Position numbers and translations under genes: made by a program
Shown: piece by piece, positions 1-64,000 of the stretch
How positions within the stretch are numbered: position 1 is the first letter of the stretch
Layout: every line of letters begins with the position of its first letter
The notes under the pieces: model-generated
Database searches by the model: none
The model's input: only the letters and a program-made list of their open reading frames with translations
What the model was told of the DNA's origin: nothing
Assembly: GCF_003034915.1 (NCBI RefSeq)
Contig: NZ_PZJX01000014.1
Location: 1-64,000, forward strand
Reading direction: 5' to 3'
Length of the DNA stretch: 64,000 bases
Source of the DNA: Mesorhizobium helmanticense
GTDB taxonomy: Bacteria; Pseudomonadota; Alphaproteobacteria; Rhizobiales; Rhizobiaceae

Positions 1-2217
1 GTCGTCTGCGGCTGAAAAAGCCGACGGCACGAACCCTTCGAGCTTGAGCGGCGGCGCCTGGAGACGCGGCCTGTCGACGGGCGCTGGCTCCATGTCACCG
101 GCATCGCCAATGTCATCGGTCGACGAACGGGTTTCGTCGCTATTGGCGCGCGCCCAATCCTCGCTGTCCTCCGCATCACGGAAATCATCGGCCGTCATGC
201 TGTCGTCGTCTTCCGTGGCCCCGGCGCTCGGTGGTACTTCGCTGGCGATCGATCCACTGTCCGCTTCGGTCGGTTGGGCGATCTCCCGCGCTTTCGATCT
301 GTCCGGCTCGGAGACAGGTGCGTCGTCGCTATTGTCGGCGACATGGTCCCGGTCGGCGTAATTAAGCAGCGAGCCCGTGATGTTGGACACGGTTGATTGG
401 CCGGCCGGCTGCTCCTGGACAGCCTTCGGTTGTTCCTGCACGGCCTCGTCCGGTTGCTCGCCGTCGAGCCTTGCGACATCCTTCTCGTCTTCGCTATTGG
501 TTTCGGCCGGTTCCACCATCGGTTCCGCCGGCTTTTCGACATCGGCCGGCTCGACCGGAATATTCTCCTTCCTGAGCCGTTCGCCGATCTCGCGGAACGC
601 GCTGCGTTCAAGGGTCGACAGGCCCTTGTCGTTGGCGGGCTGCCTGTGCTCCGCCAGCCGGATCACCTTGTCGGCAAAGCGACGCTCCGGCTTTGGCACG
701 ATGGTCAGCGCCGGGACCTCGCCCTTGAACGGATCGGGTTCCTTTGGTGCTTCCGGCGCAGTCTCGGGGATCTCAGGCCCGGTGATCTTGGACTCGACCG
801 CTGCCGACACCTGGTCATTGGGGACAAGCGCCATCCCGATCGCCTCCGGATCGACCGCCGCATCACTGGTGCGGGCGACGCCGAAACCGCGGAAGCCTTC
901 GAAGGCGCGGCTGCGGTCATAGACGGGCAGCGCCGCCAGATCGACGGGTATCTTGAGATCGGTGCCGGCAATCGGCCACAGCACCGAACGGCCGGACCAG
1001 GTGTCGCGCCGCTCGAGCAAGCCGGCGATCTCGCCAGATGCATCGAGGCCAAAGGCGGCCGCGACGTCCCTGAAGCGCCTGCCGATCACATCGGCGGCGG
1101 GCTTGCCGACGATCTCGGCGAATTCGGGTGAAAGGGCGCTGAACTTGCCCTCGGCGTCGGTGCGCCAGACGAAGCGCAGCGGCGCTGCAGTGCGGTCGAT
1201 ACCCCGCATGGGGCGCCCGGCGGGGGAGGCGGGTTCGGCGGTGTCTTGCGCGCTGCGTTGTGCTGGACCATCCGCCCCGGCGGGTGCTTCGCCAAGAAGA
1301 GGCGCTTCCGGCCCTGCTGGCTCTCGCGTCTCATCTTCACTGGCGCTGAAATACCAATGGTCATGCTGCGCCGGCGTTCCGCCGGCCGCCGGCCGATCGC
1401 TATCGCCGGCCTGCGGGCTTTGTTCGGTCGCATCGGCAATGTCATGCTCAGCCGCGGCCTGGATTTCTTCGACAATTGGCGGTACGGCCTCCGTCGACGC
1501 ATCGGCGCCGGCTTCGGTCTCCGCCGGGTCCTCGGCACCAGGAGCTTCGCTGTCGAGCTTGTCCTCGTCGATCACCACCAGCAGGTGCCGCTCGTCCGTC
1601 AGTCGGGCGAGGCCGGCCGGATAGGAGATGGTGCCGCCTGGAACGAGGCGCTTGACGATGCGCTCGCTCTCGTTCGTTACATCGGCCACGAGTGCTGCCA
1701 GCGTCTCGGGCAGGATGCCAAGCGCCGAAAAACCATCCGAAGCAGCCTCGATGCCGCCCTTGGCGTCGACAAAGGCGATGAAGTGACCATCCTCGGTAAA
1801 GCCACTGATCGCCCGATCGGCAATCTCGGCGGCGTTGCGTGAGCCGGCTTGCGCTGCCGGTACCGCCAGCATGATCGCATTCTCGCCGTCCGGCATGGTG
1901 ATGGCGGTGGCCAGGAAGCCAATCGCGCGGCTGGTCAGGCCGGTGGCCAGCCGGACCGTAATGGCGCGGTCGCGGCCGATCTCCGGAAAGCCGCTTGTCG
2001 CCATGATCTGGCGCCTGGCGATCATCGGCAGCCCTGCCGAACTGCCGATGATGGCCTCGATGTCCGGGTAGCCGAACACGGCCGCTCCCGGTCCGTTGGC
2101 CCAGATCACCTGTTCGAGGTCGACCGACAGAACGGCGATCGCGTCGCCGGCGGCAAAGCGCTGCCGGACCGCGTCGAGCACAGCGACGTCGAGGAAGGAG
2201 TAGTTTTCGGACGGCAT
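1..2217 (-). CDS. pdhS: PdhS-like PAS sensor histidine kinase, N-terminal part (runs off left edge)
   Basis: The minus-strand frame is open from an ATG at 2217 to the window edge, giving 739 codons without a stop. The start MPSENYSFLDVAVLDAVRQ and the following PAS-like text (VLSVDLEQVIWANGPGAAVFGY) resemble the N-terminus of the PdhS cell-cycle kinases of Brucella and rhizobia, which act with the DivK/CtrA network at a cell pole. A second sensor-like stretch lies near residues 130-210. It is followed by a long acidic, Pro/Ala-rich, low-complexity linker that fills the rest of the visible part. The histidine phosphoacceptor and ATPase domains must lie outside the window, so kinase activity is inferred from family resemblance. 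A generic PAS/histidine kinase is the alternative. The long plus-strand open frames here are shadows of this GC-rich linker. Confidence 0.65.
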   Translation of the reverse strand, partial: MPSENYSFLDVAVLDAVRQRFAAGDAIAVLSVDLEQVIWANGPGAAVFGYPDIEAIIGSSAGLPMIARRQIMATSGFPEIGRDRAITVRLATGLTSRAIGFLATAITMPDGENAIMLAVPAAQAGSRNAAEIADRAISGFTEDGHFIAFVDAKGGIEAASDGFSALGILPETLAALVADVTNESERIVKRLVPGGTISYPAGLARLTDERHLLVVIDEDKLDSEAPGAEDPAETEAGADASTEAVPPIVEEIQAAAEHDIADATEQSPQAGDSDRPAAGGTPAQHDHWYFSASEDETREPAGPEAPLLGEAPAGADGPAQRSAQDTAEPASPAGRPMRGIDRTAAPLRFVWRTDAEGKFSALSPEFAEIVGKPAADVIGRRFRDVAAAFGLDASGEIAGLLERRDTWSGRSVLWPIAGTDLKIPVDLAALPVYDRSRAFEGFRGFGVARTSDAAVDPEAIGMALVPNDQVSAAVESKITGPEIPETAPEAPKEPDPFKGEVPALTIVPKPERRFADKVIRLAEHRQPANDKGLSTLERSAFREIGERLRKENIPVEPADVEKPAEPMVEPAETNSEDEKDVARLDGEQPDEAVQEQPKAVQEQPAGQSTVSNITGSLLNYADRDHVADNSDDAPVSEPDRSKAREIAQPTEADSGSIASEVPPSAGATEDDDSMTADDFRDAEDSEDWARANSDETRSSTDDIGDAGDMEPAPVDRPRLQAPPLKLEGFVPSAFSAADD

Positions 2218-2369
2218 GCGCTTGGCGGACCCTCTGGGCGAACCCTCACGGAACGGGCATTTGCAGTTAACGCTTTGTTAATAAAAGCCGACGGCGCGAA
2301 GGTCTACAAGCCATTGCGTGCAGCAGTCGGAATCTCTGGGCGCTTGGTTAACGCCGGTAGGATTTTATG

Positions 2370-2417
2370 TTGCGCTGCAACAAAGATATTGCAATGCACA
2401 AAATTTGCCTTTATATT
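2370..2417 (+). promoter_or_regulatory. Probable phasin promoter with TTGC/GCAA operator-like repeats
   Basis: A possible -35 TTGCAA (2389-2394) and -10 TATATT (2412-2417) are separated by 17 bp, placing a start site near 2424 and a leader of about 55 nt before the phasin ATG. Two TTGC/GCAA symmetry elements overlap it: TTGC-N3-GCAA at 2370-2380 and the palindrome ATTGCAAT at 2388-2395. PhaR repressors of polyhydroxybutyrate metabolism are known to bind TGC/GCA-rich sites before phasin genes. That this is a PhaR operator is inference. Confidence 0.4.
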
Positions 2418-2478
2418 GCCATCATACATGAACGAGACGGCTTTCCTTCAAGGCCGCCGCTACGACAAAGGATGGAAA

Positions 2479-2937
2479 ATGTCCAAGACCAAAACTGCCG
2501 AGACGATTGAAAACGTTGAATTCCCGAGCTTCGACGCGTCCAAGGCCACCGACCAGATCCGCGCTTTCGCCGAAAAGGGCGTTGAGCAGTCGAAAGAGGC
2601 CTATGCCAAGCTGAAGACCGGCGCCGAGGAGACCCAGAAGGCTCTTGAGTCGACCTTCGAGACCGCCAAGACCGTTTCCAGCGACCTGTCGCTCAAGACC
2701 ATCGCTGCTTTGCGCGCCAATGCCGAAGCCGGCTTTTCGCACCTCGAGGCTCTGATCGGCGCGAAGTCGCTTTCGGAAGTCGTCGAGCTGCAGACTGCAT
2801 TCCTGCGCAAGCACGTCGAAACGACCGTCGAGCAGGCCAAGGACTTCCAGACCGTCGCCTCCAAGGCGGCCGAGGACGTCTCCAAGCCGATCAAGACCGC
2901 CTTCGAGAAGGCCGTAAAGAACATCAAGGCCGCCTAA
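2479..2937 (+). CDS. Phasin family protein (Phasin_2 type)
   Basis: A 152-residue protein, almost entirely helical and rich in Ala, Lys and Glu, with no signal peptide. Heptad-like stretches (KALESTFETAKTVSSDL, TAFLRKHVETTVEQAKDF) fit the Phasin_2 family, whose members coat polyhydroxyalkanoate granules in the cytoplasm and set their size and number. The open frame extends upstream, but the ATG at 2479 is preferred because AAAGGA lies about 6 nt before it and family members start MSKTK-like. It has its own promoter region and is followed by a small RNA gene. Role as a granule coat is by family; some relatives act as general stress or DNA-associated proteins. Confidence 0.85.
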   Translation: MSKTKTAETIENVEFPSFDASKATDQIRAFAEKGVEQSKEAYAKLKTGAEETQKALESTFETAKTVSSDLSLKTIAALRANAEAGFSHLEALIGAKSLSEVVELQTAFLRKHVETTVEQAKDFQTVASKAAEDVSKPIKTAFEKAVKNIKAA

Positions 2938-3012
2938 TATTTGCGCACAACTCGAAGATGCATCAAAACGTCGCATTTCGTCAGACAAATAGATATGCGA
3001 TAGAATTGGTGA

Positions 3013-3130
3013 AAGTGAATACCCGGTGGGTGGAACCTCCTCCCTCTGCTCTCCGGGGTGACCAGCCAGCACCTCCTCCCGCTGGCTCGTAACAGGAAAA
3101 GGCCGGCACCTCCTCCCGCCGGCCTTTTTC
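3013..3130 (+). ncRNA. Three-hairpin small RNA with triple anti-Shine-Dalgarno motif (alpha-r14/NfeR1-like)
   Basis: Three successive hairpins each present the same CCTCCTCCC sequence in the loop: 3036-3044 (stem ACCCGG/CCGGGGT, about 3021-3057), 3072-3080 (stem AGCCAGC 3064-3070 / GCTGGCT 3081-3087) and 3109-3117 (stem GGCCGGC 3101-3107 / GCCGGCC 3118-3124, which is also the terminator). The motifs are spaced 36 and 37 nt apart. CCUCCUCCC loops are the hallmark of the alpha-r14 small RNAs of rhizobia, such as NfeR1 of Sinorhizobium meliloti, and of the related CcsR 'cuckoo' RNAs. They pair with ribosome-binding sites of target mRNAs. The 5' end is estimated; no convincing -35/-10 was seen. 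No open frame of coding character covers the region. Confidence 0.8.
3101..3129 (+). terminator. Rho-independent terminator of the small RNA
   Basis: Perfect 7-bp stem GGCCGGC/GCCGGCC with the loop ACCTCCTCCC, preceded by AAAA and followed directly by TTTTT. It forms the third hairpin of the small RNA. Confidence 0.9.
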
Positions 3131-3352
3131 TTTGCCCGGCGAAGGTGGCCAGCAATCTTTGCTACAGCGCCGCGCCTCCCTTGGACGCTGTAGAACTTTG
3201 GGTTTGCGCATGTTCCCCAGCGAAAATCGATCCGATTTTCGGGGCCATGCGCTGCCAAGAGCTTGAATTAAACTCCGATAGCCCGTATGGACGCATCGCC
3301 GAACGACAGAGCGTATCCTGGAGAATGAACCTCGATCCGCTCAGGCAAATGT

Positions 3353-3429
3353 GCCGTTGTAGCTCAGATGGTTAGAGCGCCGGATTGTGGATCCGGAGGT
3401 CGCTGGTTCGATCCCAGCCAACGGTACCA
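3353..3429 (+). tRNA. tRNA-His (GTG anticodon)
   Basis: A full cloverleaf is present: acceptor GCCGTTG / CAACGGT, D-arm GCTC/GAGC, anticodon stem CCGGA/TCCGG with loop TTGTGGA (anticodon GTG at 3387-3389), T-arm CTGG-TTCGATC-CCAG, and encoded CCA (3427-3429). The base before position 1 is T and the discriminator is A (3426). The usual G-1:C73 identity element of tRNA-His is therefore missing, as is known for alphaproteobacteria with their divergent histidyl-tRNA synthetase. Position 1:72 is a G.U pair. Confidence 0.97.
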
Positions 3430-3487
3430 TCGGCTCCTCCGCTAAGTCTTTGTATTTTTTATAGAATTTCCCTATTCTCTAGAGGCC

Positions 3488-3869
3488 GTGGGAAGACGAC
3501 GCGGAGCACATGATCCTAACCGCTTCCTGCAACTGAGGGGCGACCATTTCCATTACTACCGGCGGGTGCCCAGAGAGGTCAGGGACCTCGACGAGCGTGG
3601 CGTATTCGTGCGCCGCGCCCTCGACACCACTGATCGCATGAAGGCGCGTACCGCCAGGGACCACCCGCTTTCTGGAACTTGGCCCGGGATCTTCTCTCAG
3701 CGAGATGGTAGCGAGGACGGATCCCAGCACGGTTACGCGGTCGTTGAGTGATTTCAAAACGATCGAGGGTGCGAAAGCCTGGGCGGCACAAAGCGCCGAT
3801 CTAGTGAACACGGCAGTCTGGCATCGACTGGCGCCCCCACAACGCCTTGACTTAACGTCTTTCATATAG
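3488..3869 (+). pseudogene. Decayed tyrosine-recombinase (integrase) N-terminus beside tRNA-His
   Basis: The first 57 or so codons (from GTG 3488) read like the N-terminal domain found in many alphaproteobacterial phage/island integrases (DUF6538-like): RFLQLRGDHFHYYRRVPREV then DLDERGVFVRRALDTTDR. Integrase-like text stops near 3660. The frame then runs to a stop at 3751 in unrelated text, while another frame stays open to a stop at 3867-3869. The core-binding and catalytic domains (the R-H-R-Y set) are absent. Its position 58 bp after a tRNA gene is typical for an integrase of an element inserted at the tRNA 3' end. Identification rests on recognition of a short segment. Confidence 0.6.
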
Positions 3870-3921
3870 CGGATTAGGGTAATGTACGAGACGAGCTCCG
3901 GCTAGGCCAAGGGCTTTGATC

Positions 3922-6765
3922 ATGGCAAACGACAGCGAATCTGGCACCTCGACAATTGCCTTTGACCGCTTCGTGCTGACACCAATCAAACGATTGCTTA
4001 CGAGAGATGGCGAGCCAATCGCAATTGGTGGCCGAGCGCTCGACATTCTGATCGCATTAACCGATCGGCCCACGGAGATCGTGAGCGGGCGTAAATTGAT
4101 TGATATCGTGTGGCCGGATGTGACGGTCGAAGAGGCCAATCTCCGCGTCCACATCGCCGCTCTTCGTAAGGTCCTGGGCGACGCTCGAGACGGAAATCGC
4201 TTTCTTATTACCGTACCTGGTCGAGGATACGCGTTCGTTGCTCCTTTGCGCTCACCCCATAGCGGCACTAGCTCTATTTACAGTGAAGCCGGGCTGCCGC
4301 AATCAAAGAACTTGCCTGCACCGTTGCGGTCAATTGCTGGCCGCGCCGAAACGTTGGCAGAGTTGATCGCGCAGGTGCAATCAAACCGCTTGGTAAGTGT
4401 TGTGGGGCCGGGCGGCATTGGAAAGACCACGGTCACGATAGCGGTTGCCCACGCGCTTCTGTCTGACTTTGGAAACGAAATGGTTTTCTTTGTCGATCTT
4501 GGTTCCCTGGATGACAAAGCCGACGCTGCGAGTGCTGTTGCCGCCGCTATTGGATGTTCTGTGCAAGGTCTTGTACCAGATCACGCTATACCCGCGTTTC
4601 TCGCGGACAAGCGTGCCCTGCTCATGCTGGACAGCTGCGAGCATGTTATGGAGACAGTCGCGCCGCTGACAAAACACATAGTCGCTGGGGCGCCGTCCAT
4701 TCATATTTTGGCAACGAGCAGAGAAGCACTTCGCCTCGAGTTAGAGAACGTCCATTTGCTCCCGCCGCTTGCTTGGCCGCCTGACGCCGCGCCGTCTGCG
4801 GCTTCGGCTCTCGCTTCGCCGGCAGTGCAACTTTTTATGGAAAAGGCTGCTGCCGGGGGGCATTTGGACGGCCTTCAGGACAGCGATGCCCCCATTGTAG
4901 CTGACATCTGCCGACGGCTTGATGGGATTGCGTTGGCGATCGAGATCGCTGCAAGCCGAGTGGGAACGTATGGCATTAGAGGAGTGGCCAGCCTCCTCAA
5001 TGAGTCGGATCCATTACAATTGCAAGGTCGGCGAGGTGCCACGTCGAGGCACCAAACGTTGCAGGCGATGCTTGACTGGAGTTTCAACCTGTTGTCGGGA
5101 AGCGAGCAAAAGACGCTCTGCACACTCTCAATTTTTATCGGTCAATTCCCCCTCGAGGCAGCCTATGCGGTTGCGGGTGTTGTGGACAATGACAGAAAGA
5201 AACTAGCGACCACCATTGCAAGCTTAGCCGACAAATCTCTGATTTCAATCTCATCGATTAGCGGCCTTGTCTACTACCGACTTCTGGATACGACGCGCGC
5301 ATACGCCTCTTCCAAGCTCAAGGTTGGCGACGAGGAAAGGGCAATAGCCGGGCGCCACGCCCTCTACTTCGACAGTTTCCTCAAATCGCACTTTGCAGGA
5401 CAAGGTTTTGATGGCAGGGAGCCGGCCAAGTACACTCCTCATCTAGGCAATATCCGCAAGGCGCTTGAGTGGAGTTTTTCCGATCGGGGCGATCCCGCCA
5501 TCGGACGCGAGCTTGCCGCCAATGCCGCGTCAATATTTCTGGAAATTTCCCAATTTGGAGAATGCCAGAGATGGTGTCGTCAAGCGATATCTGGGCTACC
5601 TGAAAGAGATCGTGGGACATCACTAGAGCTACAATTATATTACGCACTGGCGCGATCGGCGCTCTACACTCCTGGAAGCGTCAACGAGGTCAGGGACGCG
5701 TTCAAACGCGCATTGCATCTGTCAGAGACTTTACACGACGAACGTCGTCAATTCGATCTGCTCGCCGATTTCAATGTCTATCTCGTTCGCAATGGTGATT
5801 TCCAAGGCGCGATTGCTACAGCGAAGGAAAGCGCCGCTATCGCTCAGCGAACGGGCGACCCCGCCGAAAAAATTCTTTCAGAGTGGTTGCTTGGCGCCTC
5901 ATATCACGCGACTGGCAATCAGGCGGCTGCGCTGCGTCATTGCAAGAATGGCTTCCTGTTGCAGGCGTTTCCCGCCTCGTCTTTGAAATTGGACCTAGCT
6001 AGCGAAGCGCGTGCGCGGCTGGCCTTGACGCGATCCCTGTGGCTGCGAGGTTTTCCCGATCAAGCTCTCGAATCCGCCCATGAGACAATAGAACACATGC
6101 GCGCCTACAGCCATCATGCTTCCTACTGCTTTGCCTTAGTCTGGACGATCCCCGTCTTCTTTTGGTGCGGCGCATATAAGATGGCGGCCGAGCCGATTGA
6201 GAGCGCGCTATCACATGCATCCAAGTATTCTCTCCCTGCCTTTCAGGCCATCGCCCGTGCACAGAAGGGCGAGTTCCTGCTTGTAAATGGGGACGATTCG
6301 ACGGGGTTGGAGATGCTCCAGCAAGGCTACTCAACCATGCTTTCCAGCCACTATAGCATAATAGCTTCTTCGACGTCCTGTGTGTTGGCAAAAGCGTTGG
6401 CAGCTTCAGCACGAGGCGAAGAAGCGCGGCAAGTGCTTGAAGTAGCGTTGTCACGCGCCGATTTGGTTAACGAACAATGCTGGCGGCCAGAGTTGCTACG
6501 AACTCAAGGCGAGATCGAGTTGATGATGCCGCAGCCGGACCTTGCTTCTGCCGAGAAATTTCTTCTGAGGTCAATTTCTTGCGCGCGAGAGCAATCCGCC
6601 TTCAGTTGGGAACTAAAGGCAGCAATTCCCCTTGCCCAAATGTGGAGGGATTTGGGTAGAAATCAGGAGGCCAGATCGCTGCTAGGAAGTGTTTACCAGC
6701 GATTTACTGAAGGATTTGGAACGCGAGATCTTATCGCAGCATGTCAACTTCTGGATCAGCTCTAA
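3922..6765 (+). CDS. Winged-helix / STAND-type NTPase / TPR transcriptional regulator (copy 1)
   Basis: 947 residues. Residues about 8-105 form an OmpR/CadC-type winged helix (IGGRALDILIAL, VEEANLRVHIAALRKVLG, VPGRGYAFVAP). A P-loop GPGGIGKTT follows at about 160-169 with a Walker-B-like LLMLDSCEH at about 232. The C-terminal half is repeat-rich and helical, like TPRs. This is the layout of large signal-integrating ATPases (COG3903-like): ligand or partner binding by the repeats would drive NTP-dependent opening and DNA binding. ATG 3922 is chosen over TTG 3916; CCAAGGG lies upstream. A close paralogue, with the same ending YQRFTEGF.TRDL, sits at 41718-44651. This copy is visibly poorer in GC, with AT-ending codons, suggesting separate acquisition next to the tRNA/integrase site. 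Target genes are unknown. Confidence 0.8.
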   Translation: MANDSESGTSTIAFDRFVLTPIKRLLTRDGEPIAIGGRALDILIALTDRPTEIVSGRKLIDIVWPDVTVEEANLRVHIAALRKVLGDARDGNRFLITVPGRGYAFVAPLRSPHSGTSSIYSEAGLPQSKNLPAPLRSIAGRAETLAELIAQVQSNRLVSVVGPGGIGKTTVTIAVAHALLSDFGNEMVFFVDLGSLDDKADAASAVAAAIGCSVQGLVPDHAIPAFLADKRALLMLDSCEHVMETVAPLTKHIVAGAPSIHILATSREALRLELENVHLLPPLAWPPDAAPSAASALASPAVQLFMEKAAAGGHLDGLQDSDAPIVADICRRLDGIALAIEIAASRVGTYGIRGVASLLNESDPLQLQGRRGATSRHQTLQAMLDWSFNLLSGSEQKTLCTLSIFIGQFPLEAAYAVAGVVDNDRKKLATTIASLADKSLISISSISGLVYYRLLDTTRAYASSKLKVGDEERAIAGRHALYFDSFLKSHFAGQGFDGREPAKYTPHLGNIRKALEWSFSDRGDPAIGRELAANAASIFLEISQFGECQRWCRQAISGLPERDRGTSLELQLYYALARSALYTPGSVNEVRDAFKRALHLSETLHDERRQFDLLADFNVYLVRNGDFQGAIATAKESAAIAQRTGDPAEKILSEWLLGASYHATGNQAAALRHCKNGFLLQAFPASSLKLDLASEARARLALTRSLWLRGFPDQALESAHETIEHMRAYSHHASYCFALVWTIPVFFWCGAYKMAAEPIESALSHASKYSLPAFQAIARAQKGEFLLVNGDDSTGLEMLQQGYSTMLSSHYSIIASSTSCVLAKALAASARGEEARQVLEVALSRADLVNEQCWRPELLRTQGEIELMMPQPDLASAEKFLLRSISCAREQSAFSWELKAAIPLAQMWRDLGRNQEARSLLGSVYQRFTEGFGTRDLIAACQLLDQL

Positions 6766-6789
6766 CAGCCCAAAGGGATGGGAACCTTA

Positions 6790-6862
6790 GGCCAGAGAAC
6801 AGAAAGCGGCCGAGCAAACCCTGCGCAGCAGCGAACAGAACCTGCGATTGATCGTCAACGCG
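6790..6862 (+). pseudogene. Short remnant of a PAS-domain sensor protein
   Basis: The plus strand reads [20 protein letters not shown] then NA, the typical linker between consecutive PAS domains of rhizobial sensor kinases (compare EEALRASEHSVRSILDNIP in the kinase at 36874). The similarity ends abruptly near 6862 and nothing PAS-like follows in any frame. A remnant, not a functional gene. Confidence 0.5.
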
Positions 6863-7119
6863 GATCGGCATGAAGAAAGCGAAAGTGGCGGTTGCTCGCA
6901 AGATCGCGGTTCTGCCCCACTGCCTCTGGGTTGACGGCACCAGATTTGAGTGGGCGGAGAAAAGATGGCGTGACACGATCTCAATCACGGGCCGTCCGAA
7001 CCCGTGATATCGTGCCGGGACGGTGGTTGTGGTGACCGCGTTGAATCGCCTGACGTCGACTTCGAACTTCGTTGCATACGTTGAGGCGCCCGACCCGGTC
7101 ATCATCATGAGGCATCTGA

Positions 7120-7240
7120 CCGGGAAAGAACCATGCGTGTAAGCCGAGGGCTGCAAGCTGTGGATTGTGGAACGCGGCAACGCCGGCGATTGTGTAAGCG
7201 AATCTGCTCCACTGGTTGCGCCACGAAACATAGGAAAATG
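7120..7240 (-). pseudogene. hdeD-like gene fragment
   Basis: The minus strand encodes WRNQWSRFAYTIAGVAAFHN then PQLAALGLHAW, matching the intact HdeD at 12965-13546 (WRSFASWLLSGVAYAIAGIA then ALHNPLLAVSVYT). At DNA level 7135-7200 matches 13225-13290 at about 56 of 66 positions by eye, with a one-base insertion that shifts the frame. The flanks are not HdeD-like. It is a decayed partial copy, with no other gene recognised between 6863 and 7318. Confidence 0.6.
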
Positions 7241-7318
7241 TGCTACGCATTGGCTGAGCTTTGAATCTACGCGCACGGGCACCTCTGCCGCGATAGATCG
7301 CGTCCGCCTCGCTTTGGG

Positions 7319-7720
7319 TCAACTTTGCATCTGCATGATCTGATCGATGGGCATCATATTGTGGTTCATATGTGCCATGATCCAGAGCGATCCGACGATG
7401 ACTAGGAGAACGATCAACACACCAAAGGCAAGCGCCAAGACGTTGTTGACGTTGTCGGGGCCGGTGGTGATGTGGAGGAAAAAGACGAGGTGAACGCCCA
7501 TCTGCGCGATCGCGAGGACGGCCAGCGCGACAGGAATGCTCGGTTCCCAAACCAGCGCGGTGCGAGTGATAAAGAAAGACACCAGGGTAAGCAGCGTTGC
7601 GAGCCCTAGCCCGATTAGGTAAGTCCTGATTTCTTCGGCAGCCTCGTATCCGTCGAGGCTCTCGTCACCCGGCGCGGTGTCGACGTAGTGCGAGTCTTCG
7701 TCCTGCTCGGCGTGGCTCAT
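7319..7720 (-). CDS. cyoD: Cytochrome o ubiquinol oxidase subunit IV (CyoD)
   Basis: 133 residues with three membrane segments (about residues 31-51, 56-78 and 93-115). MGVHLVFFLHI and the short charged N-terminus are typical of CyoD/COX4_pro. The subunit helps assemble the CuB centre of the heme-copper quinol oxidase in the inner membrane. The start at 7720 overlaps the cyoC stop by 4 nt (ATGA), showing translational coupling; the longer in-frame extension into cyoC is not needed. The Met/His/Asn-rich tail (MAHMNHNMMPIDQIMQMQS) is unusual. Last gene of the operon; no cyoE (heme O synthase) follows. Confidence 0.9.
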   Translation of the reverse strand: MSHAEQDEDSHYVDTAPGDESLDGYEAAEEIRTYLIGLGLATLLTLVSFFITRTALVWEPSIPVALAVLAIAQMGVHLVFFLHITTGPDNVNNVLALAFGVLIVLLVIVGSLWIMAHMNHNMMPIDQIMQMQS

Positions 7721-8388
7721 TGGGTGACTCCCATCAGATACACCATTGTGAACAATCCGACCCAAATGATATCAAGGGCATGCCAGAACAGGCTGAAGCA
7801 AAGCAGGCGCCGCAGAATGTCGGGCCGGTAGCCCTTTGCGAACACCTGCGCCATCATCGTGAGCAGCCATAACAAGCCGATGGCCACATGCAGGCCATGG
7901 CAGCCAACCAGCGTAAAGAAGGCCGACAGGAACGCGCTCCGCGTTGGGCCTGCCCCGAGCGCAATCATGCCCATGAACTCGCGGATCTCGATGCCAAGGA
8001 ATGCAGCCCCCAGTATGAAGGTTGCGGCCATCGCGCCATGGAACCAGAATCCGTTGCGCGTCCGGGCGCCGATGCCTGCGAGGCCGCAAGTGAAGCTCGA
8101 CAGGAGAAGGCAGGCCGTCTCGATGCTGACATTGCCGAGGTCGAACAGTTCCCGCCCGCTCGGCCCGCCGGCCGTCGCGTCAACCAGCACCGCGTAGGCC
8201 GCGAAGAAGGCGGAGAACATGACGATGTCGCTCAGCAGGAAAATCCAGAAGCCGTAGCCTGCGATGATACGCTTCGACGCCAGCGCATAGGCCGCATGCT
8301 TCGCGCTGTGTTGAATATCCGGCGAGCCCTGGGCACGCCCGACGTGGTTCGGGCCGTCCCGGCCGACGGCCGCGTCGAACGCGCTCAT
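7717..8388 (-). CDS. cyoC: Cytochrome o ubiquinol oxidase subunit III (CyoC)
   Basis: 223 residues, COX3 family, five membrane segments after a hydrophilic N-terminus of about 40 residues. Recognisable stretches are [40 protein letters not shown] and [20 protein letters not shown]. Subunit III flanks the D-channel side of the oxidase. Start ATG 8388 overlaps the end of cyoB (8385) and the stop overlaps cyoD, so B, C and D are translationally coupled. Normal family length. Confidence 0.95.
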
Positions 8389-10388
8389 GACGGCGTCCCC
8401 GATAGGGCGAATGTCTCACCGCGCGCGGTTCGGTTGGCCCGATCGATGCGTGCTACCACGTCAGCTGGAATCACATACTCGACTTCATCCCGCCAGGCGA
8501 AGACAACAAAGGTTGCGAACGCGCCCACCGCAGCCAGGACCACGATCCACCAGATATGCCAGATCAGTGCGAATCCCATGAAGGTGGCGAAGAAGGCGCA
8601 GATGAAGCCCGTTGGACTGTTCCTCGGCATTTCGATGTCCGCATAGGGAGGTTCCTCGCCCGGCATGGCCTGCTGGCGCGCGCGCTGCTTCATGCCCCAG
8701 TAAGCCTCGTCGCCCTCGACGCTCGGGAGCACCGCGAAATTGAAGGATGGTGGCGGAGAGGGTGTCGCCCACTCGAGCGAGCGTCCATTCCAGGGGTCGC
8801 CGGTCTCGTCGCGAAGTTCCTTACGCCGGCGAATGCTGATGGCGAGTTGCGCGATCTGCAGGATTATTCCGACCAGGATGATGGCCGCGCCGCCGGCCGC
8901 GATCAGCAGCCAGGGACGCCATTCGGGAACATCGTAGTGCTGCATGCGACGCGTCATACCCATCAGGCCTACGACATAAAGCGGCATGAAGGCGACGTAG
9001 AAGCCCACGATCCAGCACCAGAACGATGCTTTGCCAAGCCCTTCGTGCAGCCGGAAGCCGAAGGCTTTCGGAAACCAGTAGGTGTAGCCGGCGAAGGCAC
9101 CGAAGAGCACGCCTCCGATGATGACGTTGTGGAAATGGGCCACAAGGAAAAGGCTGTTGTGCAGGACGAAGTCCACCGGGGGCACCGCCAGCAGGACGCC
9201 AGTCATCCCGCCGATGACGAATGTGACCATGAAGGCGATCGACCACAATATCGGTTGGGAATAGACGACCCGGCCACCATACATGGTGAAGAGCCAGTTG
9301 AAGACCTTTACGCCCGTGGGCACCGCGATAATCATCGAAGCGATACCGAAAATCGCGTTGACGTCGGCGCCGGCCCCCATGGTGAAGAAGTGGTGCAACC
9401 ACACAGTGAAGGAAAGTACGCATATGGCCATCGTCGCCATGACCATCGACCGATAGCCGAACAGCGGCTTGCGGGAAAAGGTCGAGATCACTTCCGAAAA
9501 TATGCCGAAGGCGGGCAGGATCAGGATGTAAACTTCAGGATGTCCCCACGCCCAGATCAGGTTCATGAACATCATCACGTTGCCGCCGGCTTCATTGGTG
9601 AAGAAGTGAAAACCGACGTAGCGATCCAGCAGCAGCATCGCCAAAGTCGCCGTTAGGATGGGAAATGCCGCGACGATCAGCAGGTTGGAGGCGAGCGTCG
9701 TCCAGCAGAACATCGGCATTCGCATCAAGGTCATACCAGGTGCACGAATCTTCAGGACCGTCGTGACGAAGTTGACGCCGGTGAGCAAGGTTCCCACACC
9801 GGATATCTGGAGCGACCAAAGATAATAGTCGACGCCGACGCCGGGCGAGTAGGCTATCTCCGACAGGGGAGGATACGGCAGCCACCCGGTGCGCGCGAAC
9901 TCGCCCACGACCAGCGAAATATTGACGAGCAACGCGCCGGTGGCGGTGAGCCAAAAGCTGACCGAGTTGAGGGTCGGGAACGCCACGTCGCGGACCCCAA
10001 GCTGCAACGGCATGACGAAGTTCATCAGCCCGATCACGAAGGGCATTGCGACAAAGAAGATCATCAGCGTGCCGTGGGCGGAGAAAATCTGGTCGTAGTG
10101 CTCGGGTGGCAAGTAGCCTTCGGAGCGGAACGCCAGCGCCTGTTGCGACCGCATCATGATCGCGTCGGCAAAGCCGCGCAGCAGCATCACCATAGCGAGC
10201 AGGATGTACATGATCCCGATCAGCTTGTGGTCCACGCTGGTGATCCACTCGCGCCAAAGGTACGGAAGCCAGCCCTTCAGCGTGACCCATGCGAGGACGC
10301 CGACAATCACCACACCCACCAGGGCGGCCGTGAACAGTGGGATCGGCTGGTCGAGGGGAATAGCTGCCCAGCTGAGTTTGCCCAACAT
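8385..10388 (-). CDS. cyoB: Cytochrome o ubiquinol oxidase subunit I (CyoB)
   Basis: 667 residues, the usual CyoB length. The heme-copper oxidase core is intact: [11 protein letters not shown] (heme b histidine), [12 protein letters not shown] (CuB His and the His-Tyr cross-link pair), WLHHFF (two CuB histidines) and HFHNVIIGG (ligands of heme o3 and heme b). GVRDVAFP marks the D-channel entry. It oxidises ubiquinol, reduces O2 to water and pumps protons across the inner membrane. The ATG at 10388 (MLGKLSW) is preferred over the 38-codon extension that runs into cyoA; it lies 1 nt after the cyoA stop. Confidence 0.97.
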
Positions 10389-10389
10389 C

Positions 10390-11340
10390 CTAGTCCTCCG
10401 TCTGTGGGGATACGCTCGGATTGGGCCGGCCGGTCTGCGGGCCAGGTCCAGGCGGCAGTTGCTGTGTGACGATCTGCTGGAAGAGGCCAGGATCGGCCGC
10501 ACGGAAGGTGAAAGGAGTGGTGTTCACGCTTTGCCTGGCCAAGGCAGCGTAGCTCTTGGCATCGAGGCTTGGCCCCATGCCGCGCGTGGCATCAATCCAG
10601 GCAGCGAACCGCTGCGCAGACACCGCCTCTACCTCGAAATGCATGTCCGAGAAACCATCGCCACTATAGTGGCTCGAAAGGCCGTGGAAGGTGCCCGGAG
10701 CGTCCGCGCGCAGGTTCAACTGCGTTGTCATGCCGTTCATCGTGTAGATCATGCTGCCGAGCCGCGGTACGAAGAACGCATTCATCACGCTCGCGGATGT
10801 CAGTGAGAAATGAATGGGAGTGCCGGCAGGAACGACAAGATGGTTCACGCTCGCTATACGCTGGCCTGGGTAGATAAAGAGCCACTTCCAATCCAATGCG
10901 ACCACCTGGACCTCCAGCGGTGGCGTGTTTGATATCAACGGTTTCGCGGGATCGAGTTCATGGGATCCGATCCAGGCCACTCCGCCTAGGAGCATGATCA
11001 CTAGGAGGGGAATGGACCAGACGATGAGCTCGATACGGCCCGAATACTCCCAATTCGGCAGGTAGGTCGCTCTTGTGTTGGAGGCTCGAAACCACCAGGC
11101 GAAGATAAAGGTGGCGACGATCGTCGGCACCACGATGGCGAGCATGATGGCGAGCGAATCTATCAGGATCGTTTTCTCTGCAATCCCGACCGTCCCTTGT
11201 GGATCGAGAACCGCTGGCTGGCATGCAGTCAAAACGATCGGCGCCAGGAGGACGGCGCATTGCGCCACCCTGGCGCTCGTCGATCGACGACCCGGCAAAA
11301 GCAAATCGCGGTCTGGCAGTCCATCCGACCTGGCGGGCAT
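10390..11340 (-). CDS. cyoA: Cytochrome o ubiquinol oxidase subunit II (CyoA)
   Basis: 316 residues. A signal peptide ending in the lipobox LTAC (VLTAC|QPAV) indicates a lipoprotein anchored at the periplasmic face. Two membrane segments follow (about residues 60-85 and 105-125), then a cupredoxin domain ([45 protein letters not shown]). The cysteines and histidines of the CuA site are missing, so this is a quinol and not a cytochrome c oxidase. ATG 11340 is chosen because a signal peptide follows; the open frame extends 78 codons further upstream without coding character. First gene of cyoABCD. Confidence 0.93.
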
Positions 11341-11473
11341 CACTGCGCTCCCTCGCGCCGTCGTGAGCATCCTGGTGTATGCTTCGCGTCCGAGCAGCGG
11401 GCTCGGAACGACAACAAGAACTGCAAGAGAAGCGAGGGCAGCGTCACCGGCTCGCGCACCCGGCTGCGCGATG

Positions 11474-12700
11474 CTAAGCCGGCACGACCGGCGACTTCTC
11501 CTTGCGCAAGGCGTGCAGAAACTGCGAGTCGACGCGCAAACTGGCGCGGACCAACTCCGGCGGTGTGAGGGCAAGCCACTGATTCAGTGACACGTCGGCG
11601 AAGTGGTCGCTCTTGAACACCTCCAAATATCGCAGCGTCGTGTTGCCTGTGTTCTCGATATAGTGGCCCATGGCGAAGGGTACGTAGCCGACGTCGTTGG
11701 CCTGGAAGTCGAATGTGCGGGCCGCGCCCGACGCCGCGAACACCCCCATGCGGGCCTGACCCTGAATATAGTACTGCCATTCGTTCGTATTGGGATGCCA
11801 ATGCAACTCGCGCATCGCTCCCGGCTCGACCTCAACCAGGGCCGCCGCGATTGTTCTGGAAGCCGGGAACACGCTGCTGTCGGTAATTCGCGCAGTTCCA
11901 TGTTTCATCTTGATCGGAGCCTGTGCCATCATGCGGTGGCTGAAAGCGTGCGGGACTTCAACCGCGCCCGCGATCTTGTCCGCGCTGAGCGGCCCCGGAA
12001 CCGGCGCGGGAAACATGTAAAGCTCGCTGGGATCGGGGACGCCCGCAAAGCTCGACGCCGGAACGCCGAAATTCTTGGCGAGCACCTCGGGAGGCGTGTG
12101 CTTCAGAAAGTCGCTCAAGAGGAAGGTGTTGTCCTCGTCGAAGTCGCCGTCATCGAACACCAACAAGAATTCCGTCCCGTCTGGATCAAGGCCCTGGATC
12201 GAGTGCGGAATGCCCGACGGGAAATACCACAGGTCGCCGGCGCCGACGTCGTCGACGAAATTACGGCCATCGGCATCGACCGCCGTGATGCGTGCTCTCC
12301 CGTACAGAACATAGGCCCACTCGGCGGCCTTGTGCCAATGCAACTCACGCACGCCGCCGGCATTCAGGCGCATGATCACGCCGGCGATGTCCTTGGAGAC
12401 ACCGAGCTCGCGCACGGTCACCTGCCGGGTCCAGCCGCCACCAGACAGTCGGATGTGGGTATCGTCAAACGAGAAACGCAGGTTCGGCAGCTCACCCGCA
12501 TCCGTACTCGGTGGCACCATCAGGTCCGGATTCTGAGCTATTCGGGAAGGATTCATCGGACCAGGGTTGGTGCCGCCGCGGCCGTTGGCTATCGGGTCAC
12601 TTTTCTGCGCCTGGGCCAGTGTCGCCGTCGTGAGCAAGCCGCCGGCTGCTGTCGCAGCCAGCATGGCTCGACGGGATATCTTGTCGGTGACTATGCTCAT
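11474..12700 (-). CDS. oxdC: Tat-exported bicupin oxalate decarboxylase
   Basis: 408 residues. The N-terminus has a twin-arginine signal ([16 protein letters not shown], cleavage near AQA). Cupin 1 has [10 protein letters not shown] and SGIPHSI, cupin 2 [11 protein letters not shown] and FAMGHYIE, together two complete Mn sites (His, His, Glu, His). Residues line up closely with Bacillus subtilis OxdC to the end ([19 protein letters not shown]). The enzyme splits oxalate to formate and CO2, consuming a proton; here it would act in the periplasm. The active-site lid, SENST in B. subtilis, reads DEDNT: the catalytic Glu is kept but the neighbours differ. Start 12700 follows GGAAAG. An upstream extension of 46 codons lacks support. 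The gene lies 133 nt upstream of cyoA on the same strand. Confidence 0.93.
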
Positions 12701-12964
12701 TTTGTTTCTTTCCTTGCTGCGGGGGCTTTTCGACGCCGCCAATTGGTTGGGACGCGGACCGCATGAGTGTCCGCCTGGCGCGCAAGACACACGGTAGCGA
12801 TCGGGCGCTGACGAGGTCTTTCTTGTTGACGCACGCAATAGCTGAATCGCACGATGATCGTGGCTGTCAGGTGGAGCGATGCGGAGGAACGCTGCTCGCG
12901 ATCGTCTCGGGCGGCTTGCAGCAAATGGAAATGCTCTGGCTATCGCGCCCGCCTGTTTCCATTT

Positions 12965-13546
12965 TCACATCCACGACAACGTGCTGCTCTTCAGGCCAAA
13001 GCCGAATGCCAGGAGCGTCGCACCTTGCATGGTCAGGTCGATTGCCAGAATCGCGCCTGGCGCCGCCAGAGTATTGAGTGGCCGTCCGAAGAGGATGACA
13101 AGGCCCGCAAGAAGCGTGACTGCCCCTGAAAACGCAACCCAGCCCCAGGCCAGATGGTGCCTGGACTGGAGGCCTACCCAGAACCGCAGAATGCCTGCCG
13201 CAATGAGTGTGATTGCCAGCACGAGCGTGTAAACCGAGACTGCAAGCAGTGGATTGTGGAGCGCGGCGATGCCGGCGATTGCATAGGCGACGCCGCTCAA
13301 CAGCCAGGATGCAAACGATCTCCATCCCTGAATATTGAAAGCGTGCACGACCTGCGCGATGCCGGCGACCGACATCAACACGCCAATATAGAAGACGGAT
13401 AGCACCGGAGCGGCGAACAGGTTCGCGAATCCCAGAAAGCCCAGGCTCAGCAGCGCGATGCCAAGCATTATAAAAAGCCAGCATTTTGCACGCAACTCCG
13501 GGAAGGTTGAGCCGAGACTGCGGGACCGTTCAATCGCATGTGCCAT
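12965..13546 (-). CDS. hdeD: HdeD family membrane protein
   Basis: 193 residues with six membrane segments (about 20-42, 47-68, 78-98, 103-124, 134-152, 160-182) and the DUF308/HdeD pattern, e.g. GVAYAIAGIAALHNPLLAV. HdeD of Escherichia coli is an inner-membrane protein of the acid-resistance island; its molecular action is not known. ATG 13546 (MAHAIERSRS) has AAAGAGGAA just upstream and is preferred over an 86-codon extension. It is divergent from the kinase at 13934 and stands on the same strand as the oxalate decarboxylase, 264 nt before it. Confidence 0.9.
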   Translation of the reverse strand: MAHAIERSRSLGSTFPELRAKCWLFIMLGIALLSLGFLGFANLFAAPVLSVFYIGVLMSVAGIAQVVHAFNIQGWRSFASWLLSGVAYAIAGIAALHNPLLAVSVYTLVLAITLIAAGILRFWVGLQSRHHLAWGWVAFSGAVTLLAGLVILFGRPLNTLAAPGAILAIDLTMQGATLLAFGFGLKSSTLSWM

Positions 13547-13933
13547 GAGTTCCTCTTTCAGTTCAGTGGAGAAACGCCGCCCGGATGTAGATGCAAGAAG
13601 GCGAGCGGTGGGTTCCGCCCAGGGGCGTTGAACCGGACATAATCCTGTTTCGTCATACCGCTCTCGTTGTTGCCAGGACTTGTGCGTTGTTGCCTTGACC
13701 GGCTCTGACTTGCGTGTTTTCCGCCGGACCTTAGGCTCGCTCTCAAGCCTGTGCCGTTGATGGCGCGCTCGATCCCTGGGGATTTGGAGGTGTTGCAGTG
13801 ACAAAGGTGCAATCAGGCACTGACGACCGCAATTTCGAACAAGCGGAAAGGATTCTGTTGCCTAGGTTGGACGGCGCGCCACAGAGAGTCGATCAGCAGC
13901 GCAAGCGTCGACCAGGAACTGAGCAGAGACCTT
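13547..13933. other. Intergenic region between divergent hdeD and sensor kinase
   Basis: 387 bp without a convincing gene. It must hold both divergent promoters. No clear -35/-10 pair or FixK-type box (TTGAT-N4-ATCAA) was seen. Confidence 0.5.
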
Positions 13934-15373
13934 ATGCGGCACAGATTATCTCCGCCAGCATCCGGCAATTCGCGGCTGGTGGCGCCTCTAGCCATCCTTC
14001 TGGCGGCCGGGATATTCGTTGTCGATACGATTGATCCATTTTCTGGAGCTGTCGCGGTCCTCTATGTGGTCGTTATTCTGCTCGCAGGTACCACCTTCCG
14101 TAGGCGTGGCATTGTCTTGTGCTCGTTCGCCTGTATAGCCCTCACCTCATTGAGCTTCTGGTTTGTTCACGGAGAAGAAGCCAGTGGAGGCGCGTTCAGC
14201 CGCTGCCTGATGAGCATCGCGGCCATCGCCATTACCACCCTTCTTGTCCTTAAGAACCAGTCGACCTCGAACGATCTCTCTGAAAAGGCCCAATTGCTCG
14301 ATTTGACGCATGATGCAATTTTCGTACGCAGCATGGGCGATCTGATCACTTATTGGAATCGTGGTGCTGAAGCCATTTACGGCTGGTCCGCCGAACACGC
14401 GGCGGGGAAGTCCACCCATCAGCTTCTGCAGACAGTCTTTCCAGCCAAGCTGAACGAGATCAATCGGCAACTGCTCAGCTCCGACCGCTGGGAAGGTGAA
14501 CTCCTGCACACGAAGCGGGACGGATCCGTCGTTGTCGTTTCCAGCCGCTGGTCGCTGAAGAAGGATGCCGATGGCAAACCGTTGGCGGTTCTCGAAACGA
14601 ATACGGACATATCACAGCGCAGGCGAGCCGAAACCGAGGTCCTGAAGGCCCAGGCTGAACTCGCCCATGTGACACGCCTCACCACATTGGGTGAATTGAC
14701 GGCCTCGATCGCGCACGAGGTGAATCAGCCGCTAGCCGGCATCGTTATGAACGGCGAGGCGTGCCTGCGATGGATCGATCGAGACAAGCCCGATCTGGAT
14801 GAGGTCCGCAGCGCGGTCAAGCGGAGCATCGCTGACGCCCAACGCGCCAGCGATATCGTCCATCGCATCCGGGCGTTGTCCAAGAAGGGTGACATCCAGA
14901 TGGCCCTTGTCGACGTGAACGAGATCGTCAACGAATCCCTCGTGTTGGTGCAGCATGAGCTCATTGCAAATCACATCACCCTGAAACTGGACCTAGCCAA
15001 CCGGCCGCTGCCCGCGCTTGGTGACCGTATCCAGCTTCAACAGGTCCTGATCAATCTGCTGATCAACGGGATTCAGGCAATGGCCTCCGGTAACAGCGAC
15101 TTACGCGAAATTCTCGTTACGACGTCGATCGATGAATCGAACCAGGCAAATGTGAGGATCCGGGATTCTGGACCAGGCATCGATCCCGATAATGCGCGTC
15201 AGTTGTTCAAGACCTTCTTCACCACCAAGGCGGACGGAATAGGCATGGGGCTATCGATCTGCCGGTCGATCGTTGAGTCACATGGAGGCGATGTATGGAT
15301 CGTGCCTAATCCAGGCGGCGGCGCGATATTCCAATTTTCCCTGCCACGCGTCGAAAAGGATGCCGGGTCATGA
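13934..15373 (+). CDS. FixL-like membrane sensor histidine kinase
   Basis: 479 residues. Four hydrophobic segments (about 15-35, 40-60, 64-82, 92-108) form a membrane input region. A PAS domain follows (about 120-235; FVRSMGDLITYWNRGAEAIY then GWS), then a FixL-type HisKA with SIAHEVNQPLAGIV (His near 260) and a HATPase (INLLINGIQA, DSGPGID, GIGMGLSICRSIV). The family phosphorylates FixJ-type regulators. The stop overlaps the start of the regulator at 15370 by 4 nt (ATGA), so the two are coupled. The PAS has no obvious FixL heme histidine context, so oxygen sensing is not implied; the signal is unknown. Confidence 0.9.
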   Translation: MRHRLSPPASGNSRLVAPLAILLAAGIFVVDTIDPFSGAVAVLYVVVILLAGTTFRRRGIVLCSFACIALTSLSFWFVHGEEASGGAFSRCLMSIAAIAITTLLVLKNQSTSNDLSEKAQLLDLTHDAIFVRSMGDLITYWNRGAEAIYGWSAEHAAGKSTHQLLQTVFPAKLNEINRQLLSSDRWEGELLHTKRDGSVVVVSSRWSLKKDADGKPLAVLETNTDISQRRRAETEVLKAQAELAHVTRLTTLGELTASIAHEVNQPLAGIVMNGEACLRWIDRDKPDLDEVRSAVKRSIADAQRASDIVHRIRALSKKGDIQMALVDVNEIVNESLVLVQHELIANHITLKLDLANRPLPALGDRIQLQQVLINLLINGIQAMASGNSDLREILVTTSIDESNQANVRIRDSGPGIDPDNARQLFKTFFTTKADGIGMGLSICRSIVESHGGDVWIVPNPGGGAIFQFSLPRVEKDAGS

Positions 15374-16038
15374 TCCGACGCCCCGTCTCTCCCTCCCAGT
15401 CACAAGGCAACAACGGCGCCGTGCCTCCAACTGTTCTGGTCGTGGACGACGATCCGTCGCTACGTGAAGCTTTAAGCAGCCTCTTCCGGTCAGTTGGTAC
15501 GCGCGTCGAGCTTTTCGGTTCTGCTCCCGAACTGCTGAACAGTCGGCTTCCCGACGGTCCAAGCTGCCTTGTACTCGATATCAGGCTGCCGGAGGTGAGC
15601 GGACTCGAATTTCAAACGCAGTTGAGCAAGGCAGGCATTCACCTGCCGATAATTTTCATGACCGGACATGGCGACATTCCGATGTCGGTGCGCGCCATGA
15701 AGGCCGGCGCGGTCGATTTTCTCACCAAGCCCTTCCGAGATCAGGATATTCTGGATGCAGTCGCCGGCGCTTTGGAGCGCGACAGGCAGCGGCGAGAGAG
15801 AGATCGGGCGCTCTCGGATCTGCAGAGCCTTCTGCGCACCCTGACCCCTCGGGAGCGCGAGGTGATGGCATTTGTCGCGACTGGATTGATGAACAAGCAA
15901 ATCGCCGGCGAGATGCAACTCAGTGAAATCACGGTGAAAATCCACCGCGGGCGCCTCATGAAGAAGATGGGCGCCAGAACTCTAGCCGACCTGGTCAAGA
16001 TGGCCGGCGCCCTGGGAATAGACGCTCCCGGGAAATAA
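15370..16038 (+). CDS. FixJ family response regulator (receiver + LuxR-type HTH)
   Basis: 222 residues. Receiver at about 20-135 with acidic pair VVDDDPS, phospho-acceptor Asp near 70 (LVLDIRLPEVSG), FMTGHGDIPMSV and DFLTKPFR; LuxR-type HTH at about 155-215 (LTPREREVMAFVATGLMNKQ). The partner is the kinase ending at 15373. The recognition helix (SEITVKIHRGRLMKKM) is nearly the same as that of the solo regulator at 57151, so the two may share targets (inference). Confidence 0.93.
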   Translation: MIRRPVSPSQSQGNNGAVPPTVLVVDDDPSLREALSSLFRSVGTRVELFGSAPELLNSRLPDGPSCLVLDIRLPEVSGLEFQTQLSKAGIHLPIIFMTGHGDIPMSVRAMKAGAVDFLTKPFRDQDILDAVAGALERDRQRRERDRALSDLQSLLRTLTPREREVMAFVATGLMNKQIAGEMQLSEITVKIHRGRLMKKMGARTLADLVKMAGALGIDAPGK

Positions 16039-16155
16039 CTTTGTTACACCTCTGTATAACTTCCGCTTCCACGGGCGCAGGCGCAATATCTCGCCGAGAA
16101 ACAGCCGTTGAAACAGCAATGCTTGGGCCATCGGCAAGCACGGAGGATTAGTGAA

Positions 16156-16530
16156 TTGACCCGTAACGCGATGATCTCGATCATCGACGACGATGAGTCC
16201 GTTCGACTTGCAACCGCAAGCCTCGTTAGATCGTTAGGTTTCATCGCATTTGCATTCGAATCGGCCGAGGATTTCCTGAGATCATCTAGACTGGAAGATA
16301 CGTCATGCTTGATCTGCGATATCCAGATGCCCGGAATGACAGGAATAGAGCTGCAGGATCATTTGATCGAACATGGCTATCACATACCAACCATCTTGAT
16401 CACCGCCTTTCCCGAGGAACGCGTCCGCAAACGCGCTCGGGAAACGGGCGCCATCGGCTTCTTCCGCAAGCCGTTGGATAGCCAGGCCATGATCAGCTGT
16501 ATCGATTCTGTGCTTCATGGCACGCGCTAG
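16156..16530 (+). CDS. Stand-alone receiver-domain protein
   Basis: 124 residues, a single receiver domain with every catalytic residue: IIDDDES, LICDIQMPGM (phospho-acceptor), ILITAF and FFRKPLD. It has no output domain, so it would work by protein contact or as a phosphate sink or relay for the kinase at 13934. Start chosen at TTG 16156: GGAGG (16142-16146) lies 9 nt before it, while ATG 16171 is 24 nt away and the upstream TTG 16108 has no such site. A similar lone receiver stands in the same relative place at 39947. Confidence 0.85.
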   Translation: MTRNAMISIIDDDESVRLATASLVRSLGFIAFAFESAEDFLRSSRLEDTSCLICDIQMPGMTGIELQDHLIEHGYHIPTILITAFPEERVRKRARETGAIGFFRKPLDSQAMISCIDSVLHGTR

Positions 16531-16667
16531 CGGCTCCTGGGTGCACCTTCGCCCTTCAAGCGAAGAGCGCGGCAAACAGGGGTAGCGTCGAACAGAGAAG
16601 CCAACATCGAAGGTCTATGGGCGTCGAGAGACAACTGATCTCCCGCAACGTAGACAAGGAGTGCTTG

Positions 16668-17564
16668 ATGGCACGCGCAGTAACAACAAACTTTTCGAGC
16701 GAAAGCGGGCTTCACCGTTATCTCGACGCGATCAGACATTTCCCCATGCTGACGCCAGGGCAGGAACAAACGCTGGCGAAACGCTGGCGCGAGGACAACG
16801 ATGCGGAGGCCGCTCACCAACTGGTGGTGTCGCATCTTCGCCTCGTCGCCAAGGTTGCCACGCGCTATCGCGGATACGGGCTGCCGATGTCGGAGGTGAT
16901 ATCAGAGGGCAACATCGGTCTGATCAAGGCGGTCAATCGCTTCGAACCGGAGCGCGGCTTTCGTTTGGCGACCTATGCGATCTGGTGGATCAAGGCGTCC
17001 ATTCGCGAATATGTCCTGCGCTCCTGGTCGCTGGTGAAGATCGGTACGACACCCAATCAAAGAAAGTTGTTCTTCAATTTGCGGCGGCTCAAGGCTCGCC
17101 TCTCGGCACTGGACGACGGTGACCTGCGTCCAGATCAGGTGGAACTCATTGCAAGCGACCTTGGCGTGACGGAGAAGGAAGTTATCTACATGAACAGCCG
17201 CATGGGCGGTGACACGTCGCTCAACGCGCCCCTGCGAGGTCTGCCCGAAAGCGAATGGCAAGATCTGCTGGTCGAGAGCGAGGACAACCAGGAGTACAGG
17301 CTCGTTCAGTTCGAGGAAGCCTCCAACCGGCGCAGGGCGCTGATCGATTCGCTTGGCGTGCTCAACGCGCGCGAACGGCGTATCCTCGAGGCGCGTCGGC
17401 TTGCGGATGACCCGAGGAGTTTGGAGGACCTCTCCAACGAATTCGGCGTTTCGCGCGAACGTGTGCGCCAGATTGAGATGCGCGCCTTCGAAAAACTGCA
17501 AAATGCGGTGAAGGTTGTCTATGCCAGACGGGATGAAATCCAGACCGTTGTCAGTGTGCAATAG
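16668..17564 (+). CDS. rpoH: RNA polymerase sigma-32 family factor (RpoH-like)
   Basis: 298 residues. Region 2 has HLRLVAKVATRYRGYGLPMS and GFRLATYAIWWIKASIREYV. The RpoH box QRKLFFNLRR is present, and region 4 has ERRILEARRLADDP and GVSRERVRQIEMRAFEKL. RpoH directs transcription of heat-shock and, for rhizobial RpoH2-type paralogues, oxidative-stress genes. ATG 16668 is used because AAGGAG precedes it by 6 nt; a 17-codon extension lacks support. It departs from the housekeeping RpoH1 sequence in several places (e.g. IKAVNRFEPERG), so it is probably an additional paralogue. It sits directly after a kinase, regulator and receiver set. Confidence 0.93.
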   Translation: MARAVTTNFSSESGLHRYLDAIRHFPMLTPGQEQTLAKRWREDNDAEAAHQLVVSHLRLVAKVATRYRGYGLPMSEVISEGNIGLIKAVNRFEPERGFRLATYAIWWIKASIREYVLRSWSLVKIGTTPNQRKLFFNLRRLKARLSALDDGDLRPDQVELIASDLGVTEKEVIYMNSRMGGDTSLNAPLRGLPESEWQDLLVESEDNQEYRLVQFEEASNRRRALIDSLGVLNARERRILEARRLADDPRSLEDLSNEFGVSRERVRQIEMRAFEKLQNAVKVVYARRDEIQTVVSVQ

Positions 17565-17866
17565 ATGGACGACGGCGCCGAATGACAGGACGGCCGGACC
17601 GGAGCGCAATCGGCGCTGAGCAACACGGCTGCGCCCGGCTGGTTCCGAGAAAATCGCAAAAAGCAATGAGGCGAGGCAGCGGGCTTTAAGCAATTCCAGC
17701 CGCCCGTGTGAGCTGCCACGACATGGCTAGCATTCGCGGAGCTGCGTACTTCGCACCCGCCAGGGCCGAAGCGCTGCCTGCCCCGTAGGGCGGATTGCCG
17801 GCACTGCCATGCGATCAAAACGTAATGTGTGTAGCCATAAGATATATATGCACCAAACAAGCATAT

Positions 17867-17945
17867 TATACTTAAAAGCACCTCCTGTATATACATTAAA
17901 TGCAGCTTTCGAAGACTTGGAAAGCTTCAACTACAGGAGTTTATT
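17867..17945 (+). promoter_or_regulatory. Promoter and leader with potential Shine-Dalgarno-masking hairpin
   Basis: A -10-like TATACT (17867-17872) would start transcription near 17879. The leader then opens with CTCCTGTA (17882-17889), exactly complementary to TACAGGAG (17932-17939), which holds the ribosome-binding site of the gene at 17946. An inner hairpin, AGCTTTC (17904-17910) / GAAAGCT (17920-17926), nests inside. This could hide the ribosome site and open with heat or another signal. The pairing is seen in the sequence; regulation is inference. The rest of 17565-17866 holds no recognised gene. Confidence 0.45.
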
Positions 17946-18362
17946 ATGAAGAAGGTAACAACAGTCTTGGCGACGATTGCTCTGGGCGCTGTGCTGGCAA
18001 CCGGCTCGGCGACGATGTCGATGGCGCACGGCGGTGGCGGTGGTCACGGCGGCGGCTTTGGCGGCGGCGGCTTCGGCGGCCATTCCGCAATCATGGGTGG
18101 CGGCGGCCATTTCGGGGGCTTTGGCGGCAGCCATTTTGGCGGCGGCGGCTTTGGCGGTGAGCACGGCGTAGGCGTTGCTGGTGGCGGTCGTATCGCAGGC
18201 TTGGGCGGTGAGGCGCACGTCCATGGCGTCCATGTCCGAGACGGTCACAGGTTCAGAAGGGGCCGCGGTTTCGGCAGCGATTACTATGACGACGGCTACT
18301 GCGGCTACCCGTATCCGTATCCATACGAAGGGTATCTCGGCCTTTACCCATATTGTCCGTGA
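17946..18362 (+). CDS. Small secreted glycine-rich protein
   Basis: 138 residues. A Sec signal peptide (MKKVTTVLATIALGAVLATG, cleavage near MAHG) is followed by a Gly/His-rich middle (GGHGGGFGGGGFGGHS and similar repeats), a short charged part and a Tyr/Pro tail ending YPYCP. CAGGAG precedes the ATG. The composition suggests an extracytoplasmic, possibly structural or metal-binding, low-complexity protein; no known family is certain. The gene at 18629 has a near-identical signal peptide and a tail ending SCP, so the two are diverged tandem copies. Adjacent to rpoH but with its own AT-rich promoter region. Confidence 0.75.
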   Translation: MKKVTTVLATIALGAVLATGSATMSMAHGGGGGHGGGFGGGGFGGHSAIMGGGGHFGGFGGSHFGGGGFGGEHGVGVAGGGRIAGLGGEAHVHGVHVRDGHRFRRGRGFGSDYYDDGYCGYPYPYPYEGYLGLYPYCP

Positions 18363-18376
18363 TCTACCACGGCCTC

Positions 18377-18419
18377 TTCGAATCCGGACCCCACGGCGCG
18401 AGTGGGGGCCGGATTCGAA
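18377..18419 (+). terminator. Long hairpin between the two small secreted protein genes
   Basis: TTCGAATCCGG (18377-18387) pairs with CCGGATTCGAA (18409-18419), and CCCCAC (18389-18394) with GTGGGG (18402-18407); only one a/g mismatch interrupts 17 base pairs, with a 7-nt loop. No T-run follows, so it may be a Rho-dependent end, an mRNA-stabilising hairpin or a remnant. Confidence 0.5.
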
Positions 18420-18588
18420 CACCTAAGGATTTGCCTGGCACGTCTACCGACCTGCGGCCCGGCTGGAATTCGTTTCGTACTGCCGATGCCACCGTGCACC
18501 CAACGAGTCATAGCCGTAAATGATGATATATATCTATCAAACATAGGCGCTATTTCGAGAACGGAATACATCGCCAATATAAGTGATG

Positions 18589-18605
18589 TCCAAATAATAT
18601 TTGGA
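18589..18605 (+). promoter_or_regulatory. 17-nt palindrome upstream of second small secreted protein
   Basis: TCCAAATAATATTTGGA is symmetric apart from its centre base (8-bp arms) and lies 24 nt before the GTG start of the next gene, overlapping the likely promoter/leader. It may be an operator or a leader hairpin. Confidence 0.35.
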
Positions 18606-18628
18606 TTCTCAATCCTCAGGAGTGTATC

Positions 18629-18931
18629 GTGAGAAAATCAGCAACAACATTGGCGAAGATTACTTTGGGCGTGATGCTGGCGACCGGCACGGCGACGGTC
18701 TCCATGGCGCACGGCAACGGCAGTGACGGTCATGCCGTACACTTTAGCGACTTTAGCGGTGGCGGCATTGGCAGCCGCCAGCATCACCCGCACCACAAGG
18801 TCATTTTCAGCGATGGGGAATATCACTTTCAGCCTTGGTGGAACTACGACACCGATGCTGCTTACTGCTCGTTCGATGCCGTAAATCAGAGTTACGATGG
18901 GCCCAGTGGAATGTGGCACTCTTGCCCGTGA
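18629..18931 (+). CDS. Small secreted protein, paralogue of the glycine-rich neighbour
   Basis: 100 residues from a GTG start with CAGGAG upstream. The signal peptide (MRKSATTLAKITLGVMLATG then TATVSMAHG) matches that of the protein at 17946 at most positions. The mature part is His/Asp/Gly-rich with YDTDAAYCSFDAVNQSYDGP and ends WHSCP, giving two cysteines. It lost or never had the long Gly repeats. Function unknown; likely periplasmic or secreted. Confidence 0.7.
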   Translation: MRKSATTLAKITLGVMLATGTATVSMAHGNGSDGHAVHFSDFSGGGIGSRQHHPHHKVIFSDGEYHFQPWWNYDTDAAYCSFDAVNQSYDGPSGMWHSCP

Positions 18932-19115
18932 TCCAACCTCGCCGACTGGAGTGATTCGGATCGAAGCGGTTTCCCCCCGATGGCGGTGCAGTCCCCATGG
19001 TGCAAGGTCAAGTCAGCCGATAGGGGCTTGACCGATTTCCAACGCCGTGATGAGGCCCAGGAAGTGATCTAGCGCCGGCTTTCAGCACTGCGTGCCACAA
19101 GAAACCTCGATATGG

Positions 19116-20654
19116 TCATGTCGGTTTCCTTGCCTTCGAAGGTCGTTGAGCGCTGATCGGTGGCTCGGGCGGCGCGTTTGGATACGTCAATTCCCACCCG
19201 CCACCGAGCGCTTTATACAATTGGACGAGGTCGATCGAGATGTTGGTCGTGCTCTGTGCGTGATCCTGCTCGGCCTGCAGCAGTGTGCGTGCGGTGTCGA
19301 GCACGGTGGTGAACTCGGTCACTCCGTCATTGTAGCGCTCACGAGCCAGCGACAAGGCCTGTCGCAGATGCTCGACCTGCCTTGCCAGTCGGGCGCGTCG
19401 CTGCCGTTCGGTGCGGTAGTCGATGAGGGCATCGACAACTTCGTGCCAGGCTCGCAGCACCGTCCTGTGGTAGGCGATCGCCGCCTCGACCTGCTGGGCC
19501 TTGCGAAGCTCCAGTGTCGCCTTCAGCCGGCCACCTTGGAAAATCGGTATCGAAATGCTCGGGCCGAGATTGGTGGTGATCGCCCTGGCCGTCAACAGGC
19601 TCCCGACCTTGAGGGCGTCGAAGCCCAGCGATCCATTCAGCTGGATGGATGGATAGAATTCGGCCACTGCCACGCCGATGTCGGCGGTGGCCGCGTGAAG
19701 CTGCGCTTCCGCGGCGCGAATGTCCGGGCGCCGCCGCGCGAGATCGGAAGGAATGCCGGCCGGAACCCGGGCAGGCATCGGCACGACCTGTTTGCCGGTG
19801 GCGAGTTCGCCGCGCAGTGCATCGGGCGGCAGGTCGAGCAGAAAGCTCACGGCGTTGATCTGCTGCGCTTCCTGTTGTTGCAGGCTGGGCAGTTGGGCAC
19901 GGATGGCTTCGACCTGCGCGGCGGCGTTCTCGACGTCCAGACTGGTCGTCAAGCCTTGCAGCTGCCGCGTCTGCGTCAGCTGCAAAATGTCCTGCTGGAT
20001 CTTCAGATTGTGGTTGGCGATCCTGATCAGGGTTTGCGTGCCGCGCAGCTGGATGTAGTCGCGTGCGATTTCAGCGAGGCTCGAGACGAGCGCGTCACGC
20101 CGCTGTTCCTCGGAAAACTGAACCTGCGCATCCGCAGCTTCGACCTGGCGGCGGACATGCCCCCAAAGATCGAGTTCCCACGAAGCATCGAAACCGCCGG
20201 CAAACAGATCGGCCGGCTTTGCGGAAGAAATGCTCGGCGAACCAAGGAGACCTTCGATCAGGCTGCCTTTGGCACTCACATCGCTAAGATTCTGATGTTG
20301 GTATCTGGCACTGCCATTCAGGCCAGGCAGTTGGGCGGAGGCCACGGCGGCGCGCTGAAAACGGCTTTCTGCGAGCCGGACGGTCGCGGTCTTCACATCG
20401 AGGTTGGCGTCGGCGACGCGCTGCATGAGCGAGGTAAGGGTCGCGTCTCGAAAGGCCTGCCACCAAGCGGGATCGACGGGCTCGAGAACCGTCGCGCTGG
20501 ACCCCTCGGAGTCCGCCGGCGCAGCTGCCGCGCCGTCCGCAAACCAGCGTTTCGGCAAGCCCGGATCAGGCCGAACGAAGTCCGGTCCGACAGTGCAACC
20601 TGCCAGCGCGAACATGACTGAAATCGCTGCAACAGCGCGCAAATTTTGGCCCAT
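19116..20654 (-). CDS. RND/MFS-type outer membrane efflux lipoprotein, NodT family
   Basis: 512 residues. The lipobox LAGC at the end of a short signal peptide (ALAGC|TVGPDF) and the opening VGPDFVRP, with later PDLFAGGFDASWELDLWGHV then RRQVEAADA and ARRRPDIRAAEAQL, are diagnostic of NodT/OprM-type outer membrane factors. These are trimeric channel-tunnels that close tripartite pumps. ATG 20654 lies 2 nt after the emrB stop, so it is co-translated with emrA and emrB and should be their exit duct. The NodT name does not imply nodulation here. Confidence 0.93.
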   Translation of the reverse strand: MGQNLRAVAAISVMFALAGCTVGPDFVRPDPGLPKRWFADGAAAAPADSEGSSATVLEPVDPAWWQAFRDATLTSLMQRVADANLDVKTATVRLAESRFQRAAVASAQLPGLNGSARYQHQNLSDVSAKGSLIEGLLGSPSISSAKPADLFAGGFDASWELDLWGHVRRQVEAADAQVQFSEEQRRDALVSSLAEIARDYIQLRGTQTLIRIANHNLKIQQDILQLTQTRQLQGLTTSLDVENAAAQVEAIRAQLPSLQQQEAQQINAVSFLLDLPPDALRGELATGKQVVPMPARVPAGIPSDLARRRPDIRAAEAQLHAATADIGVAVAEFYPSIQLNGSLGFDALKVGSLLTARAITTNLGPSISIPIFQGGRLKATLELRKAQQVEAAIAYHRTVLRAWHEVVDALIDYRTERQRRARLARQVEHLRQALSLARERYNDGVTEFTTVLDTARTLLQAEQDHAQSTTNISIDLVQLYKALGGGWELTYPNAPPEPPISAQRPSKARKPT

Positions 20655-20656
20655 GA

Positions 20657-22243
20657 TCAATCCGCGTGGCTGGCGCCCTCGCCATCGGCTGCCTTCTTAC
20701 CGGATAGCAGGAGGCAAAATGGAACGGCGAGGAAGGCGACAAAGGAGAAGAACAGAAAGACGTCCGAATAGGCGAGGACGGCAACTTGCGTCTGGAAGTC
20801 TTGGTAGACCTTTCCAACCGCCATTCCATGGACTGATCCCGCGGCATGCCCCGTTGCCGTCAACGCACGTTCGTATTGATCAACCAACGCGTTGTAGGGT
20901 TGATGAAAAGGTGAGGCCCATTCCGACAGGTAGGATTGCCGGATCTGGCTCCGCTCGGTGACGAGCGAGGTTGCGACGGAAATACCTATCGAACCGGACA
21001 CGTTGCGAACCATGGAAAAGAGGGCAGCCCCGTCGCCGCTGAGTTCGCGTGGCAAACTGAGATAGGTGGTCGTGCTGATGGGCACGAACAAAAATGCCAG
21101 CGCGGCCGCCTGCAAGCTGCGCATCAGCACGAGTGTCGGGAAATCGATGTTCGGTGCCAGATGGCTCGAGAAGAAGAGCGCAAAGCCCATCACCAAAAAA
21201 CCGGCAGCCACGACGAACCGCGTCTGGACGATTGTCATGAGACGTCCAACCAATGGAATGAGGACGATGACGACGATGCCGCCTGGAGAAAGAATGAGTC
21301 CCGCCCAGGTTGCGGTATAGCCGAGAACCTGCTGCGCGAGCTGCGGGATCACGACGGCACTAGCGTAGAGGATACTGCCCATCGCCGCGATCATTGCGCA
21401 GCCGGCGGTGAAATTCCTGTCCTTGAACACGTCCAGATTGACGATCGGTTTCTTGGCAATCAGCAGCCAGCCGATCGCGCCCGCGATTCCCAGGAAGGCG
21501 AGCAGCGCCATCAACATGATGAAGGGCGAACCGAACCAATCGTCGTCCGTGCCGCGGTCCATCATAATCTGCAAGGATCCGAGACCAAGCGTGATGAGTG
21601 ACAGGCCAATGTAGTCGAGCCCCCGGCTCTTCCTGTTCTTCACCCAAGGCGGATCTTCGACGAGGATCGCGTTCAAAAAAACGGCGAGGATGCCCACGGG
21701 TATGTTGATGAAGAAGATCCAGCGCCAGGTCGACTGATCGGTGATGATGCCGCCCAGCGTCGGGCCGAGGACCGGTGCGACGATCGTAGCGATCGCCGTC
21801 ACGCCGAATGCGGCCGCGCGCCTGGCCGGCGGGAACGTGTCCAGGATGATCGACTGCTGGTTCGGTTGCAGGCCGCCGCCAAAGAAGCCCTGCAGCAGCC
21901 GGAAGACGATCAGTTCGCCCAGACTGGTCGCCGTCCCGCACAAGAACGAGAAGACCGTGAACATGGTGATGCAGATCAGGAAATAGCGTTTGCGCCCGAA
22001 GAGATCGCTCAGCCAGCCAGAAATGGTCAGCACGATCCCGTTTGCCACCAGGTAGGAGGTGAGCGCCCAGGTCGCCTCGTCATTGCTCGCCGATAGACTG
22101 CCGGCGATGTGCGGCAAGGCAACATTGACAATCGTCGTGTCGAGGACTTCCATGAAAGCGGCAAGGGTCACCGAAACCGCGATGAGCCAGGGATTGTAGC
22201 GGGGCTTCCAGGTCGCGCCGACCTCGGCTGGAGCGCTGCTCAT
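20657..22243 (-). CDS. emrB: EmrB-type MFS multidrug exporter (DHA2, 14 TM)
   Basis: 528 residues with 14 predicted membrane helices. DHA2 signatures are MEVLDTTIVNVALPHIAGSL (motif D1), GWLSDLFGRKRYFL (motif A) and APVLGPTLGGIITD (motif C). It uses the proton gradient to export hydrophobic drugs or uncouplers through the EmrA adaptor and an outer membrane factor. The start overlaps the emrA stop by 4 nt and the stop is 2 nt before the nodT-family start. Confidence 0.93.
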   Translation of the reverse strand: MSSAPAEVGATWKPRYNPWLIAVSVTLAAFMEVLDTTIVNVALPHIAGSLSASNDEATWALTSYLVANGIVLTISGWLSDLFGRKRYFLICITMFTVFSFLCGTATSLGELIVFRLLQGFFGGGLQPNQQSIILDTFPPARRAAAFGVTAIATIVAPVLGPTLGGIITDQSTWRWIFFINIPVGILAVFLNAILVEDPPWVKNRKSRGLDYIGLSLITLGLGSLQIMMDRGTDDDWFGSPFIMLMALLAFLGIAGAIGWLLIAKKPIVNLDVFKDRNFTAGCAMIAAMGSILYASAVVIPQLAQQVLGYTATWAGLILSPGGIVVIVLIPLVGRLMTIVQTRFVVAAGFLVMGFALFFSSHLAPNIDFPTLVLMRSLQAAALAFLFVPISTTTYLSLPRELSGDGAALFSMVRNVSGSIGISVATSLVTERSQIRQSYLSEWASPFHQPYNALVDQYERALTATGHAAGSVHGMAVGKVYQDFQTQVAVLAYSDVFLFFSFVAFLAVPFCLLLSGKKAADGEGASHAD

Positions 22244-23538
22244 CGAACCGATACCGTCGGAACCACCGATATGCCGAGCGGCAGCGGAAGCTTGGGATCG
22301 AGCCCGCTGTCGATGACAATCTTGACCGGCACGCGTTGGACGATCTTTACGAAATTGCCGGTGGCGTTTTCGGGTGGGAAGGCGGTGAACTTCGAGCCGG
22401 ACCCCATCTGGACACTGTCGACATGGCCATGCAGGTCGAGCCGAGGATAGGCATCCACGTCGATCTTTACGCTCTGGCCGGGCCGCAGACCATCAAGCTG
22501 GTTTTCCTTGAAGTTGGCCGTGATCCACACCTCCGGCGAAACGATCGAGAAAATCTGCTGCCCAGGCGTGACGTAGTTGCCCATTTCCACGTTGCGCCGG
22601 GTTATCCAGCCATCCTGCGGCGCCGTCACGACCGTCCAGGAGAGGTTGAGTTCGGCTTGATCAAGCTGCGCTTGAGCCTGCTCGACTTGACCGTTCTGCT
22701 GTTCGACCTGCGCATCGCTCTGGCCGATGTGCTGATCGACCGGTGAACTCAGCTGAACCTGGGCTTCGGCCTGCATGACTTGCGCTTTGCTTTGGCGCAG
22801 CGCCGCCAACGCGGCATCGACCTCCTGCTGCGTTGTCGCGGCTTTCGGCAGAGTGCTCTGCCGGTCATAGTCGGCCTGGGCCTTTGTCAAATTGGCCTGT
22901 GCCGTCAACAATTGAGCCTGGGCCTGTTGGAACAGGGCCGGAAAATTCTTGCGGGCGATCTCGGTCGCCAGCCGTTCCCCCGCAGCTTGCGCCTTGGCGC
23001 TGTCCAGGGTCCCCTGCGCCTGGTTCCGCTCGCTCATGTAGGAGCGCGCATCGATATGGATCAGCGGATCACCCCTGTGGACATATTGGTTGTCAGTCAC
23101 GTCCAGCGACACGACGAGGCCCGAAACCTGCGGCGCGATGGTGACAACCCGCCCATCGACATAGGCGTCATCCGTGCTCACCAAGTTGAGGTTCGCGTAC
23201 CAGTAGTAGGACCCGCCGAGGACAAGAGCAGCCAGGACAATGAAACCGATGATGAAGACGGCTGGCCGGCGGTTCCGGTGACCAGTATCTGAATCGCCTG
23301 GTCCGCCCGCGTGCTCGCTTGCGACGGTCGCCTCGGGCTGCTCGTCCGCGGGCAGCGGGCCTCCAGGAGCTTCTTGGCCATGATCGCCTTCACCAGGGCG
23401 GCTGTCGGCGGTTATGGAGATAGTGCGGTTCGGAGCGCGAGCGATCGCAAATGTCTTACCGATAGGGGCGCTTGCCGGCGGCATCCTGGGCCCGCCGCTG
23501 GCTTGGCGGAGTACACTGATCCTGGCGGTCTGGGACAT
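22240..23538 (-). CDS. emrA: EmrA-type membrane fusion protein (HlyD family)
   Basis: 432 residues. One membrane segment at about 94-114 (FIIGFIVLAALVLGGSYYW), then a biotinyl-lipoyl half (DDAYVDGRVVTIAPQVSGLV), a long coiled-coil hairpin rich in Gln/Ala (about 190-310) and the second half (TAPQDGWITRRNVEMGNYV). The cytoplasmic part before the membrane segment is about 90 residues, longer than in E. coli EmrA. The start at 23538 is nonetheless supported by GAGAGG 7 nt upstream. First gene of the emrA-emrB-nodT operon. No MarR or TetR regulator is encoded beside it. Confidence 0.93.
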   Translation of the reverse strand: MSQTARISVLRQASGGPRMPPASAPIGKTFAIARAPNRTISITADSRPGEGDHGQEAPGGPLPADEQPEATVASEHAGGPGDSDTGHRNRRPAVFIIGFIVLAALVLGGSYYWYANLNLVSTDDAYVDGRVVTIAPQVSGLVVSLDVTDNQYVHRGDPLIHIDARSYMSERNQAQGTLDSAKAQAAGERLATEIARKNFPALFQQAQAQLLTAQANLTKAQADYDRQSTLPKAATTQQEVDAALAALRQSKAQVMQAEAQVQLSSPVDQHIGQSDAQVEQQNGQVEQAQAQLDQAELNLSWTVVTAPQDGWITRRNVEMGNYVTPGQQIFSIVSPEVWITANFKENQLDGLRPGQSVKIDVDAYPRLDLHGHVDSVQMGSGSKFTAFPPENATGNFVKIVQRVPVKIVIDSGLDPKLPLPLGISVVPTVSVR

Positions 23539-24153
23539 CGGGCGCCTCTCTCATGCGAACTGACCTGAGACGTTTCCCGATGTTGACGATTTCGCCTGTA
23601 GCGACCGCAGTCGGCCCGCGAGGCCGCTCACAGGCTTCGGCGGAAGCCAGCTTGCCACTCAGGAACTAGCGGTCACGGGCTCTTTTCGACCCATGCGTTA
23701 TTCGGGCAATTGGCTGTCTCTCCTTCTGTTTAGGTTAGAGTGTTGGCGATCATGCGATCCATCCCACAAAGGTATACGAGAGCGCAGCATAAGTCTGAAT
23801 GGCTCATACATTGGTTTGTAGCGGAGACTTCACCTTGCGGATGCGGTTCTCGGACCCGCCAACACGAAATCGCTACCGAACAACGAAGATTGCCTCGCAT
23901 CGTTGCACTTCATTGGAAGTGCCGCCCGGGTTTTTCTCGGCCTCGTCACCATCGCCGGGACAGTCCAATGACGAGGAACCGTCAAATGCTCGGGGTCGGC
24001 GTGCGAATAGGGAAATCCAGCCGCCTTTACGGAAGAGCGCTTCCCCTCCATCTGGCATCCTCTCCGATCTGACCGGTCGAAATGCGTTCGAACGGCCCAA
24101 CGACGTTCCTTTACGCATGCCTCACCTGGACACACGAAACGACGGTAGTTCCA
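23539..24153. other. Intergenic region between divergent efflux operons
   Basis: 615 bp. Open frames occur on both strands but none has a ribosome site, conserved motif or coding composition. It should hold the promoters of emrA (minus) and of the 24154 operon (plus). No regulator gene is present, and I see no further structure. Confidence 0.5.
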
Positions 24154-24825
24154 ATGCGAAATGACAATGATGTTGCGATGCCATTCTTGCTGACCGCAAT
24201 TGTAGCCGCTCTGTTGTTCAGCGGACCGAGCCTGGCGCAGGTCAGCACGCCCGCAATAGGAATGACTTCGCCCCTCTCTGCCGTTGGTTCGCCCCTCAAT
24301 CCGGTTGGTATTCCTCTGGGCGCGGTCGAACTCGATCCTGGTGGCTTGACCACGCCTGGCTCGCCAACGACATCTGGCTCCATAGGCACGAGCAATTCCG
24401 GGTGTACCAATGTCCTGGCGCCTGGTGTTCTGGCGTCACCTTCCGAAGTTGCCGGAACGACCTCCGCCCTCTCCACTTTCGATGGCGGAGGCGTTGACGG
24501 AACCACGACCATGAGTGGGACGTCGTCTGTGAACCCGATGCCTTCAACAGCATTGGACACCTGCGGCTCGACGGCGTCGAGCGCGTCGCCTCCCGGCACC
24601 ACATCGATACTGTCCACCACCACTGGCACATCGTCCACGGGTCTTGGGACCCCGGTTGGGATTCCGCTGGGGTCTTCGGAACTCAGCAATTTGGGAGTGA
24701 GCCCGATAATTAGCATTCCGGCACCCGATTTAGCCGATCCGGTGACAAGTCCACTGGTAACGGTTCCAACCTGCGGTAGCACGGGTGTGACAGGCACAGA
24801 CACGTTGTCGGCTTCCGGTTGCTGA
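24154..24825 (+). CDS. Secreted Ser/Thr/Gly-rich protein with GIPLG repeats, unknown function
   Basis: 223 residues. A signal peptide (VAMPFLLTAIVAALLFSGPS, cleavage near LAQ) leads into a low-complexity Ser/Thr/Gly/Pro domain. A motif occurs near both ends: PVGIPLGAVELDPGGL and PVGIPLGSSELSNLGV. Four or five cysteines are spread through the mature part (SGCTNV, DTCGSTA, PTCGST, terminal SGC). It ends 32 nt before the membrane fusion protein gene and is probably co-transcribed with it. I do not recognise an assigned function. ATG 24154 is used; ATG 24178 is an alternative that would still keep the signal peptide. Confidence 0.7.
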   Translation: MRNDNDVAMPFLLTAIVAALLFSGPSLAQVSTPAIGMTSPLSAVGSPLNPVGIPLGAVELDPGGLTTPGSPTTSGSIGTSNSGCTNVLAPGVLASPSEVAGTTSALSTFDGGGVDGTTTMSGTSSVNPMPSTALDTCGSTASSASPPGTTSILSTTTGTSSTGLGTPVGIPLGSSELSNLGVSPIISIPAPDLADPVTSPLVTVPTCGSTGVTGTDTLSASGC

Positions 24826-24857
24826 AAAAAGCGATCCCGTCTTTGTAGGAGCCCTCG

Positions 24858-26030
24858 ATGCGCAAGCGACCCGTCATTGTTGCCGCGCTGCTGATCTTGA
24901 TCGGCGGCGTTGGGTTCGCAGCCAAGCATGTCTACGATCCTTCCGAGCCTGCGGCGGCCTCTGTTCCTGCGCCGGCGGTTCCGGTCGTTGCCGGAAAAGT
25001 GGCCAGTCACGACGTGCCTATCTACCTTCGCGGAGTGGGAACGGTGATCGCCTACAACAACGTGGTGGTGCACAGCCTGATTTCAGGACCGATTACGAAG
25101 ATCGCATTCACGCAAGGTCAGACAGTGAAAAAGGGCGATCTGCTGGCGCAGATCGACCCGGATCCCTATCAGGCACAAATCGACCAGATTACCGCGACCC
25201 GTGATCGCGACAAGGCGCAACTCGTCAACGCGCAGGCAAATCTGGATCGCTACATGCCACTGCTGGCGAAAGGCTTTGCCACTTCCCAGCTGGTGGCCAC
25301 GCAGAAGGCTCAGGTCATCCAGCTCCAGGCGACAATCAAGGCAGACGAGGCTCTGTTACAGGCCGCTCAGATCAATCTGAGCTACACCCGCCTGACCTCG
25401 CCGATCGACGGTGTAACGGGTATCCGGCAGATCGACGAAGGCAACATCATTCATCCGACCGATACTTTTGGTCTGGTCGACGTTGCACAGGTCCAACCGA
25501 TCTCGTTGATCTTCACGCTGCCCGAGGAAACCTTCCCTCAAATCCAGCAGCAGATGGCCAAGGGGCCGCTTACGGTCTTTGCGTACAGCCAGGACGACAA
25601 GACCAAGCTCGACGAAGGCAAACTCCTGCTTGTCGACAACCAGATCGTCCAGACGACGGGTACGATCCGCCTCCGGGCCACGTTTCCGAACGCTGGGAAG
25701 CAACTCTGGCCGGGTGCGCTCGTGAATGCGCGGTTGCTTGTTGATACCCGCAAAGGGGGGCTGACGATCGCCGGGTCGGCGGTGCAGCAAGGTCCGAATG
25801 GCTCCTATGTTTACGTGATCGCACCTGACGGAACCGCGCAGATGCGGCCTGTCACTGTCGCACAGCTGACCGGGGGACAAGCTCTCATCGATTCGGGTCT
25901 CAAGGCGAACGAAACTGTCGTGGTCGACGGACAGTACAGGCTCGCGCAGGGCACCCCCGTCCAAGTGCTCCAGGGCAAAGCCGCTGATGAAGCCGCCCTG
26001 CAAAGCGCAGTGCAGCAAGCAATCCCGTGA
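24858..26030 (+). CDS. RND efflux membrane fusion protein (MdtA-like)
   Basis: 390 residues. One N-terminal membrane segment (about 5-23), then the lipoyl half (SLISGPITKIAFTQGQTVKK), an alpha-hairpin (about 105-165), the second lipoyl half (YTRLTSPIDGVTGIRQIDEG) and a beta-barrel. This fits the AcrA/MdtA adaptors that join the inner-membrane RND pump to an outer membrane channel in the periplasm. ATG 24858 follows AGGAG. Its stop overlaps the GTG start of the pump gene by 4 nt (GTGA). No outer membrane factor is encoded downstream. Confidence 0.93.
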   Translation: MRKRPVIVAALLILIGGVGFAAKHVYDPSEPAAASVPAPAVPVVAGKVASHDVPIYLRGVGTVIAYNNVVVHSLISGPITKIAFTQGQTVKKGDLLAQIDPDPYQAQIDQITATRDRDKAQLVNAQANLDRYMPLLAKGFATSQLVATQKAQVIQLQATIKADEALLQAAQINLSYTRLTSPIDGVTGIRQIDEGNIIHPTDTFGLVDVAQVQPISLIFTLPEETFPQIQQQMAKGPLTVFAYSQDDKTKLDEGKLLLVDNQIVQTTGTIRLRATFPNAGKQLWPGALVNARLLVDTRKGGLTIAGSAVQQGPNGSYVYVIAPDGTAQMRPVTVAQLTGGQALIDSGLKANETVVVDGQYRLAQGTPVQVLQGKAADEAALQSAVQQAIP

Positions 26031-29000
26031 ACATCTCGGCCCCTTTTATTCACCGGCCGATCGCGACAGGCCTGCTGATGGTGGGTCTGCTGCTGTGTGG
26101 GCTCGCTACCTATCAGCTTCTGCCGGTCGCATCCTTGCCGAATGTCAACTTTCCTACGATTCAGGTATCAGCGCAGTTGCCCGGCGCCGATCCGGAAACC
26201 ATGGCGTCGTCGGTAGCCACCCCGCTTGAGCAACAGATAAGCCAGCTCCCCGGCGTGACCCAGCTGACTTCGACCAGCGCGCTTGGCAGCACACAGCTCA
26301 CCGTTCAGTTCGACCTCAGCCGGAGCGTCGACAGTGCAGCGGTTGACGTGCTGTCGGCAATCAACGCCGCCAGCCCCGATCTGCCGCTGGGCATCCCCTA
26401 TCCGCCGACCATCCGCAAGGTTAATCCGGCCGATACGCCGATCCTGGTGCTCGCACTGACATCCGACACCCTGCCGCTGACGACGGTCGATGCCTATGCG
26501 GAAAACATCCTGCTGCCGAAGATCTCGCAAATCTCCGGTGTCGGTCTTGTCGGCATTGGCGGCCAGCAGAAGCCGGCGATCCGTGTGCAGATCAATCCGC
26601 AAGCCGCCGCGGCCCGCGGCATTGGGCTTGAAGATGTTCGCAACGTGCTTGGCGAGGCCAATGTTGATATTGCGAAGGGCACGCTCAATAGCCCGCGTCA
26701 AACCTTCACGCTCAACACCAACGATCAACTGCTCAAGCCTGACCCCTACAACGATATTATCGTCGCCTATCGCAATGGCTCGCCTGTCCGCATCCGCGAC
26801 ATCGGCATCGCGATCGACGGGCCGGAGAACCACTTTGTAGCAGCCTGGTTCGACAAGAAGCCCGCTATCTTGCTGGCCATCCGACGCCTGCCCGGTGCCA
26901 ATGTGATCGAGACGGTCGGCCGCATCCAGGCTCTGTTGCCCCAACTGCAAGCCTCGATCCCGCCCGGCGTCAAGGTATCGGTCGTTTCGGACCGCACACA
27001 AACCATCCGTGCCTCGGTCGCGGACGTTCAGTTCACGTTGATGCTGACCGTCGCTCTGGTGGTGATGGTGATCTTCCTGTTCCTGCGCAATTTCTGGGCC
27101 ACAGTCATTCCCGCAGTAACCGTGCCCCTTTCGCTCGTCGGCACCTTTGCCGTGCTCTATGCGCTTGGTTACAGCCTCGACAATCTGTCGCTCATGGCCT
27201 TGTCGATCGCAGTCGGCTTCGTCGTCGATGATGCAGTCGTCGTGATCGAGAACATCGTCCGCCACGTCGAAGAAGGCCTTACCCCCATGGAGGCTGCGCT
27301 GAAGGGCTCGAGCGAGATCGGCTTCACCATCATTTCGATTACGCTGTCGCTTATCGCCGTATTCATTCCACTATTTCTGATGGGAGGCTATGTCGGCGAA
27401 CTCTTCCAGGAATTCGCCGTGACGGTGAGCGTCTCACTGATCCTGTCGCTGGTGATCTCGCTCACGCTGACGCCAATGATGTGTGCGCGTCTGCTCAAGA
27501 ATGAGGCCAACGTCAGGCACGGGCGGCTCTACAATATTTGCGAAAGCGGCTTCGACGCGCTGCTTGGATTGTATGAGCGGGGCCTAAAGATCGTCCTGCG
27601 GCACACTTTCATTACGCTGCTCGTCATGCTCGGAACGATTGCCGTCACCGGCTATCTCTACGTTGTCATCCCGAAGGGCTTTTTCCCGCAACAAGACACC
27701 GGCCTGATTATCGGCGTCACAGAGGCCGATCAGGATATCTCGTTCCCGGCTATGGCCGAGCGCCAGCAGGCGATAACCGACGTTGTGCTGAAGGATCCGG
27801 CGGTAGCGTCAGTCGGAGCCTCGATAGGAGCAACTGGCGGGAGCACACTCAATCGAGGGACGATGTACATTGCCTTGAAGCCCAACAACCAGCGTGATGT
27901 CAGCGCCGATCAGGTGATCAGCCGGCTGTCATCCCAACTCGCCAAGACCCAAGGCATAGCGCTTTACATGCAAGCGGCGCAGGACATCACTGTCGGCGGT
28001 CGGGTTTCGAAGACGCAGTATCAATATACTCTGGCCGATGCCGATTCCAACGAGCTCAACCATTGGGCGCCGATCTTCCTCGACAAGCTTAGAGGAATAC
28101 CAGGAATCGTTGACGTGGCCACCGATCAGGAGAATGCCGGACCACTGCTCGACGTGACCGTCAATCGCGAAGTCGCATCGAGTTTCGGTATCCTTCCATC
28201 GACGATCGACAACACGCTCGACGATGCCTTCGGCCAGCGCATCGTCTCCACGATGTTCACACAGCTCAACCAGTATCACGTCGTTCTCGAGGTCAGCCCG
28301 GAATTCCAGTACGGTCCCGAAGCGCTCAAGGATATCTATCTGAATTCCTCGACAGGGCAGCAGGTGCCGTTGAGCGCCCTGGTGACCAGCGTGACGAAGG
28401 CCGCGCCGATCGTGATCAATCATCAGGGCATGTTTCCGGCGGTCACGATCTCCTTCAATCTAAAACCCGGGGCGGCGCTCGGAAATGCGGTCGCCGCTAT
28501 CCAGCAGTTCGAACGCGATGCCGGAAAGCCCGCTTCGCTTGCGACCAGCCTCCAGGGCAATGCGCAAGCCTTTCAGTCGGCGCTGTCAGGCACACCAATC
28601 CTGATCGGAGTGTCGCTGGTGGTGATCTACATCATCCTCGGAGTGCTCTATGAGAGCCTGATCCATCCGATTACCATTCTGTCGACGCTGCCTTCAGCCG
28701 CTATCGGCGCCTTGTTGTTGCTGATGGCGGTCCATATGGACTTCAGCGTGATAGCGCTGATCGGCGTTATCCTGCTGATCGGCATCGTCAAGAAGAACGG
28801 CATCATGCTTGTCGACTTTGCGCTCCAGGTCGAGAGGAACGAAGGTGTGAGTCCGCAGGAGGCGATCTACCGGGCTTGCACCATACGTTTCAGGCCGATC
28901 CTGATGACCACCATGGCGGCGATGCTGGGCGGCGTGCCGTTGATGCTGGGCACCGGCGCCGGATCGGAAATCCGCCAGCCGCTCGGCTACACGATCGTGG

Positions 29001-29167
29001 GTGGCTTGGTGCTGTCGCAAGTTCTCACGCTCTACACGACGCCGGTGGTCTACCTGTATCTTGAGCGGCTCGGCAAATTCCTGGGTGGCTTGCGAGGCGC
29101 AAAAACACCGCCTATTGAACCCGAGCAAGGCGAACTCTTCTCCGAAACGACGCCCCCAGCCGGCTAG
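26027..29167 (+). CDS. RND multidrug efflux transporter (HAE1, MdtB/MdtC-like)
   Basis: 1046 residues from GTG 26027, normal for HAE1 pumps, with 12 membrane helices and two large periplasmic loops. The proton-relay pair is present in TM4 (SIAVGFVVDDAVVVIENIV), as is the N-terminal PIATGLLMVGLLLCG and the C-terminal IGIVKKNGIMLVDFAL and GAGSEIRQPLG. It exports drugs or metabolites by proton antiport together with the adaptor encoded just upstream. The outer duct may be borrowed from the divergent nodT-family gene (inference). Confidence 0.95.
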   Translation: MNISAPFIHRPIATGLLMVGLLLCGLATYQLLPVASLPNVNFPTIQVSAQLPGADPETMASSVATPLEQQISQLPGVTQLTSTSALGSTQLTVQFDLSRSVDSAAVDVLSAINAASPDLPLGIPYPPTIRKVNPADTPILVLALTSDTLPLTTVDAYAENILLPKISQISGVGLVGIGGQQKPAIRVQINPQAAAARGIGLEDVRNVLGEANVDIAKGTLNSPRQTFTLNTNDQLLKPDPYNDIIVAYRNGSPVRIRDIGIAIDGPENHFVAAWFDKKPAILLAIRRLPGANVIETVGRIQALLPQLQASIPPGVKVSVVSDRTQTIRASVADVQFTLMLTVALVVMVIFLFLRNFWATVIPAVTVPLSLVGTFAVLYALGYSLDNLSLMALSIAVGFVVDDAVVVIENIVRHVEEGLTPMEAALKGSSEIGFTIISITLSLIAVFIPLFLMGGYVGELFQEFAVTVSVSLILSLVISLTLTPMMCARLLKNEANVRHGRLYNICESGFDALLGLYERGLKIVLRHTFITLLVMLGTIAVTGYLYVVIPKGFFPQQDTGLIIGVTEADQDISFPAMAERQQAITDVVLKDPAVASVGASIGATGGSTLNRGTMYIALKPNNQRDVSADQVISRLSSQLAKTQGIALYMQAAQDITVGGRVSKTQYQYTLADADSNELNHWAPIFLDKLRGIPGIVDVATDQENAGPLLDVTVNREVASSFGILPSTIDNTLDDAFGQRIVSTMFTQLNQYHVVLEVSPEFQYGPEALKDIYLNSSTGQQVPLSALVTSVTKAAPIVINHQGMFPAVTISFNLKPGAALGNAVAAIQQFERDAGKPASLATSLQGNAQAFQSALSGTPILIGVSLVVIYIILGVLYESLIHPITILSTLPSAAIGALLLLMAVHMDFSVIALIGVILLIGIVKKNGIMLVDFALQVERNEGVSPQEAIYRACTIRFRPILMTTMAAMLGGVPLMLGTGAGSEIRQPLGYTIVGGLVLSQVLTLYTTPVVYLYLERLGKFLGGLRGAKTPPIEPEQGELFSETTPPAG

Positions 29168-29418
29168 ACCACGATCCCGACAGTGGTAACCGGTTTCAGG
29201 ATAAGATCATGGTCAAACATTGAGATAGGGCCCGTCCCGATTCCTCGGGATGGAACAGGCTCCAAGCGGTGATTGGTGGTGATTGCCCCGGTCATGTTCT
29301 CATAGATTGCCCGGCGTCAAGTCACTGCGCGCGGTCCGGGGGCAGACCTGCGCGGCTCGTCCGATCCGCCGACGCGAGACAGTACGATGAGCTTGGTTCG
29401 CGGCTCAGCGGGGGAGGT

Positions 29419-29781
29419 TCAGGTCCCGTTGTCAGAGGGTATGAAGCAGTAGACGTTTTTCCCAGCCGCGCAAATGTGGGCTGTTTCGTTCCATGAGTAG
29501 GGGTGTTCAGGCACCCTTCTGGACGGCTCGATCGGCGTCCATACTCCGTTGAGTTTACCCCACCACTTTCCACCCTCGAACTTGGCGACCGTTGGCCGAC
29601 AGTCGCCGCCGTGGCAGCATGAGCCACCCAGCGTGTTACGCATCCCCATGTAGATGTCGTGCCACTTCTCGTGCCCCTGGCCGTAGTTGCCCTCGGGAGG
29701 GCCAGCCGGAACGTGGGAAGTGTGGTCCTGAGCCAGTGCGGGGCTGGCCACCAGCAGGAAAACCAGTAGGCGGAAGTCCAT
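29419..29781 (-). CDS. Small secreted cysteine-rich protein
   Basis: 120 residues. A signal peptide (MDFRLLVFLLVASPALAQ) precedes a compact domain with a Cys-Cys pair and further cysteines: GGSCCHGGDCRP, then W-rich GGKWWGKLNGVWTPIE, HICAAGK and VYCFIP. This CCxxxDCRP then W and late Cys pattern recurs in short exported proteins of unknown function in rhizobia. GGAGG lies 9 nt before the start. It overlaps the end of the small open frame at 29636-29893. Confidence 0.75.
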   Translation of the reverse strand: MDFRLLVFLLVASPALAQDHTSHVPAGPPEGNYGQGHEKWHDIYMGMRNTLGGSCCHGGDCRPTVAKFEGGKWWGKLNGVWTPIEPSRRVPEHPYSWNETAHICAAGKNVYCFIPSDNGT

Positions 29782-29893
29782 CGCTCAGCATCCTCCATTT
29801 GGTGTTGCGGGTTGTCTCGTCGAAACATTCCAGAGAGCAAAAGTAGTACTGATGAGGTATTTTCACCTCACGCACGCAGCTTAGGCATTTCAT
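29636..29893 (-). CDS. Small zinc-finger-like open frame overlapping the next gene
   Basis: 85 codons starting MKCLSCVREVKIPHQYYFCS then LECFDETTRNTKW. The CxxC and CxxxC pairs (residues 3, 6, 19, 23) could bind a metal ion. An excellent ribosome site (AAGGAG, 6 nt before ATG 29893) supports translation. After about residue 45 the frame runs antiphase through the start of the 29419-29781 gene and looks non-coding, so the gene may be C-terminally disrupted or simply overlap. Low to moderate confidence. Confidence 0.4.
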   Translation of the reverse strand: MKCLSCVREVKIPHQYYFCSLECFDETTRNTKWRMLSDGLPPTGFPAGGQPRTGSGPHFPRSGWPSRGQLRPGAREVARHLHGDA

Positions 29894-30210
29894 TCGTTGC
29901 TCCTTCTCCTTCTGGAAGCATGCATAGGTTTTGCCATCGACTTGAATCATCCATTGGTATGGCTGGGTAAGCCAATTGGTGAAACGGCTACTTATGGCGT
30001 CTTATCGAGTAGGTAGGACGGGTACTCATGGCAAGAACGGCGAACACTGCTAGAGCCGCGCGCGATCAGCGCTCGACACGTCGGCTTTGCTTGGAAGCCG
30101 ATTGAAGACAGGGAACGCAACGGGCGAAACTCGAACCAGAGCGGCGTTTGCGAAAGATATTTCCTTGCTTGAGCGCAACACTCGACGCTCGACCACGAGG
30201 ATTTCAATGC

Positions 30211-30690
30211 ATGGCGTCCAGGAAGTCGATGCGACCCTACAAGTCCTCCGCAGTTGCTGCCGGCATAGGCCCGCTCGACTCGCCGATCGTCGATGCGTTG
30301 TCATGGCGCGGGTGTCTCGGTAAGTCGCGCTGGTTCGAACTCTTCGCCCTGATGGCACCGCCCTGTCTTTTCGCCGTGCTCGCGGGCTGGACCACGGACG
30401 CAGGCGCCAGATCGTTTTTGATCTGCCTCGCCATCTATTCGGATGCGTTGATCGCCTTGCTTTGGTTTGTAGAGAAAGACGATGCCCAGATTGAACCGCT
30501 CCCGTGTCATCCGCGCCCCTGGCGGACGGTCCGATGCGTGAGGGGCCAAGGGGATGATCGTCCGCAATTCCTGCAGCCAGTGGCTGTAGCGAAAACCCAT
30601 GGACGACGAAGCGCTCGGCATCGGGCGCTTCGAGGTGATCGAGGCCCAATCCTGATCACCGTCGCCTTCAATTGTGAGCGCCTGGCCTGA
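30211..30690 (+). CDS. Possible small membrane protein, tail doubtful
   Basis: 160 codons. The first 95 or so encode a plausible two-helix membrane protein (WFELFALMAPPCLFAVLAGW, ARSFLICLAIYSDALIALLW, then FVEKDD). The rest is Arg-rich and looks out of frame, suggesting a frameshift near 30490. GAGGA lies about 10 nt before ATG 30211. No family recognised. The 29951-30210 stretch before it holds nothing I can identify. Confidence 0.35.
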   Translation: MASRKSMRPYKSSAVAAGIGPLDSPIVDALSWRGCLGKSRWFELFALMAPPCLFAVLAGWTTDAGARSFLICLAIYSDALIALLWFVEKDDAQIEPLPCHPRPWRTVRCVRGQGDDRPQFLQPVAVAKTHGRRSARHRALRGDRGPILITVAFNCERLA

Positions 30691-30718
30691 AGGGTGAATT
30701 TTTCGGTAGGAGAGTGTT

Positions 30719-31621
30719 ATGGCTAACCGGGCCTGGCACCTGACGGTGCCCAGCTTCTTATTCTCTCTCGTTGCAAGTTCGGAAGCGTCGGCGTCCTACG
30801 TTGGGGACCGTTTCTTTCCCTCCACCCTGGCGACCGTCGTTCCCACCCCGGCCGACTTCATCAATTTTCCCCAATTGACGCAGTTGCCTGACACCGCTTC
30901 GCGCGAGGTCGACTTTCCTTTCTCCTACAGCAAGCTCATCACCCCGGATTGGTCGGTCTCGTTCACCGCGAACTACCGCATGATCGATCAGGGGAGCACA
31001 CGGGCGGGCTTCGACAATCTGGTGCTTGGCACACAGTACGAACTCTATTCCAGCGCCGAGCACGAGTTCGTGCTCTCGGCAGGCGGCACTCTGGCGCTGG
31101 GCGGTACCGGGTCGTCCGACATTGCCAAGTCGTTCTCCACGCTGACGCCGACCGTTTACGTGGGCAAGGGCTTCGGCGATCTGTCGGACTCGATGGCATG
31201 GCTGCGCCCGGTCAATGTCACCGCGACCCTCGGTGTCGCACTGCCAACCGAATCCACCACCGTGACCGGTGCCACCTCGGTCGACAACCCAGACATCCTG
31301 CAATGGGGCTTTGCCCTGGAATACAGCCTGCTCACCAATTCGCATTCCGTAGGCAAGGGGAATGCTCATCGCTTCGCCGAGGGTTTGGTGCCGCTGGTGG
31401 AATTTGCGATGCAGACGCCGCTGAACGGGCCGTCGGCTGGAGAGACCACGGGCACGATCAATCCTGGCGTCATCTGGGTGGGCGAGTACGCCCAACTCGG
31501 GGTGGAGGCGATCATTCCCATCAATGAGAGCTCGGGCCGCGACATCGGCGTGCGTGCACAGCTTCACTTCTATCTCGGCAACATCTTTTCGAACGCGATC
31601 GGAAAGCCGATCTTCGACTGA
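30719..31621 (+). CDS. Outer membrane beta-barrel protein (phenol_MetA_deg-like)
   Basis: 300 residues. A signal peptide (cleavage near ASA at about 28) is followed by repeated amphipathic beta-strands with alternating hydrophobics and a C-terminal strand ending in aromatic/hydrophobic residues. YSKLITPDWSVSFTANYRMI, GLVPLVEFAMQTPLNG and INPGVIWVGEYAQLGVEAII resemble the MetA-pathway/outer-membrane transporter family PF13557. Such proteins may help hydrophobic substrates cross the outer membrane. AGGAG precedes ATG 30719. The neighbours give no pathway. Confidence 0.7.
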   Translation: MANRAWHLTVPSFLFSLVASSEASASYVGDRFFPSTLATVVPTPADFINFPQLTQLPDTASREVDFPFSYSKLITPDWSVSFTANYRMIDQGSTRAGFDNLVLGTQYELYSSAEHEFVLSAGGTLALGGTGSSDIAKSFSTLTPTVYVGKGFGDLSDSMAWLRPVNVTATLGVALPTESTTVTGATSVDNPDILQWGFALEYSLLTNSHSVGKGNAHRFAEGLVPLVEFAMQTPLNGPSAGETTGTINPGVIWVGEYAQLGVEAIIPINESSGRDIGVRAQLHFYLGNIFSNAIGKPIFD

Positions 31622-31908
31622 CCGCGCCCGCGTTGTGTATCAACATGACCAGGGTCCTTCGCGGGAGGCGAGGCCGCCATGCGGACCAATCGTGAGAGGA
31701 ACGCCTGGTCTTACGCGCCGCATAGCCTCTTGCTAGCGGAATTATACTCCAAGGCTATGAAGATAAACAATTGCAGCCACGTTGGATGAGTTTCGTATAG
31801 TGCCTCAAGACGTGTTTCGAAACCTATATAAACACCGCCGGCATGAGCGACAATTCTGTCGCCAATTCGAGTTTCTCCGGCTGAGCAACAGAACAACAGG
31901 TGAAACAC

Positions 31909-32175
31909 ATGAGCTCTCTCTCAATCGCGGCTGCAGTCGCGGCAGTCCTCCTGTCGACCGCTTGGGCCGCTGCAGCAGGTTCGCCTCCTGGACACACGCA
32001 GGCGAAGTTCGATCATGTCGAACGAGAAACGAACAGCAACCACTCATTGTTGCCGAGGCACGTTCAAGTACCGACAACCAGATCGGCCAAGAAGCCCGTA
32101 TCGCAGCCCGATAACAACGGGGACGAGTATCCCTCGGCCGATTCCGGCCTGTTTTCGGGCATTAACGGGTTTTGA
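31909..32175 (+). CDS. Small exported protein, unknown function
   Basis: 88 residues. A clear signal peptide (MSSLSIAAAVAAVLLSTAWA then AAAG) and a short hydrophilic mature part ending NGDEYPSADSGLFSGINGF. The last residues resemble the ending of the small protein at 45981 (GWFDGINSF), a pattern seen in several tiny rhizobial exported proteins. ATG 31909 is chosen because AGGTG lies 6-7 nt before it; GTG 31900 is the alternative. Confidence 0.6.
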   Translation: MSSLSIAAAVAAVLLSTAWAAAAGSPPGHTQAKFDHVERETNSNHSLLPRHVQVPTTRSAKKPVSQPDNNGDEYPSADSGLFSGINGF

Positions 32176-32458
32176 TTGACAAGGCCTCACACGACGCGGT
32201 GATTGCGGTTGAGGCTGCCTTGACCACGCCGTCGACTTGAGTTGGCCCCAGCTGTGACAAAGCTTGGCGAACGCCGACAGCGCTGTCCATTCCTTCCTGT
32301 CCAGGACGTCGCGATGAGGCGGTCGAGCGCCAGTTGCGACGTCGGATCCTTGTGAAATCGCGCGATGCATCGCGCCGCAAGCAAGATGCATCGCCAAGGG
32401 TGCCGACGCCGGCAACGCTTCGGTGACCGTGAACCGGTTCTGCTCGGGAGGCAGGAGG

Positions 32459-32492
32459 AAAAATGGGCCGATGACAGCATGTCATCGGCCCA
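32459..32492 (-). terminator. Perfect Rho-independent terminator on the minus strand
   Basis: TGGGCCGATGACA and its exact complement form a 13-bp stem with a 3-nt loop. Read on the minus strand it is followed directly by TTTTT (32463-32459). No minus-strand coding region ends here, so it may end an unrecognised RNA coming from 32.5-33.0 kb. Confidence 0.75.
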
Positions 32493-32610
32493 AGAACTCG
32501 AACGGCGAGAAACGCTCCCGGGGGGAAGAGCGCCTTCACAATCGATCAGCGGGCGAGGGAGGGGAGGGGCCCGCAGGATCAATCTGGCACGAGTTGGAGC
32601 GCTGCCACGA

Positions 32611-32645
32611 TGGTGGACGGAAATGGGATCGAAACCACCGACCGC
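32611..32645 (-). other. tRNA 3'-end-like remnant
   Basis: On the minus strand GGTGG-TTTCGATC-CCATT resembles a T-arm (two G.U pairs, one extra loop base), followed by seven bases, A and CCA. This is the exact spacing of a tRNA 3' end. No D-arm, anticodon stem or matching 5' acceptor strand is found upstream. A decayed tRNA half or chance. Confidence 0.3.
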
Positions 32646-33024
32646 AGCGCCGACCTGCAACCTAGTGCTTTTTGCCGCCGGTGCTTCGTCATTCTTGCCG
32701 GCTTTGCATCCAGCTTGCGGATTTCGCGCGAAACGTCAAAAGCCCAAGCCATGCAGGGAACCTCGTTCAAGATCATCAAGGCGTGACATCCAGTAGCGCC
32801 AAATCGACCAGTCACCTGGGATCGGCCGCAATTGAAGAAGCAGCCAATTGGTCCGTGCGGCACAAATACCATTACTATCGATTGTGACGCCCAATCACAA
32901 ACCAAGGTATGAGTAGTTCAAACCAATACTCTATACCCACCGACGGATGTAGAATGGGATAAATCATAGCCGGTGCCTTACGCTAACATCCGATTGGGAT
33001 AACCCGAAGGATGTGCGCCAAGCC

Positions 33025-34083
33025 ATGTTGATGAATCCGGCCTCCAGTGACATCGATACACTCGCGATTGCTGCCTTCGCGGCCAATGCTCGGCGACCGG
33101 AGCAAACGGGATCATTCCTGTCGGCGGATTGGCGTGCTCCGTTCAACGGAGGAAAGGCACAACGCACCAACTCCGTGGCGCATGCGCAGTTCCGACGCCG
33201 GAGCGCCGAGGCTGCCGATTACCGTGTCGAGATATCCTCAGCCGACGCCGTGAGCAATCGCACGGCGATTTCGGATGGGATCGTTGCCGAGGTGGTCCAA
33301 GCCGCCGGTCGTGACAAATTCGAATTCCGGTTTCGCGCGCCCATGCACTTGCTGGTGGTCTACGAGCAGGGCACGCGGCAAGACGGTGATACCTTCGTCG
33401 AAGGTTTACCCCGATCGAAACTGCGGGATTTTGGCCGCCGGCTGACCTTGGTGCCCGCCGGTCGCGAATATCTTGAATGGCATGCGCCGCGGACGTTTGC
33501 GCGTCTCATGTTTGTCTATCTCGATCCTGCCAAGCTGCAAGTTCCTTTCAACGCCGGCATGACAGATGTGGCGTTCGCGGCGAAGCTTTTCTTTGAGGAC
33601 GCGACGCTTTTAGGCACGGCCCTCAAACTCATGAGGTCGCTCGAAAGTCCAACCCCGGAGAATCGGTACTACCTGGAAGCACTGGGTATCGTCCTGGCTC
33701 ATGAGCTGATCCGTTTCCACGAGGGGACGCCGAGAGCCGAACCCCAGCTTCGAGGCGGGCTTGCAGCTTGGCAGCAGCGGATAGTCACGGCGCATATCGA
33801 GGCGCATTTGGGCGAACTGGTACCGCTCGCCACTCTCGCGCAGCTTGCCAGGTTGAGCCCATGCTATTTTTGCCGCGCCTTCAAGCTGTCTTTTGGGATG
33901 CCTCCGCATCGGTACCTCACCAGCCGTCGAATCGAGCATGCCAAAGGTCTCCTCGCCACGCGCGCTCATTCGGTGACCGACATCGGATTGACTATCGGAT
34001 ACAGCGAAACCAGCTCATTCACGGCCGCTTTTCGCAAGGCGACCGGCCTGACGCCGAGTGCTTACCAGCGGAGCCTCGGATAG
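33025..34083 (+). CDS. AraC family transcriptional regulator
   Basis: 352 residues. The C-terminal 100 residues hold two helix-turn-helices: LVPLATLAQLARLSPCYFCR then AFKLSFGMPPHRYL, and SVTDIGLTIGYSETSSFTAA then FRKATGLTPSAYQRSL. The N-terminal 230 residues look like an AraC-binding-like effector domain (APMHLLVVYEQGTRQDGDTF, TFARLMFVYLDPAKL). Start is uncertain: GTG 33013, ATG 33025 and ATG 33031 are all in frame, with only AAGGA near 33006-33010. No operon partner: the gene upstream is a small exported protein and downstream is the convergent protease. Confidence 0.88.
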   Translation: MLMNPASSDIDTLAIAAFAANARRPEQTGSFLSADWRAPFNGGKAQRTNSVAHAQFRRRSAEAADYRVEISSADAVSNRTAISDGIVAEVVQAAGRDKFEFRFRAPMHLLVVYEQGTRQDGDTFVEGLPRSKLRDFGRRLTLVPAGREYLEWHAPRTFARLMFVYLDPAKLQVPFNAGMTDVAFAAKLFFEDATLLGTALKLMRSLESPTPENRYYLEALGIVLAHELIRFHEGTPRAEPQLRGGLAAWQQRIVTAHIEAHLGELVPLATLAQLARLSPCYFCRAFKLSFGMPPHRYLTSRRIEHAKGLLATRAHSVTDIGLTIGYSETSSFTAAFRKATGLTPSAYQRSLG

Positions 34084-34245
34084 GCCCTGAAAAGCCCGGT
34101 CTGGCTGGGAATCTGGCAGTTCGTGAAACTCGCCCCCGGTGAAGCCAGCGCTCTTCGATCGAGATTTTGTGCTGGCTCTCACCTTCTCTACCCTTGATCG
34201 GAGATCTGGCTTCTGGCGCAATTGGCGGGCGCCTTATGTTTCATG

Positions 34246-35772
34246 TCAACCATTGCCGTATGGCACGGCGATGAAGGTCTGCTGTTCGCCGCGCTTGATC
34301 AGCAGCAGCACCGACTTCTTGCTGGATTTTGTTGCGGCGCTGATGGCCTGGCTCGCCTCCTTGGCAGTCTGTACCGGCACGCGATTGACCGAGACGATGA
34401 TGTCGCCCAATTCGATGCCGGAGGTGGCGGCCGGCTGGTCTGGATCGACACCCTCGACCATGGCACCATGCACCTGCGAAGGCACATTCAGGGCCTGGCG
34501 GACGGTTTGATCGAGGTCACCAAGCGCCAGGCCGAGTGTTGGAAAACTGGAATGCACCGGCTGGGAAGAGTTGACTGCGGCCACCTGTTTGACGCTGTCT
34601 TCATTGCCGCCGACGACCACCGACAACGCAACTGTCTTCCCATTGCGCCAAACTGACAGCGTCTCCCTTTTTCCCGGCGAGAGATCCGCCACGGCTCGAG
34701 ACAGGGTCTTGGGCTCCTTGATGGTTTGACCGGCAAATCCGGTGATGACGTCGCCGGTCTCGATGCCCGCATGAGCGGCGGGCGATCCATCGCCGACATG
34801 AGCGACCAAAGCACCTTCAGGCGTCGGCAGACCGAGGGCGTTGGCGAGGTCCGTTGTAATCGGCTGCATCTCGATGCCGAGCAGCCCATGTTCGATCGAA
34901 CCGTTCTTCACCAGCTTGGCGACGATCAGTTTGGCCTCATTGGAAGGGATCGCAAATCCGACGCCGACGCTGCCGCCATTGGGCGAGTAGATCGCGGTGT
35001 TGATACCCACGACAGCGCCGCTGGTGTCGACAAGAGGTCCACCCGAGTTGCCGTGGTTGATCGGCGCGTCGATCTGAAGGAAATCGTCGTAGGGACCACT
35101 GTTGAGATCGCGCCCGCGGGCGGAAACGATTCCCGCAGTGACTGTCGTTCCGATGCCGAACGGATTGCCAATTGCCAGAATCGGGTCGCCTGCCCTCAGT
35201 CCGTCGGAATTACCCCAGGCAACAGTGGGAAGGAGCTTCCCAGCCTTTACTTTGAGGACCGCAAGGTCCGACTTTGCGTCATGGCCGACAAGGGTCGCCG
35301 GCAGCTCGGTCCCATTGTCAAGCGTCACCTTGATAGCGGAAGCTCCGTCGATGACGTGGTTGTTGGTGACGATGATGCCGTCCGAGCTGATGATGAAGCC
35401 GGAACCGAGGGCCTCTGCCAGTTGCGTCGCTCCTTGCGGTGGTGTCTTGGGTGCCGGGATTCCCCGATTACCGAAGAATTGAGGCAACCGCTCATCGGAC
35501 GACAGACCGCTGTCTGAGGGCTGAATTTGATCATCGGGCGCCGATGAAGTTTTCACGATCGACGTGATCGTCACAACCGCCGGCTTGTCGGCCGCAACGA
35601 TCGGAGCATAGGAGGTGACCGAAGCGGGCATGGCGGAGGCAACCGGAAACGGGCCTGCTTGCGTATCGGCCCAACCCGCATCCAGGACAGCTCCAGCAGC
35701 GAGCGGCGCTACGATGACGGCGGAGAAAAGCAGCACGGCGCGGTGTCTGCGGAGGATATTGAAAGTTGACAT
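34246..35772 (-). CDS. degP: DegP/HtrA-type periplasmic serine protease
   Basis: 508 residues. An N-terminal signal/anchor (about 12-30), a trypsin-like domain with the triad His (TNNHVIDGA), Asp (KSDLAVLKV) and Ser (INHGNSGGPLVD), then two PDZ domains (about 290-380 and 400-500; DGSPAAHAGIETGDVITGFA, PDQPAATSGIELGDIIVSVN). It degrades and refolds damaged envelope proteins. Length and domain order are normal for DegP/DegQ. Monocistronic, convergent with the AraC-family gene. Confidence 0.93.
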   Translation of the reverse strand: MSTFNILRRHRAVLLFSAVIVAPLAAGAVLDAGWADTQAGPFPVASAMPASVTSYAPIVAADKPAVVTITSIVKTSSAPDDQIQPSDSGLSSDERLPQFFGNRGIPAPKTPPQGATQLAEALGSGFIISSDGIIVTNNHVIDGASAIKVTLDNGTELPATLVGHDAKSDLAVLKVKAGKLLPTVAWGNSDGLRAGDPILAIGNPFGIGTTVTAGIVSARGRDLNSGPYDDFLQIDAPINHGNSGGPLVDTSGAVVGINTAIYSPNGGSVGVGFAIPSNEAKLIVAKLVKNGSIEHGLLGIEMQPITTDLANALGLPTPEGALVAHVGDGSPAAHAGIETGDVITGFAGQTIKEPKTLSRAVADLSPGKRETLSVWRNGKTVALSVVVGGNEDSVKQVAAVNSSQPVHSSFPTLGLALGDLDQTVRQALNVPSQVHGAMVEGVDPDQPAATSGIELGDIIVSVNRVPVQTAKEASQAISAATKSSKKSVLLLIKRGEQQTFIAVPYGNG

Positions 35773-36038
35773 GGTCGCGATCCGTGCGAGGCCTTGGTCC
35801 TGGCGCCGTGGCGTGTTCCCCGTGCGGAACCGTCTATCCGGCGTATGGCCGATCGGATGCGCTAGCCTCGCTGATGGACTTCCGATCGAACCGATTTACT
35901 TAAGCTGGTACTGGCCGCTTCCGGGTTGTGTTTTGTTTGCAAGGCTGTGGCGGTTACTTGCGGGACGGCGCAGTTTCTTTCGAGAAAGACCGACCATTTC
36001 GCATGGAAGTGTCTCCTCGCCAGGCCCCGCATTGGGCT

Positions 36039-36335
36039 TCAGTCAACTTTGGCCACTTCAGCTGCCTGATCTGGAATCAAGAGCACCCGGTAGGTCATGT
36101 CCTCGCACGTGAGCAGGTAGACGGTCTGATTGGGGGCGGACTCGGCCTCAATGCGCTCCGCAGAACTCGGATTTTTGCAAGGGAAGCCTTGGCTTCGCAC
36201 TTGGTCGGCAACGACGCTTGCCGCGGTGTCCTGGTTTTTGGCTGTGGCGGTCGCTACGGTACTGGCGAGACAGATCGACACGAAAACGCCGGCGCCAATC
36301 GATGAAATCTGCAGCAGCGCTCGATTGCAGTTCAT
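36039..36335 (-). CDS. Small exported protein with two cysteines
   Basis: 98 residues. A signal peptide (LLQISSIGAGVFVSICLAST) leads to a short domain with GFPCKNPSSAERIEAESAPN and TVYLLTCEDMTYRVLLIPD, two cysteines that could form a disulfide. This compact pattern occurs in many rhizobial hypothetical proteins. GGAGAC lies just before the ATG at 36335. Function unknown. Confidence 0.75.
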   Translation of the reverse strand: MNCNRALLQISSIGAGVFVSICLASTVATATAKNQDTAASVVADQVRSQGFPCKNPSSAERIEAESAPNQTVYLLTCEDMTYRVLLIPDQAAEVAKVD

Positions 36336-36873
36336 TGTAGTCTCCTCGTCTTATTTCACCGGCAACCGCTACCGCGGAAAATCGGCGGCTTCGACCTTGG
36401 AAGCCGTACATCGCAGACGGTCACATCGTGACCTTGGGCCGCCTTCGATCAGGTTCGACAGCAGCATACAGGCTGGCTTGTGGAACGGCTTTGTCTGCTT
36501 TGCGGCCACTGGTCCTTCCTTGCGGTTATCAGTCCTGAGGTTGCAGCGTGTACCTGTCGATGGACGCTGCATGTCCAGTCCGGGCCTGTCGGTCCCGAGG
36601 GGATGCTCGGCAGACCGGTGTCAGTCGGCCGGTGCGCCGGGGATACACATATTTGAGCGTCACCCGCTGCCGTCCGCTCAGTTCACGGTGCAACGGCAGC
36701 GGCGGGCGACCGGCTGTCCATCACGTCTTTCCATTATGCCTGGGCGGCATTCTATTCTGATATAGTGCGGTGGAAGTCCGACATCTCGGGGGACCGATCA
36801 TGTTGCCTTCTTGTGGGGCGAGGCCCTGAGGTCGCTCGCGCGGCAGCAGGAGCCGCGTCGGGAGTATCCGAAA
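36336..36873. other. Intergenic region before the four-PAS kinase
   Basis: 538 bp, divergent promoters for 36335 (minus) and 36874 (plus). Open frames here have no ribosome sites or motifs. I see no terminator or operator I can name. Confidence 0.5.
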
Positions 36874-39306
36874 ATGAAAGCAATGTCGCCGCTGCGGACA
36901 TATGGCTTGGCCATAGCCATTTCCGGCGTCGGCTTGTTGGTGTTCTGGCTGGTCGGCGAACAGGAAGAAATCACCGTACGCCATACTTACATGCGTTTGG
37001 CCTTCCTTGCCGCAATTGCGATCGTGACCGGCTTTCTTATTCAAAAGGCTGCGTTGGATCGCGCCGTGTGTGACGCGCGTGAATCCGTGGAGCGCATTCC
37101 CGGACTGGCATGGATCGTCGACACGGAAGGCCGGTTGGCCAAGGTGAACACGAGCCTTCGGGATTATCTCGGCACCGGCGACACCGGTAATCTCCATTGT
37201 CGGCAGGTTATTCATCCGGAGGACTTCGACCGAACTGCAGGCCTCATGTCGCAATGCCTGGAGAATGGCCAGGAATTTCATGGCGCGTACCGGCTTCGTC
37301 GCCACGATGGCACCTATCGCTGGTTCCGTGTCGCGGCCTGCCCCAGGCACGATCGGAACGGCAAGTTCAACGGGTGGTATGGAATCTTGCTCGATATCGA
37401 TGACCAGAAGGTCCAGGAGGAAGCTCTGCGCGCGAGCGAGCACAGCGTCCGGTCAATACTCGACAACATCCCGGGGATGATCGCAACCGCTGACTCCGAA
37501 GGCAATCAAGACTACGCCAACAAGACGCAAAGGGATTATTTTGGACTGGACCTCCTCGAACTGAGTGGGCTGGGCTTTCTCAGCATCATTCATCCCGACG
37601 AACGCGACAGCGTTGCGGCAGCGCGACAGCGTTGCATTCAAACCGGCGAGCCAATGGACCGCGCGTACCGCATGCGGCGACACGATGGCGTATACCGCTG
37701 GTTCCATGCGCGCCTCGAACCAATTTTCGACGAGGATGGCAAAGTCATACGCTGGTACGGCCTGTTCACCGACATCGATGACCTCAAGAGAGCGGAACAG
37801 GCTTTGGAGGCCAAAGAGCTTCAGCTCCAGCGGCTGATCGACGCTCTTCCGACACTGGTCTGGTCCGCCCACCCAGACGGGTCCACCGAATTCCTAAGCC
37901 GGAGATGGCTCGAATACACGGGCCTGTCTCAGGAGCAGGCAAGCGACTGGGGTTGGATTGCCGCCATACACTCGGACGATCGGGACCGGCTTGTCGAATA
38001 CTGGCGATCTCTCCTGGCAACGGGTGCGCCGGGCGAGATCGAGGCACGGCTGCGCCGCTTCGATGGCCAATACCGCTGGTTCCTTTTCCAAGGCGAACCA
38101 GTGCTCGATGCCTCCGGCATTGTGATCCATTGGTTCGGGAGTAACACCGATATCGACGATCGCAAGCTGGCCGAGGAGGCGCTGCGAGCCAGACAGTATG
38201 AACTCCAGCAGCTTGTCGACACCATACCGACACTCGTCTGGTCCGTCACTCCCGAGGGTGAACCAGCCTACATCAACAAGCAGTTGGAAGCCTACTATGG
38301 CCGCAAGATCGACCACAGCGAGCCCAAGGAGGGTACCAAGCTGGACGGGGCACTTGGACGCCTTATGCATCCCGATGACTTGGAGGCTGTGAAGAGAAGC
38401 CTGATCCACTCATTGAAGACCGGGGAGCCTTTCGCCATGCGGTACCGCAACCGCCGGGGCGATGGCATCTATCGCTGGGTTGATAATCGCGCCCAGCCGC
38501 TACGGGACGACGATGGCCGCATCGTGAAATGGTATGGCGTCATCATCGACATCGATGACGAGATGAGAGCCCATGACATCGTTCGCGCGACGCAGGACAA
38601 GCTTTCGCGCGCTTCGCAGCTTGCCAGCCTCGCCGAGCTGTCGGCCTCGATCGCGCATGAGGTCAATCAGCCCTTGGCGGCTGTCATCACCAACAGTCAC
38701 GCCTGCCAACGCTGGCTGTCGGCGGATCCTCCAAACCTGCAGCGGGCACGCATTACCGCGGAGCGAATGGTTCGCGATTCCATGGCAGCGGCCGAGGTCG
38801 TCAGCCGAATACGAGCACTGTTCAAACAGACCGCTTCGTCCAGAACTTCAATCAATCTCAACGAGGTGATCAGCGAGGTGCGTCAGCTGATGTTCGATGA
38901 AATAATCTCGCAGGGCATCTTCGTTGAAACGGATCTCGATGCGGCCCTGCCGCCGGTGCTCGCGGACCGCGTACAGATGCAGCAGGTGTTGGTCAATCTG
39001 GTCCGCAACGGGATCGACGCAATGAAGTCGACAATCGACGTGTCGAAATCACTGAAGTTTGGATCCCGCCGCCATGGAGAGAATGCTATCCTGGTCGACG
39101 TCCGCGACAACGGCGACGGAATTGCCGAACCAGAGCGAATTTTCGATCCGTTCTTCACGACGAAGGCGGGGGGGATGGGCATGGGCCTGGCAATCTGTCG
39201 CTCGATACTGGAGTCACACGACGGCCGGCTTTGGGCAGAGAACATCGAGCCAAGGGGAACGATGTTCTCGTTTACGCTGCCGATCCAATCGGGCGACGCG
39301 GCATGA
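36874..39306 (+). CDS. Sensor histidine kinase with two TM and four PAS domains (FixL-like core)
   Basis: 810 residues. Two membrane segments (about 9-26 and 42-60) are followed by four PAS_3/PAC units at about 70-190, 200-315, 325-445 and 455-575. Each ends in the PAC text YRWF... WYG/FG...DIDD. Then comes a FixL-type HisKA (SIAHEVNQPLAAVITN, His near 594) and a HATPase (LVNLVRNGIDAM, DNGDGIAE, GMGMGLAICRSILE). Repeated PAS domains suggest redox, ligand or light-type sensing, but no cofactor motif is plain. ATG 36874 has GGGAG upstream; a 21-codon extension is unsupported. It overlaps the next regulator by ATGA. Confidence 0.92.
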   Translation: MKAMSPLRTYGLAIAISGVGLLVFWLVGEQEEITVRHTYMRLAFLAAIAIVTGFLIQKAALDRAVCDARESVERIPGLAWIVDTEGRLAKVNTSLRDYLGTGDTGNLHCRQVIHPEDFDRTAGLMSQCLENGQEFHGAYRLRRHDGTYRWFRVAACPRHDRNGKFNGWYGILLDIDDQKVQEEALRASEHSVRSILDNIPGMIATADSEGNQDYANKTQRDYFGLDLLELSGLGFLSIIHPDERDSVAAARQRCIQTGEPMDRAYRMRRHDGVYRWFHARLEPIFDEDGKVIRWYGLFTDIDDLKRAEQALEAKELQLQRLIDALPTLVWSAHPDGSTEFLSRRWLEYTGLSQEQASDWGWIAAIHSDDRDRLVEYWRSLLATGAPGEIEARLRRFDGQYRWFLFQGEPVLDASGIVIHWFGSNTDIDDRKLAEEALRARQYELQQLVDTIPTLVWSVTPEGEPAYINKQLEAYYGRKIDHSEPKEGTKLDGALGRLMHPDDLEAVKRSLIHSLKTGEPFAMRYRNRRGDGIYRWVDNRAQPLRDDDGRIVKWYGVIIDIDDEMRAHDIVRATQDKLSRASQLASLAELSASIAHEVNQPLAAVITNSHACQRWLSADPPNLQRARITAERMVRDSMAAAEVVSRIRALFKQTASSRTSINLNEVISEVRQLMFDEIISQGIFVETDLDAALPPVLADRVQMQQVLVNLVRNGIDAMKSTIDVSKSLKFGSRRHGENAILVDVRDNGDGIAEPERIFDPFFTTKAGGMGMGLAICRSILESHDGRLWAENIEPRGTMFSFTLPIQSGDAA

Positions 39307-39950
39307 CCCAGGACGACTGCATCGTTTTCATCGTTGATGACGACCAGCGCATATGCGAGGCGCTGAGCGAACTTCTGGCGGCAAGAAGCCTGGCGTCCGT
39401 CGCCTTCAACTCGATTGCCGATTATCTGGCTTTTCCCCGACCGGACCTGCCCGGTTGCCTGATCCTCGATATCGAACTCCCTGATATCAACGGGCTGGAA
39501 TTCCAGAAACAGACCGACCACGATCAACATCCGCCTATCGTCTTCATCACAGGACACGGCGATATTCCATCTTCTGTACGTGCCATCCAGCGCGGCGCCG
39601 TGGACTTCCTCACCAAACCGTTCAGCGAAACCGAGTTGATCAAGTCCATCCACACGGCCATCGATCGGGATTGCGACGCCCGCCTGGAGCGGGCCGAGCT
39701 TATGACGCTAAAGCGCCGCCTTTCCTCCCTGACCTCCCGCGAACGGCAGGTTCTGCCGCTGGTCGTCAGCGGTCTGCTCAACAAGCAGGCGGCTGCGGAA
39801 CTTGGGATCAGTGAGGTGACGCTGCAAATCCACCGCAGCAAGATCATGCACAAGATGCAGGCTGCATCGCTGGCCGATCTCGTGAGGATCGCCGAAAGGC
39901 TGCAAGTACCAGTAACCCATTCTCGGCGCGCGGGAACATCTTCGAAATGA
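39303..39950 (+). CDS. FixJ family response regulator
   Basis: 215 residues. The receiver has FIVDDDQR, LILDIELPDINGLEF (phospho-acceptor Asp near 56), FITGHGDIPSSV and DFLTKPFS. The HTH starts at LTSRERQVLPLVVSGLLNKQ, with recognition helix SEVTLQIHRSKIMHKM. That helix differs from the other FixJ-like proteins in this window, suggesting a separate set of targets. Co-translated with the four-PAS kinase (4-nt overlap), and its stop overlaps the start of the lone receiver at 39947. Confidence 0.92.
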   Translation: MTQDDCIVFIVDDDQRICEALSELLAARSLASVAFNSIADYLAFPRPDLPGCLILDIELPDINGLEFQKQTDHDQHPPIVFITGHGDIPSSVRAIQRGAVDFLTKPFSETELIKSIHTAIDRDCDARLERAELMTLKRRLSSLTSRERQVLPLVVSGLLNKQAAAELGISEVTLQIHRSKIMHKMQAASLADLVRIAERLQVPVTHSRRAGTSSK

Positions 39951-40336
39951 ACGCTGCACGGAAATCAACGATCGCGGTTGTCGATGACGACGTTCGGGTC
40001 CTCGAGTCGATCGAGGACCTCCTGGAGTCGGCGGGACACTCGGTTCGTTTGTTCTCATCTCCTCAGTCTCTCCTCGAACACGACGTGTTGCGTAAGATAG
40101 ATTGCCTGATTGCCGATATCGGCATGCCAGTTGTCGACGGCTTCGAGCTTCGCCGGCGAGCGCGAAATGTGCGCCCGGACTTGCCCGTCATTTTCATTAC
40201 GGCGCGCCATGAAGCCACAGACCAAAGGCGCGCTGCTGCTGAGAGTCATCATGGCTTCTTTCGAAAGCCCTTCGATGCTTCAGCCCTGCTTGCGGCGGTC
40301 GCCCTGGCCGTTTTGGCCTCATCCCGAGGGGAATAG
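39947..40336 (+). CDS. Stand-alone receiver-domain protein
   Basis: 129 residues: a receiver with VVDDDVRVLES, LIADIGMPVVDGFEL (phospho-acceptor), IFITAR and FFRKPFD, and no output domain. It overlaps the preceding regulator by 4 nt and lies 2 nt before the next one, so kinase, regulator, receiver and second regulator are a tight operon. A phosphorelay shuttle or phosphate sink role is inferred. Compare the equally placed receiver at 16156. Confidence 0.88.
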   Translation: MNAARKSTIAVVDDDVRVLESIEDLLESAGHSVRLFSSPQSLLEHDVLRKIDCLIADIGMPVVDGFELRRRARNVRPDLPVIFITARHEATDQRRAAAESHHGFFRKPFDASALLAAVALAVLASSRGE

Positions 40337-40338
40337 CG

Positions 40339-41094
40339 ATGACAAGTGATCTGATGAGCCGGAAATATGAACGCTTGCTGCTGCGGCCGACGCAGTCATA
40401 CGCTCGTCCGGTGGCTGCTCCCATTTATGCTCGGGCTACCCAAGATGCGTTTGTCTTCATCGTCGAGGACGATCTTTCGATGCGCGAAGGGCTGGTCGAT
40501 TTGTTGGAATCCGTCGGTTTGCAGAGCCGGGCATTTTCGTCTCCGACCGAGCTGTTGAATATGGAACTGCCGGACCTTGCGGGCTGTTTCGTGCTGGATA
40601 TTCGTCTGCCCGGCATCAGCGGTCTCGACTTTCAGGCCCGCCTTGTCGCAGCCGGCGTCCGTATTCCAATCATATTCATGACCGGCCACGCCGACGTTCC
40701 GATGGCGGTGAAGGCCATGAAGGCAGGTGCAGTCGACTTTCTGACGAAGCCGTTTCGCGAACAGGAAATGCTGGATGCCGTCACAAGGGCCATCGAGCTG
40801 GACGGCATGCGCCTCGATAGCGATCGGCAGGCGATCGAGACCTTCGCCCGATTTCAGACGCTAAGCGAGCGCGAACGCGAGGTGATGGATCTCGTGACGG
40901 CAGGATTGATGAACAAGCAGGTTGCCGGAAGGATTGGCGTGGTAGAATCCACGGTTAAGATCTATCGTGCTCAAGTCATGAGAAGGATGCGCGCGCAATC
41001 CCTGGCAGACCTGGTCAGGATGGCCGAGCTGCTGCGCTCGGCACCGGCTCCCATAACCAGCCTCGGGGTTATGGCGGATAGACTTAAGTGGTAG
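40339..41094 (+). CDS. FixJ family response regulator with N-terminal extension
   Basis: 251 residues. About 33 residues precede the receiver. The receiver has FIVEDDLSMREGLV (one acidic residue is Glu instead of the usual Asp), FVLDIRLPGISGLDF (Asp near 86), FMTGHADVPMAV and DFLTKPFREQ. The HTH begins LSEREREVMDLVTAGLMNKQ with recognition helix VESTVKIYRAQVMRRM. Fourth gene of the operon from 36874. Inside the N-terminal part, ATG at codon 6 is an alternative start. Confidence 0.9.
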   Translation: MTSDLMSRKYERLLLRPTQSYARPVAAPIYARATQDAFVFIVEDDLSMREGLVDLLESVGLQSRAFSSPTELLNMELPDLAGCFVLDIRLPGISGLDFQARLVAAGVRIPIIFMTGHADVPMAVKAMKAGAVDFLTKPFREQEMLDAVTRAIELDGMRLDSDRQAIETFARFQTLSEREREVMDLVTAGLMNKQVAGRIGVVESTVKIYRAQVMRRMRAQSLADLVRMAELLRSAPAPITSLGVMADRLKW

Positions 41095-41717
41095 TCCAAC
41101 CCGCCGATTGGATACGGATCTGTACCAAGCCAGAATGGAGGCTCGGACACACTTCCTTTATCCTTGCGCTCTGTCTCTCCGGCAGAGCGTGGAACGACAT
41201 TCTGCCCGATCGCTGTCGAGGGAACCTGGAGCGGGGTCATCGATGTCGGAGTGCATGACATTCTCGACTGGAGCGTGGCCGAAGGAGATTTGCCCTTCGT
41301 TGTCGGCATGGCGGCTGACCGAAATGGCGTTCGCTCCGTTCATGGCCCAGTCGCTGCCCTTCGTGGAACCGTTGCATGAAGCGCTACGGCGAGTTTGAGC
41401 GGGCGGTCCATTCCCAGCTGCCACAGGAGCATTTCCAATGCGACGATCAGAAAGAGGGCTTGCCAGCGTCAAATGCAATACGGATTTGCGCGAGGAAAAT
41501 CTCTTACCTTCGACTCGCCTTTCAGCTTTGAACGGACCTCGGTCCCAAGCCTCCTCAACAAGGGCTTGCGCATGGATTCCATTGCCGCCTACGAATTGTA
41601 GTTTCTTCGCGGCGCGCGGCGCAGCCCCGGTTGGTGGCTCTCGTTCGCTACTTCCTTCGGACGCCGCTCGACATGACACCGCATGGCGGGTCTTGACAAG
41701 CTAAAGGTCGTGAAAAG
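41095..41717. other. Intergenic region before second winged-helix/NTPase gene
   Basis: 623 bp. Several overlapping open frames on both strands, none with a ribosome site, motif or coding bias that convinces me. It holds the promoter of the 41718 gene. No terminator with a T-run was seen after 41094. Confidence 0.45.
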
Positions 41718-44651
41718 ATGCAAACAAGGCCGACCGGATCTTTGAGCATCAGAGTGCCGGGAACCGGTTCGGCTGTCGTCACAAGTAGCGACCAGACAGA
41801 GACGGGTGAAGTCCTGTCTTTCGGCCCCTTTCGCTTGATCGGGGCAGAGCGGATGCTGGTCAGGGATGGCAAACCTGTTGCCATCGGCGGCCGCGCTCTC
41901 GACGTGCTGATTGCGTTGACCGGCCGACCGGGCGAGGTCGTGAGCGGGCGAGAACTGATCGATCTCGTTTGGCCGGCCGTCTTCGTAGGGGAAGCCAATC
42001 TTCGCGTGCACATCGCCGCCCTTCGCAAGGTGATGGGGGACGGCAAGGATAATGTCCGCTACATCGTCAATGTTCCCGGCCGGGGCTACACCTTCGTTGC
42101 ACCGGTCCGGCGTTCCGGCGCGGGCGGCGGCACTGCGTCAATTGCTGTTTCTGCAAGTCCCGCGCGATCCCCGAATTTCCCGACGCCATTGCAACTGCTC
42201 GTCGGCCGCACCGAGACCGTGGCCACAATGTGCACGCTGCTTTTGTCGCAGCGCTTTATCAGTGTGGTCGGACCAGGTGGGATAGGCAAGACGACCGTCG
42301 CTGTGGCGGTCGGCAACGCACTGCGCCGGGAATTTGGCGACGATGCGGTTTGCTTTGTCGACCTTGGATCGCTCACCGACCCGGCTGACGTACCAAGTGC
42401 CGTGGCTTCGGCACTCGGCTGCTTTGTCCAAGGCCCGCATCACGAGCCGTACATACGCGCCTTCCTGGCTGACAAGCGGATTCTCGTCGTTCTCGATAAT
42501 TGCGAGCATGTGATCGAGACGGTCGCCCCGCTCTGCGTACGCCTCCTTCACGCAGCGCCGTCGGTGCACATATTGGCGACGAGTCGCGAGGCGTTGCGTG
42601 TTGAGGGCGAGCATGTGCAGTTGCTGATGCCTCTCGACAGTCCTCCTGACGAAACGCCATCCGCCGTTCAAGCGCTGGCCTCGCCCGCCGTTCGGCTCTT
42701 CATGGAGCGGGCAGCAGCGAGTGGGCACCATGCCCAGCTCAGCGACACCGATGCTCCAATTGTTGCGAATATCTGCCGTCGGCTAGACGGGATCGCTTTG
42801 GCAATAGAGCTTGTCGCCAGTCGTGTGGGTACTCACGGCATTCAAGGAACCGCCGGACTGCTGGACAGCGGCGCCGGGATGTTCCTGCCAGGCTGGCGCA
42901 GTGCATTGCCTCGGCATCAAACGTTGCAGGCCATGTTCGACTGGAGTTTCAGGCTCCTGCCGGCGGACGAGCAGAGAGTTCTCTGCAGGCTGTCCGTGTT
43001 CGTTGGCAATTTCACGCTGGCGGCGGCGCATGCGGTCGTCGGGGACGCGGGGGGTAAGATACAGACGGTGACCTCCGCGATCGCCAGCCTGGTCGACAAG
43101 TCACTCATGCGGGTCGAGCCGACGAGCGGACTTACTCATTACCGGTTACTAGATACCACACGCGCTTATGCTGCGGCCAAGCTCGCCGAAGACGGGCAAG
43201 CGGTAGCCGCCGAACGACGTCACGCAGGCTACTTCACCGGCCTTCTCAAGCAGGGCATGGCCAAAGGGTCGGCTTTTGATGGCCACAACGTTGCCGTTCA
43301 CGCTCCGCACATCGATAACGTTCGCAAAGCGCTCGCATGGAGTTTTTCGAGCTTGGATGACCGGTCCCTCGCCATTGAGCTGGCTGCCCATGCGGCCCCG
43401 CTATTTCTGGGACTTTCCCTGCTGGATGAGTGTCAGCAATGGTGCCGGCGAGCCCTGCGCGCGCTGCTGGAAGAGGATCACGGGACGCAATGGGAACTGG
43501 AACTCCAGGGAGCATTGGCGATGTCATCCATGTACTCCCGCGGCAACAGCCTGGAAGTCAGGGCCGGGATCGAGCGCGGACTGGAACTCTCCGAGATTTT
43601 GCAGGATGGAAGGCATCAACTCCAGCTGCTTTCCGGACTCTACATCTTCCTCATGCGCCAGGGGGACTTCAGCGGCGCGTTGGCGGCCGCCAAACGGAAC
43701 GCTGCCGTTGCCAAGGCCAGCGGAGGTCCGATCGAAAACGCAATGACGGAATGGATGTTAGGTGGATCATATCACCTGACCGGCAATCAGGCGGCAGCGC
43801 TACGACACTGCAAGCAAGGCTCGAAGCTGGCGTCGGATTTCAGGCTGGGGAGGGTGAGCTTCTTTGGCCACGACCACCATGTATCGGGGCTCGCGACGCT
43901 CGCCAGGTCCCTGTGGCTGTGTGGCTTCGCGGATCAGGGTTGCAAAGTCGCACGTCAGGGAATCAAAACGGCGCAGAGCCACGATCACCCAGTCTCAAGT
44001 TGCATTGCTCTCATCTATCTCGTCCCTGTTTTCCACTGGAGTGGCGACTTTAGAGCAGCGCAGGAGTATACTGAAATCGTATTCGAGCAGGCTACCAAAT
44101 ACTCCCTTGCTCCCTATCGCGCAGTCGGCCTCGCGCTGAAAGGTGAACTCATGGTCGCGCACGGCGAAGCGTCGTCCGGCGTTGCGACCTTGCGGGCGGC
44201 CTTGAAGGCGATGGATGCCGATCAGTACCGGATCGTGACGCTGCCGACGCGGCGCGCCTTGGCTGAAGGACTGGCCCATTCCGGACAGTCGGACGAAGCG
44301 TTGGCCACGATAGGCGAGGCTGTGGCGCGTGCTGAGCAGGTTGGCGAGATATTGTGGCTGCCCGACTTGCTGCGGGCCCAAGGCGAAATCCTACTGATGC
44401 AGCCGCGACCTGACCTTGCGACGGCTGAGCGTATACTGCTTCGCTCGCTCGATTGTGCCCACAAGCAATCGGCCTTGAGCTGGCAGCTGAAAGCCGCAAT
44501 CCCGCTGGCGCGCATGTGGAAGGAGCACGACCGGGGCAAGGACGCCCGCTCTATGCTCGAAGACATCTATCAGCGATTTACAGAGGGATTTGAAACGCGA
44601 GACCTCGTTACCGCGCGCCGATTTCTCGAAGAGCTGAGTTCGAGCGACTGA
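41718..44651 (+). CDS. Winged-helix / STAND-type NTPase / TPR transcriptional regulator (copy 2)
   Basis: 977 residues, homologous along its length to the protein at 3922. A winged helix at about 35-130 (IGGRALDVLIALTGRPGEVV, ANLRVHIAALRKVMG, NVPGRGYTFVAP), P-loop GPGGIGKTT at about 182-191, Walker-B-like ILVVLDNCEHV near 255, and a long helical repeat region. It has about 28 extra residues in the N-terminal tail and linker. Higher GC and more typical codon use than copy 1. The likely role is transcription control after binding a signal through the repeats. It stands between a kinase/regulator operon and a bare kinase. Confidence 0.8.
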   Translation: MQTRPTGSLSIRVPGTGSAVVTSSDQTETGEVLSFGPFRLIGAERMLVRDGKPVAIGGRALDVLIALTGRPGEVVSGRELIDLVWPAVFVGEANLRVHIAALRKVMGDGKDNVRYIVNVPGRGYTFVAPVRRSGAGGGTASIAVSASPARSPNFPTPLQLLVGRTETVATMCTLLLSQRFISVVGPGGIGKTTVAVAVGNALRREFGDDAVCFVDLGSLTDPADVPSAVASALGCFVQGPHHEPYIRAFLADKRILVVLDNCEHVIETVAPLCVRLLHAAPSVHILATSREALRVEGEHVQLLMPLDSPPDETPSAVQALASPAVRLFMERAAASGHHAQLSDTDAPIVANICRRLDGIALAIELVASRVGTHGIQGTAGLLDSGAGMFLPGWRSALPRHQTLQAMFDWSFRLLPADEQRVLCRLSVFVGNFTLAAAHAVVGDAGGKIQTVTSAIASLVDKSLMRVEPTSGLTHYRLLDTTRAYAAAKLAEDGQAVAAERRHAGYFTGLLKQGMAKGSAFDGHNVAVHAPHIDNVRKALAWSFSSLDDRSLAIELAAHAAPLFLGLSLLDECQQWCRRALRALLEEDHGTQWELELQGALAMSSMYSRGNSLEVRAGIERGLELSEILQDGRHQLQLLSGLYIFLMRQGDFSGALAAAKRNAAVAKASGGPIENAMTEWMLGGSYHLTGNQAAALRHCKQGSKLASDFRLGRVSFFGHDHHVSGLATLARSLWLCGFADQGCKVARQGIKTAQSHDHPVSSCIALIYLVPVFHWSGDFRAAQEYTEIVFEQATKYSLAPYRAVGLALKGELMVAHGEASSGVATLRAALKAMDADQYRIVTLPTRRALAEGLAHSGQSDEALATIGEAVARAEQVGEILWLPDLLRAQGEILLMQPRPDLATAERILLRSLDCAHKQSALSWQLKAAIPLARMWKEHDRGKDARSMLEDIYQRFTEGFETRDLVTARRFLEELSSSD

Positions 44652-45031
44652 ACTCGGCAAACCAGTCGCGTCTCGCCTTCAACCTCTTTCATGTCTACCG
44701 CCAAGCGTCTGGAGCGATCCTCCATGTGCCTATTTACGGTCTGTCTTGGCCGTGAATATTTACAGCTATTTGCAACGCTAAACTCGCGTCATGGCTCATA
44801 GGGCGCATAATCCATGGCATGAAATTCCAGGCAATCGCCACGCTGAAGGGGGGTGATGATGTTGGGATATTGCATAGCTTCATTGCACCTAACTCTCCGG
44901 CAGACTTCCTCCGCCCCAGAGGAATAGTCTTGTGGTGTCCATTCGCAAGGTCAGGCTGAATTGATCTTCTGCAGCCCTCGGTATCGCAAAACGACCAGAT
45001 CGCATCCTCTTGCCGCAGGAGCCCGTACCGC
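44652..45031. other. Intergenic region before the sensorless kinase
   Basis: 380 bp with no recognised gene. No PAS or other sensor-like text could be read upstream of the kinase core at 45032, so a lost N-terminal domain is not visible here. Confidence 0.45.
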
Positions 45032-45817
45032 ATGTATGGCAAACAATCGACAACACTAAGCAATCGCGCGGTGTGCATCGCCCATGAAGTGAACCAGCCG
45101 CTTACCGCCATTCTGACCAATGCGGAAACCGCTCTCCTGTGGTTGAAGAGAGATCCGATGGATCTCGATGAGGCGACACAGGCGATCGAACGGATCATCG
45201 GCAATACCCTTCGCGCCGCCGATGTCGTCAGAGGTGTTCGGGATCTGGTCCGAAAATCCCCGCCCATGGCGGCTAACCTCGACATCAACGACTTGATCAA
45301 GGACCTCCTCAATCTCGTCAGCCTCGATCTGCGCCTTCACCACATCGCGGTCGAGGTCGAACTCGCTGAGAACCTGGAACCGATCAGAGGCGATCACGGT
45401 CAATTGGAACGGGTGGTTGCTAACCTGATCGCGAACGGCATCGAGGCGATGAGCACGGTGCAGGATCGACAGCGAAGACTGCGGATCAGCACCCGGCTCG
45501 ACAAAAATGGCGATGTGCAGGTTGCGGTCGAGGACACCGGCACTGGGCTCGATCCGGCGCTTGTCGAGCGCATCTTCGATCCCCTGTTCACGACCAAATG
45601 CGAGGGCATGGGTTTGGGACTGTGGATATGCCGCTCTATCGTCACGGCCCACGGCGGCCGGCTGTGGGCCACGCCCAATCTTCCGCACGGCAGCATTTTC
45701 CGCTTCGTCGTCCCAAGCACGGTTGGGTCAAAAACAGTTGCGCCAAGTCGATGCCGGCAGACGATGCGAACGAACCGCCAGGTCGAAAGGTTTGTCAGCG
45801 GCGCTGCATGTTCATGA
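45032..45817 (+). CDS. Sensorless FixL-type histidine kinase core
   Basis: 261 residues. The protein starts only about 15 residues before the phospho-acceptor box CIAHEVNQPLTAILTN and ends after a full HATPase (VVANLIANGIEAM, DTGTGLD, GMGLGLWICRSIVTAHGG). No PAS, GAF or membrane segment precedes it. It may be a truncated gene or a kinase controlled by a separate partner. The Arg/Thr-rich last 30 residues look unlike the family and may come from a shifted end. No response regulator is adjacent. Confidence 0.75.
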   Translation: MYGKQSTTLSNRAVCIAHEVNQPLTAILTNAETALLWLKRDPMDLDEATQAIERIIGNTLRAADVVRGVRDLVRKSPPMAANLDINDLIKDLLNLVSLDLRLHHIAVEVELAENLEPIRGDHGQLERVVANLIANGIEAMSTVQDRQRRLRISTRLDKNGDVQVAVEDTGTGLDPALVERIFDPLFTTKCEGMGLGLWICRSIVTAHGGRLWATPNLPHGSIFRFVVPSTVGSKTVAPSRCRQTMRTNRQVERFVSGAACS

Positions 45818-45923
45818 TCTCGTTCGGCGGCATGAGAAGTCGAAAACATGCCTGGTTTGAGGAATACTCCAGGTAGCCAGGCTTTCCTGCAGGCGCGCCT
45901 TTGGCATGCGTAGGCCTCATGCT

Positions 45924-45960
45924 GCAGACCCCGCCGTTCCCTGAGAGACGGCGGGGCTGC
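45924..45960. terminator. Hairpin between convergent genes
   Basis: GCAG-a-CCCCGCCG (45924-45936) pairs with CGGCGGGG-CTGC (45949-45960) around a 12-nt loop: 12 pairs with one bulge. It lies between the ends of the converging genes at 45817 and 45981. No T-run on either side. Confidence 0.5.
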
Positions 45961-45980
45961 GGCGAGACGGTAGGGCCTTC

Positions 45981-46217
45981 TCATTCACCCATGAACTGCT
46001 GGAGGAGGTTCTTGCCCGCAGTCGGATGGGCCTTGAACGAGTTGATACCGTCAAACCATCCATTCTGCGAGAAGTCGCCGTATTCGCTGCTACCACGCCC
46101 TTCGTTACGGCCGTGATCGCCATCGCGGCCGCCGTGCGACGAGGCGGCAAAGGCGCCGGTGAGTGGGATGGCGACGATCATCGCGGCAAGCGCCGCCTTC
46201 AGAGGGATAGAACGCAT
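45981..46217 (-). CDS. Small exported protein, unknown function
   Basis: 78 residues. A signal peptide (LKAALAAMIVAIPLTGAFAA) precedes a short Gly/Asp/Arg-rich mature part (HGGRDGDHGRNEGRGS) ending GWFDGINSFKAHPTAGKNLL then QQFMGE. AGGAG lies before ATG 46217. The upstream region to 46499 is AT-rich (TATAATGTAGTATGG and similar around 46400) and probably its promoter. Confidence 0.65.
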   Translation of the reverse strand: MRSIPLKAALAAMIVAIPLTGAFAASSHGGRDGDHGRNEGRGSSEYGDFSQNGWFDGINSFKAHPTAGKNLLQQFMGE

Positions 46218-46499
46218 GATTAGATCTCCTTTTCGTTGAGGAAGGCGGCCATTTGTCCACCGCGCATTCCGGCTACAGGCACTCGGGAACCTTCGGGCTG
46301 CGATGTTCGTCTCGCCTCTGCTGTTCTCGGCCTGCATCAGTTATTTAGCAACGATCAGAAGTAATACATAGTATATCAAGGTATCATGCATGTATAATGT
46401 AGTATGGAGTGCTGGCGTTCGGCCCGTATATATGGCGCCAAGGACGATGGTCGCGATTTTCACGCCGAGCGCCCTTGAACTGAACCAGGGTGAACGGAA

Positions 46500-47750
46500 C
46501 TAGGGTGTTCCGACGGCTGCAGGACTGATCTGCACCTTGCTGCCCTCGGCAAGTTCGACCGGCGGATTCAGGATCACCAGGTCGCCCTGTTTGACGCCGT
46601 CACGGACCTCGACCTCCGTTCCGAGATCGCGCGCCACCGATATCTTTCGAATATGCGCAACGCCGCCCTCGACCACGGCAACCTGCAACCCATCGGCGTT
46701 GAAGATGATCGCATCTGCCGACACGGAGAAGCTGGGCGTCTTGCGCGGGATCTGGAGTTCGACCGTGCAGTAGGTGCCGGGCGTGAGGACACCGTCAGGG
46801 TTAGGAATGTCGATTTCGGTCAGCAAGGTCCGCGTGCCCGGTGCCAGCGCATCGGCAATCCGCGTCACCGTGCCCGGGAAGGTACGGCCGGGGATTTCGG
46901 GGACCTGGAGCACAGCCTTGACCCCCGGGGTCAGTCCAAAGGCCTGGTCCTGGGGGACGTAAACCTGGGCACGGATCACATCCCCCTGCATGATGGCGAA
47001 CAGGAAAGTGCTGTTGGTCGTGTCGGCCTGCACCAGGCTGCCGATATCGACATTGCGTTGAGTGATGACGCCGTCGAACGGGGCGACGACCTGCTGGTAG
47101 GCCTGTTGCTGGTCGAGCACACGCAGCTGGTCCTGCTGTGCATTCACATTGGCCTGCGCAACGCCGACAGCCGCCTCCTGTGCCTTGAGGCTTTGAACGT
47201 CGATCGTACCCTGCTGCTTGGTGATCCAGCCCTGGTCCACCAGGGGTTTGTCCCTTTGCCACGTCACCTTGGCAAGATCTAGATTGGCTTGTGCCTGTTG
47301 CAGCGCCGCCTGGAGCTGTCCCAAGGTTGCCTGGGCCTGCAAAATCTGGTCATCGAGTTCCGGCACCGCAATCTTGGCCAGCAACTGTCCCTTCTTGACC
47401 TTGTCCCCGATATCGACCGCACGCGTCTCGATATAGCCGCTGGCCCGTGCGAAGATGTCGGCGACGTCGTAGGCCGTTGTGGTGGCGGGCAGACTGACTT
47501 GCACGATGTCGTCGCTCGGCCTTACCGCCGCAACACGCACCTGCGGGACGAAGTCACGCGCCTGTTCGGCGGCCGCCGCGAGCTCGCGGTTGCGCGAATA
47601 GTATCCCTGGACGCCATAGGCCAGTCCCGTCGTCAGCAGGGTCAGCGCGCCCAATGCTAGCAGCCAGCCTCCGCCTCGCCGCGGCGGCCGCTCCGTTGCG
47701 CCATCCCTCACCGTGTCGTCGGGCTGATCCAGATGGTCCCTCGGTTTCAT
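46500..47750 (-). CDS. RND efflux membrane fusion protein
   Basis: 416 residues. A cytoplasmic Arg-rich start, one membrane segment (about 28-48), then the lipoyl half (YIETRAVDIGDKVKKGQLLA), a Gln/Ala-rich coiled coil (about 125-215), the second half (VVAPFDGVITQRNVDIGSLV) and a beta-barrel with a C-terminal proximal domain. HlyD/AcrA-type adaptor in the periplasm. ATG 47750 overlaps the stop of the pump gene by 4 nt. Here the pump precedes the adaptor, opposite to the pair at 24858. Confidence 0.92.
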   Translation of the reverse strand: MKPRDHLDQPDDTVRDGATERPPRRGGGWLLALGALTLLTTGLAYGVQGYYSRNRELAAAAEQARDFVPQVRVAAVRPSDDIVQVSLPATTTAYDVADIFARASGYIETRAVDIGDKVKKGQLLAKIAVPELDDQILQAQATLGQLQAALQQAQANLDLAKVTWQRDKPLVDQGWITKQQGTIDVQSLKAQEAAVGVAQANVNAQQDQLRVLDQQQAYQQVVAPFDGVITQRNVDIGSLVQADTTNSTFLFAIMQGDVIRAQVYVPQDQAFGLTPGVKAVLQVPEIPGRTFPGTVTRIADALAPGTRTLLTEIDIPNPDGVLTPGTYCTVELQIPRKTPSFSVSADAIIFNADGLQVAVVEGGVAHIRKISVARDLGTEVEVRDGVKQGDLVILNPPVELAEGSKVQISPAAVGTP

Positions 47751-50700
47751 GCGATTTCCTCGTCGAAGACGCCGTGAGCCGTCTTGCCGTCCTGTCCGCT
47801 GCGCAGCATCGCGAACAGGTACGGCACGACGAGGAGCGTCGTGGGCGTTGCAAACAAAAGTCCCCCGATGACCGCGCGCGCCAGCGCGGCATTCTGCTCT
47901 TCGCCCGCTCCGCCGATCGCCATGGGGACCATGCCGACGATCATCGCGGCCGCGGTCATGAGCACGGGCCTGATCCGGGTATGACCGGCTTCGATCGCCG
48001 CGTCGAACGCGGACTTGCCCGCCAACTGCTGGTCCCGGGCGAAGGTCACGAGCAGGATGGAGTTGGCCGAAGCGACCCCGACCGCCATGATCGCTCCCAT
48101 CAGTGAAGGCACGTTGAGCGTCGTGCCCGTGATGAACAGCATCGTCACGATACCGCACAAGGTCGCAGGCAAGGCAAGGATGACGACGAAGGGGTCGCCG
48201 AAGTTCTGATAGTTCACGACCATCAGCAGATAGACGAACACGGCGGCGAACAGGATGCCGACGCCGAGATCCCAGAAGGCGTCGTTCATGCTCTGGATCT
48301 GGCCTATGACCTGGATGTTGTTTCCAGGCGAAAGCTGCTTCTGCAGGTCGGCAACGACCGCGCTGATCTGAGTGGAGACACTTCCCAGATCACGGCCCTG
48401 GACGCTTGCATAGACTTCGTAGACCGGCTGGACGTTCGCCTGGTTGGCGTTGGTCGGGAGACTGTCGCGCTTGAACGTCGCGACGTTGCTGAGCTGCCCA
48501 GGAACCTGTGCACCGGCGGTGTTGATGGTTGAGGACACGGGCGTGTTGCCGAGATCGTTCAGTGACGCGATCTTGTTTTCCGGCGTCTGAACGGCGAGAT
48601 AGTAGGGAATGCCCGTGGTCGGGTCGGTCCAGAAGTTCGGCGACACCTGCTCGGAGGAACTCAGGCTCACATTGATGTTGTTGGCGATCGTGCTGGCATC
48701 GAGGCCGAGCTGCGCGGCCCGCGTGCGATCGATATCGGCATAGAACGCCGGCGCGTCGACTTCCTGCTGCAGGTGTGCGTCGACTACACCGGGAATGGCT
48801 GCGATGCGGCGCCGCAGTTCCATCGCGATCCGCAGATTGGTAGCCCGGTCATAGCCGACCGTACGGACATCGATCTGTGCCGGCAGTCCGAAATTGAGGA
48901 TCTGCGTGACGATATCGGCCGATTGGAAGTAGAACAGAACGTCCGGAAAGGCGCTGGGCAGCGCGGCGCGCAACTTGCGCACATAGTCGGCAGTCGGCGC
49001 GTGGCCGTCTTTCAATGCGACTTGGATCACGCCATCATTCACGCCGATAGTCGATCCATCCGTGAACGCCAAATTGTAGGCACGCGCCGGCAGGCCGATA
49101 TTGTCGACGACAAGCTCCAGGTCGCGATCGGGAACGATTTCGCGGATCTTGTCCTCGACAGCCTGGAAGATCTTCTCCGTCTCCTCGATCCGGGTTCCCG
49201 CGGGGGCCCGCACATGGAGTTGGATCTGGCCGCCGTCGATCGCGGGAAAGAAATCGCGACCGACGAGCGTCGACAGCACAGCGCCCAATGCGACCACCAG
49301 GGCTGCAATGACGGGAACGATGAACCGGCGCCTGAGGAGTACGGCCAGCAGCTCGGCATAGTGCAGGCGCATGGCCTCGAAACCACGTTCGAACCTGGCG
49401 TGAAACCTGCCGAACCAGCCCGTCGAGGCGTCGTGGCGCTCTCTTTTTAGCAGCAACCCGATGGTGATTGGGGTGAGCGTCCTCGAAAGTCCATAGGATG
49501 CGAGCATCGCGAACACGACGGCAAGACCGAGCGGCGTGAACAGATATTTTGCCGGACCTTCCAGAAAGACCACCGATGTGAACACGCAGCTTATCGCCAG
49601 CGTCGACACCAGGGTCGGCACGGCGATGCCGGCGGCTCCATGCAGTGTCGCCTGCGGCAGCGTCTGTCCTTCCTCGGTGAGCAGGCGATGGGTGTTCTCG
49701 AGCGTCACCGTCGAATCGTCGACGAGGATGCCAATCGCCAGCGCCAGGCCCCCCAGCGTCATCGTGTTGAGCGTTTCGCCCAGGAAATACAGCGCCACGA
49801 CCGACGACAGGATCGCAAGCGGGATCGAGATCATGACGACCAGCGTCGATCGCCACGATCCGAGAAACAGCAGGATCATCAAGGCGGTGAGCGCGGCCGC
49901 GATCACGCCCTCCCGCAGCACGCCGGCGATCGATTGCTTGACGAACACCGACTGGTCGAAGAGCTCTCTGATTTCCATGCCGGGAGGCGCCGCGGCACGC
50001 GCCGTCTTCAAGGCATCCCGAACGGCATCGACCACCTCCAGCGTCGAGGCATTGCCGTTCTTGATGATGCTGAGCAGAACCGAATGCCGGCCGTTCTCGC
50101 GAACGATGTTCTGCTGAACGAGCCATCCGTCATGGACCTGGCCGACATCCTTGACGAACACCGTGGCGCCATTCACGACCTTGACCGGAATATTGTTGAG
50201 CTCGTCGATGGTTGCCGGCGTGGCGTTGGTGCGCACGACATACTGTGTGTTGCCGATCTTGGCGGTGCCCGACGGCAAGGTCAGGTTCTGGGCGTTGACC
50301 GCGCTGACGACGTCGAGCGGCGTCAGGCCCTTGGCCAGGAGCTTCGACGGGTCGAGGTCGACCATGATCTGGCGATATTTTCCGCCCGCGGGTGTTGGCA
50401 GCGTGACACCCGGGATCGGGGCCAGTTGCTGGCGGATCCGATAGATGCCGTAGTCGTAGAGCTGCTGTTCGTTGAGGGTGTCGGAGCTCAGGCTGATCTG
50501 CAGGACCGGCACGCTAGAGGCGTTGAACTGCACCACGAGCGGTGCCTGGATTCCCGGTGGCAGGAGGGCGCGAATGGCGTTTGTCGCCGAAACGATCTGC
50601 GCGATTGCGAGGTCGAGATTCACATCCTGTTGAAAATAGATCTTCTGGACCGACAGCCCCCCTAAGGTCTGCGCCTCGATGTTCTTGATGCCATTGACGT

Positions 50701-50920
50701 TGGAGCTGATCGCATACTGGCTGTACGTGGTGACGCGCTGTTCCATTTCTGGCGTGCTGAGGCCGCTATAGCTCCAGATTACAGTCACCACCGGAATGTT
50801 GATTTCCGGAAAGACGTCCAACCGCATCTCGCGACTTGCGACGGCGCCGAGAAAGAGAATCAAGGCAGCCAGCACATAGAACGTGTGCGGAAATCGCAGC
50901 GCGAACCGAACGATGCCCAT
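47747..50920 (-). CDS. RND efflux transporter (AcrB/HAE-like)
   Basis: 1057 residues with the 12-helix RND plan. The TM4 proton-relay pair is there (GLALAIGILVDDSTVTLENT), with N-terminal FALRFPHTFYVLAALILFLG and C-terminal AGHTRIRPVLMTAAAMIVGM and AIGGAGEEQNAALARAVIGG. It is divergent from the HAE1 pump at 26027 and closer to the group that includes CusA/NolG-like proteins of rhizobia. Likely exports organic compounds with the adaptor encoded next. No outer membrane factor nearby. Confidence 0.93.
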   Translation of the reverse strand: MGIVRFALRFPHTFYVLAALILFLGAVASREMRLDVFPEINIPVVTVIWSYSGLSTPEMEQRVTTYSQYAISSNVNGIKNIEAQTLGGLSVQKIYFQQDVNLDLAIAQIVSATNAIRALLPPGIQAPLVVQFNASSVPVLQISLSSDTLNEQQLYDYGIYRIRQQLAPIPGVTLPTPAGGKYRQIMVDLDPSKLLAKGLTPLDVVSAVNAQNLTLPSGTAKIGNTQYVVRTNATPATIDELNNIPVKVVNGATVFVKDVGQVHDGWLVQQNIVRENGRHSVLLSIIKNGNASTLEVVDAVRDALKTARAAAPPGMEIRELFDQSVFVKQSIAGVLREGVIAAALTALMILLFLGSWRSTLVVMISIPLAILSSVVALYFLGETLNTMTLGGLALAIGILVDDSTVTLENTHRLLTEEGQTLPQATLHGAAGIAVPTLVSTLAISCVFTSVVFLEGPAKYLFTPLGLAVVFAMLASYGLSRTLTPITIGLLLKRERHDASTGWFGRFHARFERGFEAMRLHYAELLAVLLRRRFIVPVIAALVVALGAVLSTLVGRDFFPAIDGGQIQLHVRAPAGTRIEETEKIFQAVEDKIREIVPDRDLELVVDNIGLPARAYNLAFTDGSTIGVNDGVIQVALKDGHAPTADYVRKLRAALPSAFPDVLFYFQSADIVTQILNFGLPAQIDVRTVGYDRATNLRIAMELRRRIAAIPGVVDAHLQQEVDAPAFYADIDRTRAAQLGLDASTIANNINVSLSSSEQVSPNFWTDPTTGIPYYLAVQTPENKIASLNDLGNTPVSSTINTAGAQVPGQLSNVATFKRDSLPTNANQANVQPVYEVYASVQGRDLGSVSTQISAVVADLQKQLSPGNNIQVIGQIQSMNDAFWDLGVGILFAAVFVYLLMVVNYQNFGDPFVVILALPATLCGIVTMLFITGTTLNVPSLMGAIMAVGVASANSILLVTFARDQQLAGKSAFDAAIEAGHTRIRPVLMTAAAMIVGMVPMAIGGAGEEQNAALARAVIGGLLFATPTTLLVVPYLFAMLRSGQDGKTAHGVFDEEIA

Positions 50921-51313
50921 GTCTCAGCCGATGACCTTCCTGGCGACGTTAGTCGGAACGGCTCGAGCGATGAACGTCGCCGTGTTGCCGGATTTTAGTG
51001 AGTGTCTGCAAAATGGCTTTGCGCCCATTGCTTTGAATGTCCGGTGCTTGCGCCCAAAAAGCGTCTGCACCGAGCGTTGCCCTGTGACGCCGCCAGGCTC
51101 ATGGCTGGACGCAATCCGCCCCGGCGGGCGCGACTGGTCAGTCATCGTCAGTTTGCCGGGCACGGACCGGTTTGGGCACATCAGTGCTGCGAGCGAGACC
51201 AATCCTGCCAGCGTGTGGATGCAGCGGGCAGCGGGCGGGTCGTCGCCGGGACGGCCCGCCCAGGCCGTCAGGCCCGTCCGCATCGCTTCGCCGGGGCGGT
51301 TTCAAATCCAATG
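50921..51313. other. Intergenic region upstream of RND pump
   Basis: 393 bp. A 119-codon minus-strand open frame ends just before the pump start, but it has neither family resemblance nor a ribosome site I trust. It probably holds the pump's promoter. Confidence 0.45.
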
Positions 51314-52099
51314 TCATCGGCCCGCGGCAGCCAGAATGAGGTCGGCGACCTCCTTGGGATGGGAAACCAGCGACAGGTGGCCCGCATCGATCTCCACCGT
51401 TGTCGCGTGCATGCGTTTTGCGAGAAACCGTTCGAGGTCAGGGTTGATCGTCTTGTCCTGCTTCGACACCGCATAGAACGATGGCTTGGAATGCCATGCA
51501 GCTTCGGTGGTTCGTCCGCCGAAGATAGTCGCCGCGGTGGGTTCCTGAACCGCATACAGGACCTTCGCTTGCCTGGGTGCGACACCGTTCGCGAAGTATT
51601 TCAGGAATGATTCTTCGGACAATCTGGAGAAACCATCATTCACCTGGATGCCGGCCCGGACGGGTCCTGCGGGAAATTTTGCGGAGAGAGCGACGAAATC
51701 CTCACCGGCATCCGGCGCTCGCGCAGCCACATAGACCAGCGATGTGATCTTGGGATCCGTCCCCGCTTCGCTGATGACGGTGCCGCCCCAGGAATGCGCT
51801 ACCAGCACGGTCGGCCCATCCTGCAGCGCCAGCGCCCGGCGCGTCTCCGCGACCGAGTCCGCCAGCGACGTCAGCGGATTCTGCACCGCGGTCACTTTCA
51901 GGCCGGCTGCCTGAAGGAGCGGGATCACCTCGGCCCAGCTCGATCCGTCCGCCCACGCTCCGTGCACGAGCACGACGTTGCGCGCCACGGTATGCGCGGG
52001 CTTGGGCGCGGGCCTGGGATTGTCGGCGGCATCCGCCACGGTGACCCCCGACAGGCCGAGAATGATGGCAATTGCGATGGCATTGATGATCGCGCGCAC
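51314..52099 (-). CDS. Exported alpha/beta hydrolase
   Basis: 261 residues. A signal peptide (IINAIAIAIILGLSGVTVAD then AA) and an alpha/beta hydrolase fold: oxyanion VLVHGAWADGSSW, nucleophile Ser in VLVAHSWGGTVI, and catalytic His in DAGHLSLVSHP near the C-terminus, with an acid probably in the INPDLERFL area. It resembles the salicylate-esterase-like/AHL-hydrolase-like 'VHGAW' hydrolases, which act on small esters. Periplasmic. Single gene; substrate unknown. Confidence 0.88.
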   Translation of the reverse strand: MRAIINAIAIAIILGLSGVTVADAADNPRPAPKPAHTVARNVVLVHGAWADGSSWAEVIPLLQAAGLKVTAVQNPLTSLADSVAETRRALALQDGPTVLVAHSWGGTVISEAGTDPKITSLVYVAARAPDAGEDFVALSAKFPAGPVRAGIQVNDGFSRLSEESFLKYFANGVAPRQAKVLYAVQEPTAATIFGGRTTEAAWHSKPSFYAVSKQDKTINPDLERFLAKRMHATTVEIDAGHLSLVSHPKEVADLILAAAGR

Positions 52100-52408
52100 G
52101 GGTCTCTTCCTTCCGTTTTTTCAAACAATTGAACGCGCCGATGACCGAGATGAGGGCCGGCGATGCGGTAGCAAATCCTGCGGCCGGCTCCGTTGCCGGG
52201 GGCGTTGGCGGAGGCAGCTCGTTGCGACAATCCCGATTTCGCGGTTCGGCGTCTTTCAGAAACGCCCCTGCCTTTCTCGCCCCGCACGGACAGGTCCGGT
52301 GGCGAACGTGACGGGCGCGCCAGCCGTCCTAGAAGCCAAAAAAGGGCGGGGATCGCCGATGCGACCCACCGCCAGTTCGGGCGCCCGCGGGAGGAGCGGA
52401 CGAGCGCC
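52100..52408. other. GC-rich intergenic region
   Basis: 309 bp upstream of the hydrolase and downstream of the PAS-like gene. No convincing gene or terminator. Confidence 0.4.
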
Positions 52409-52978
52409 TCAGGAGTTCGGCAGAATGGCGCGTGCGCGGCGTGCATGGGAGCTTCGCCTCCAACGCAACGCTTCGCCGCGCGGAACAGGTTGGGCGGCAA
52501 ACATTGGGTGAGGGGCAAAGAACAGGGCGACGAGAAGTCGCGTGGCGGAGAGCTCGTCGCCGGCCGTCGGCAGCGCCAGCATGGCACACTGCCAAATCCG
52601 CCCATCGAGCGCCCAGGTCGCGTGTCGCGCTTGCGGCAACTGCTCCGCAGCGGCCCGCACACACAGGCGGCGGAGCTGCCCGCGGCTGGGCTGAGGGAGC
52701 GCGGACAGCTTGTGACCGCTACGGTCCCCCCCACAAAGCGTGCCTAGCGCCGCGCCCCATTTCGCGAACACGAAGTCAGCTCCCCGCTCCAGCACGATTG
52801 CTTCGGCAAGATAGGGTTCCAAAACCCCAAACTGGGCCAACTGGACACTGCCGCTCGCGCCATCGGTGCCGCGACGGAACCCATCCAGCCACTTGGCTGC
52901 GACCCAGCGCGACGCGACTCCAAGGTCGCTACTGCGGAGCCTCCTGGGGGCAGATCGGCATTGGTCATGGGAAATCAT
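52409..52978 (-). CDS. Possible PAS-like (PAS_5-type) protein
   Basis: 189 codons. GADFVFAKWGAALGTLCGGD then RSGHKLSALP, and later DGRIWQCAMLALPTAGDELS then ATRLLVALFF, resemble short alphaproteobacterial PAS_5-type proteins: a fold with a mid-domain 'G.dL.G..ls.Lp' and a closing 'lLP...dg..v..lLval'. The start is uncertain (ATG 52978 used). Competing open frames exist on the plus strand (52432-53025) but read as Arg/Ala-rich noise. Moderate doubt because of the GC-rich sequence. Confidence 0.4.
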   Translation of the reverse strand: MISHDQCRSAPRRLRSSDLGVASRWVAAKWLDGFRRGTDGASGSVQLAQFGVLEPYLAEAIVLERGADFVFAKWGAALGTLCGGDRSGHKLSALPQPSRGQLRRLCVRAAAEQLPQARHATWALDGRIWQCAMLALPTAGDELSATRLLVALFFAPHPMFAAQPVPRGEALRWRRSSHARRARAILPNS

Positions 52979-53170
52979 TTTGCCACTCCGGTTGCTTTCG
53001 CAGTAAATCTCGTAGATGCCAGTGAACAACGAACGCCTCGAAAAGTATTGCGATTGAGCCCGCTCTCTTTCGTGAAGGAACGTTCGTCAACGAGAAGCAC
53101 ACGGCATCGAAACGGCAGGAAAAAGCCCATGGTGAGGACTGAAGGCACGCGAGTTCGACCGCGCCGATGG

Positions 53171-55459
53171 TCAAACCGCCTCGGCACACGAGCGCGAAAT
53201 GCGAATTGGAATTGCTTTGAAGGAGGGCGTGAAGCTCATCGGATCGTGCGAATAGAGCGGCACGAGAGGGTTTGCCTCGGGATAGTAGGCAGCACAGCTG
53301 CCATTCGGGAACGCATACGGGACGATCCGGAAATTGGACAGGCGGCGCTCAACGCCGTCGGTGGACTGAGTGATCAAGTCGACGCGGTCGTCGGCCTGGA
53401 GACCACGCCTTTCCATCTCCTGTTCGTTGAGGAAGACCACGTCGCGCTGACCGAAGACACCGCGATAGCGGTCGGACATCGAATATATCGTGGTGTTGTA
53501 CTGATCATGACTGCGCACCGTCGTCAGCCATAATACGTCGAGACCGTCCTGGGGCGGATCCTCGCCGAGACCGTCGAAGACAAGGAAATTCGCCTTGCCG
53601 GAAGCTGTCGCCCAGATGCGTTCGCGCGCGTTTGACGTCAGATGGAAGCCGCCCGGGATGCGAATGCGGGCATTGTAGCCCTGGAAGATCGGGAACACGT
53701 CTTCGATCGCGTCGCGGATAAGGTCGTAGTCGGCGGCAAAGCTTTCCCAGTCGACGACGGAACGTGCACCCAGCGTTGCCCGCGCAATGCCGGCGACGAT
53801 TGCAGGTTCGCTCCTCAGGTGCTCTGACGCCGGAGCATTGCGGCCCGCCGAGGCGTGCACCATCGACATCGAATCCTCGACCGTGACCGACTGCGGCCCT
53901 GTTGCCTGGACGTCGATTTCGGTGCGCCCGAGGCAAGGCAGGATCAGCGCGTCGCGCCCGTGTACCAGATGGCTGCGATTGAGCTTGGTCGACACTTGGA
54001 CTGTCAGGTCGAGCTTGCGCAAGGCAGCGCGTGTCACCTCCCAGTCGGGGATGGCGGACACGAAGTTGCCACCTATGGCGAAGAACACTTTTACCTTGCC
54101 GTCTTTCATGGCCTCCAGTGCGGTCACGACGTTGTGGCCGTGCTGGGACGGCGGCTTGAAGCCGAAGCGGCGCTCAAGCCGATCGAGAAATTCCCTTGTC
54201 GGCGTTTCGGTGATGCCGACCGTGCGATCGCCCTGGACGTTGGAATGGCCGCGTACGGGGCAAAGCCCGGCGCCCTCACGGCCGATATGACCGCGCAGCA
54301 GCGTGAGGTTGGCCAGCTGCTGCACGCTTTGCGCGCCCCGCCGATGCTGCGTGATGCCCATGCCATAGACAACGATCGCTCGTTCGGCCTGCATATAGGC
54401 GCGAGCGGCGTATTCGATGTCGTCGCGAGCGAGCCCCGACTGAGACACGATGTCCTCCCATCGCGTCGCCCGCAGGTCGGCGGTGAGCGCTTCGATACCC
54501 GTCGTATGGCCCTTGATGAAGTCCCAGTCGAGGACAGCCGGCAGTTCGTCTGCGCGCGCCGCATCGTCAGCCTCCATGAGAACTTTCATGAGTCCCTTGA
54601 CGACCGCGACATCGCCGCCGACACGCACCTGATAAAGTTTGGCGCTGATCGGCGTCGACGTAAGCGTTGCCATTTCGACCGGACTCTGGGGCGACTGGAA
54701 TCGCTCCAGGGCGCGCTCGCGGAACGGATTGAAGGACATGATGGTTGCGCCGCGCCGCGAGGCGTTGCGCAGGCTCGTCATCATGCGAGGACTGTTCGTG
54801 CCCGGATTCTGTCCGAAGATGAAGATGCAGTCCGTCTTGTCGAAATCGGAAAGCAGGCAGGTACCCTTGCCGACGCCGAGCGAGTGCGGCAGGCCGACGC
54901 TGGTAGCCTCGTGGCACATGTTCGAGCAATCAGGGAAATTGTTGGTGCCGAACTCGCGCACGAAGAGCTGGTAGAGGAAGGCTGCCTCGTTCGAGGTGCG
55001 GCCGGATGTGTAGAACTCGGCCATGTTGGGATCCGGCAACCCGTTGAGGTGGCGGGCAACGGTTGCAAAGGCCTCGTCCCAACCGACCGGCACGTAGTGG
55101 TCGGATGCGGCGTCGTAGGCCATCGGATGCGTCAGTCGCCCCACCATCTCGAGATCGAAATCGCTCCAGCTTGAAAGCTCGGCAACGGTATGGGCAGCGA
55201 AAAACTCCGGCGTGCAGCGTTTCGCCGTAGCTTCCCAGGCAACCGCCTTGCCCCCGTTCTCGCAAAACTCGAAGGATGAAGTGTGCTTGGGGTCCGGCCA
55301 GGCGCAGCCGGGGCAATCAAATCCCTCCGGCTGGTTCATGCGCCCCAGAGTGACCGCCCCCTTGATCGGGATTCCCTGCTCGACAAGGTGTTCGCCCAGC
55401 GCCTTGAGCGCTCCCCATCCGCCGGCCGGGGCATTGTAGGGACGGATATCATTGGTCAT
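53171..55459 (-). CDS. YdeP/FdhF-family molybdopterin oxidoreductase
   Basis: 762 residues. Near the N-terminus GFDCPGCAWPDP, then EFYTSGRTSNEAAFLYQLFV, IFIFGQNPGTNSPRM, VYGMGITQHRRGAQSVQQLA and RGHSNVQGDRTVGITE, and a C-terminal molybdopterin-binding domain from about 640 (DVLWLTTVRSHDQYNTTIYS). This is the YdeP branch of formate-dehydrogenase-like proteins, which bind bis-MGD. E. coli ydeP contributes to EvgA-dependent acid resistance and its reaction is unproven. No beta/gamma subunit or fdhD lies beside it. ATG 55459 starts MTNDIRPYNAPAGGWGAL, typical of the family. Oxidation of formate is possible but not shown. Confidence 0.88.
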   Translation of the reverse strand: MTNDIRPYNAPAGGWGALKALGEHLVEQGIPIKGAVTLGRMNQPEGFDCPGCAWPDPKHTSSFEFCENGGKAVAWEATAKRCTPEFFAAHTVAELSSWSDFDLEMVGRLTHPMAYDAASDHYVPVGWDEAFATVARHLNGLPDPNMAEFYTSGRTSNEAAFLYQLFVREFGTNNFPDCSNMCHEATSVGLPHSLGVGKGTCLLSDFDKTDCIFIFGQNPGTNSPRMMTSLRNASRRGATIMSFNPFRERALERFQSPQSPVEMATLTSTPISAKLYQVRVGGDVAVVKGLMKVLMEADDAARADELPAVLDWDFIKGHTTGIEALTADLRATRWEDIVSQSGLARDDIEYAARAYMQAERAIVVYGMGITQHRRGAQSVQQLANLTLLRGHIGREGAGLCPVRGHSNVQGDRTVGITETPTREFLDRLERRFGFKPPSQHGHNVVTALEAMKDGKVKVFFAIGGNFVSAIPDWEVTRAALRKLDLTVQVSTKLNRSHLVHGRDALILPCLGRTEIDVQATGPQSVTVEDSMSMVHASAGRNAPASEHLRSEPAIVAGIARATLGARSVVDWESFAADYDLIRDAIEDVFPIFQGYNARIRIPGGFHLTSNARERIWATASGKANFLVFDGLGEDPPQDGLDVLWLTTVRSHDQYNTTIYSMSDRYRGVFGQRDVVFLNEQEMERRGLQADDRVDLITQSTDGVERRLSNFRIVPYAFPNGSCAAYYPEANPLVPLYSHDPMSFTPSFKAIPIRISRSCAEAV

Positions 55460-55558
55460 TGGAGATGCCTTTGCAGAGAGATGAAGAATCCTCCCGGGGC
55501 AAGGAGCATTCCGGCAAGCAACATGTTTCCATCGCTGTGGTGTTGCCAGCGATGTCGA

Positions 55559-56620
55559 CTATGTTGCGCCGGCAGCGCTGCGGAGTGGCAACTCTCCCGG
55601 AGATGCCAGCTGAATGGGCCGCGTATCCAACCCACGAGGCGGGGAGCGCCAACAGGCGGGATCGCTGTCGGAAGGGCGATCTGCAACATCCGTGCGATTG
55701 CCGCAACGCCAGCGATAGGGTGTCTCGCCAACGAAACGTCTGAAGACGGTGGTGAAATGGGCTTGGTTCTGAAAGCCCACGCTCAGCGCCACATCGACCA
55801 GTGTCATGTCGGTCTCGATGAGCATCTGCTTGGCGCGGTCAATACGTCGCCGCAGCAGGAATTCATGCGGGCGAATGCCGGTGGCCGCCCGGAACTGTGC
55901 GGCGAAATACATTCGGCTGAGCCCCGCCACTGCTGCCATGTCGGCGAGCGTAATCGTCTCATCGAGATGTGAATCGACGTATTCGACGACCCGCTTCCAC
56001 CGCCATCTCGGCAGGGCGGCCGTAGCGCGTGCCCTCAGGTCTGGGTCTGGATTTGAGCGCAGCGTGAGCAAGCGGGTTACGATAGCAAGGCGGACTGCGT
56101 CGGCATAGAGGTCGCCAAATCCATCATGACTGCCTTCAGCCGCCTCGAGCGCTCGGGAAAGACGCTCGACGACCGGATCAGAGGAATGCCGTTGCGGGAC
56201 CAGTTCGGCAAGGCCGAGATCCCGGGGCGTGTCCGAGATACTCAGCCCGTCGATCGCGTTTCGGTCTGCTTCGGTGCATTGTGCCAAGGCGGGTACCGCC
56301 GCGGGATCAGGGTCTGCCGCGGCATTTGCATGCATCATCAGACCACCGCGAAGCGGTCGTTGCATCGCTGCGGCGGACACCGAGAGAACGACATTCATAT
56401 GAGTGAGGGGGATCGAAATCATGCCGGAATCTGGCGCCATCGGATAAGCGTCGCGCCTTGCGTCGAATGGGTCGAACAATGACGAGCCGAATTCGGACGT
56501 TCGGTGCTGACCGTCGGCTTGTATCGCTTGCGCTATGCCTTTGCGTCGAGGGAGGACGGGCCGATCCTCTCCCGGCCGCCGATCGTCACGTTCGGATTCA
56601 GACGATGAGTCGAACTGCAT
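55559..56620 (-). CDS. AraC family transcriptional regulator
   Basis: 353 residues. The AraC DNA-binding domain lies at about 210-310: DSHLDETITLADMAAVAGLS, MYFAAQFRAATGIRPHEFLL, then DVALSVGFQNQAHFTTVFRR and FVGETPYRW. The N-terminal 200 residues lack a cupin pattern I can name. A Pro/Ser-rich tail of about 40 residues follows the HTH. ATG 56620 has GAGGAG 9-10 nt upstream. It lies 99 nt from and in the same direction as the YdeP-like gene, which it may regulate. Confidence 0.87.
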   Translation of the reverse strand: MQFDSSSESERDDRRPGEDRPVLPRRKGIAQAIQADGQHRTSEFGSSLFDPFDARRDAYPMAPDSGMISIPLTHMNVVLSVSAAAMQRPLRGGLMMHANAAADPDPAAVPALAQCTEADRNAIDGLSISDTPRDLGLAELVPQRHSSDPVVERLSRALEAAEGSHDGFGDLYADAVRLAIVTRLLTLRSNPDPDLRARATAALPRWRWKRVVEYVDSHLDETITLADMAAVAGLSRMYFAAQFRAATGIRPHEFLLRRRIDRAKQMLIETDMTLVDVALSVGFQNQAHFTTVFRRFVGETPYRWRCGNRTDVADRPSDSDPACWRSPPRGLDTRPIQLASPGELPLRSAAGAT

Positions 56621-57150
56621 TGGACCATGCTCCTCTGCCTTCAGAGTTTTCCTCTGCTTGCCGGGCCAAGGTACACGGGTGGGAAAACTGCTCCATTAAA
56701 TGGCAGTCTGAATGAATCATATCATCAGCTATGCGGCGCATACGATGGTATCAACTATTGGCGGCGGCGCCTTCGGCGCTCTGGCGATCACAGCAATCTT
56801 GGGCAGGGAGGCCGCTTGGCGGCGGCAGCGTCTTCTACAAGCCTCTGACGCCGCGCCATGATCCGGTGCATAGCCGACGCGATAAACTGGTAACGCGAAA
56901 ACAAGCCGGAATGACCTCTTCGTGGTTATCCAAGCGCTGCCATCTCCATGCTCCTGGAGCAAAGTCGCTCACGTTCCCAATCGGCACTTGCGTTCGTTCC
57001 AGGAAGATTACCGCCAACCTGTGCGGTTGAATTCCAGGTGGGTTTCGAGGATCGCCTACGTCTTGCCCTGGCGGGTCTCGTTGCCAAATTAATATGCTAA
57101 GATGGCGCTGTGCCATCCGCGGCCGGAATCGTGAGAGGCGTATTGCTATC
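56621..57150. other. Intergenic region, AraC gene to solo regulator
   Basis: 530 bp between divergent genes. Open frames on both strands show no recognisable domain. An earlier in-frame ATG for the regulator at 57094 falls inside it. Confidence 0.45.
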
Positions 57151-57810
57151 GTGACAGCAGGTTCCAATCCAGGCCCATCCGCGTCGACCGCTTTTGCGTC
57201 GACCGTCTATGTCATCGATGATGATGACGCTGTGCGGGATGCCCTGAGCGGCCTGTTCAGATCTGTGGGGCTGCATGTCGAACTGTTCGCCTCCACCAGC
57301 CAATTCCTACAGGGCAAACTGCCGGAAACGCCAAGCTGCCTCGTGCTCGATATCCGGTTGCCCGGCGTAAGCGGACTCGATTTCCAGGCTCATCTTGCAA
57401 AGTCGGACATTCAAATGCCGATTGTCTTTATGACGGGCCACGGCGATGTCCCGATGTCGGTGCGCGCGATGAAAGCCGGGGCAATCGATTTTCTGACCAA
57501 GCCGTTCCGTGAACAGGACATGCTTGATGCGGTCTTCGGCGCACTCGAGAACGACCGCATAAGGTGGGAAACCGACCAGGAAGCGGCAACGCTATCAGCC
57601 CTCTACAAAACACTGACTTCTCGCGAAAAGGAGGTCATGTTCTTCGTGACCAAGGGTTTGATGAACAAGCAGATCGCGGGCGAGATGGGCCTCAGCGAAA
57701 TTACGGTCAAGATTCATCGCGGACATCTCATGCGCAAGATGGCGGTCCGAACCTTGCCCGACCTGGTACGGATTGCAGAACGGTTGGGCGTTCGAAGCGT
57801 AAACCGCTAG
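57151..57810 (+). CDS. Solo FixJ family response regulator
   Basis: 219 residues from GTG 57151 (GAGAGG upstream; ATG 57094 is an alternative giving 19 more residues). Receiver: VIDDDDAVRDALSGLF, LVLDIRLPGVSGLDF (Asp near 67), FMTGHGDVPMSV and DFLTKPFREQ. HTH: LTSREKEVMFFVTKGLMNKQ, recognition helix SEITVKIHRGHLMRKM. No kinase is adjacent. It is close to the regulator at 15370, whose kinase might also serve it (inference). Confidence 0.9.
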   Translation: MTAGSNPGPSASTAFASTVYVIDDDDAVRDALSGLFRSVGLHVELFASTSQFLQGKLPETPSCLVLDIRLPGVSGLDFQAHLAKSDIQMPIVFMTGHGDVPMSVRAMKAGAIDFLTKPFREQDMLDAVFGALENDRIRWETDQEAATLSALYKTLTSREKEVMFFVTKGLMNKQIAGEMGLSEITVKIHRGHLMRKMAVRTLPDLVRIAERLGVRSVNR

Positions 57811-57973
57811 AGATGTCAAAGTCGTCATTCGGTATGGACGAAAATCTTCCGATCCCGCCCTTCCAGATGTTCTCGATGCTGTTGCCGCAGTCCGACCACA
57901 CACTGCGCTCCGCCGTTCGCCGGATAATGACCCCGTGACGCCGCGCCGGCATGGATGGTGTGCCTTGGGCTCG

Positions 57974-58591
57974 TCATGAAAACGGCGCCGGTTCAGTCTT
58001 CGCTCGCCCTGGTCGTCGCGGCCGCGCAACACCTTCGAGGATCGATCGCAACTCCTCTCTGCCTCTGGCGATCCGGGACGTCAGCGTGCCCGCTGGAATG
58101 CCCAGCGCCCTGCTGGCATCGTCGTAGGAGAGGCCTTCAACCGCGACAAGCACGAGTGCTGCGCGCCGTTCGGGGTTGATCCGCTGAAGCGCGGAGAATA
58201 CATCCACCGATACCAGCCTCTCGGCCTCTGGCGACATCGCGATCGCATCTATCGTTTCCGAGATCGTGGTCACCGCCTGGGCGTGGCGTTTGGCGCGCCG
58301 CAACTGGTCGATGAACACATTGTGCATGATCGTGAGCAGCCAGCGGCGTGGCGTATCGCCTACCGTCCAATTCGCCATCCTCGACAGCGCCCGTTCGAGG
58401 CTGTCTTGCACAAGGTCATCGGCGGCATCGCGGTCCCGCATCAGCGCGCGCGCATAGCCGCGCAGCCGTGGAATCTCCTCAACGATCGCTCGCCTGCGTT
58501 CGTCGGCGATTTCGGCCTCCGCGACCCTTGCCGTGCGAAAACGCGGCTGCCGCGAAACACTGGGCGGAAGTTCGAGATGGGTCGTGTTCAT
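57974..58591 (-). CDS. ECF-type RNA polymerase sigma factor
   Basis: 205 residues. Sigma region 2 (RLRGYARALMRDRDAADDLV then QDSLERALSR, WLLTIMHNVFIDQLRRAKRH) and region 4 (RINPERRAALVLVAVEGLSY, DDASRALGIPAGTLTSRIAR). A 30-residue N-terminal extension precedes region 2. ATG 58591 is preferred over the upstream extension. Region 4 with 'GIPAGTLTSRIARGRE' is shared with PhyR-independent alphaproteobacterial ECFs. No anti-sigma factor is encoded next to it, so control is unknown. Confidence 0.88.
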   Translation of the reverse strand: MNTTHLELPPSVSRQPRFRTARVAEAEIADERRRAIVEEIPRLRGYARALMRDRDAADDLVQDSLERALSRMANWTVGDTPRRWLLTIMHNVFIDQLRRAKRHAQAVTTISETIDAIAMSPEAERLVSVDVFSALQRINPERRAALVLVAVEGLSYDDASRALGIPAGTLTSRIARGREELRSILEGVARPRRPGRAKTEPAPFS

Positions 58592-58893
58592 GGTCTTCAG
58601 GCGCTGCGCAATGGCGGCGATTGCAACTCGCCATCCGGACTGAACCCGGTCGGACACGAACCAGACAGCCACAACCATCCGCTAGTTCGAGACTGCACGT
58701 CTGGTCTCCGATGCATGTGCGGCTGCCTCTCCTGACTTTTGCTGCGTCCAATCGATGCTGTCGGCTGGGTGCCGTCGGCGCTACCATGGCGGACCCGACA
58801 GAGGGCTTCTTTTCGAAACGACTACATTCTTTCGCGATGCAATGTGCGCGGATCGATGTTTAGGAAGGAGGTGTTCGCGAGAGTGCCAGGCCA
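58592..58893. other. Short intergenic region
   Basis: 302 bp between the ECF sigma gene and the end of the FNT channel gene; no gene or clear regulatory element seen. Confidence 0.4.
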
Positions 58894-59736
58894 TCACTCG
58901 GCTGGGCCAAATGACATCCTCGCCGCAGGGGCGGGCGCGCCTTCAGCGCCACCTTTCAGGTAGGTCCAATAGAGAGGAAGCCCCGTGAAGAGGAACCCGC
59001 CGGCAATGTTGCCCAAGGTCACGGGTATCTGGTTCCAGTACCACCAGTCTGCGAAGCTGATCTTGGCCCCGAGCATCATCCCCATGGGAATGACGAACAT
59101 GTTGACGACGCAGTGCTCGAATCCGAGCGCGAAGAAGGCGAATATTGGCAACCAGCATCCGACGATTCTGCCGACGACGGACTTCGAACTCGTTCCCATG
59201 ACGACGCCGAGGCAGACCATCCAGTTGCAGAGCATGGCCTTGACGAAGCCGGTCACCAGTCCATCATATCCATACGGCTCATAGGCGATCGTCTTCGCTT
59301 CTGCGAGCGCGCGCAGATGATCTCCGAGCGCACCCGCCCCGACGTTGCCGACATCGGTCAGGACGACATAGAACAACCCGGCAAAGGCCAACGAGCCGAG
59401 CATGTTGCCGACAAAAACCCAGAACCAGTTGGCCAGCATCCGGCCGACCGTCGTGCGGTGAGCCAGGACGGCCAGTGGGACCAGACCAAAATTCCCGGTC
59501 AGGAGCTCGAGGCCAAGGATGACGATGATGGCAAATCCCACCGGAAAGATGAGAGCGCCAACGAGTGGGACATTTGTCTGAAGCGCACCCTGCAGCGCCA
59601 GGCTCGTCGCGAAGGCGAGAAGCGCTCCGGAAAGCATACCGCGGACCACAAGATCGGGAACGCTGTGAGCGGCTTTGGCGGCGCCGAGATCCACCATTGC
59701 CCGCGCGATTTCGAGGGGTGAGAGGCTGTCGTTCAT
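58894..59736 (-). CDS. Formate/nitrite transporter family channel
   Basis: 280 residues with six membrane helices. Family marks are GALLAFATSLALQGALQTNV, LELLTGNFGLVPLA (omega-loop region), NWMVCLGVVM and the channel histidine in LGFEHCVVNMFVIPMGMMLG. FNT proteins are pentameric channels for formate, nitrite or hydrosulfide. In this setting, with an oxalate decarboxylase and a formate-dehydrogenase-like protein in the window, formate is the likelier substrate (inference). ATG 59736 starts MNDSLSPLEIARAMVDLGAA. Confidence 0.92.
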   Translation of the reverse strand: MNDSLSPLEIARAMVDLGAAKAAHSVPDLVVRGMLSGALLAFATSLALQGALQTNVPLVGALIFPVGFAIIVILGLELLTGNFGLVPLAVLAHRTTVGRMLANWFWVFVGNMLGSLAFAGLFYVVLTDVGNVGAGALGDHLRALAEAKTIAYEPYGYDGLVTGFVKAMLCNWMVCLGVVMGTSSKSVVGRIVGCWLPIFAFFALGFEHCVVNMFVIPMGMMLGAKISFADWWYWNQIPVTLGNIAGGFLFTGLPLYWTYLKGGAEGAPAPAARMSFGPAE

Positions 59737-59882
59737 GATCGTTGTCCTTCCGGGTCAGGCACGTCCCGTGCGTCGCCAACCAGGACTGGATAGCCGACGG
59801 CATTTCGCGGCGACATTCTACGCAGGGCAACCAGACTAAGCGCTTGATTTAGGTCCAGACATTCCTTGGTATGCCTTGTCGG

Positions 59883-60308
59883 TCACAGCGCAACGACCGT
59901 CTTGGCGACATCGACGTTCCCGCGGATCGCATTGGAATAGGGGCAGATGGCATCGGCGTCGCGCACCAGTTGCTCGGCGGTCGCCTGGTCGACGCCGGCG
60001 ATGCTGACCGCGAGCGTCGCGTGCAGCACGAATGCATCGGCCTCGTTGCGGCTGAGCCCGATCTCGGCGACCACCTCGACATCGCCGTCGGCGAAGCGAT
60101 GACCGGACTGGCGCGCCACCCGCAGCAGCGCGTTCTCGAAGCAGGCGGCGTAGCCACCGGCGAAGAGCTGCTCGGGATTGGTGGCTCCGCCCACGCCACC
60201 CAGTTCCTTGGGAATGGCGAGCTTGAGGTCCAGTATGCCGTCCTCGCTGCGGATCGTGCCCTTGCGGCCACCGGTCGCTGTGACCTTGGTCGAGTAGAGA
60301 ATGGTCAT
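59883..60308 (-). CDS. ohr: Organic hydroperoxide resistance protein (Ohr/OsmC family)
   Basis: 141 residues, usual Ohr length. Both redox cysteines are present: YAACFENALL (peroxidatic) and DADAICPYSNAI (resolving), and GGRKGTIRSEDGILDLKLA is typical for the first strand pair. Ohr reduces organic hydroperoxides in the cytoplasm using lipoylated partners. AGGAAAC precedes ATG 60308. No OhrR repressor is adjacent. It stands 50 nt downstream of mdcH on the same strand but is probably not part of that pathway. Confidence 0.93.
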   Translation of the reverse strand: MTILYSTKVTATGGRKGTIRSEDGILDLKLAIPKELGGVGGATNPEQLFAGGYAACFENALLRVARQSGHRFADGDVEVVAEIGLSRNEADAFVLHATLAVSIAGVDQATAEQLVRDADAICPYSNAIRGNVDVAKTVVAL

Positions 60309-60358
60309 GGTCGTTGTTTCCTTCGTGAGCGGTTCGGTTCCATCATCCGAGCAGGCGT

Positions 60359-61291
60359 TCAGGATGCCGCTTCCATCCAGCGGCGCAGGCCAGTGATGGA
60401 GCGGAAATCGGCGGCGCTGCGCGCCGGTATGCCGGGCTCGAACTCGGTCATCATCCGCGCCAGCGCGTCGCCGGGTCCGAGTTCGAGCACACGGGTGGGA
60501 CGCGAGGCGCGGCAGGCATCCATGCAGGCCGCCCAGTCGATGGTTGTCGAGACCTGCGCTGCTAGCTTGACGAGACCATCGGCGATGCTGCGAACTGGCA
60601 TCCCGTCGATCCCGCTGATCAGCCGCACGTCGCGCGGCAAACGGGCGTTCGCGACGGTTTCCCTCAGCAGCCCGCCGAACTGCTCGGTGGCGGCCTCGAG
60701 AGCCGGCGTGTGCGAGGCGACATGGATCGGCAGTATCGCCGCGCGGGTGGCGCCGCGTGCCGTGGCGTCCGTGAGTGCCGGCCGGAGCTCCGCCACGCGC
60801 CCGCCGACGATGACGTGCAGCGGACCGTTGACGATGGCGACGTCGAGCCCGTGGGCACGGCAAAGTCCGTCGACAACATCGCGCGGTAAGCCGACGATGG
60901 CGGCGAGCCCGTAGGGCTCGCGCGTTGCCTCGTCCATGAACGAGGCGCGGCGCGCCACAAGGTCGAAGGCGATCGACGCGTCCATGACGCCGGCGACAGC
61001 CCAGGCTGGCACTTCGCCCGCGCTGTAACCGGCGATGATCAGCGGGCGTGGAGCTGATGGCCCGACAATGGCCCAGGCGGCTAGAGCCGCCGTGCAGCAC
61101 AGCACCTGGGCGACGTCGTTGCGTTGGATGATGCCGTCGCCTTCCCGCACGAGGTCGCGCGTATCCCGCCCGCCGAGCGCCCGGGCGGCCGCGGCAAAGA
61201 CCGGCGCCGCCGCCGGCTCGAAGGCGACGAGGTCAAACATCTCCGGGCTCTGGCGGCCCTGGCCCGAACACAATATGGCGGTTCCGCTCAC
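60359..61291 (-). CDS. mdcH: Malonate decarboxylase malonyltransferase (MdcH)
   Basis: 310 residues, FabD-like acyltransferase: N-terminal CSGQGRQSPEM, nucleophile Ser in IIAGYSAGEVPAWA, catalytic His in IHVASHTPALE. It loads the first malonyl group from malonyl-CoA onto the malonate decarboxylase carrier protein. The start overlaps the end of mdcB by 4 nt. Last mdc gene visible in transcription order. Very high GC, like the rest of the cluster. Confidence 0.88.
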   Translation of the reverse strand: MSGTAILCSGQGRQSPEMFDLVAFEPAAAPVFAAAARALGGRDTRDLVREGDGIIQRNDVAQVLCCTAALAAWAIVGPSAPRPLIIAGYSAGEVPAWAVAGVMDASIAFDLVARRASFMDEATREPYGLAAIVGLPRDVVDGLCRAHGLDVAIVNGPLHVIVGGRVAELRPALTDATARGATRAAILPIHVASHTPALEAATEQFGGLLRETVANARLPRDVRLISGIDGMPVRSIADGLVKLAAQVSTTIDWAACMDACRASRPTRVLELGPGDALARMMTEFEPGIPARSAADFRSITGLRRWMEAAS

Positions 61292-62178
61292 GGCCCGCTC
61301 CCGAGACGATCGAGGAAGATCGTCGCGGCCAGCAGGTCAGCCGAGCCGCCCGGGCTGAGGCGCCGCGCGACGAACCGGTGATGCACCGCGACGGCATGGG
61401 CGAGCCAGTTCGTCAGGCCAACGCCGCCGACGAGGAGGAAGTCGCGCGCCGCCTCGCGTGCATCCCCGAGGCCCTCCGTGCCGCCGCGATGCAGCAGGTT
61501 GGTGTCCTCCATCGCCGCCAGCAGTGCGAAGAAGGCGTGCACGCGCGCGGCCTCCTCGTTGCCGGACAGGCTCCGCCCGGCGTGAAGGGCAGGCAGTCCG
61601 ACCCGCACGGCGTGCGGGAAACCGTTCGCGGCCTCGGCACGCGCGCCGCCGGCACCGAACCGGCGCAGCGCGGCGCTGCCGTGGCTGTTCAATGGAATCG
61701 GGCCACGCAGGATCGCCGCGCCCCACCTGTCGCGGACCATGGAGGTGAGCCGCGCCGCCGTCAGGCCGGCCGTGCATTCCACAAGGGCGGCACCCGCTGC
61801 AGCGCACAGCAGGCCGAGCGCGAAGATGGCACCCCGATGAGTGTTCACCCCGCCGGTTGCGGCGAGCATGGCCGCTTCCGCCCGCAGCCCCGTCCGCCGC
61901 AACGCGTCCATGCCTGCGCCTGCCGCCCCAGCCCGCGCGAGTTCGACGTAGAACGGCCGAAGCGCGGTGATGCTGCGCCGAAAGGTGCCAGCATCCATGT
62001 TGTCATGGCTGCCGGCGTCGACGAGGCTGACGAGGCCGGGCTTAGGCCAGGTCTCCAGCTCGTCGGTCAGCGCCTGCGCCGCCACCTCGCCGATCCATGC
62101 GATGGCAGCCTCGCGAACCGGCGCAGGGCCCGGCGGTCCAGGGGTGACGGTGGTCAGGCGAAGAGGGTGCGCACGCAT
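61288..62178 (-). CDS. mdcB: Triphosphoribosyl-dephospho-CoA synthase (MdcB)
   Basis: 296 residues, CitG/MdcB family: ELETWPKPGLVSLVDAGSHD then NMD near the N-terminus, GVNTHRGAIFALGLL, and EDTNLLHRGGTEGL. It makes the prosthetic-group precursor of the decarboxylase carrier protein from dephospho-CoA and ATP. The start lies inside the end of mdcG (25-nt overlap), so the genes are coupled. In Klebsiella this gene is third-lettered and upstream; here it follows mdcG. Confidence 0.88.
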   Translation of the reverse strand: MRAHPLRLTTVTPGPPGPAPVREAAIAWIGEVAAQALTDELETWPKPGLVSLVDAGSHDNMDAGTFRRSITALRPFYVELARAGAAGAGMDALRRTGLRAEAAMLAATGGVNTHRGAIFALGLLCAAAGAALVECTAGLTAARLTSMVRDRWGAAILRGPIPLNSHGSAALRRFGAGGARAEAANGFPHAVRVGLPALHAGRSLSGNEEAARVHAFFALLAAMEDTNLLHRGGTEGLGDAREAARDFLLVGGVGLTNWLAHAVAVHHRFVARRLSPGGSADLLAATIFLDRLGSGP

Positions 62179-62816
62179 CTCAATTCTGCTCCCTCCATGG
62201 ATTTCACAAGGACCGCGCCGGCGGGCCGGCCGATTTCGGCATGGAGCTCGCGCCAGTTCACCCCGGCCCCGCCGGAGAACAGGACCTCGCCATCGAGCCG
62301 GACGGGACCGCGCTCGTCGATCCGCTCGAGTCCGGCCAGCAGATCGGCTTGGATGTCGCGGTCCGGTGTCGGCCAGAGCAGGTCGAGGTCGGAGGCGGGC
62401 CGCAGATAGGAAAGCCCGGTCAGGTGCTGCCAGAGCAGCGCACCGAACACGGCCGGCCGCAGCGCCAGGCGCCGCCCGAGGGCGAGGACGGCGTCGATCT
62501 GCGGCCGCATCCTGGGCGCCGCCGATGCGGCGGCCTCCTCCAGTGCGACCAGGGGGAACATCCGTGCGACGGCCCGGACCGGGACTGTGAGACCGATGCG
62601 CCGCTTGCCGAGCGAAGGGGGCATGGGCAGGCCGACCGAGATGCCGCGCGTCTCGCCCGGCGCCGGACGGCGCACGATCACCGGCCAGCCGCGCTCCGCC
62701 CAGCCGGCGAGAAGCTCCCGCTCATCGCCCGCGAGCTCCGGTATGCCGGGGGCGCGGTCGAGCACGCCCGCCCATGCCTCCGGCCGGATGCGCAGGAGTT
62801 GATGGCGGCTATGCAC
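62154..62816 (-). CDS. mdcG: Phosphoribosyl-dephospho-CoA transferase (MdcG)
   Basis: 220 residues. The nucleotidyltransferase-type acidic motif SDLDLLW is present, with RHQLLRIRPEAWAGVL at the start and GVNWRELHAEIGRPAGAVLV near the end, as in MdcG/CitX-type holo-carrier synthases. It attaches the prosthetic group to the carrier protein. GTG 62816 is chosen: it overlaps the mdcE stop (62809) and begins VHSRHQLLRI; the longer frame runs through mdcE. Confidence 0.85.
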   Translation of the reverse strand: MHSRHQLLRIRPEAWAGVLDRAPGIPELAGDERELLAGWAERGWPVIVRRPAPGETRGISVGLPMPPSLGKRRIGLTVPVRAVARMFPLVALEEAAASAAPRMRPQIDAVLALGRRLALRPAVFGALLWQHLTGLSYLRPASDLDLLWPTPDRDIQADLLAGLERIDERGPVRLDGEVLFSGGAGVNWRELHAEIGRPAGAVLVKSMEGAELRCVRTLFA

Positions 62817-63540
62817 GGCGGTATTCGCCCGCCTGGTCCGCCACGCGCCGGGCGATGCCGGCGGCAAGGAGCCGCCCGCCGCGCTCGGCACCCAGTGCGT
62901 CGCGCACGTCGTGCGCCGGGATGGTCGCGAGCGTCGCCTCGAGCTGGACGTCGAGCGGCTTCGCGGGGTCCCAGACCTGCGTGACCGCGCCGACCTTGGT
63001 CATCGAATCCAGCCCCGGCGCGAAGACCGGGGTGGTCTTCGACAGGGCCTCGAGCTTTTCTTGCGGCAGCTTGGTCACGCGCGCCATGGAGGGCAGGTCC
63101 ATCACCGCCGGCTCGGCCCCGGGCAGGGCGACGAGGATGTCTGTGGCGAGCGCGGTGGCGAGGAAGGCGCCGGCTGCTGCCCTGCCGTAGTTAAGCCCGA
63201 TGGTGGGATGACCGCTTCGGCTCGCCAACAGCAGGCATTTCGCCAGATGGGCGAGATATTCGTTGAGGCCCAGCATCTCGTCGCGCCGCGCCATGCGCTG
63301 GCCCTGCGTGTCGACGACGACGAGCATCGGCGCGTCCCCGCCGGCGGCGGCGATGTCGAGCACGCGCTCGGCGAGCGGCAGGACGCCGTCGATGCCGAGC
63401 GGCTCGCCCTCCGCGATGCCGATCACTTCGACCGCGTGGCCACCAACGCGCCGGCCGGTGCCGAGCAGCAGCTTGCCGGGCCCGACGACGACGTCGTGGC
63501 CGGACGGGAACAGGCCGGCCAGTATCTCATCGAGCGTCAT
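62809..63540 (-). CDS. mdcE: Malonate decarboxylase gamma subunit (MdcE)
   Basis: 243 residues. Crotonase/carboxyltransferase-like fold with MLVVVDTQGQRMARRDEMLG then LNEYLAHLAKCLLLAS, and TIGLNYGRAAAGAFLATALA. With MdcD it decarboxylates malonyl carrier protein to acetyl carrier protein and CO2. Starts within the end of mdcD (14-nt overlap). Confidence 0.92.
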   Translation of the reverse strand: MTLDEILAGLFPSGHDVVVGPGKLLLGTGRRVGGHAVEVIGIAEGEPLGIDGVLPLAERVLDIAAAGGDAPMLVVVDTQGQRMARRDEMLGLNEYLAHLAKCLLLASRSGHPTIGLNYGRAAAGAFLATALATDILVALPGAEPAVMDLPSMARVTKLPQEKLEALSKTTPVFAPGLDSMTKVGAVTQVWDPAKPLDVQLEATLATIPAHDVRDALGAERGGRLLAAGIARRVADQAGEYRRA

Positions 63541-64000
63541 CGCCGGCTCCCTTCACATCCGCGACGAGGGCGACGAACGCCGGGTCGTCCATGTCTGCGG
63601 TCGCCCGCGGGTCGGCGACGCCGAGCGCACTCCACATCGCGACCGCGCTATCGCAGCCGCCGAGCCGTCCGACCCGCCCGGCCAAACGTGCCAGTTCGGC
63701 GCGAAGCGTGGCGAGATCGAAGGGGCGCGCCTTGCCCATGAGCGCGAGGGTGGCCTCGCGGAAGCTCGCCACCGTGTCCTCGGCATAGGCGTCGGCGCCG
63801 CCGATAAGGCGCCTCGTGCGGCCGCCGGTGACGCTCCAGACCAGCGCCTTGTCCCGCGAGTCGAACTCCTCGACGCCCTTGTTGGTCTCGATGACCTCCG
63901 GCCCCGTCACGCCGGTACGCCCCTGTTCAGAGATCACGATCGCCGAGCAGGTCGCAGCGGTGAGCCCAGCGCCGCCGAACGCCCCGGCGCGTCCGCCGAC
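63527..64000 (-). CDS. mdcD: Malonate decarboxylase beta subunit (MdcD), C-terminal part
   Basis: 157 codons open to the right window edge. RAGAFGGAGLTAATCSAIVI then SEQGRTGVTGPEVIETNKGV and EEFDSRDKALVWSVTGGRTR then RLIGGADAYAED are typical of MdcD. It carries the carboxyltransferase-like active site together with MdcE. The N-terminal half, plus mdcA, mdcC and any regulator or transporter, must lie beyond the edge. Confidence 0.92.
   Translation of the reverse strand, partial: VGGRAGAFGGAGLTAATCSAIVISEQGRTGVTGPEVIETNKGVEEFDSRDKALVWSVTGGRTRRLIGGADAYAEDTVASFREATLALMGKARPFDLATLRAELARLAGRVGRLGGCDSAVAMWSALGVADPRATADMDDPAFVALVADVKGAGDDAR

Follow-up and report, generated by a model that had tools for sequence, protein, structure and literature searches.

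Small RNAs whose hairpin loops carry an anti-Shine-Dalgarno sequence pair with the ribosome-binding sites of mRNAs. NfeR1 (SmrC14, SmelC397) of Sinorhizobium meliloti is the best-known member of the alpha-r14 (ar14) family; it silences mRNAs at their ribosome sites, and its loops act redundantly on ntrB and two ABC transporter mRNAs (PMC10746234). A 2007 survey placed NfeR1 between SMc02051 and tig (PMC2780559). Of the six NfeR1-type copies of S. meliloti, Northern blots under the conditions used reliably detected only one (PMC7143759). SmelA075, another RNA with CCUCCUCCC, was reported on Northern blots to be stress-induced and processed, so copies besides NfeR1 can be expressed; fragmented microsynteny was described for the CCUCCUCCC families SmelA075 and SmelA099 (PMC3927594). 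In Rhodobacter sphaeroides, CcsR1-4 are released by RNase E from the 3' UTR of the ccaF1 mRNA (PMC8625941, PMC10253847).

A motif bound by the regulator PhaR (AniA) has been described in S. meliloti, where two boxes flank the -35 element of phaP1 and of phaP2, those of phaP1 lying 108 and 90 before the ATG (PMC12542648, 2025). The same report describes PhaR binding and PHB-dependent derepression for both genes, and lower levels of ABC transporter proteins in phaR mutants (PMC12542648). Here we analyse an ar14 RNA that follows a phasin gene in a 64,000-nt stretch of the Mesorhizobium helmanticense genome (the window).

Results

The window carries three exact copies of CCTCCTCCC on the plus strand at a pitch of 36 and 37 nt (Table 1), as the first-pass annotation of this DNA had described. 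The 9-mer was absent elsewhere from both strands of the 64 kb (expected count 0.65). At least three copies occurred anywhere in 3 of 100 shuffled versions of the 64 kb, and the whole genome (6.88 Mb) holds 46 copies as compared to 36 of the reversed pattern. By itself the 9-mer is unremarkable; the remarkable part is the regularly spaced array. When overlapping 260-nt windows were drawn at random from this 64-kb stretch, not one of just under 20,000 held even two regularly spaced loops. Folding of 3018-3130 in isolation (113 nt) gave three hairpins of 36 nt, each with CCTCCTCCC inside a 10-nt loop, with an energy of -54.3 kcal/mol (z -4.77; 0 of 200 shuffles equally stable). With flanks included (2990-3140), z was merely -2.10, and 2 of 200 shuffles were equally stable. 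The third hairpin has a 13-bp stem with the U-run in its 3' arm and, judged by sequence and fold, is built as the Rho-independent terminator that ends ar14 RNAs and that had been proposed here. It is absent from the list produced by our simple terminator scan, which accepts only loops of 3-8.

Table 1. Features of the phasin-ar14 locus (window positions).
Feature	Position	Strand	Basis and remarks
PhaR-type box 1, palindromic	2365..2385		Motif search; 1 mismatch to S. meliloti motif; starts 114 nt before ATG
PhaR-type box 2	2384..2404		Motif search; 0 mismatches; starts 95 nt before ATG; overlaps -35-like hexamer 2389-2394
Sigma-70-like TTGCAA-17-TATATT for phasin gene	2389..2417	+	Consensus match only
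Phasin gene (PF09361, Phasin_2), 152 aa; proposed host mRNA	2479..2937	+	ORF; Pfam E 6.1e-16
ATGC-N11-GCAT dyad in conserved block; possible regulator site or promoter element	2958..2976		Mesorhizobium alignment
Weak promoter-like TCGTCA-17-TAGAAT; could start RNA near 3013; poorly conserved in genus	2978..3006	+	Promoter scan; genus alignment
ar14 (alpha-r14) small RNA, three hairpins	3018..3130	+	RF02344 match; fold; covariation
Hairpin 1, CCTCCTCCC loop 3036-3044	3022..3057	+	Motif search; fold
Hairpin 2, CCTCCTCCC loop 3072-3080	3058..3093	+	Motif search; fold
Hairpin 3, CCTCCTCCC loop 3109-3117, U-run 3125-3129; terminator of small RNA, proposedly of phasin mRNA too	3095..3130	+	Sequence; motif search; fold
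tRNA-His(gtg), conserved downstream neighbour; outside the RNA	3353..3429	+	Rfam; locus comparison

A search of Rfam at curated cut-offs returned two matches in the window, a tRNA and ar14 (RF02344). The latter is full length (model 1-123) and scored 70.1 bits against a cut-off of 58.8 (E 1.3e-10), so that the earlier assignment to the alpha-r14 type is borne out by a covariance-model search. The hallmarks of the family, namely three hairpins, CCUCCUCCC unpaired in each loop and variable stems, are all present. Covariation was measured in an alignment of 29 rows, comprising the window and 28 of the 36 carriers from outside Mesorhizobium that are described below; L215, L222, L230, L235, L236, L241, L246 and L294 were omitted, and since six of these are two-loop rows the alignment leans to full arrays. 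Seventeen of the 20 consensus pairs had changed on both sides. Paired cells amounted to 91.0%, compared to 73.3% in shuffles and 29-51% when slid, and 116 cells had changed on both sides as against 39.2 in shuffles; none of 500 shuffles was as high on any pairing measure. In some distant rows the third loop is altered or shorter. The loops are kept while the stems covary and, taken together with the RF02344 score, this places the RNA in the known ar14 family; it is not a new kind of RNA. An alpha-r14 small regulatory RNA at this position appears real and, as far as sequence goes, well founded.

We fetched 80 Mesorhizobium phasin loci by protein similarity, among which named records hold phasins 98% identical to that of the window; one contig ends early, leaving 79 readable loci. 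Three exact loops were present in 78 of these and two in the remaining one, with a first pitch of 34-36 nt, a second of 36-37 nt, and the first loop 85-99 nt past the phasin stop. Conservation of the three loops in related genomes was thus confirmed, in the genus and, as the alignment indicates, across genera. To obtain a set picked by the phasin alone and not by the small RNA, we searched 151 family genomes, kept the best phasin of each of the 102 that gave a hit at 1e-30 or better, and scored loops within 260 nt of the stop. Three spaced loops followed 32 of the phasins, two followed 6, and one or none followed 64, so that an array (at least two spaced loops) was present behind 38 of 102 best phasins and in 29 of 73 genera. 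Arrays followed 37 of 61 phasins at 55% identity or more and 1 of 41 below. Among the loci with one loop or none, L217, L219, L232, L233, L234, L237 and L238 carry two loops separated by 62-71 nt, the pattern that divergence of a middle loop would leave.

A quick phasin tree of 106 rows combined the 102 best phasins with three added loci and a second phasin from one genome. One side, of 44 rows with a support of 89, includes the Sinorhizobium-like phasin and has no array, while the other side of 62 rows holds all 40 arrays, 7 partial arrays and 15 rows without any. The distribution can be explained by 11 changes on this unrooted tree, in which 44 of 103 inner branches are open. Because 64 of 102 phasins lack it, including every row on the Sinorhizobium-like side, the array appears to be dispensable in many relatives. 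The downstream tRNA-His was found in all 79 fetched Mesorhizobium phasin loci; among the other carriers 30 of 33 loci had it, and among phasins with one loop or none 29 of 31. As carriers and non-carriers share this neighbour, the locus seems to be the same across genomes, and only the small RNA comes and goes. No plasmid record with DNA similar to the small RNA was found; with the longer stretch 2300-3440 as query there were 75 matching records, and in the ten listed the similarity lay in the phasin.

The distance between phasin and array bears on the origin of the RNA. In 35 of the 36 non-Mesorhizobium carriers from the phasin-chosen set, the first loop lies 23-49 nt past the stop (76 nt in the other). 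A second set of 26 other-genus loci, picked by small-RNA similarity as the best 26 of 35 such genomes, has the first loop 31-50 nt past the phasin stop in every case; 22 of the 26 pass the Rfam ar14 cut-off, with L183, L188, L198 and L199 below. A 3' UTR-derived RNA lies between the stop codon and the only terminator and has no promoter of its own, and the spacer of the other genera is too short to hold one. Since a gap of 23-49 nt (35 of 36) is too small for a promoter or a separate phasin terminator, outside Mesorhizobium the phasin mRNA seems to have the array as its 3' UTR and terminator. The first-pass annotation had placed the RNA right after a phasin gene; this adjacency is conserved, and the phrase understates a link that reads as a phasin 3' UTR in nearly all of these carriers.

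The Mesorhizobium spacer is longer, with about 60 extra nt between phasin and RNA that include a conserved dyad. Of the 21 columns in the dyad block, 19 are at least 90% conserved among 80 Mesorhizobium sequences and two vary, and the dyad was not seen in the 26 other-genus loci. A PhaR motif search ruled it out as a PhaR box; a regulator might bind there to control a second start. No unusual structure was detected in the spacer 2935-3016 (fold z -0.42). Synonymous sites were also examined for signs that the phasin gene contains a promoter (33 of 36 non-Mesorhizobium carriers; 31 of 64 phasins with one loop or none). The values were 0.72 for the last 20 codons and 0.63 elsewhere in carriers, 0.63 and 0.59 in the others, and 0.85 and 0.82 in Mesorhizobium, a small excess at the end that is not decisive.

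Upstream of the phasin gene we found the PhaR (AniA) regulon motif WNWDDNYGCRNYGCRNHHWNW at two positions (Table 1), and its perfect form occurs once in the 64 kb. Boxes were counted in the 250 nt that precede the phasin, and no more than 1 mismatch was allowed. At least one PhaR-type box was present in 80 of 80 Mesorhizobium loci and in all 25 other carriers examined (25 of 36), and two boxes in 77 of 80 and 20 of 25, respectively; 140 of 3000 random 250-nt windows had such a box, real sites included. PhaR-type boxes in the phasin promoter suggest that the phasin transcript should respond to PHB, as should the RNA if transcription reads through. Among 394 family genomes, one has a promoter that differs from the phaP1 boxes of S. 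meliloti at 2 of 39 positions; its phasin has 148 aa, and the fetched locus, which includes about 980 nt downstream, has no loop motif on the strand of the phasin. If S. meliloti resembles that genome, the drop in ABC transporter proteins in its phaR mutants is not due to a phasin-linked RNA. By coordinates, the S. meliloti sense RNA SmelC365 (1599106-1599255) may overlap the end of phaP2.

Candidate targets were sought as ribosome-type sites matching the loop perfectly. Such sites do occur, with 42 instances of GGGAGGAG-N3-9-ATG in the genome as compared to 10 when the pattern is reversed; in two of the 42 the match is to the antisense strand of another ar14 locus. The first 30 sites led to 22 distinct ORFs of 60 aa or more, and 20 of these were scanned against Pfam. 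They included five ABC transporter parts (a share that has no background control), GlnE, a ROK-family protein, a Gfo/Idh oxidoreductase and others, and four had no Pfam match. The AAAGGA leader of the phasin itself, also put forward as a target, did not stand out; with a duplex energy of -7.1 against a median of -6.9 it ranked 34 of 75 mechanically listed ORF starts, and we rejected it as a special target. The 16S rRNA 3' end was not found in this genome with a 16-mer query, so that pairing between the loops and ribosome sites is assumed here on general grounds.

Past the tRNA-His, a short ORF (3488-3751) has a weak match to DUF6538 (24.8 bits, cut-off 27). Domains of this type occur at the N-terminus of phage-type integrases, and the ORF may be a cut-off integrase beside the tRNA. 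A duplicated 3' end of tRNA-His, which would mark an island border, was looked for in the 64-kb window and not found. A large regulator follows at 3922-6765, with a winged-helix DNA-binding domain above the Pfam cut-off and weaker STAND-type ATPase and TPR matches.

The genome holds six ar14 matches, five of which exceed the cut-off. Contig C7 has two tandem copies (100.5 and 90.4 bits) that start 15 nt past the stop of a DUF1127 gene, a layout that matches the published CIN1, or ccaF1-CcsR, arrangement (PMC10253847). Single copies lie about 100 nt past the stop of a LacI-type regulator gene (C28:318737-318855) and of a MucR/Ros regulator gene (C72:2303-2420), and the first loop is ACTCCTCCC in both. 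Apparent sugar ABC transporter genes precede the LacI-type gene, and the copy on C72 lies opposite a cold-shock-domain gene. The sixth match, on C33, is weak (39.1 bits). All 37 genomes of the genus searched, this one included, have an ar14 match at E 0.001 or better. Several relatives carry two or three ar14-like arrays in series, and one locus (L025, genome G005) has twelve loops in about 565 nt, equal to four such arrays.

Discussion

We consider it probable that the window encodes a 3' UTR-derived, trans-acting ar14 anti-Shine-Dalgarno RNA of a phaP1-type phasin mRNA, which is controlled by PHB, cleaved free and silences other mRNAs through its loops. Phasin transcription would continue as far as hairpin 3 and thereby produce the RNA together with the phasin mRNA, and cleavage would free the RNA in the way that CcsR1-4 are freed from the ccaF1 mRNA in Rhodobacter; in Mesorhizobium there is perhaps a second start inside the spacer. 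Induction would occur when PHB granules draw PhaR off the phasin promoter. The loops would pair with GGAGGAG-type ribosome sites of other mRNAs and silence them, and the silenced mRNAs probably include many for nutrient uptake. The steps for which the sequence speaks are the family, the covarying hairpins with conserved loops, the terminator, the conserved attachment to the phasin stop and the two PhaR-type boxes.

A stand-alone trans-acting RNA that starts from a private promoter in the 80-nt spacer, similar to NfeR1 and with the phasin as a mere neighbour, seems rather unlikely to us. The founder NfeR1 does have its own sigma-70 promoter (PMC10746234), and the Mesorhizobium spacer combines the strongly conserved ATGC-N11-GCAT block with a weak -35/-10 match and a start near 3013, so a private promoter in this genus is possible. 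However, the -10 match is poorly conserved in the genus, and RNA and phasin remain joined in the 26 other-genus loci even though their spacers leave no room for a promoter. The published NfeR1 promoter consensus, CTTAGAC-N17-CTATAT, had no exact match in 394 family genomes, this genome included, although an exact consensus search is a weak test. We regard as still less probable that the hairpins serve mainly as terminator and stabiliser of the phasin mRNA, with the loops a relic or acting in cis and no free regulatory RNA produced. Five of the six NfeR1-type copies of S. meliloti were not reliably detected (PMC7143759), and the array is missing in 15 of 62 rows even on the carrier side of the phasin tree. 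Nevertheless, one hairpin would suffice for termination where three are present, and it would be left unexplained why the letters of the loops are kept while the stems change across many genera.

That the window RNA is the orthologue of NfeR1 itself, acting in the NtrBC loop, is extremely improbable. Family and loops are identical, and the NfeR1 loops silence ntrB (PMC10746234), but NfeR1 lies between SMc02051 and tig, and the sole tig match in this genome (C7:219348-219800) is about 3 kb from the higher-scoring tandem pair on C7, with other genes intervening. Orthology of the window copy is rejected by this position, and since tig lies so near, the C7 pair is the likely counterpart of NfeR1 and the window copy a likely paralogue. 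The annotation as an NfeR1/alpha-r14 type is hence upheld for the family and not for NfeR1 itself, and the ar14 copies within one genome should not all carry the name NfeR1. All copies having the same loops, the window copy may possibly have targets in common with NfeR1.

Our preferred reading, an ar14 RNA derived from the phasin 3' UTR, can be set against the described systems. The RNA shares with the ar14 family its length, the three hairpins, CCUCCUCCC in each loop, a terminator as hairpin 3 and the occurrence of several copies per genome; it shows no difference in itself, and the phasin as host gene stands out. With NfeR1 it has in common the family, the loops and the expected mode of action, and differs in locus and in the promoter that NfeR1 owns. 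CcsR1-4, the cuckoo RNAs behind ccaF1 (DUF1127, 'CIN1'), likewise are hairpins with anti-Shine-Dalgarno loops in a 3' UTR. Their host is a DUF1127 gene and their trigger RpoHI/RpoHII, whereas a Phasin_2 gene lies directly upstream of the window RNA in place of a DUF1127 gene, and the predicted trigger is PhaR/PHB. Among the small RNAs of S. meliloti, AbcR1/2 are tied to uptake and form a separate family, while MmgR is tied to phasin and PHB and is of another family, a separate gene repressed by PhaR/AniA. A literature search, with the main cuckoo RNA paper and the alpha-r14 survey beyond its reach, gave no paper that joins an ar14 or cuckoo RNA to a phasin gene, and the word 'phasin' is absent from the main text of PMC3927594. 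The link may already be in print, since the name 'CIN1' suggests further numbered loci.

The family itself is already known; what the phasin address and the PhaR boxes appear to offer is a new idea that can be tested. The address suggests that carbon storage may be coupled to silencing of the genes for nutrient uptake. More tentatively, and with less confidence than in the reading for this locus, we see it as a possibility that across a large branch of the family, which we take to be GTDB's Rhizobiaceae, the phasin gene also serves as a small-RNA gene. One PhaR-controlled transcript would then yield both a granule coat protein and a triple anti-Shine-Dalgarno tail, and filling with PHB would lower the translation of uptake mRNAs. 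The tail would have arisen on one side of the phasin tree or disappeared from the other, with repeated losses thereafter. If this is true, a storage-granule protein and a broad translational silencer would come from one message, and the uptake of nutrients by rhizobia and their relatives would be tied directly to the storage of carbon. Anti-Shine-Dalgarno arrays would then ride behind varied host genes (DUF1127, phasin and, in this genome, possibly mucR-type and lacI-type genes), each with its own trigger.
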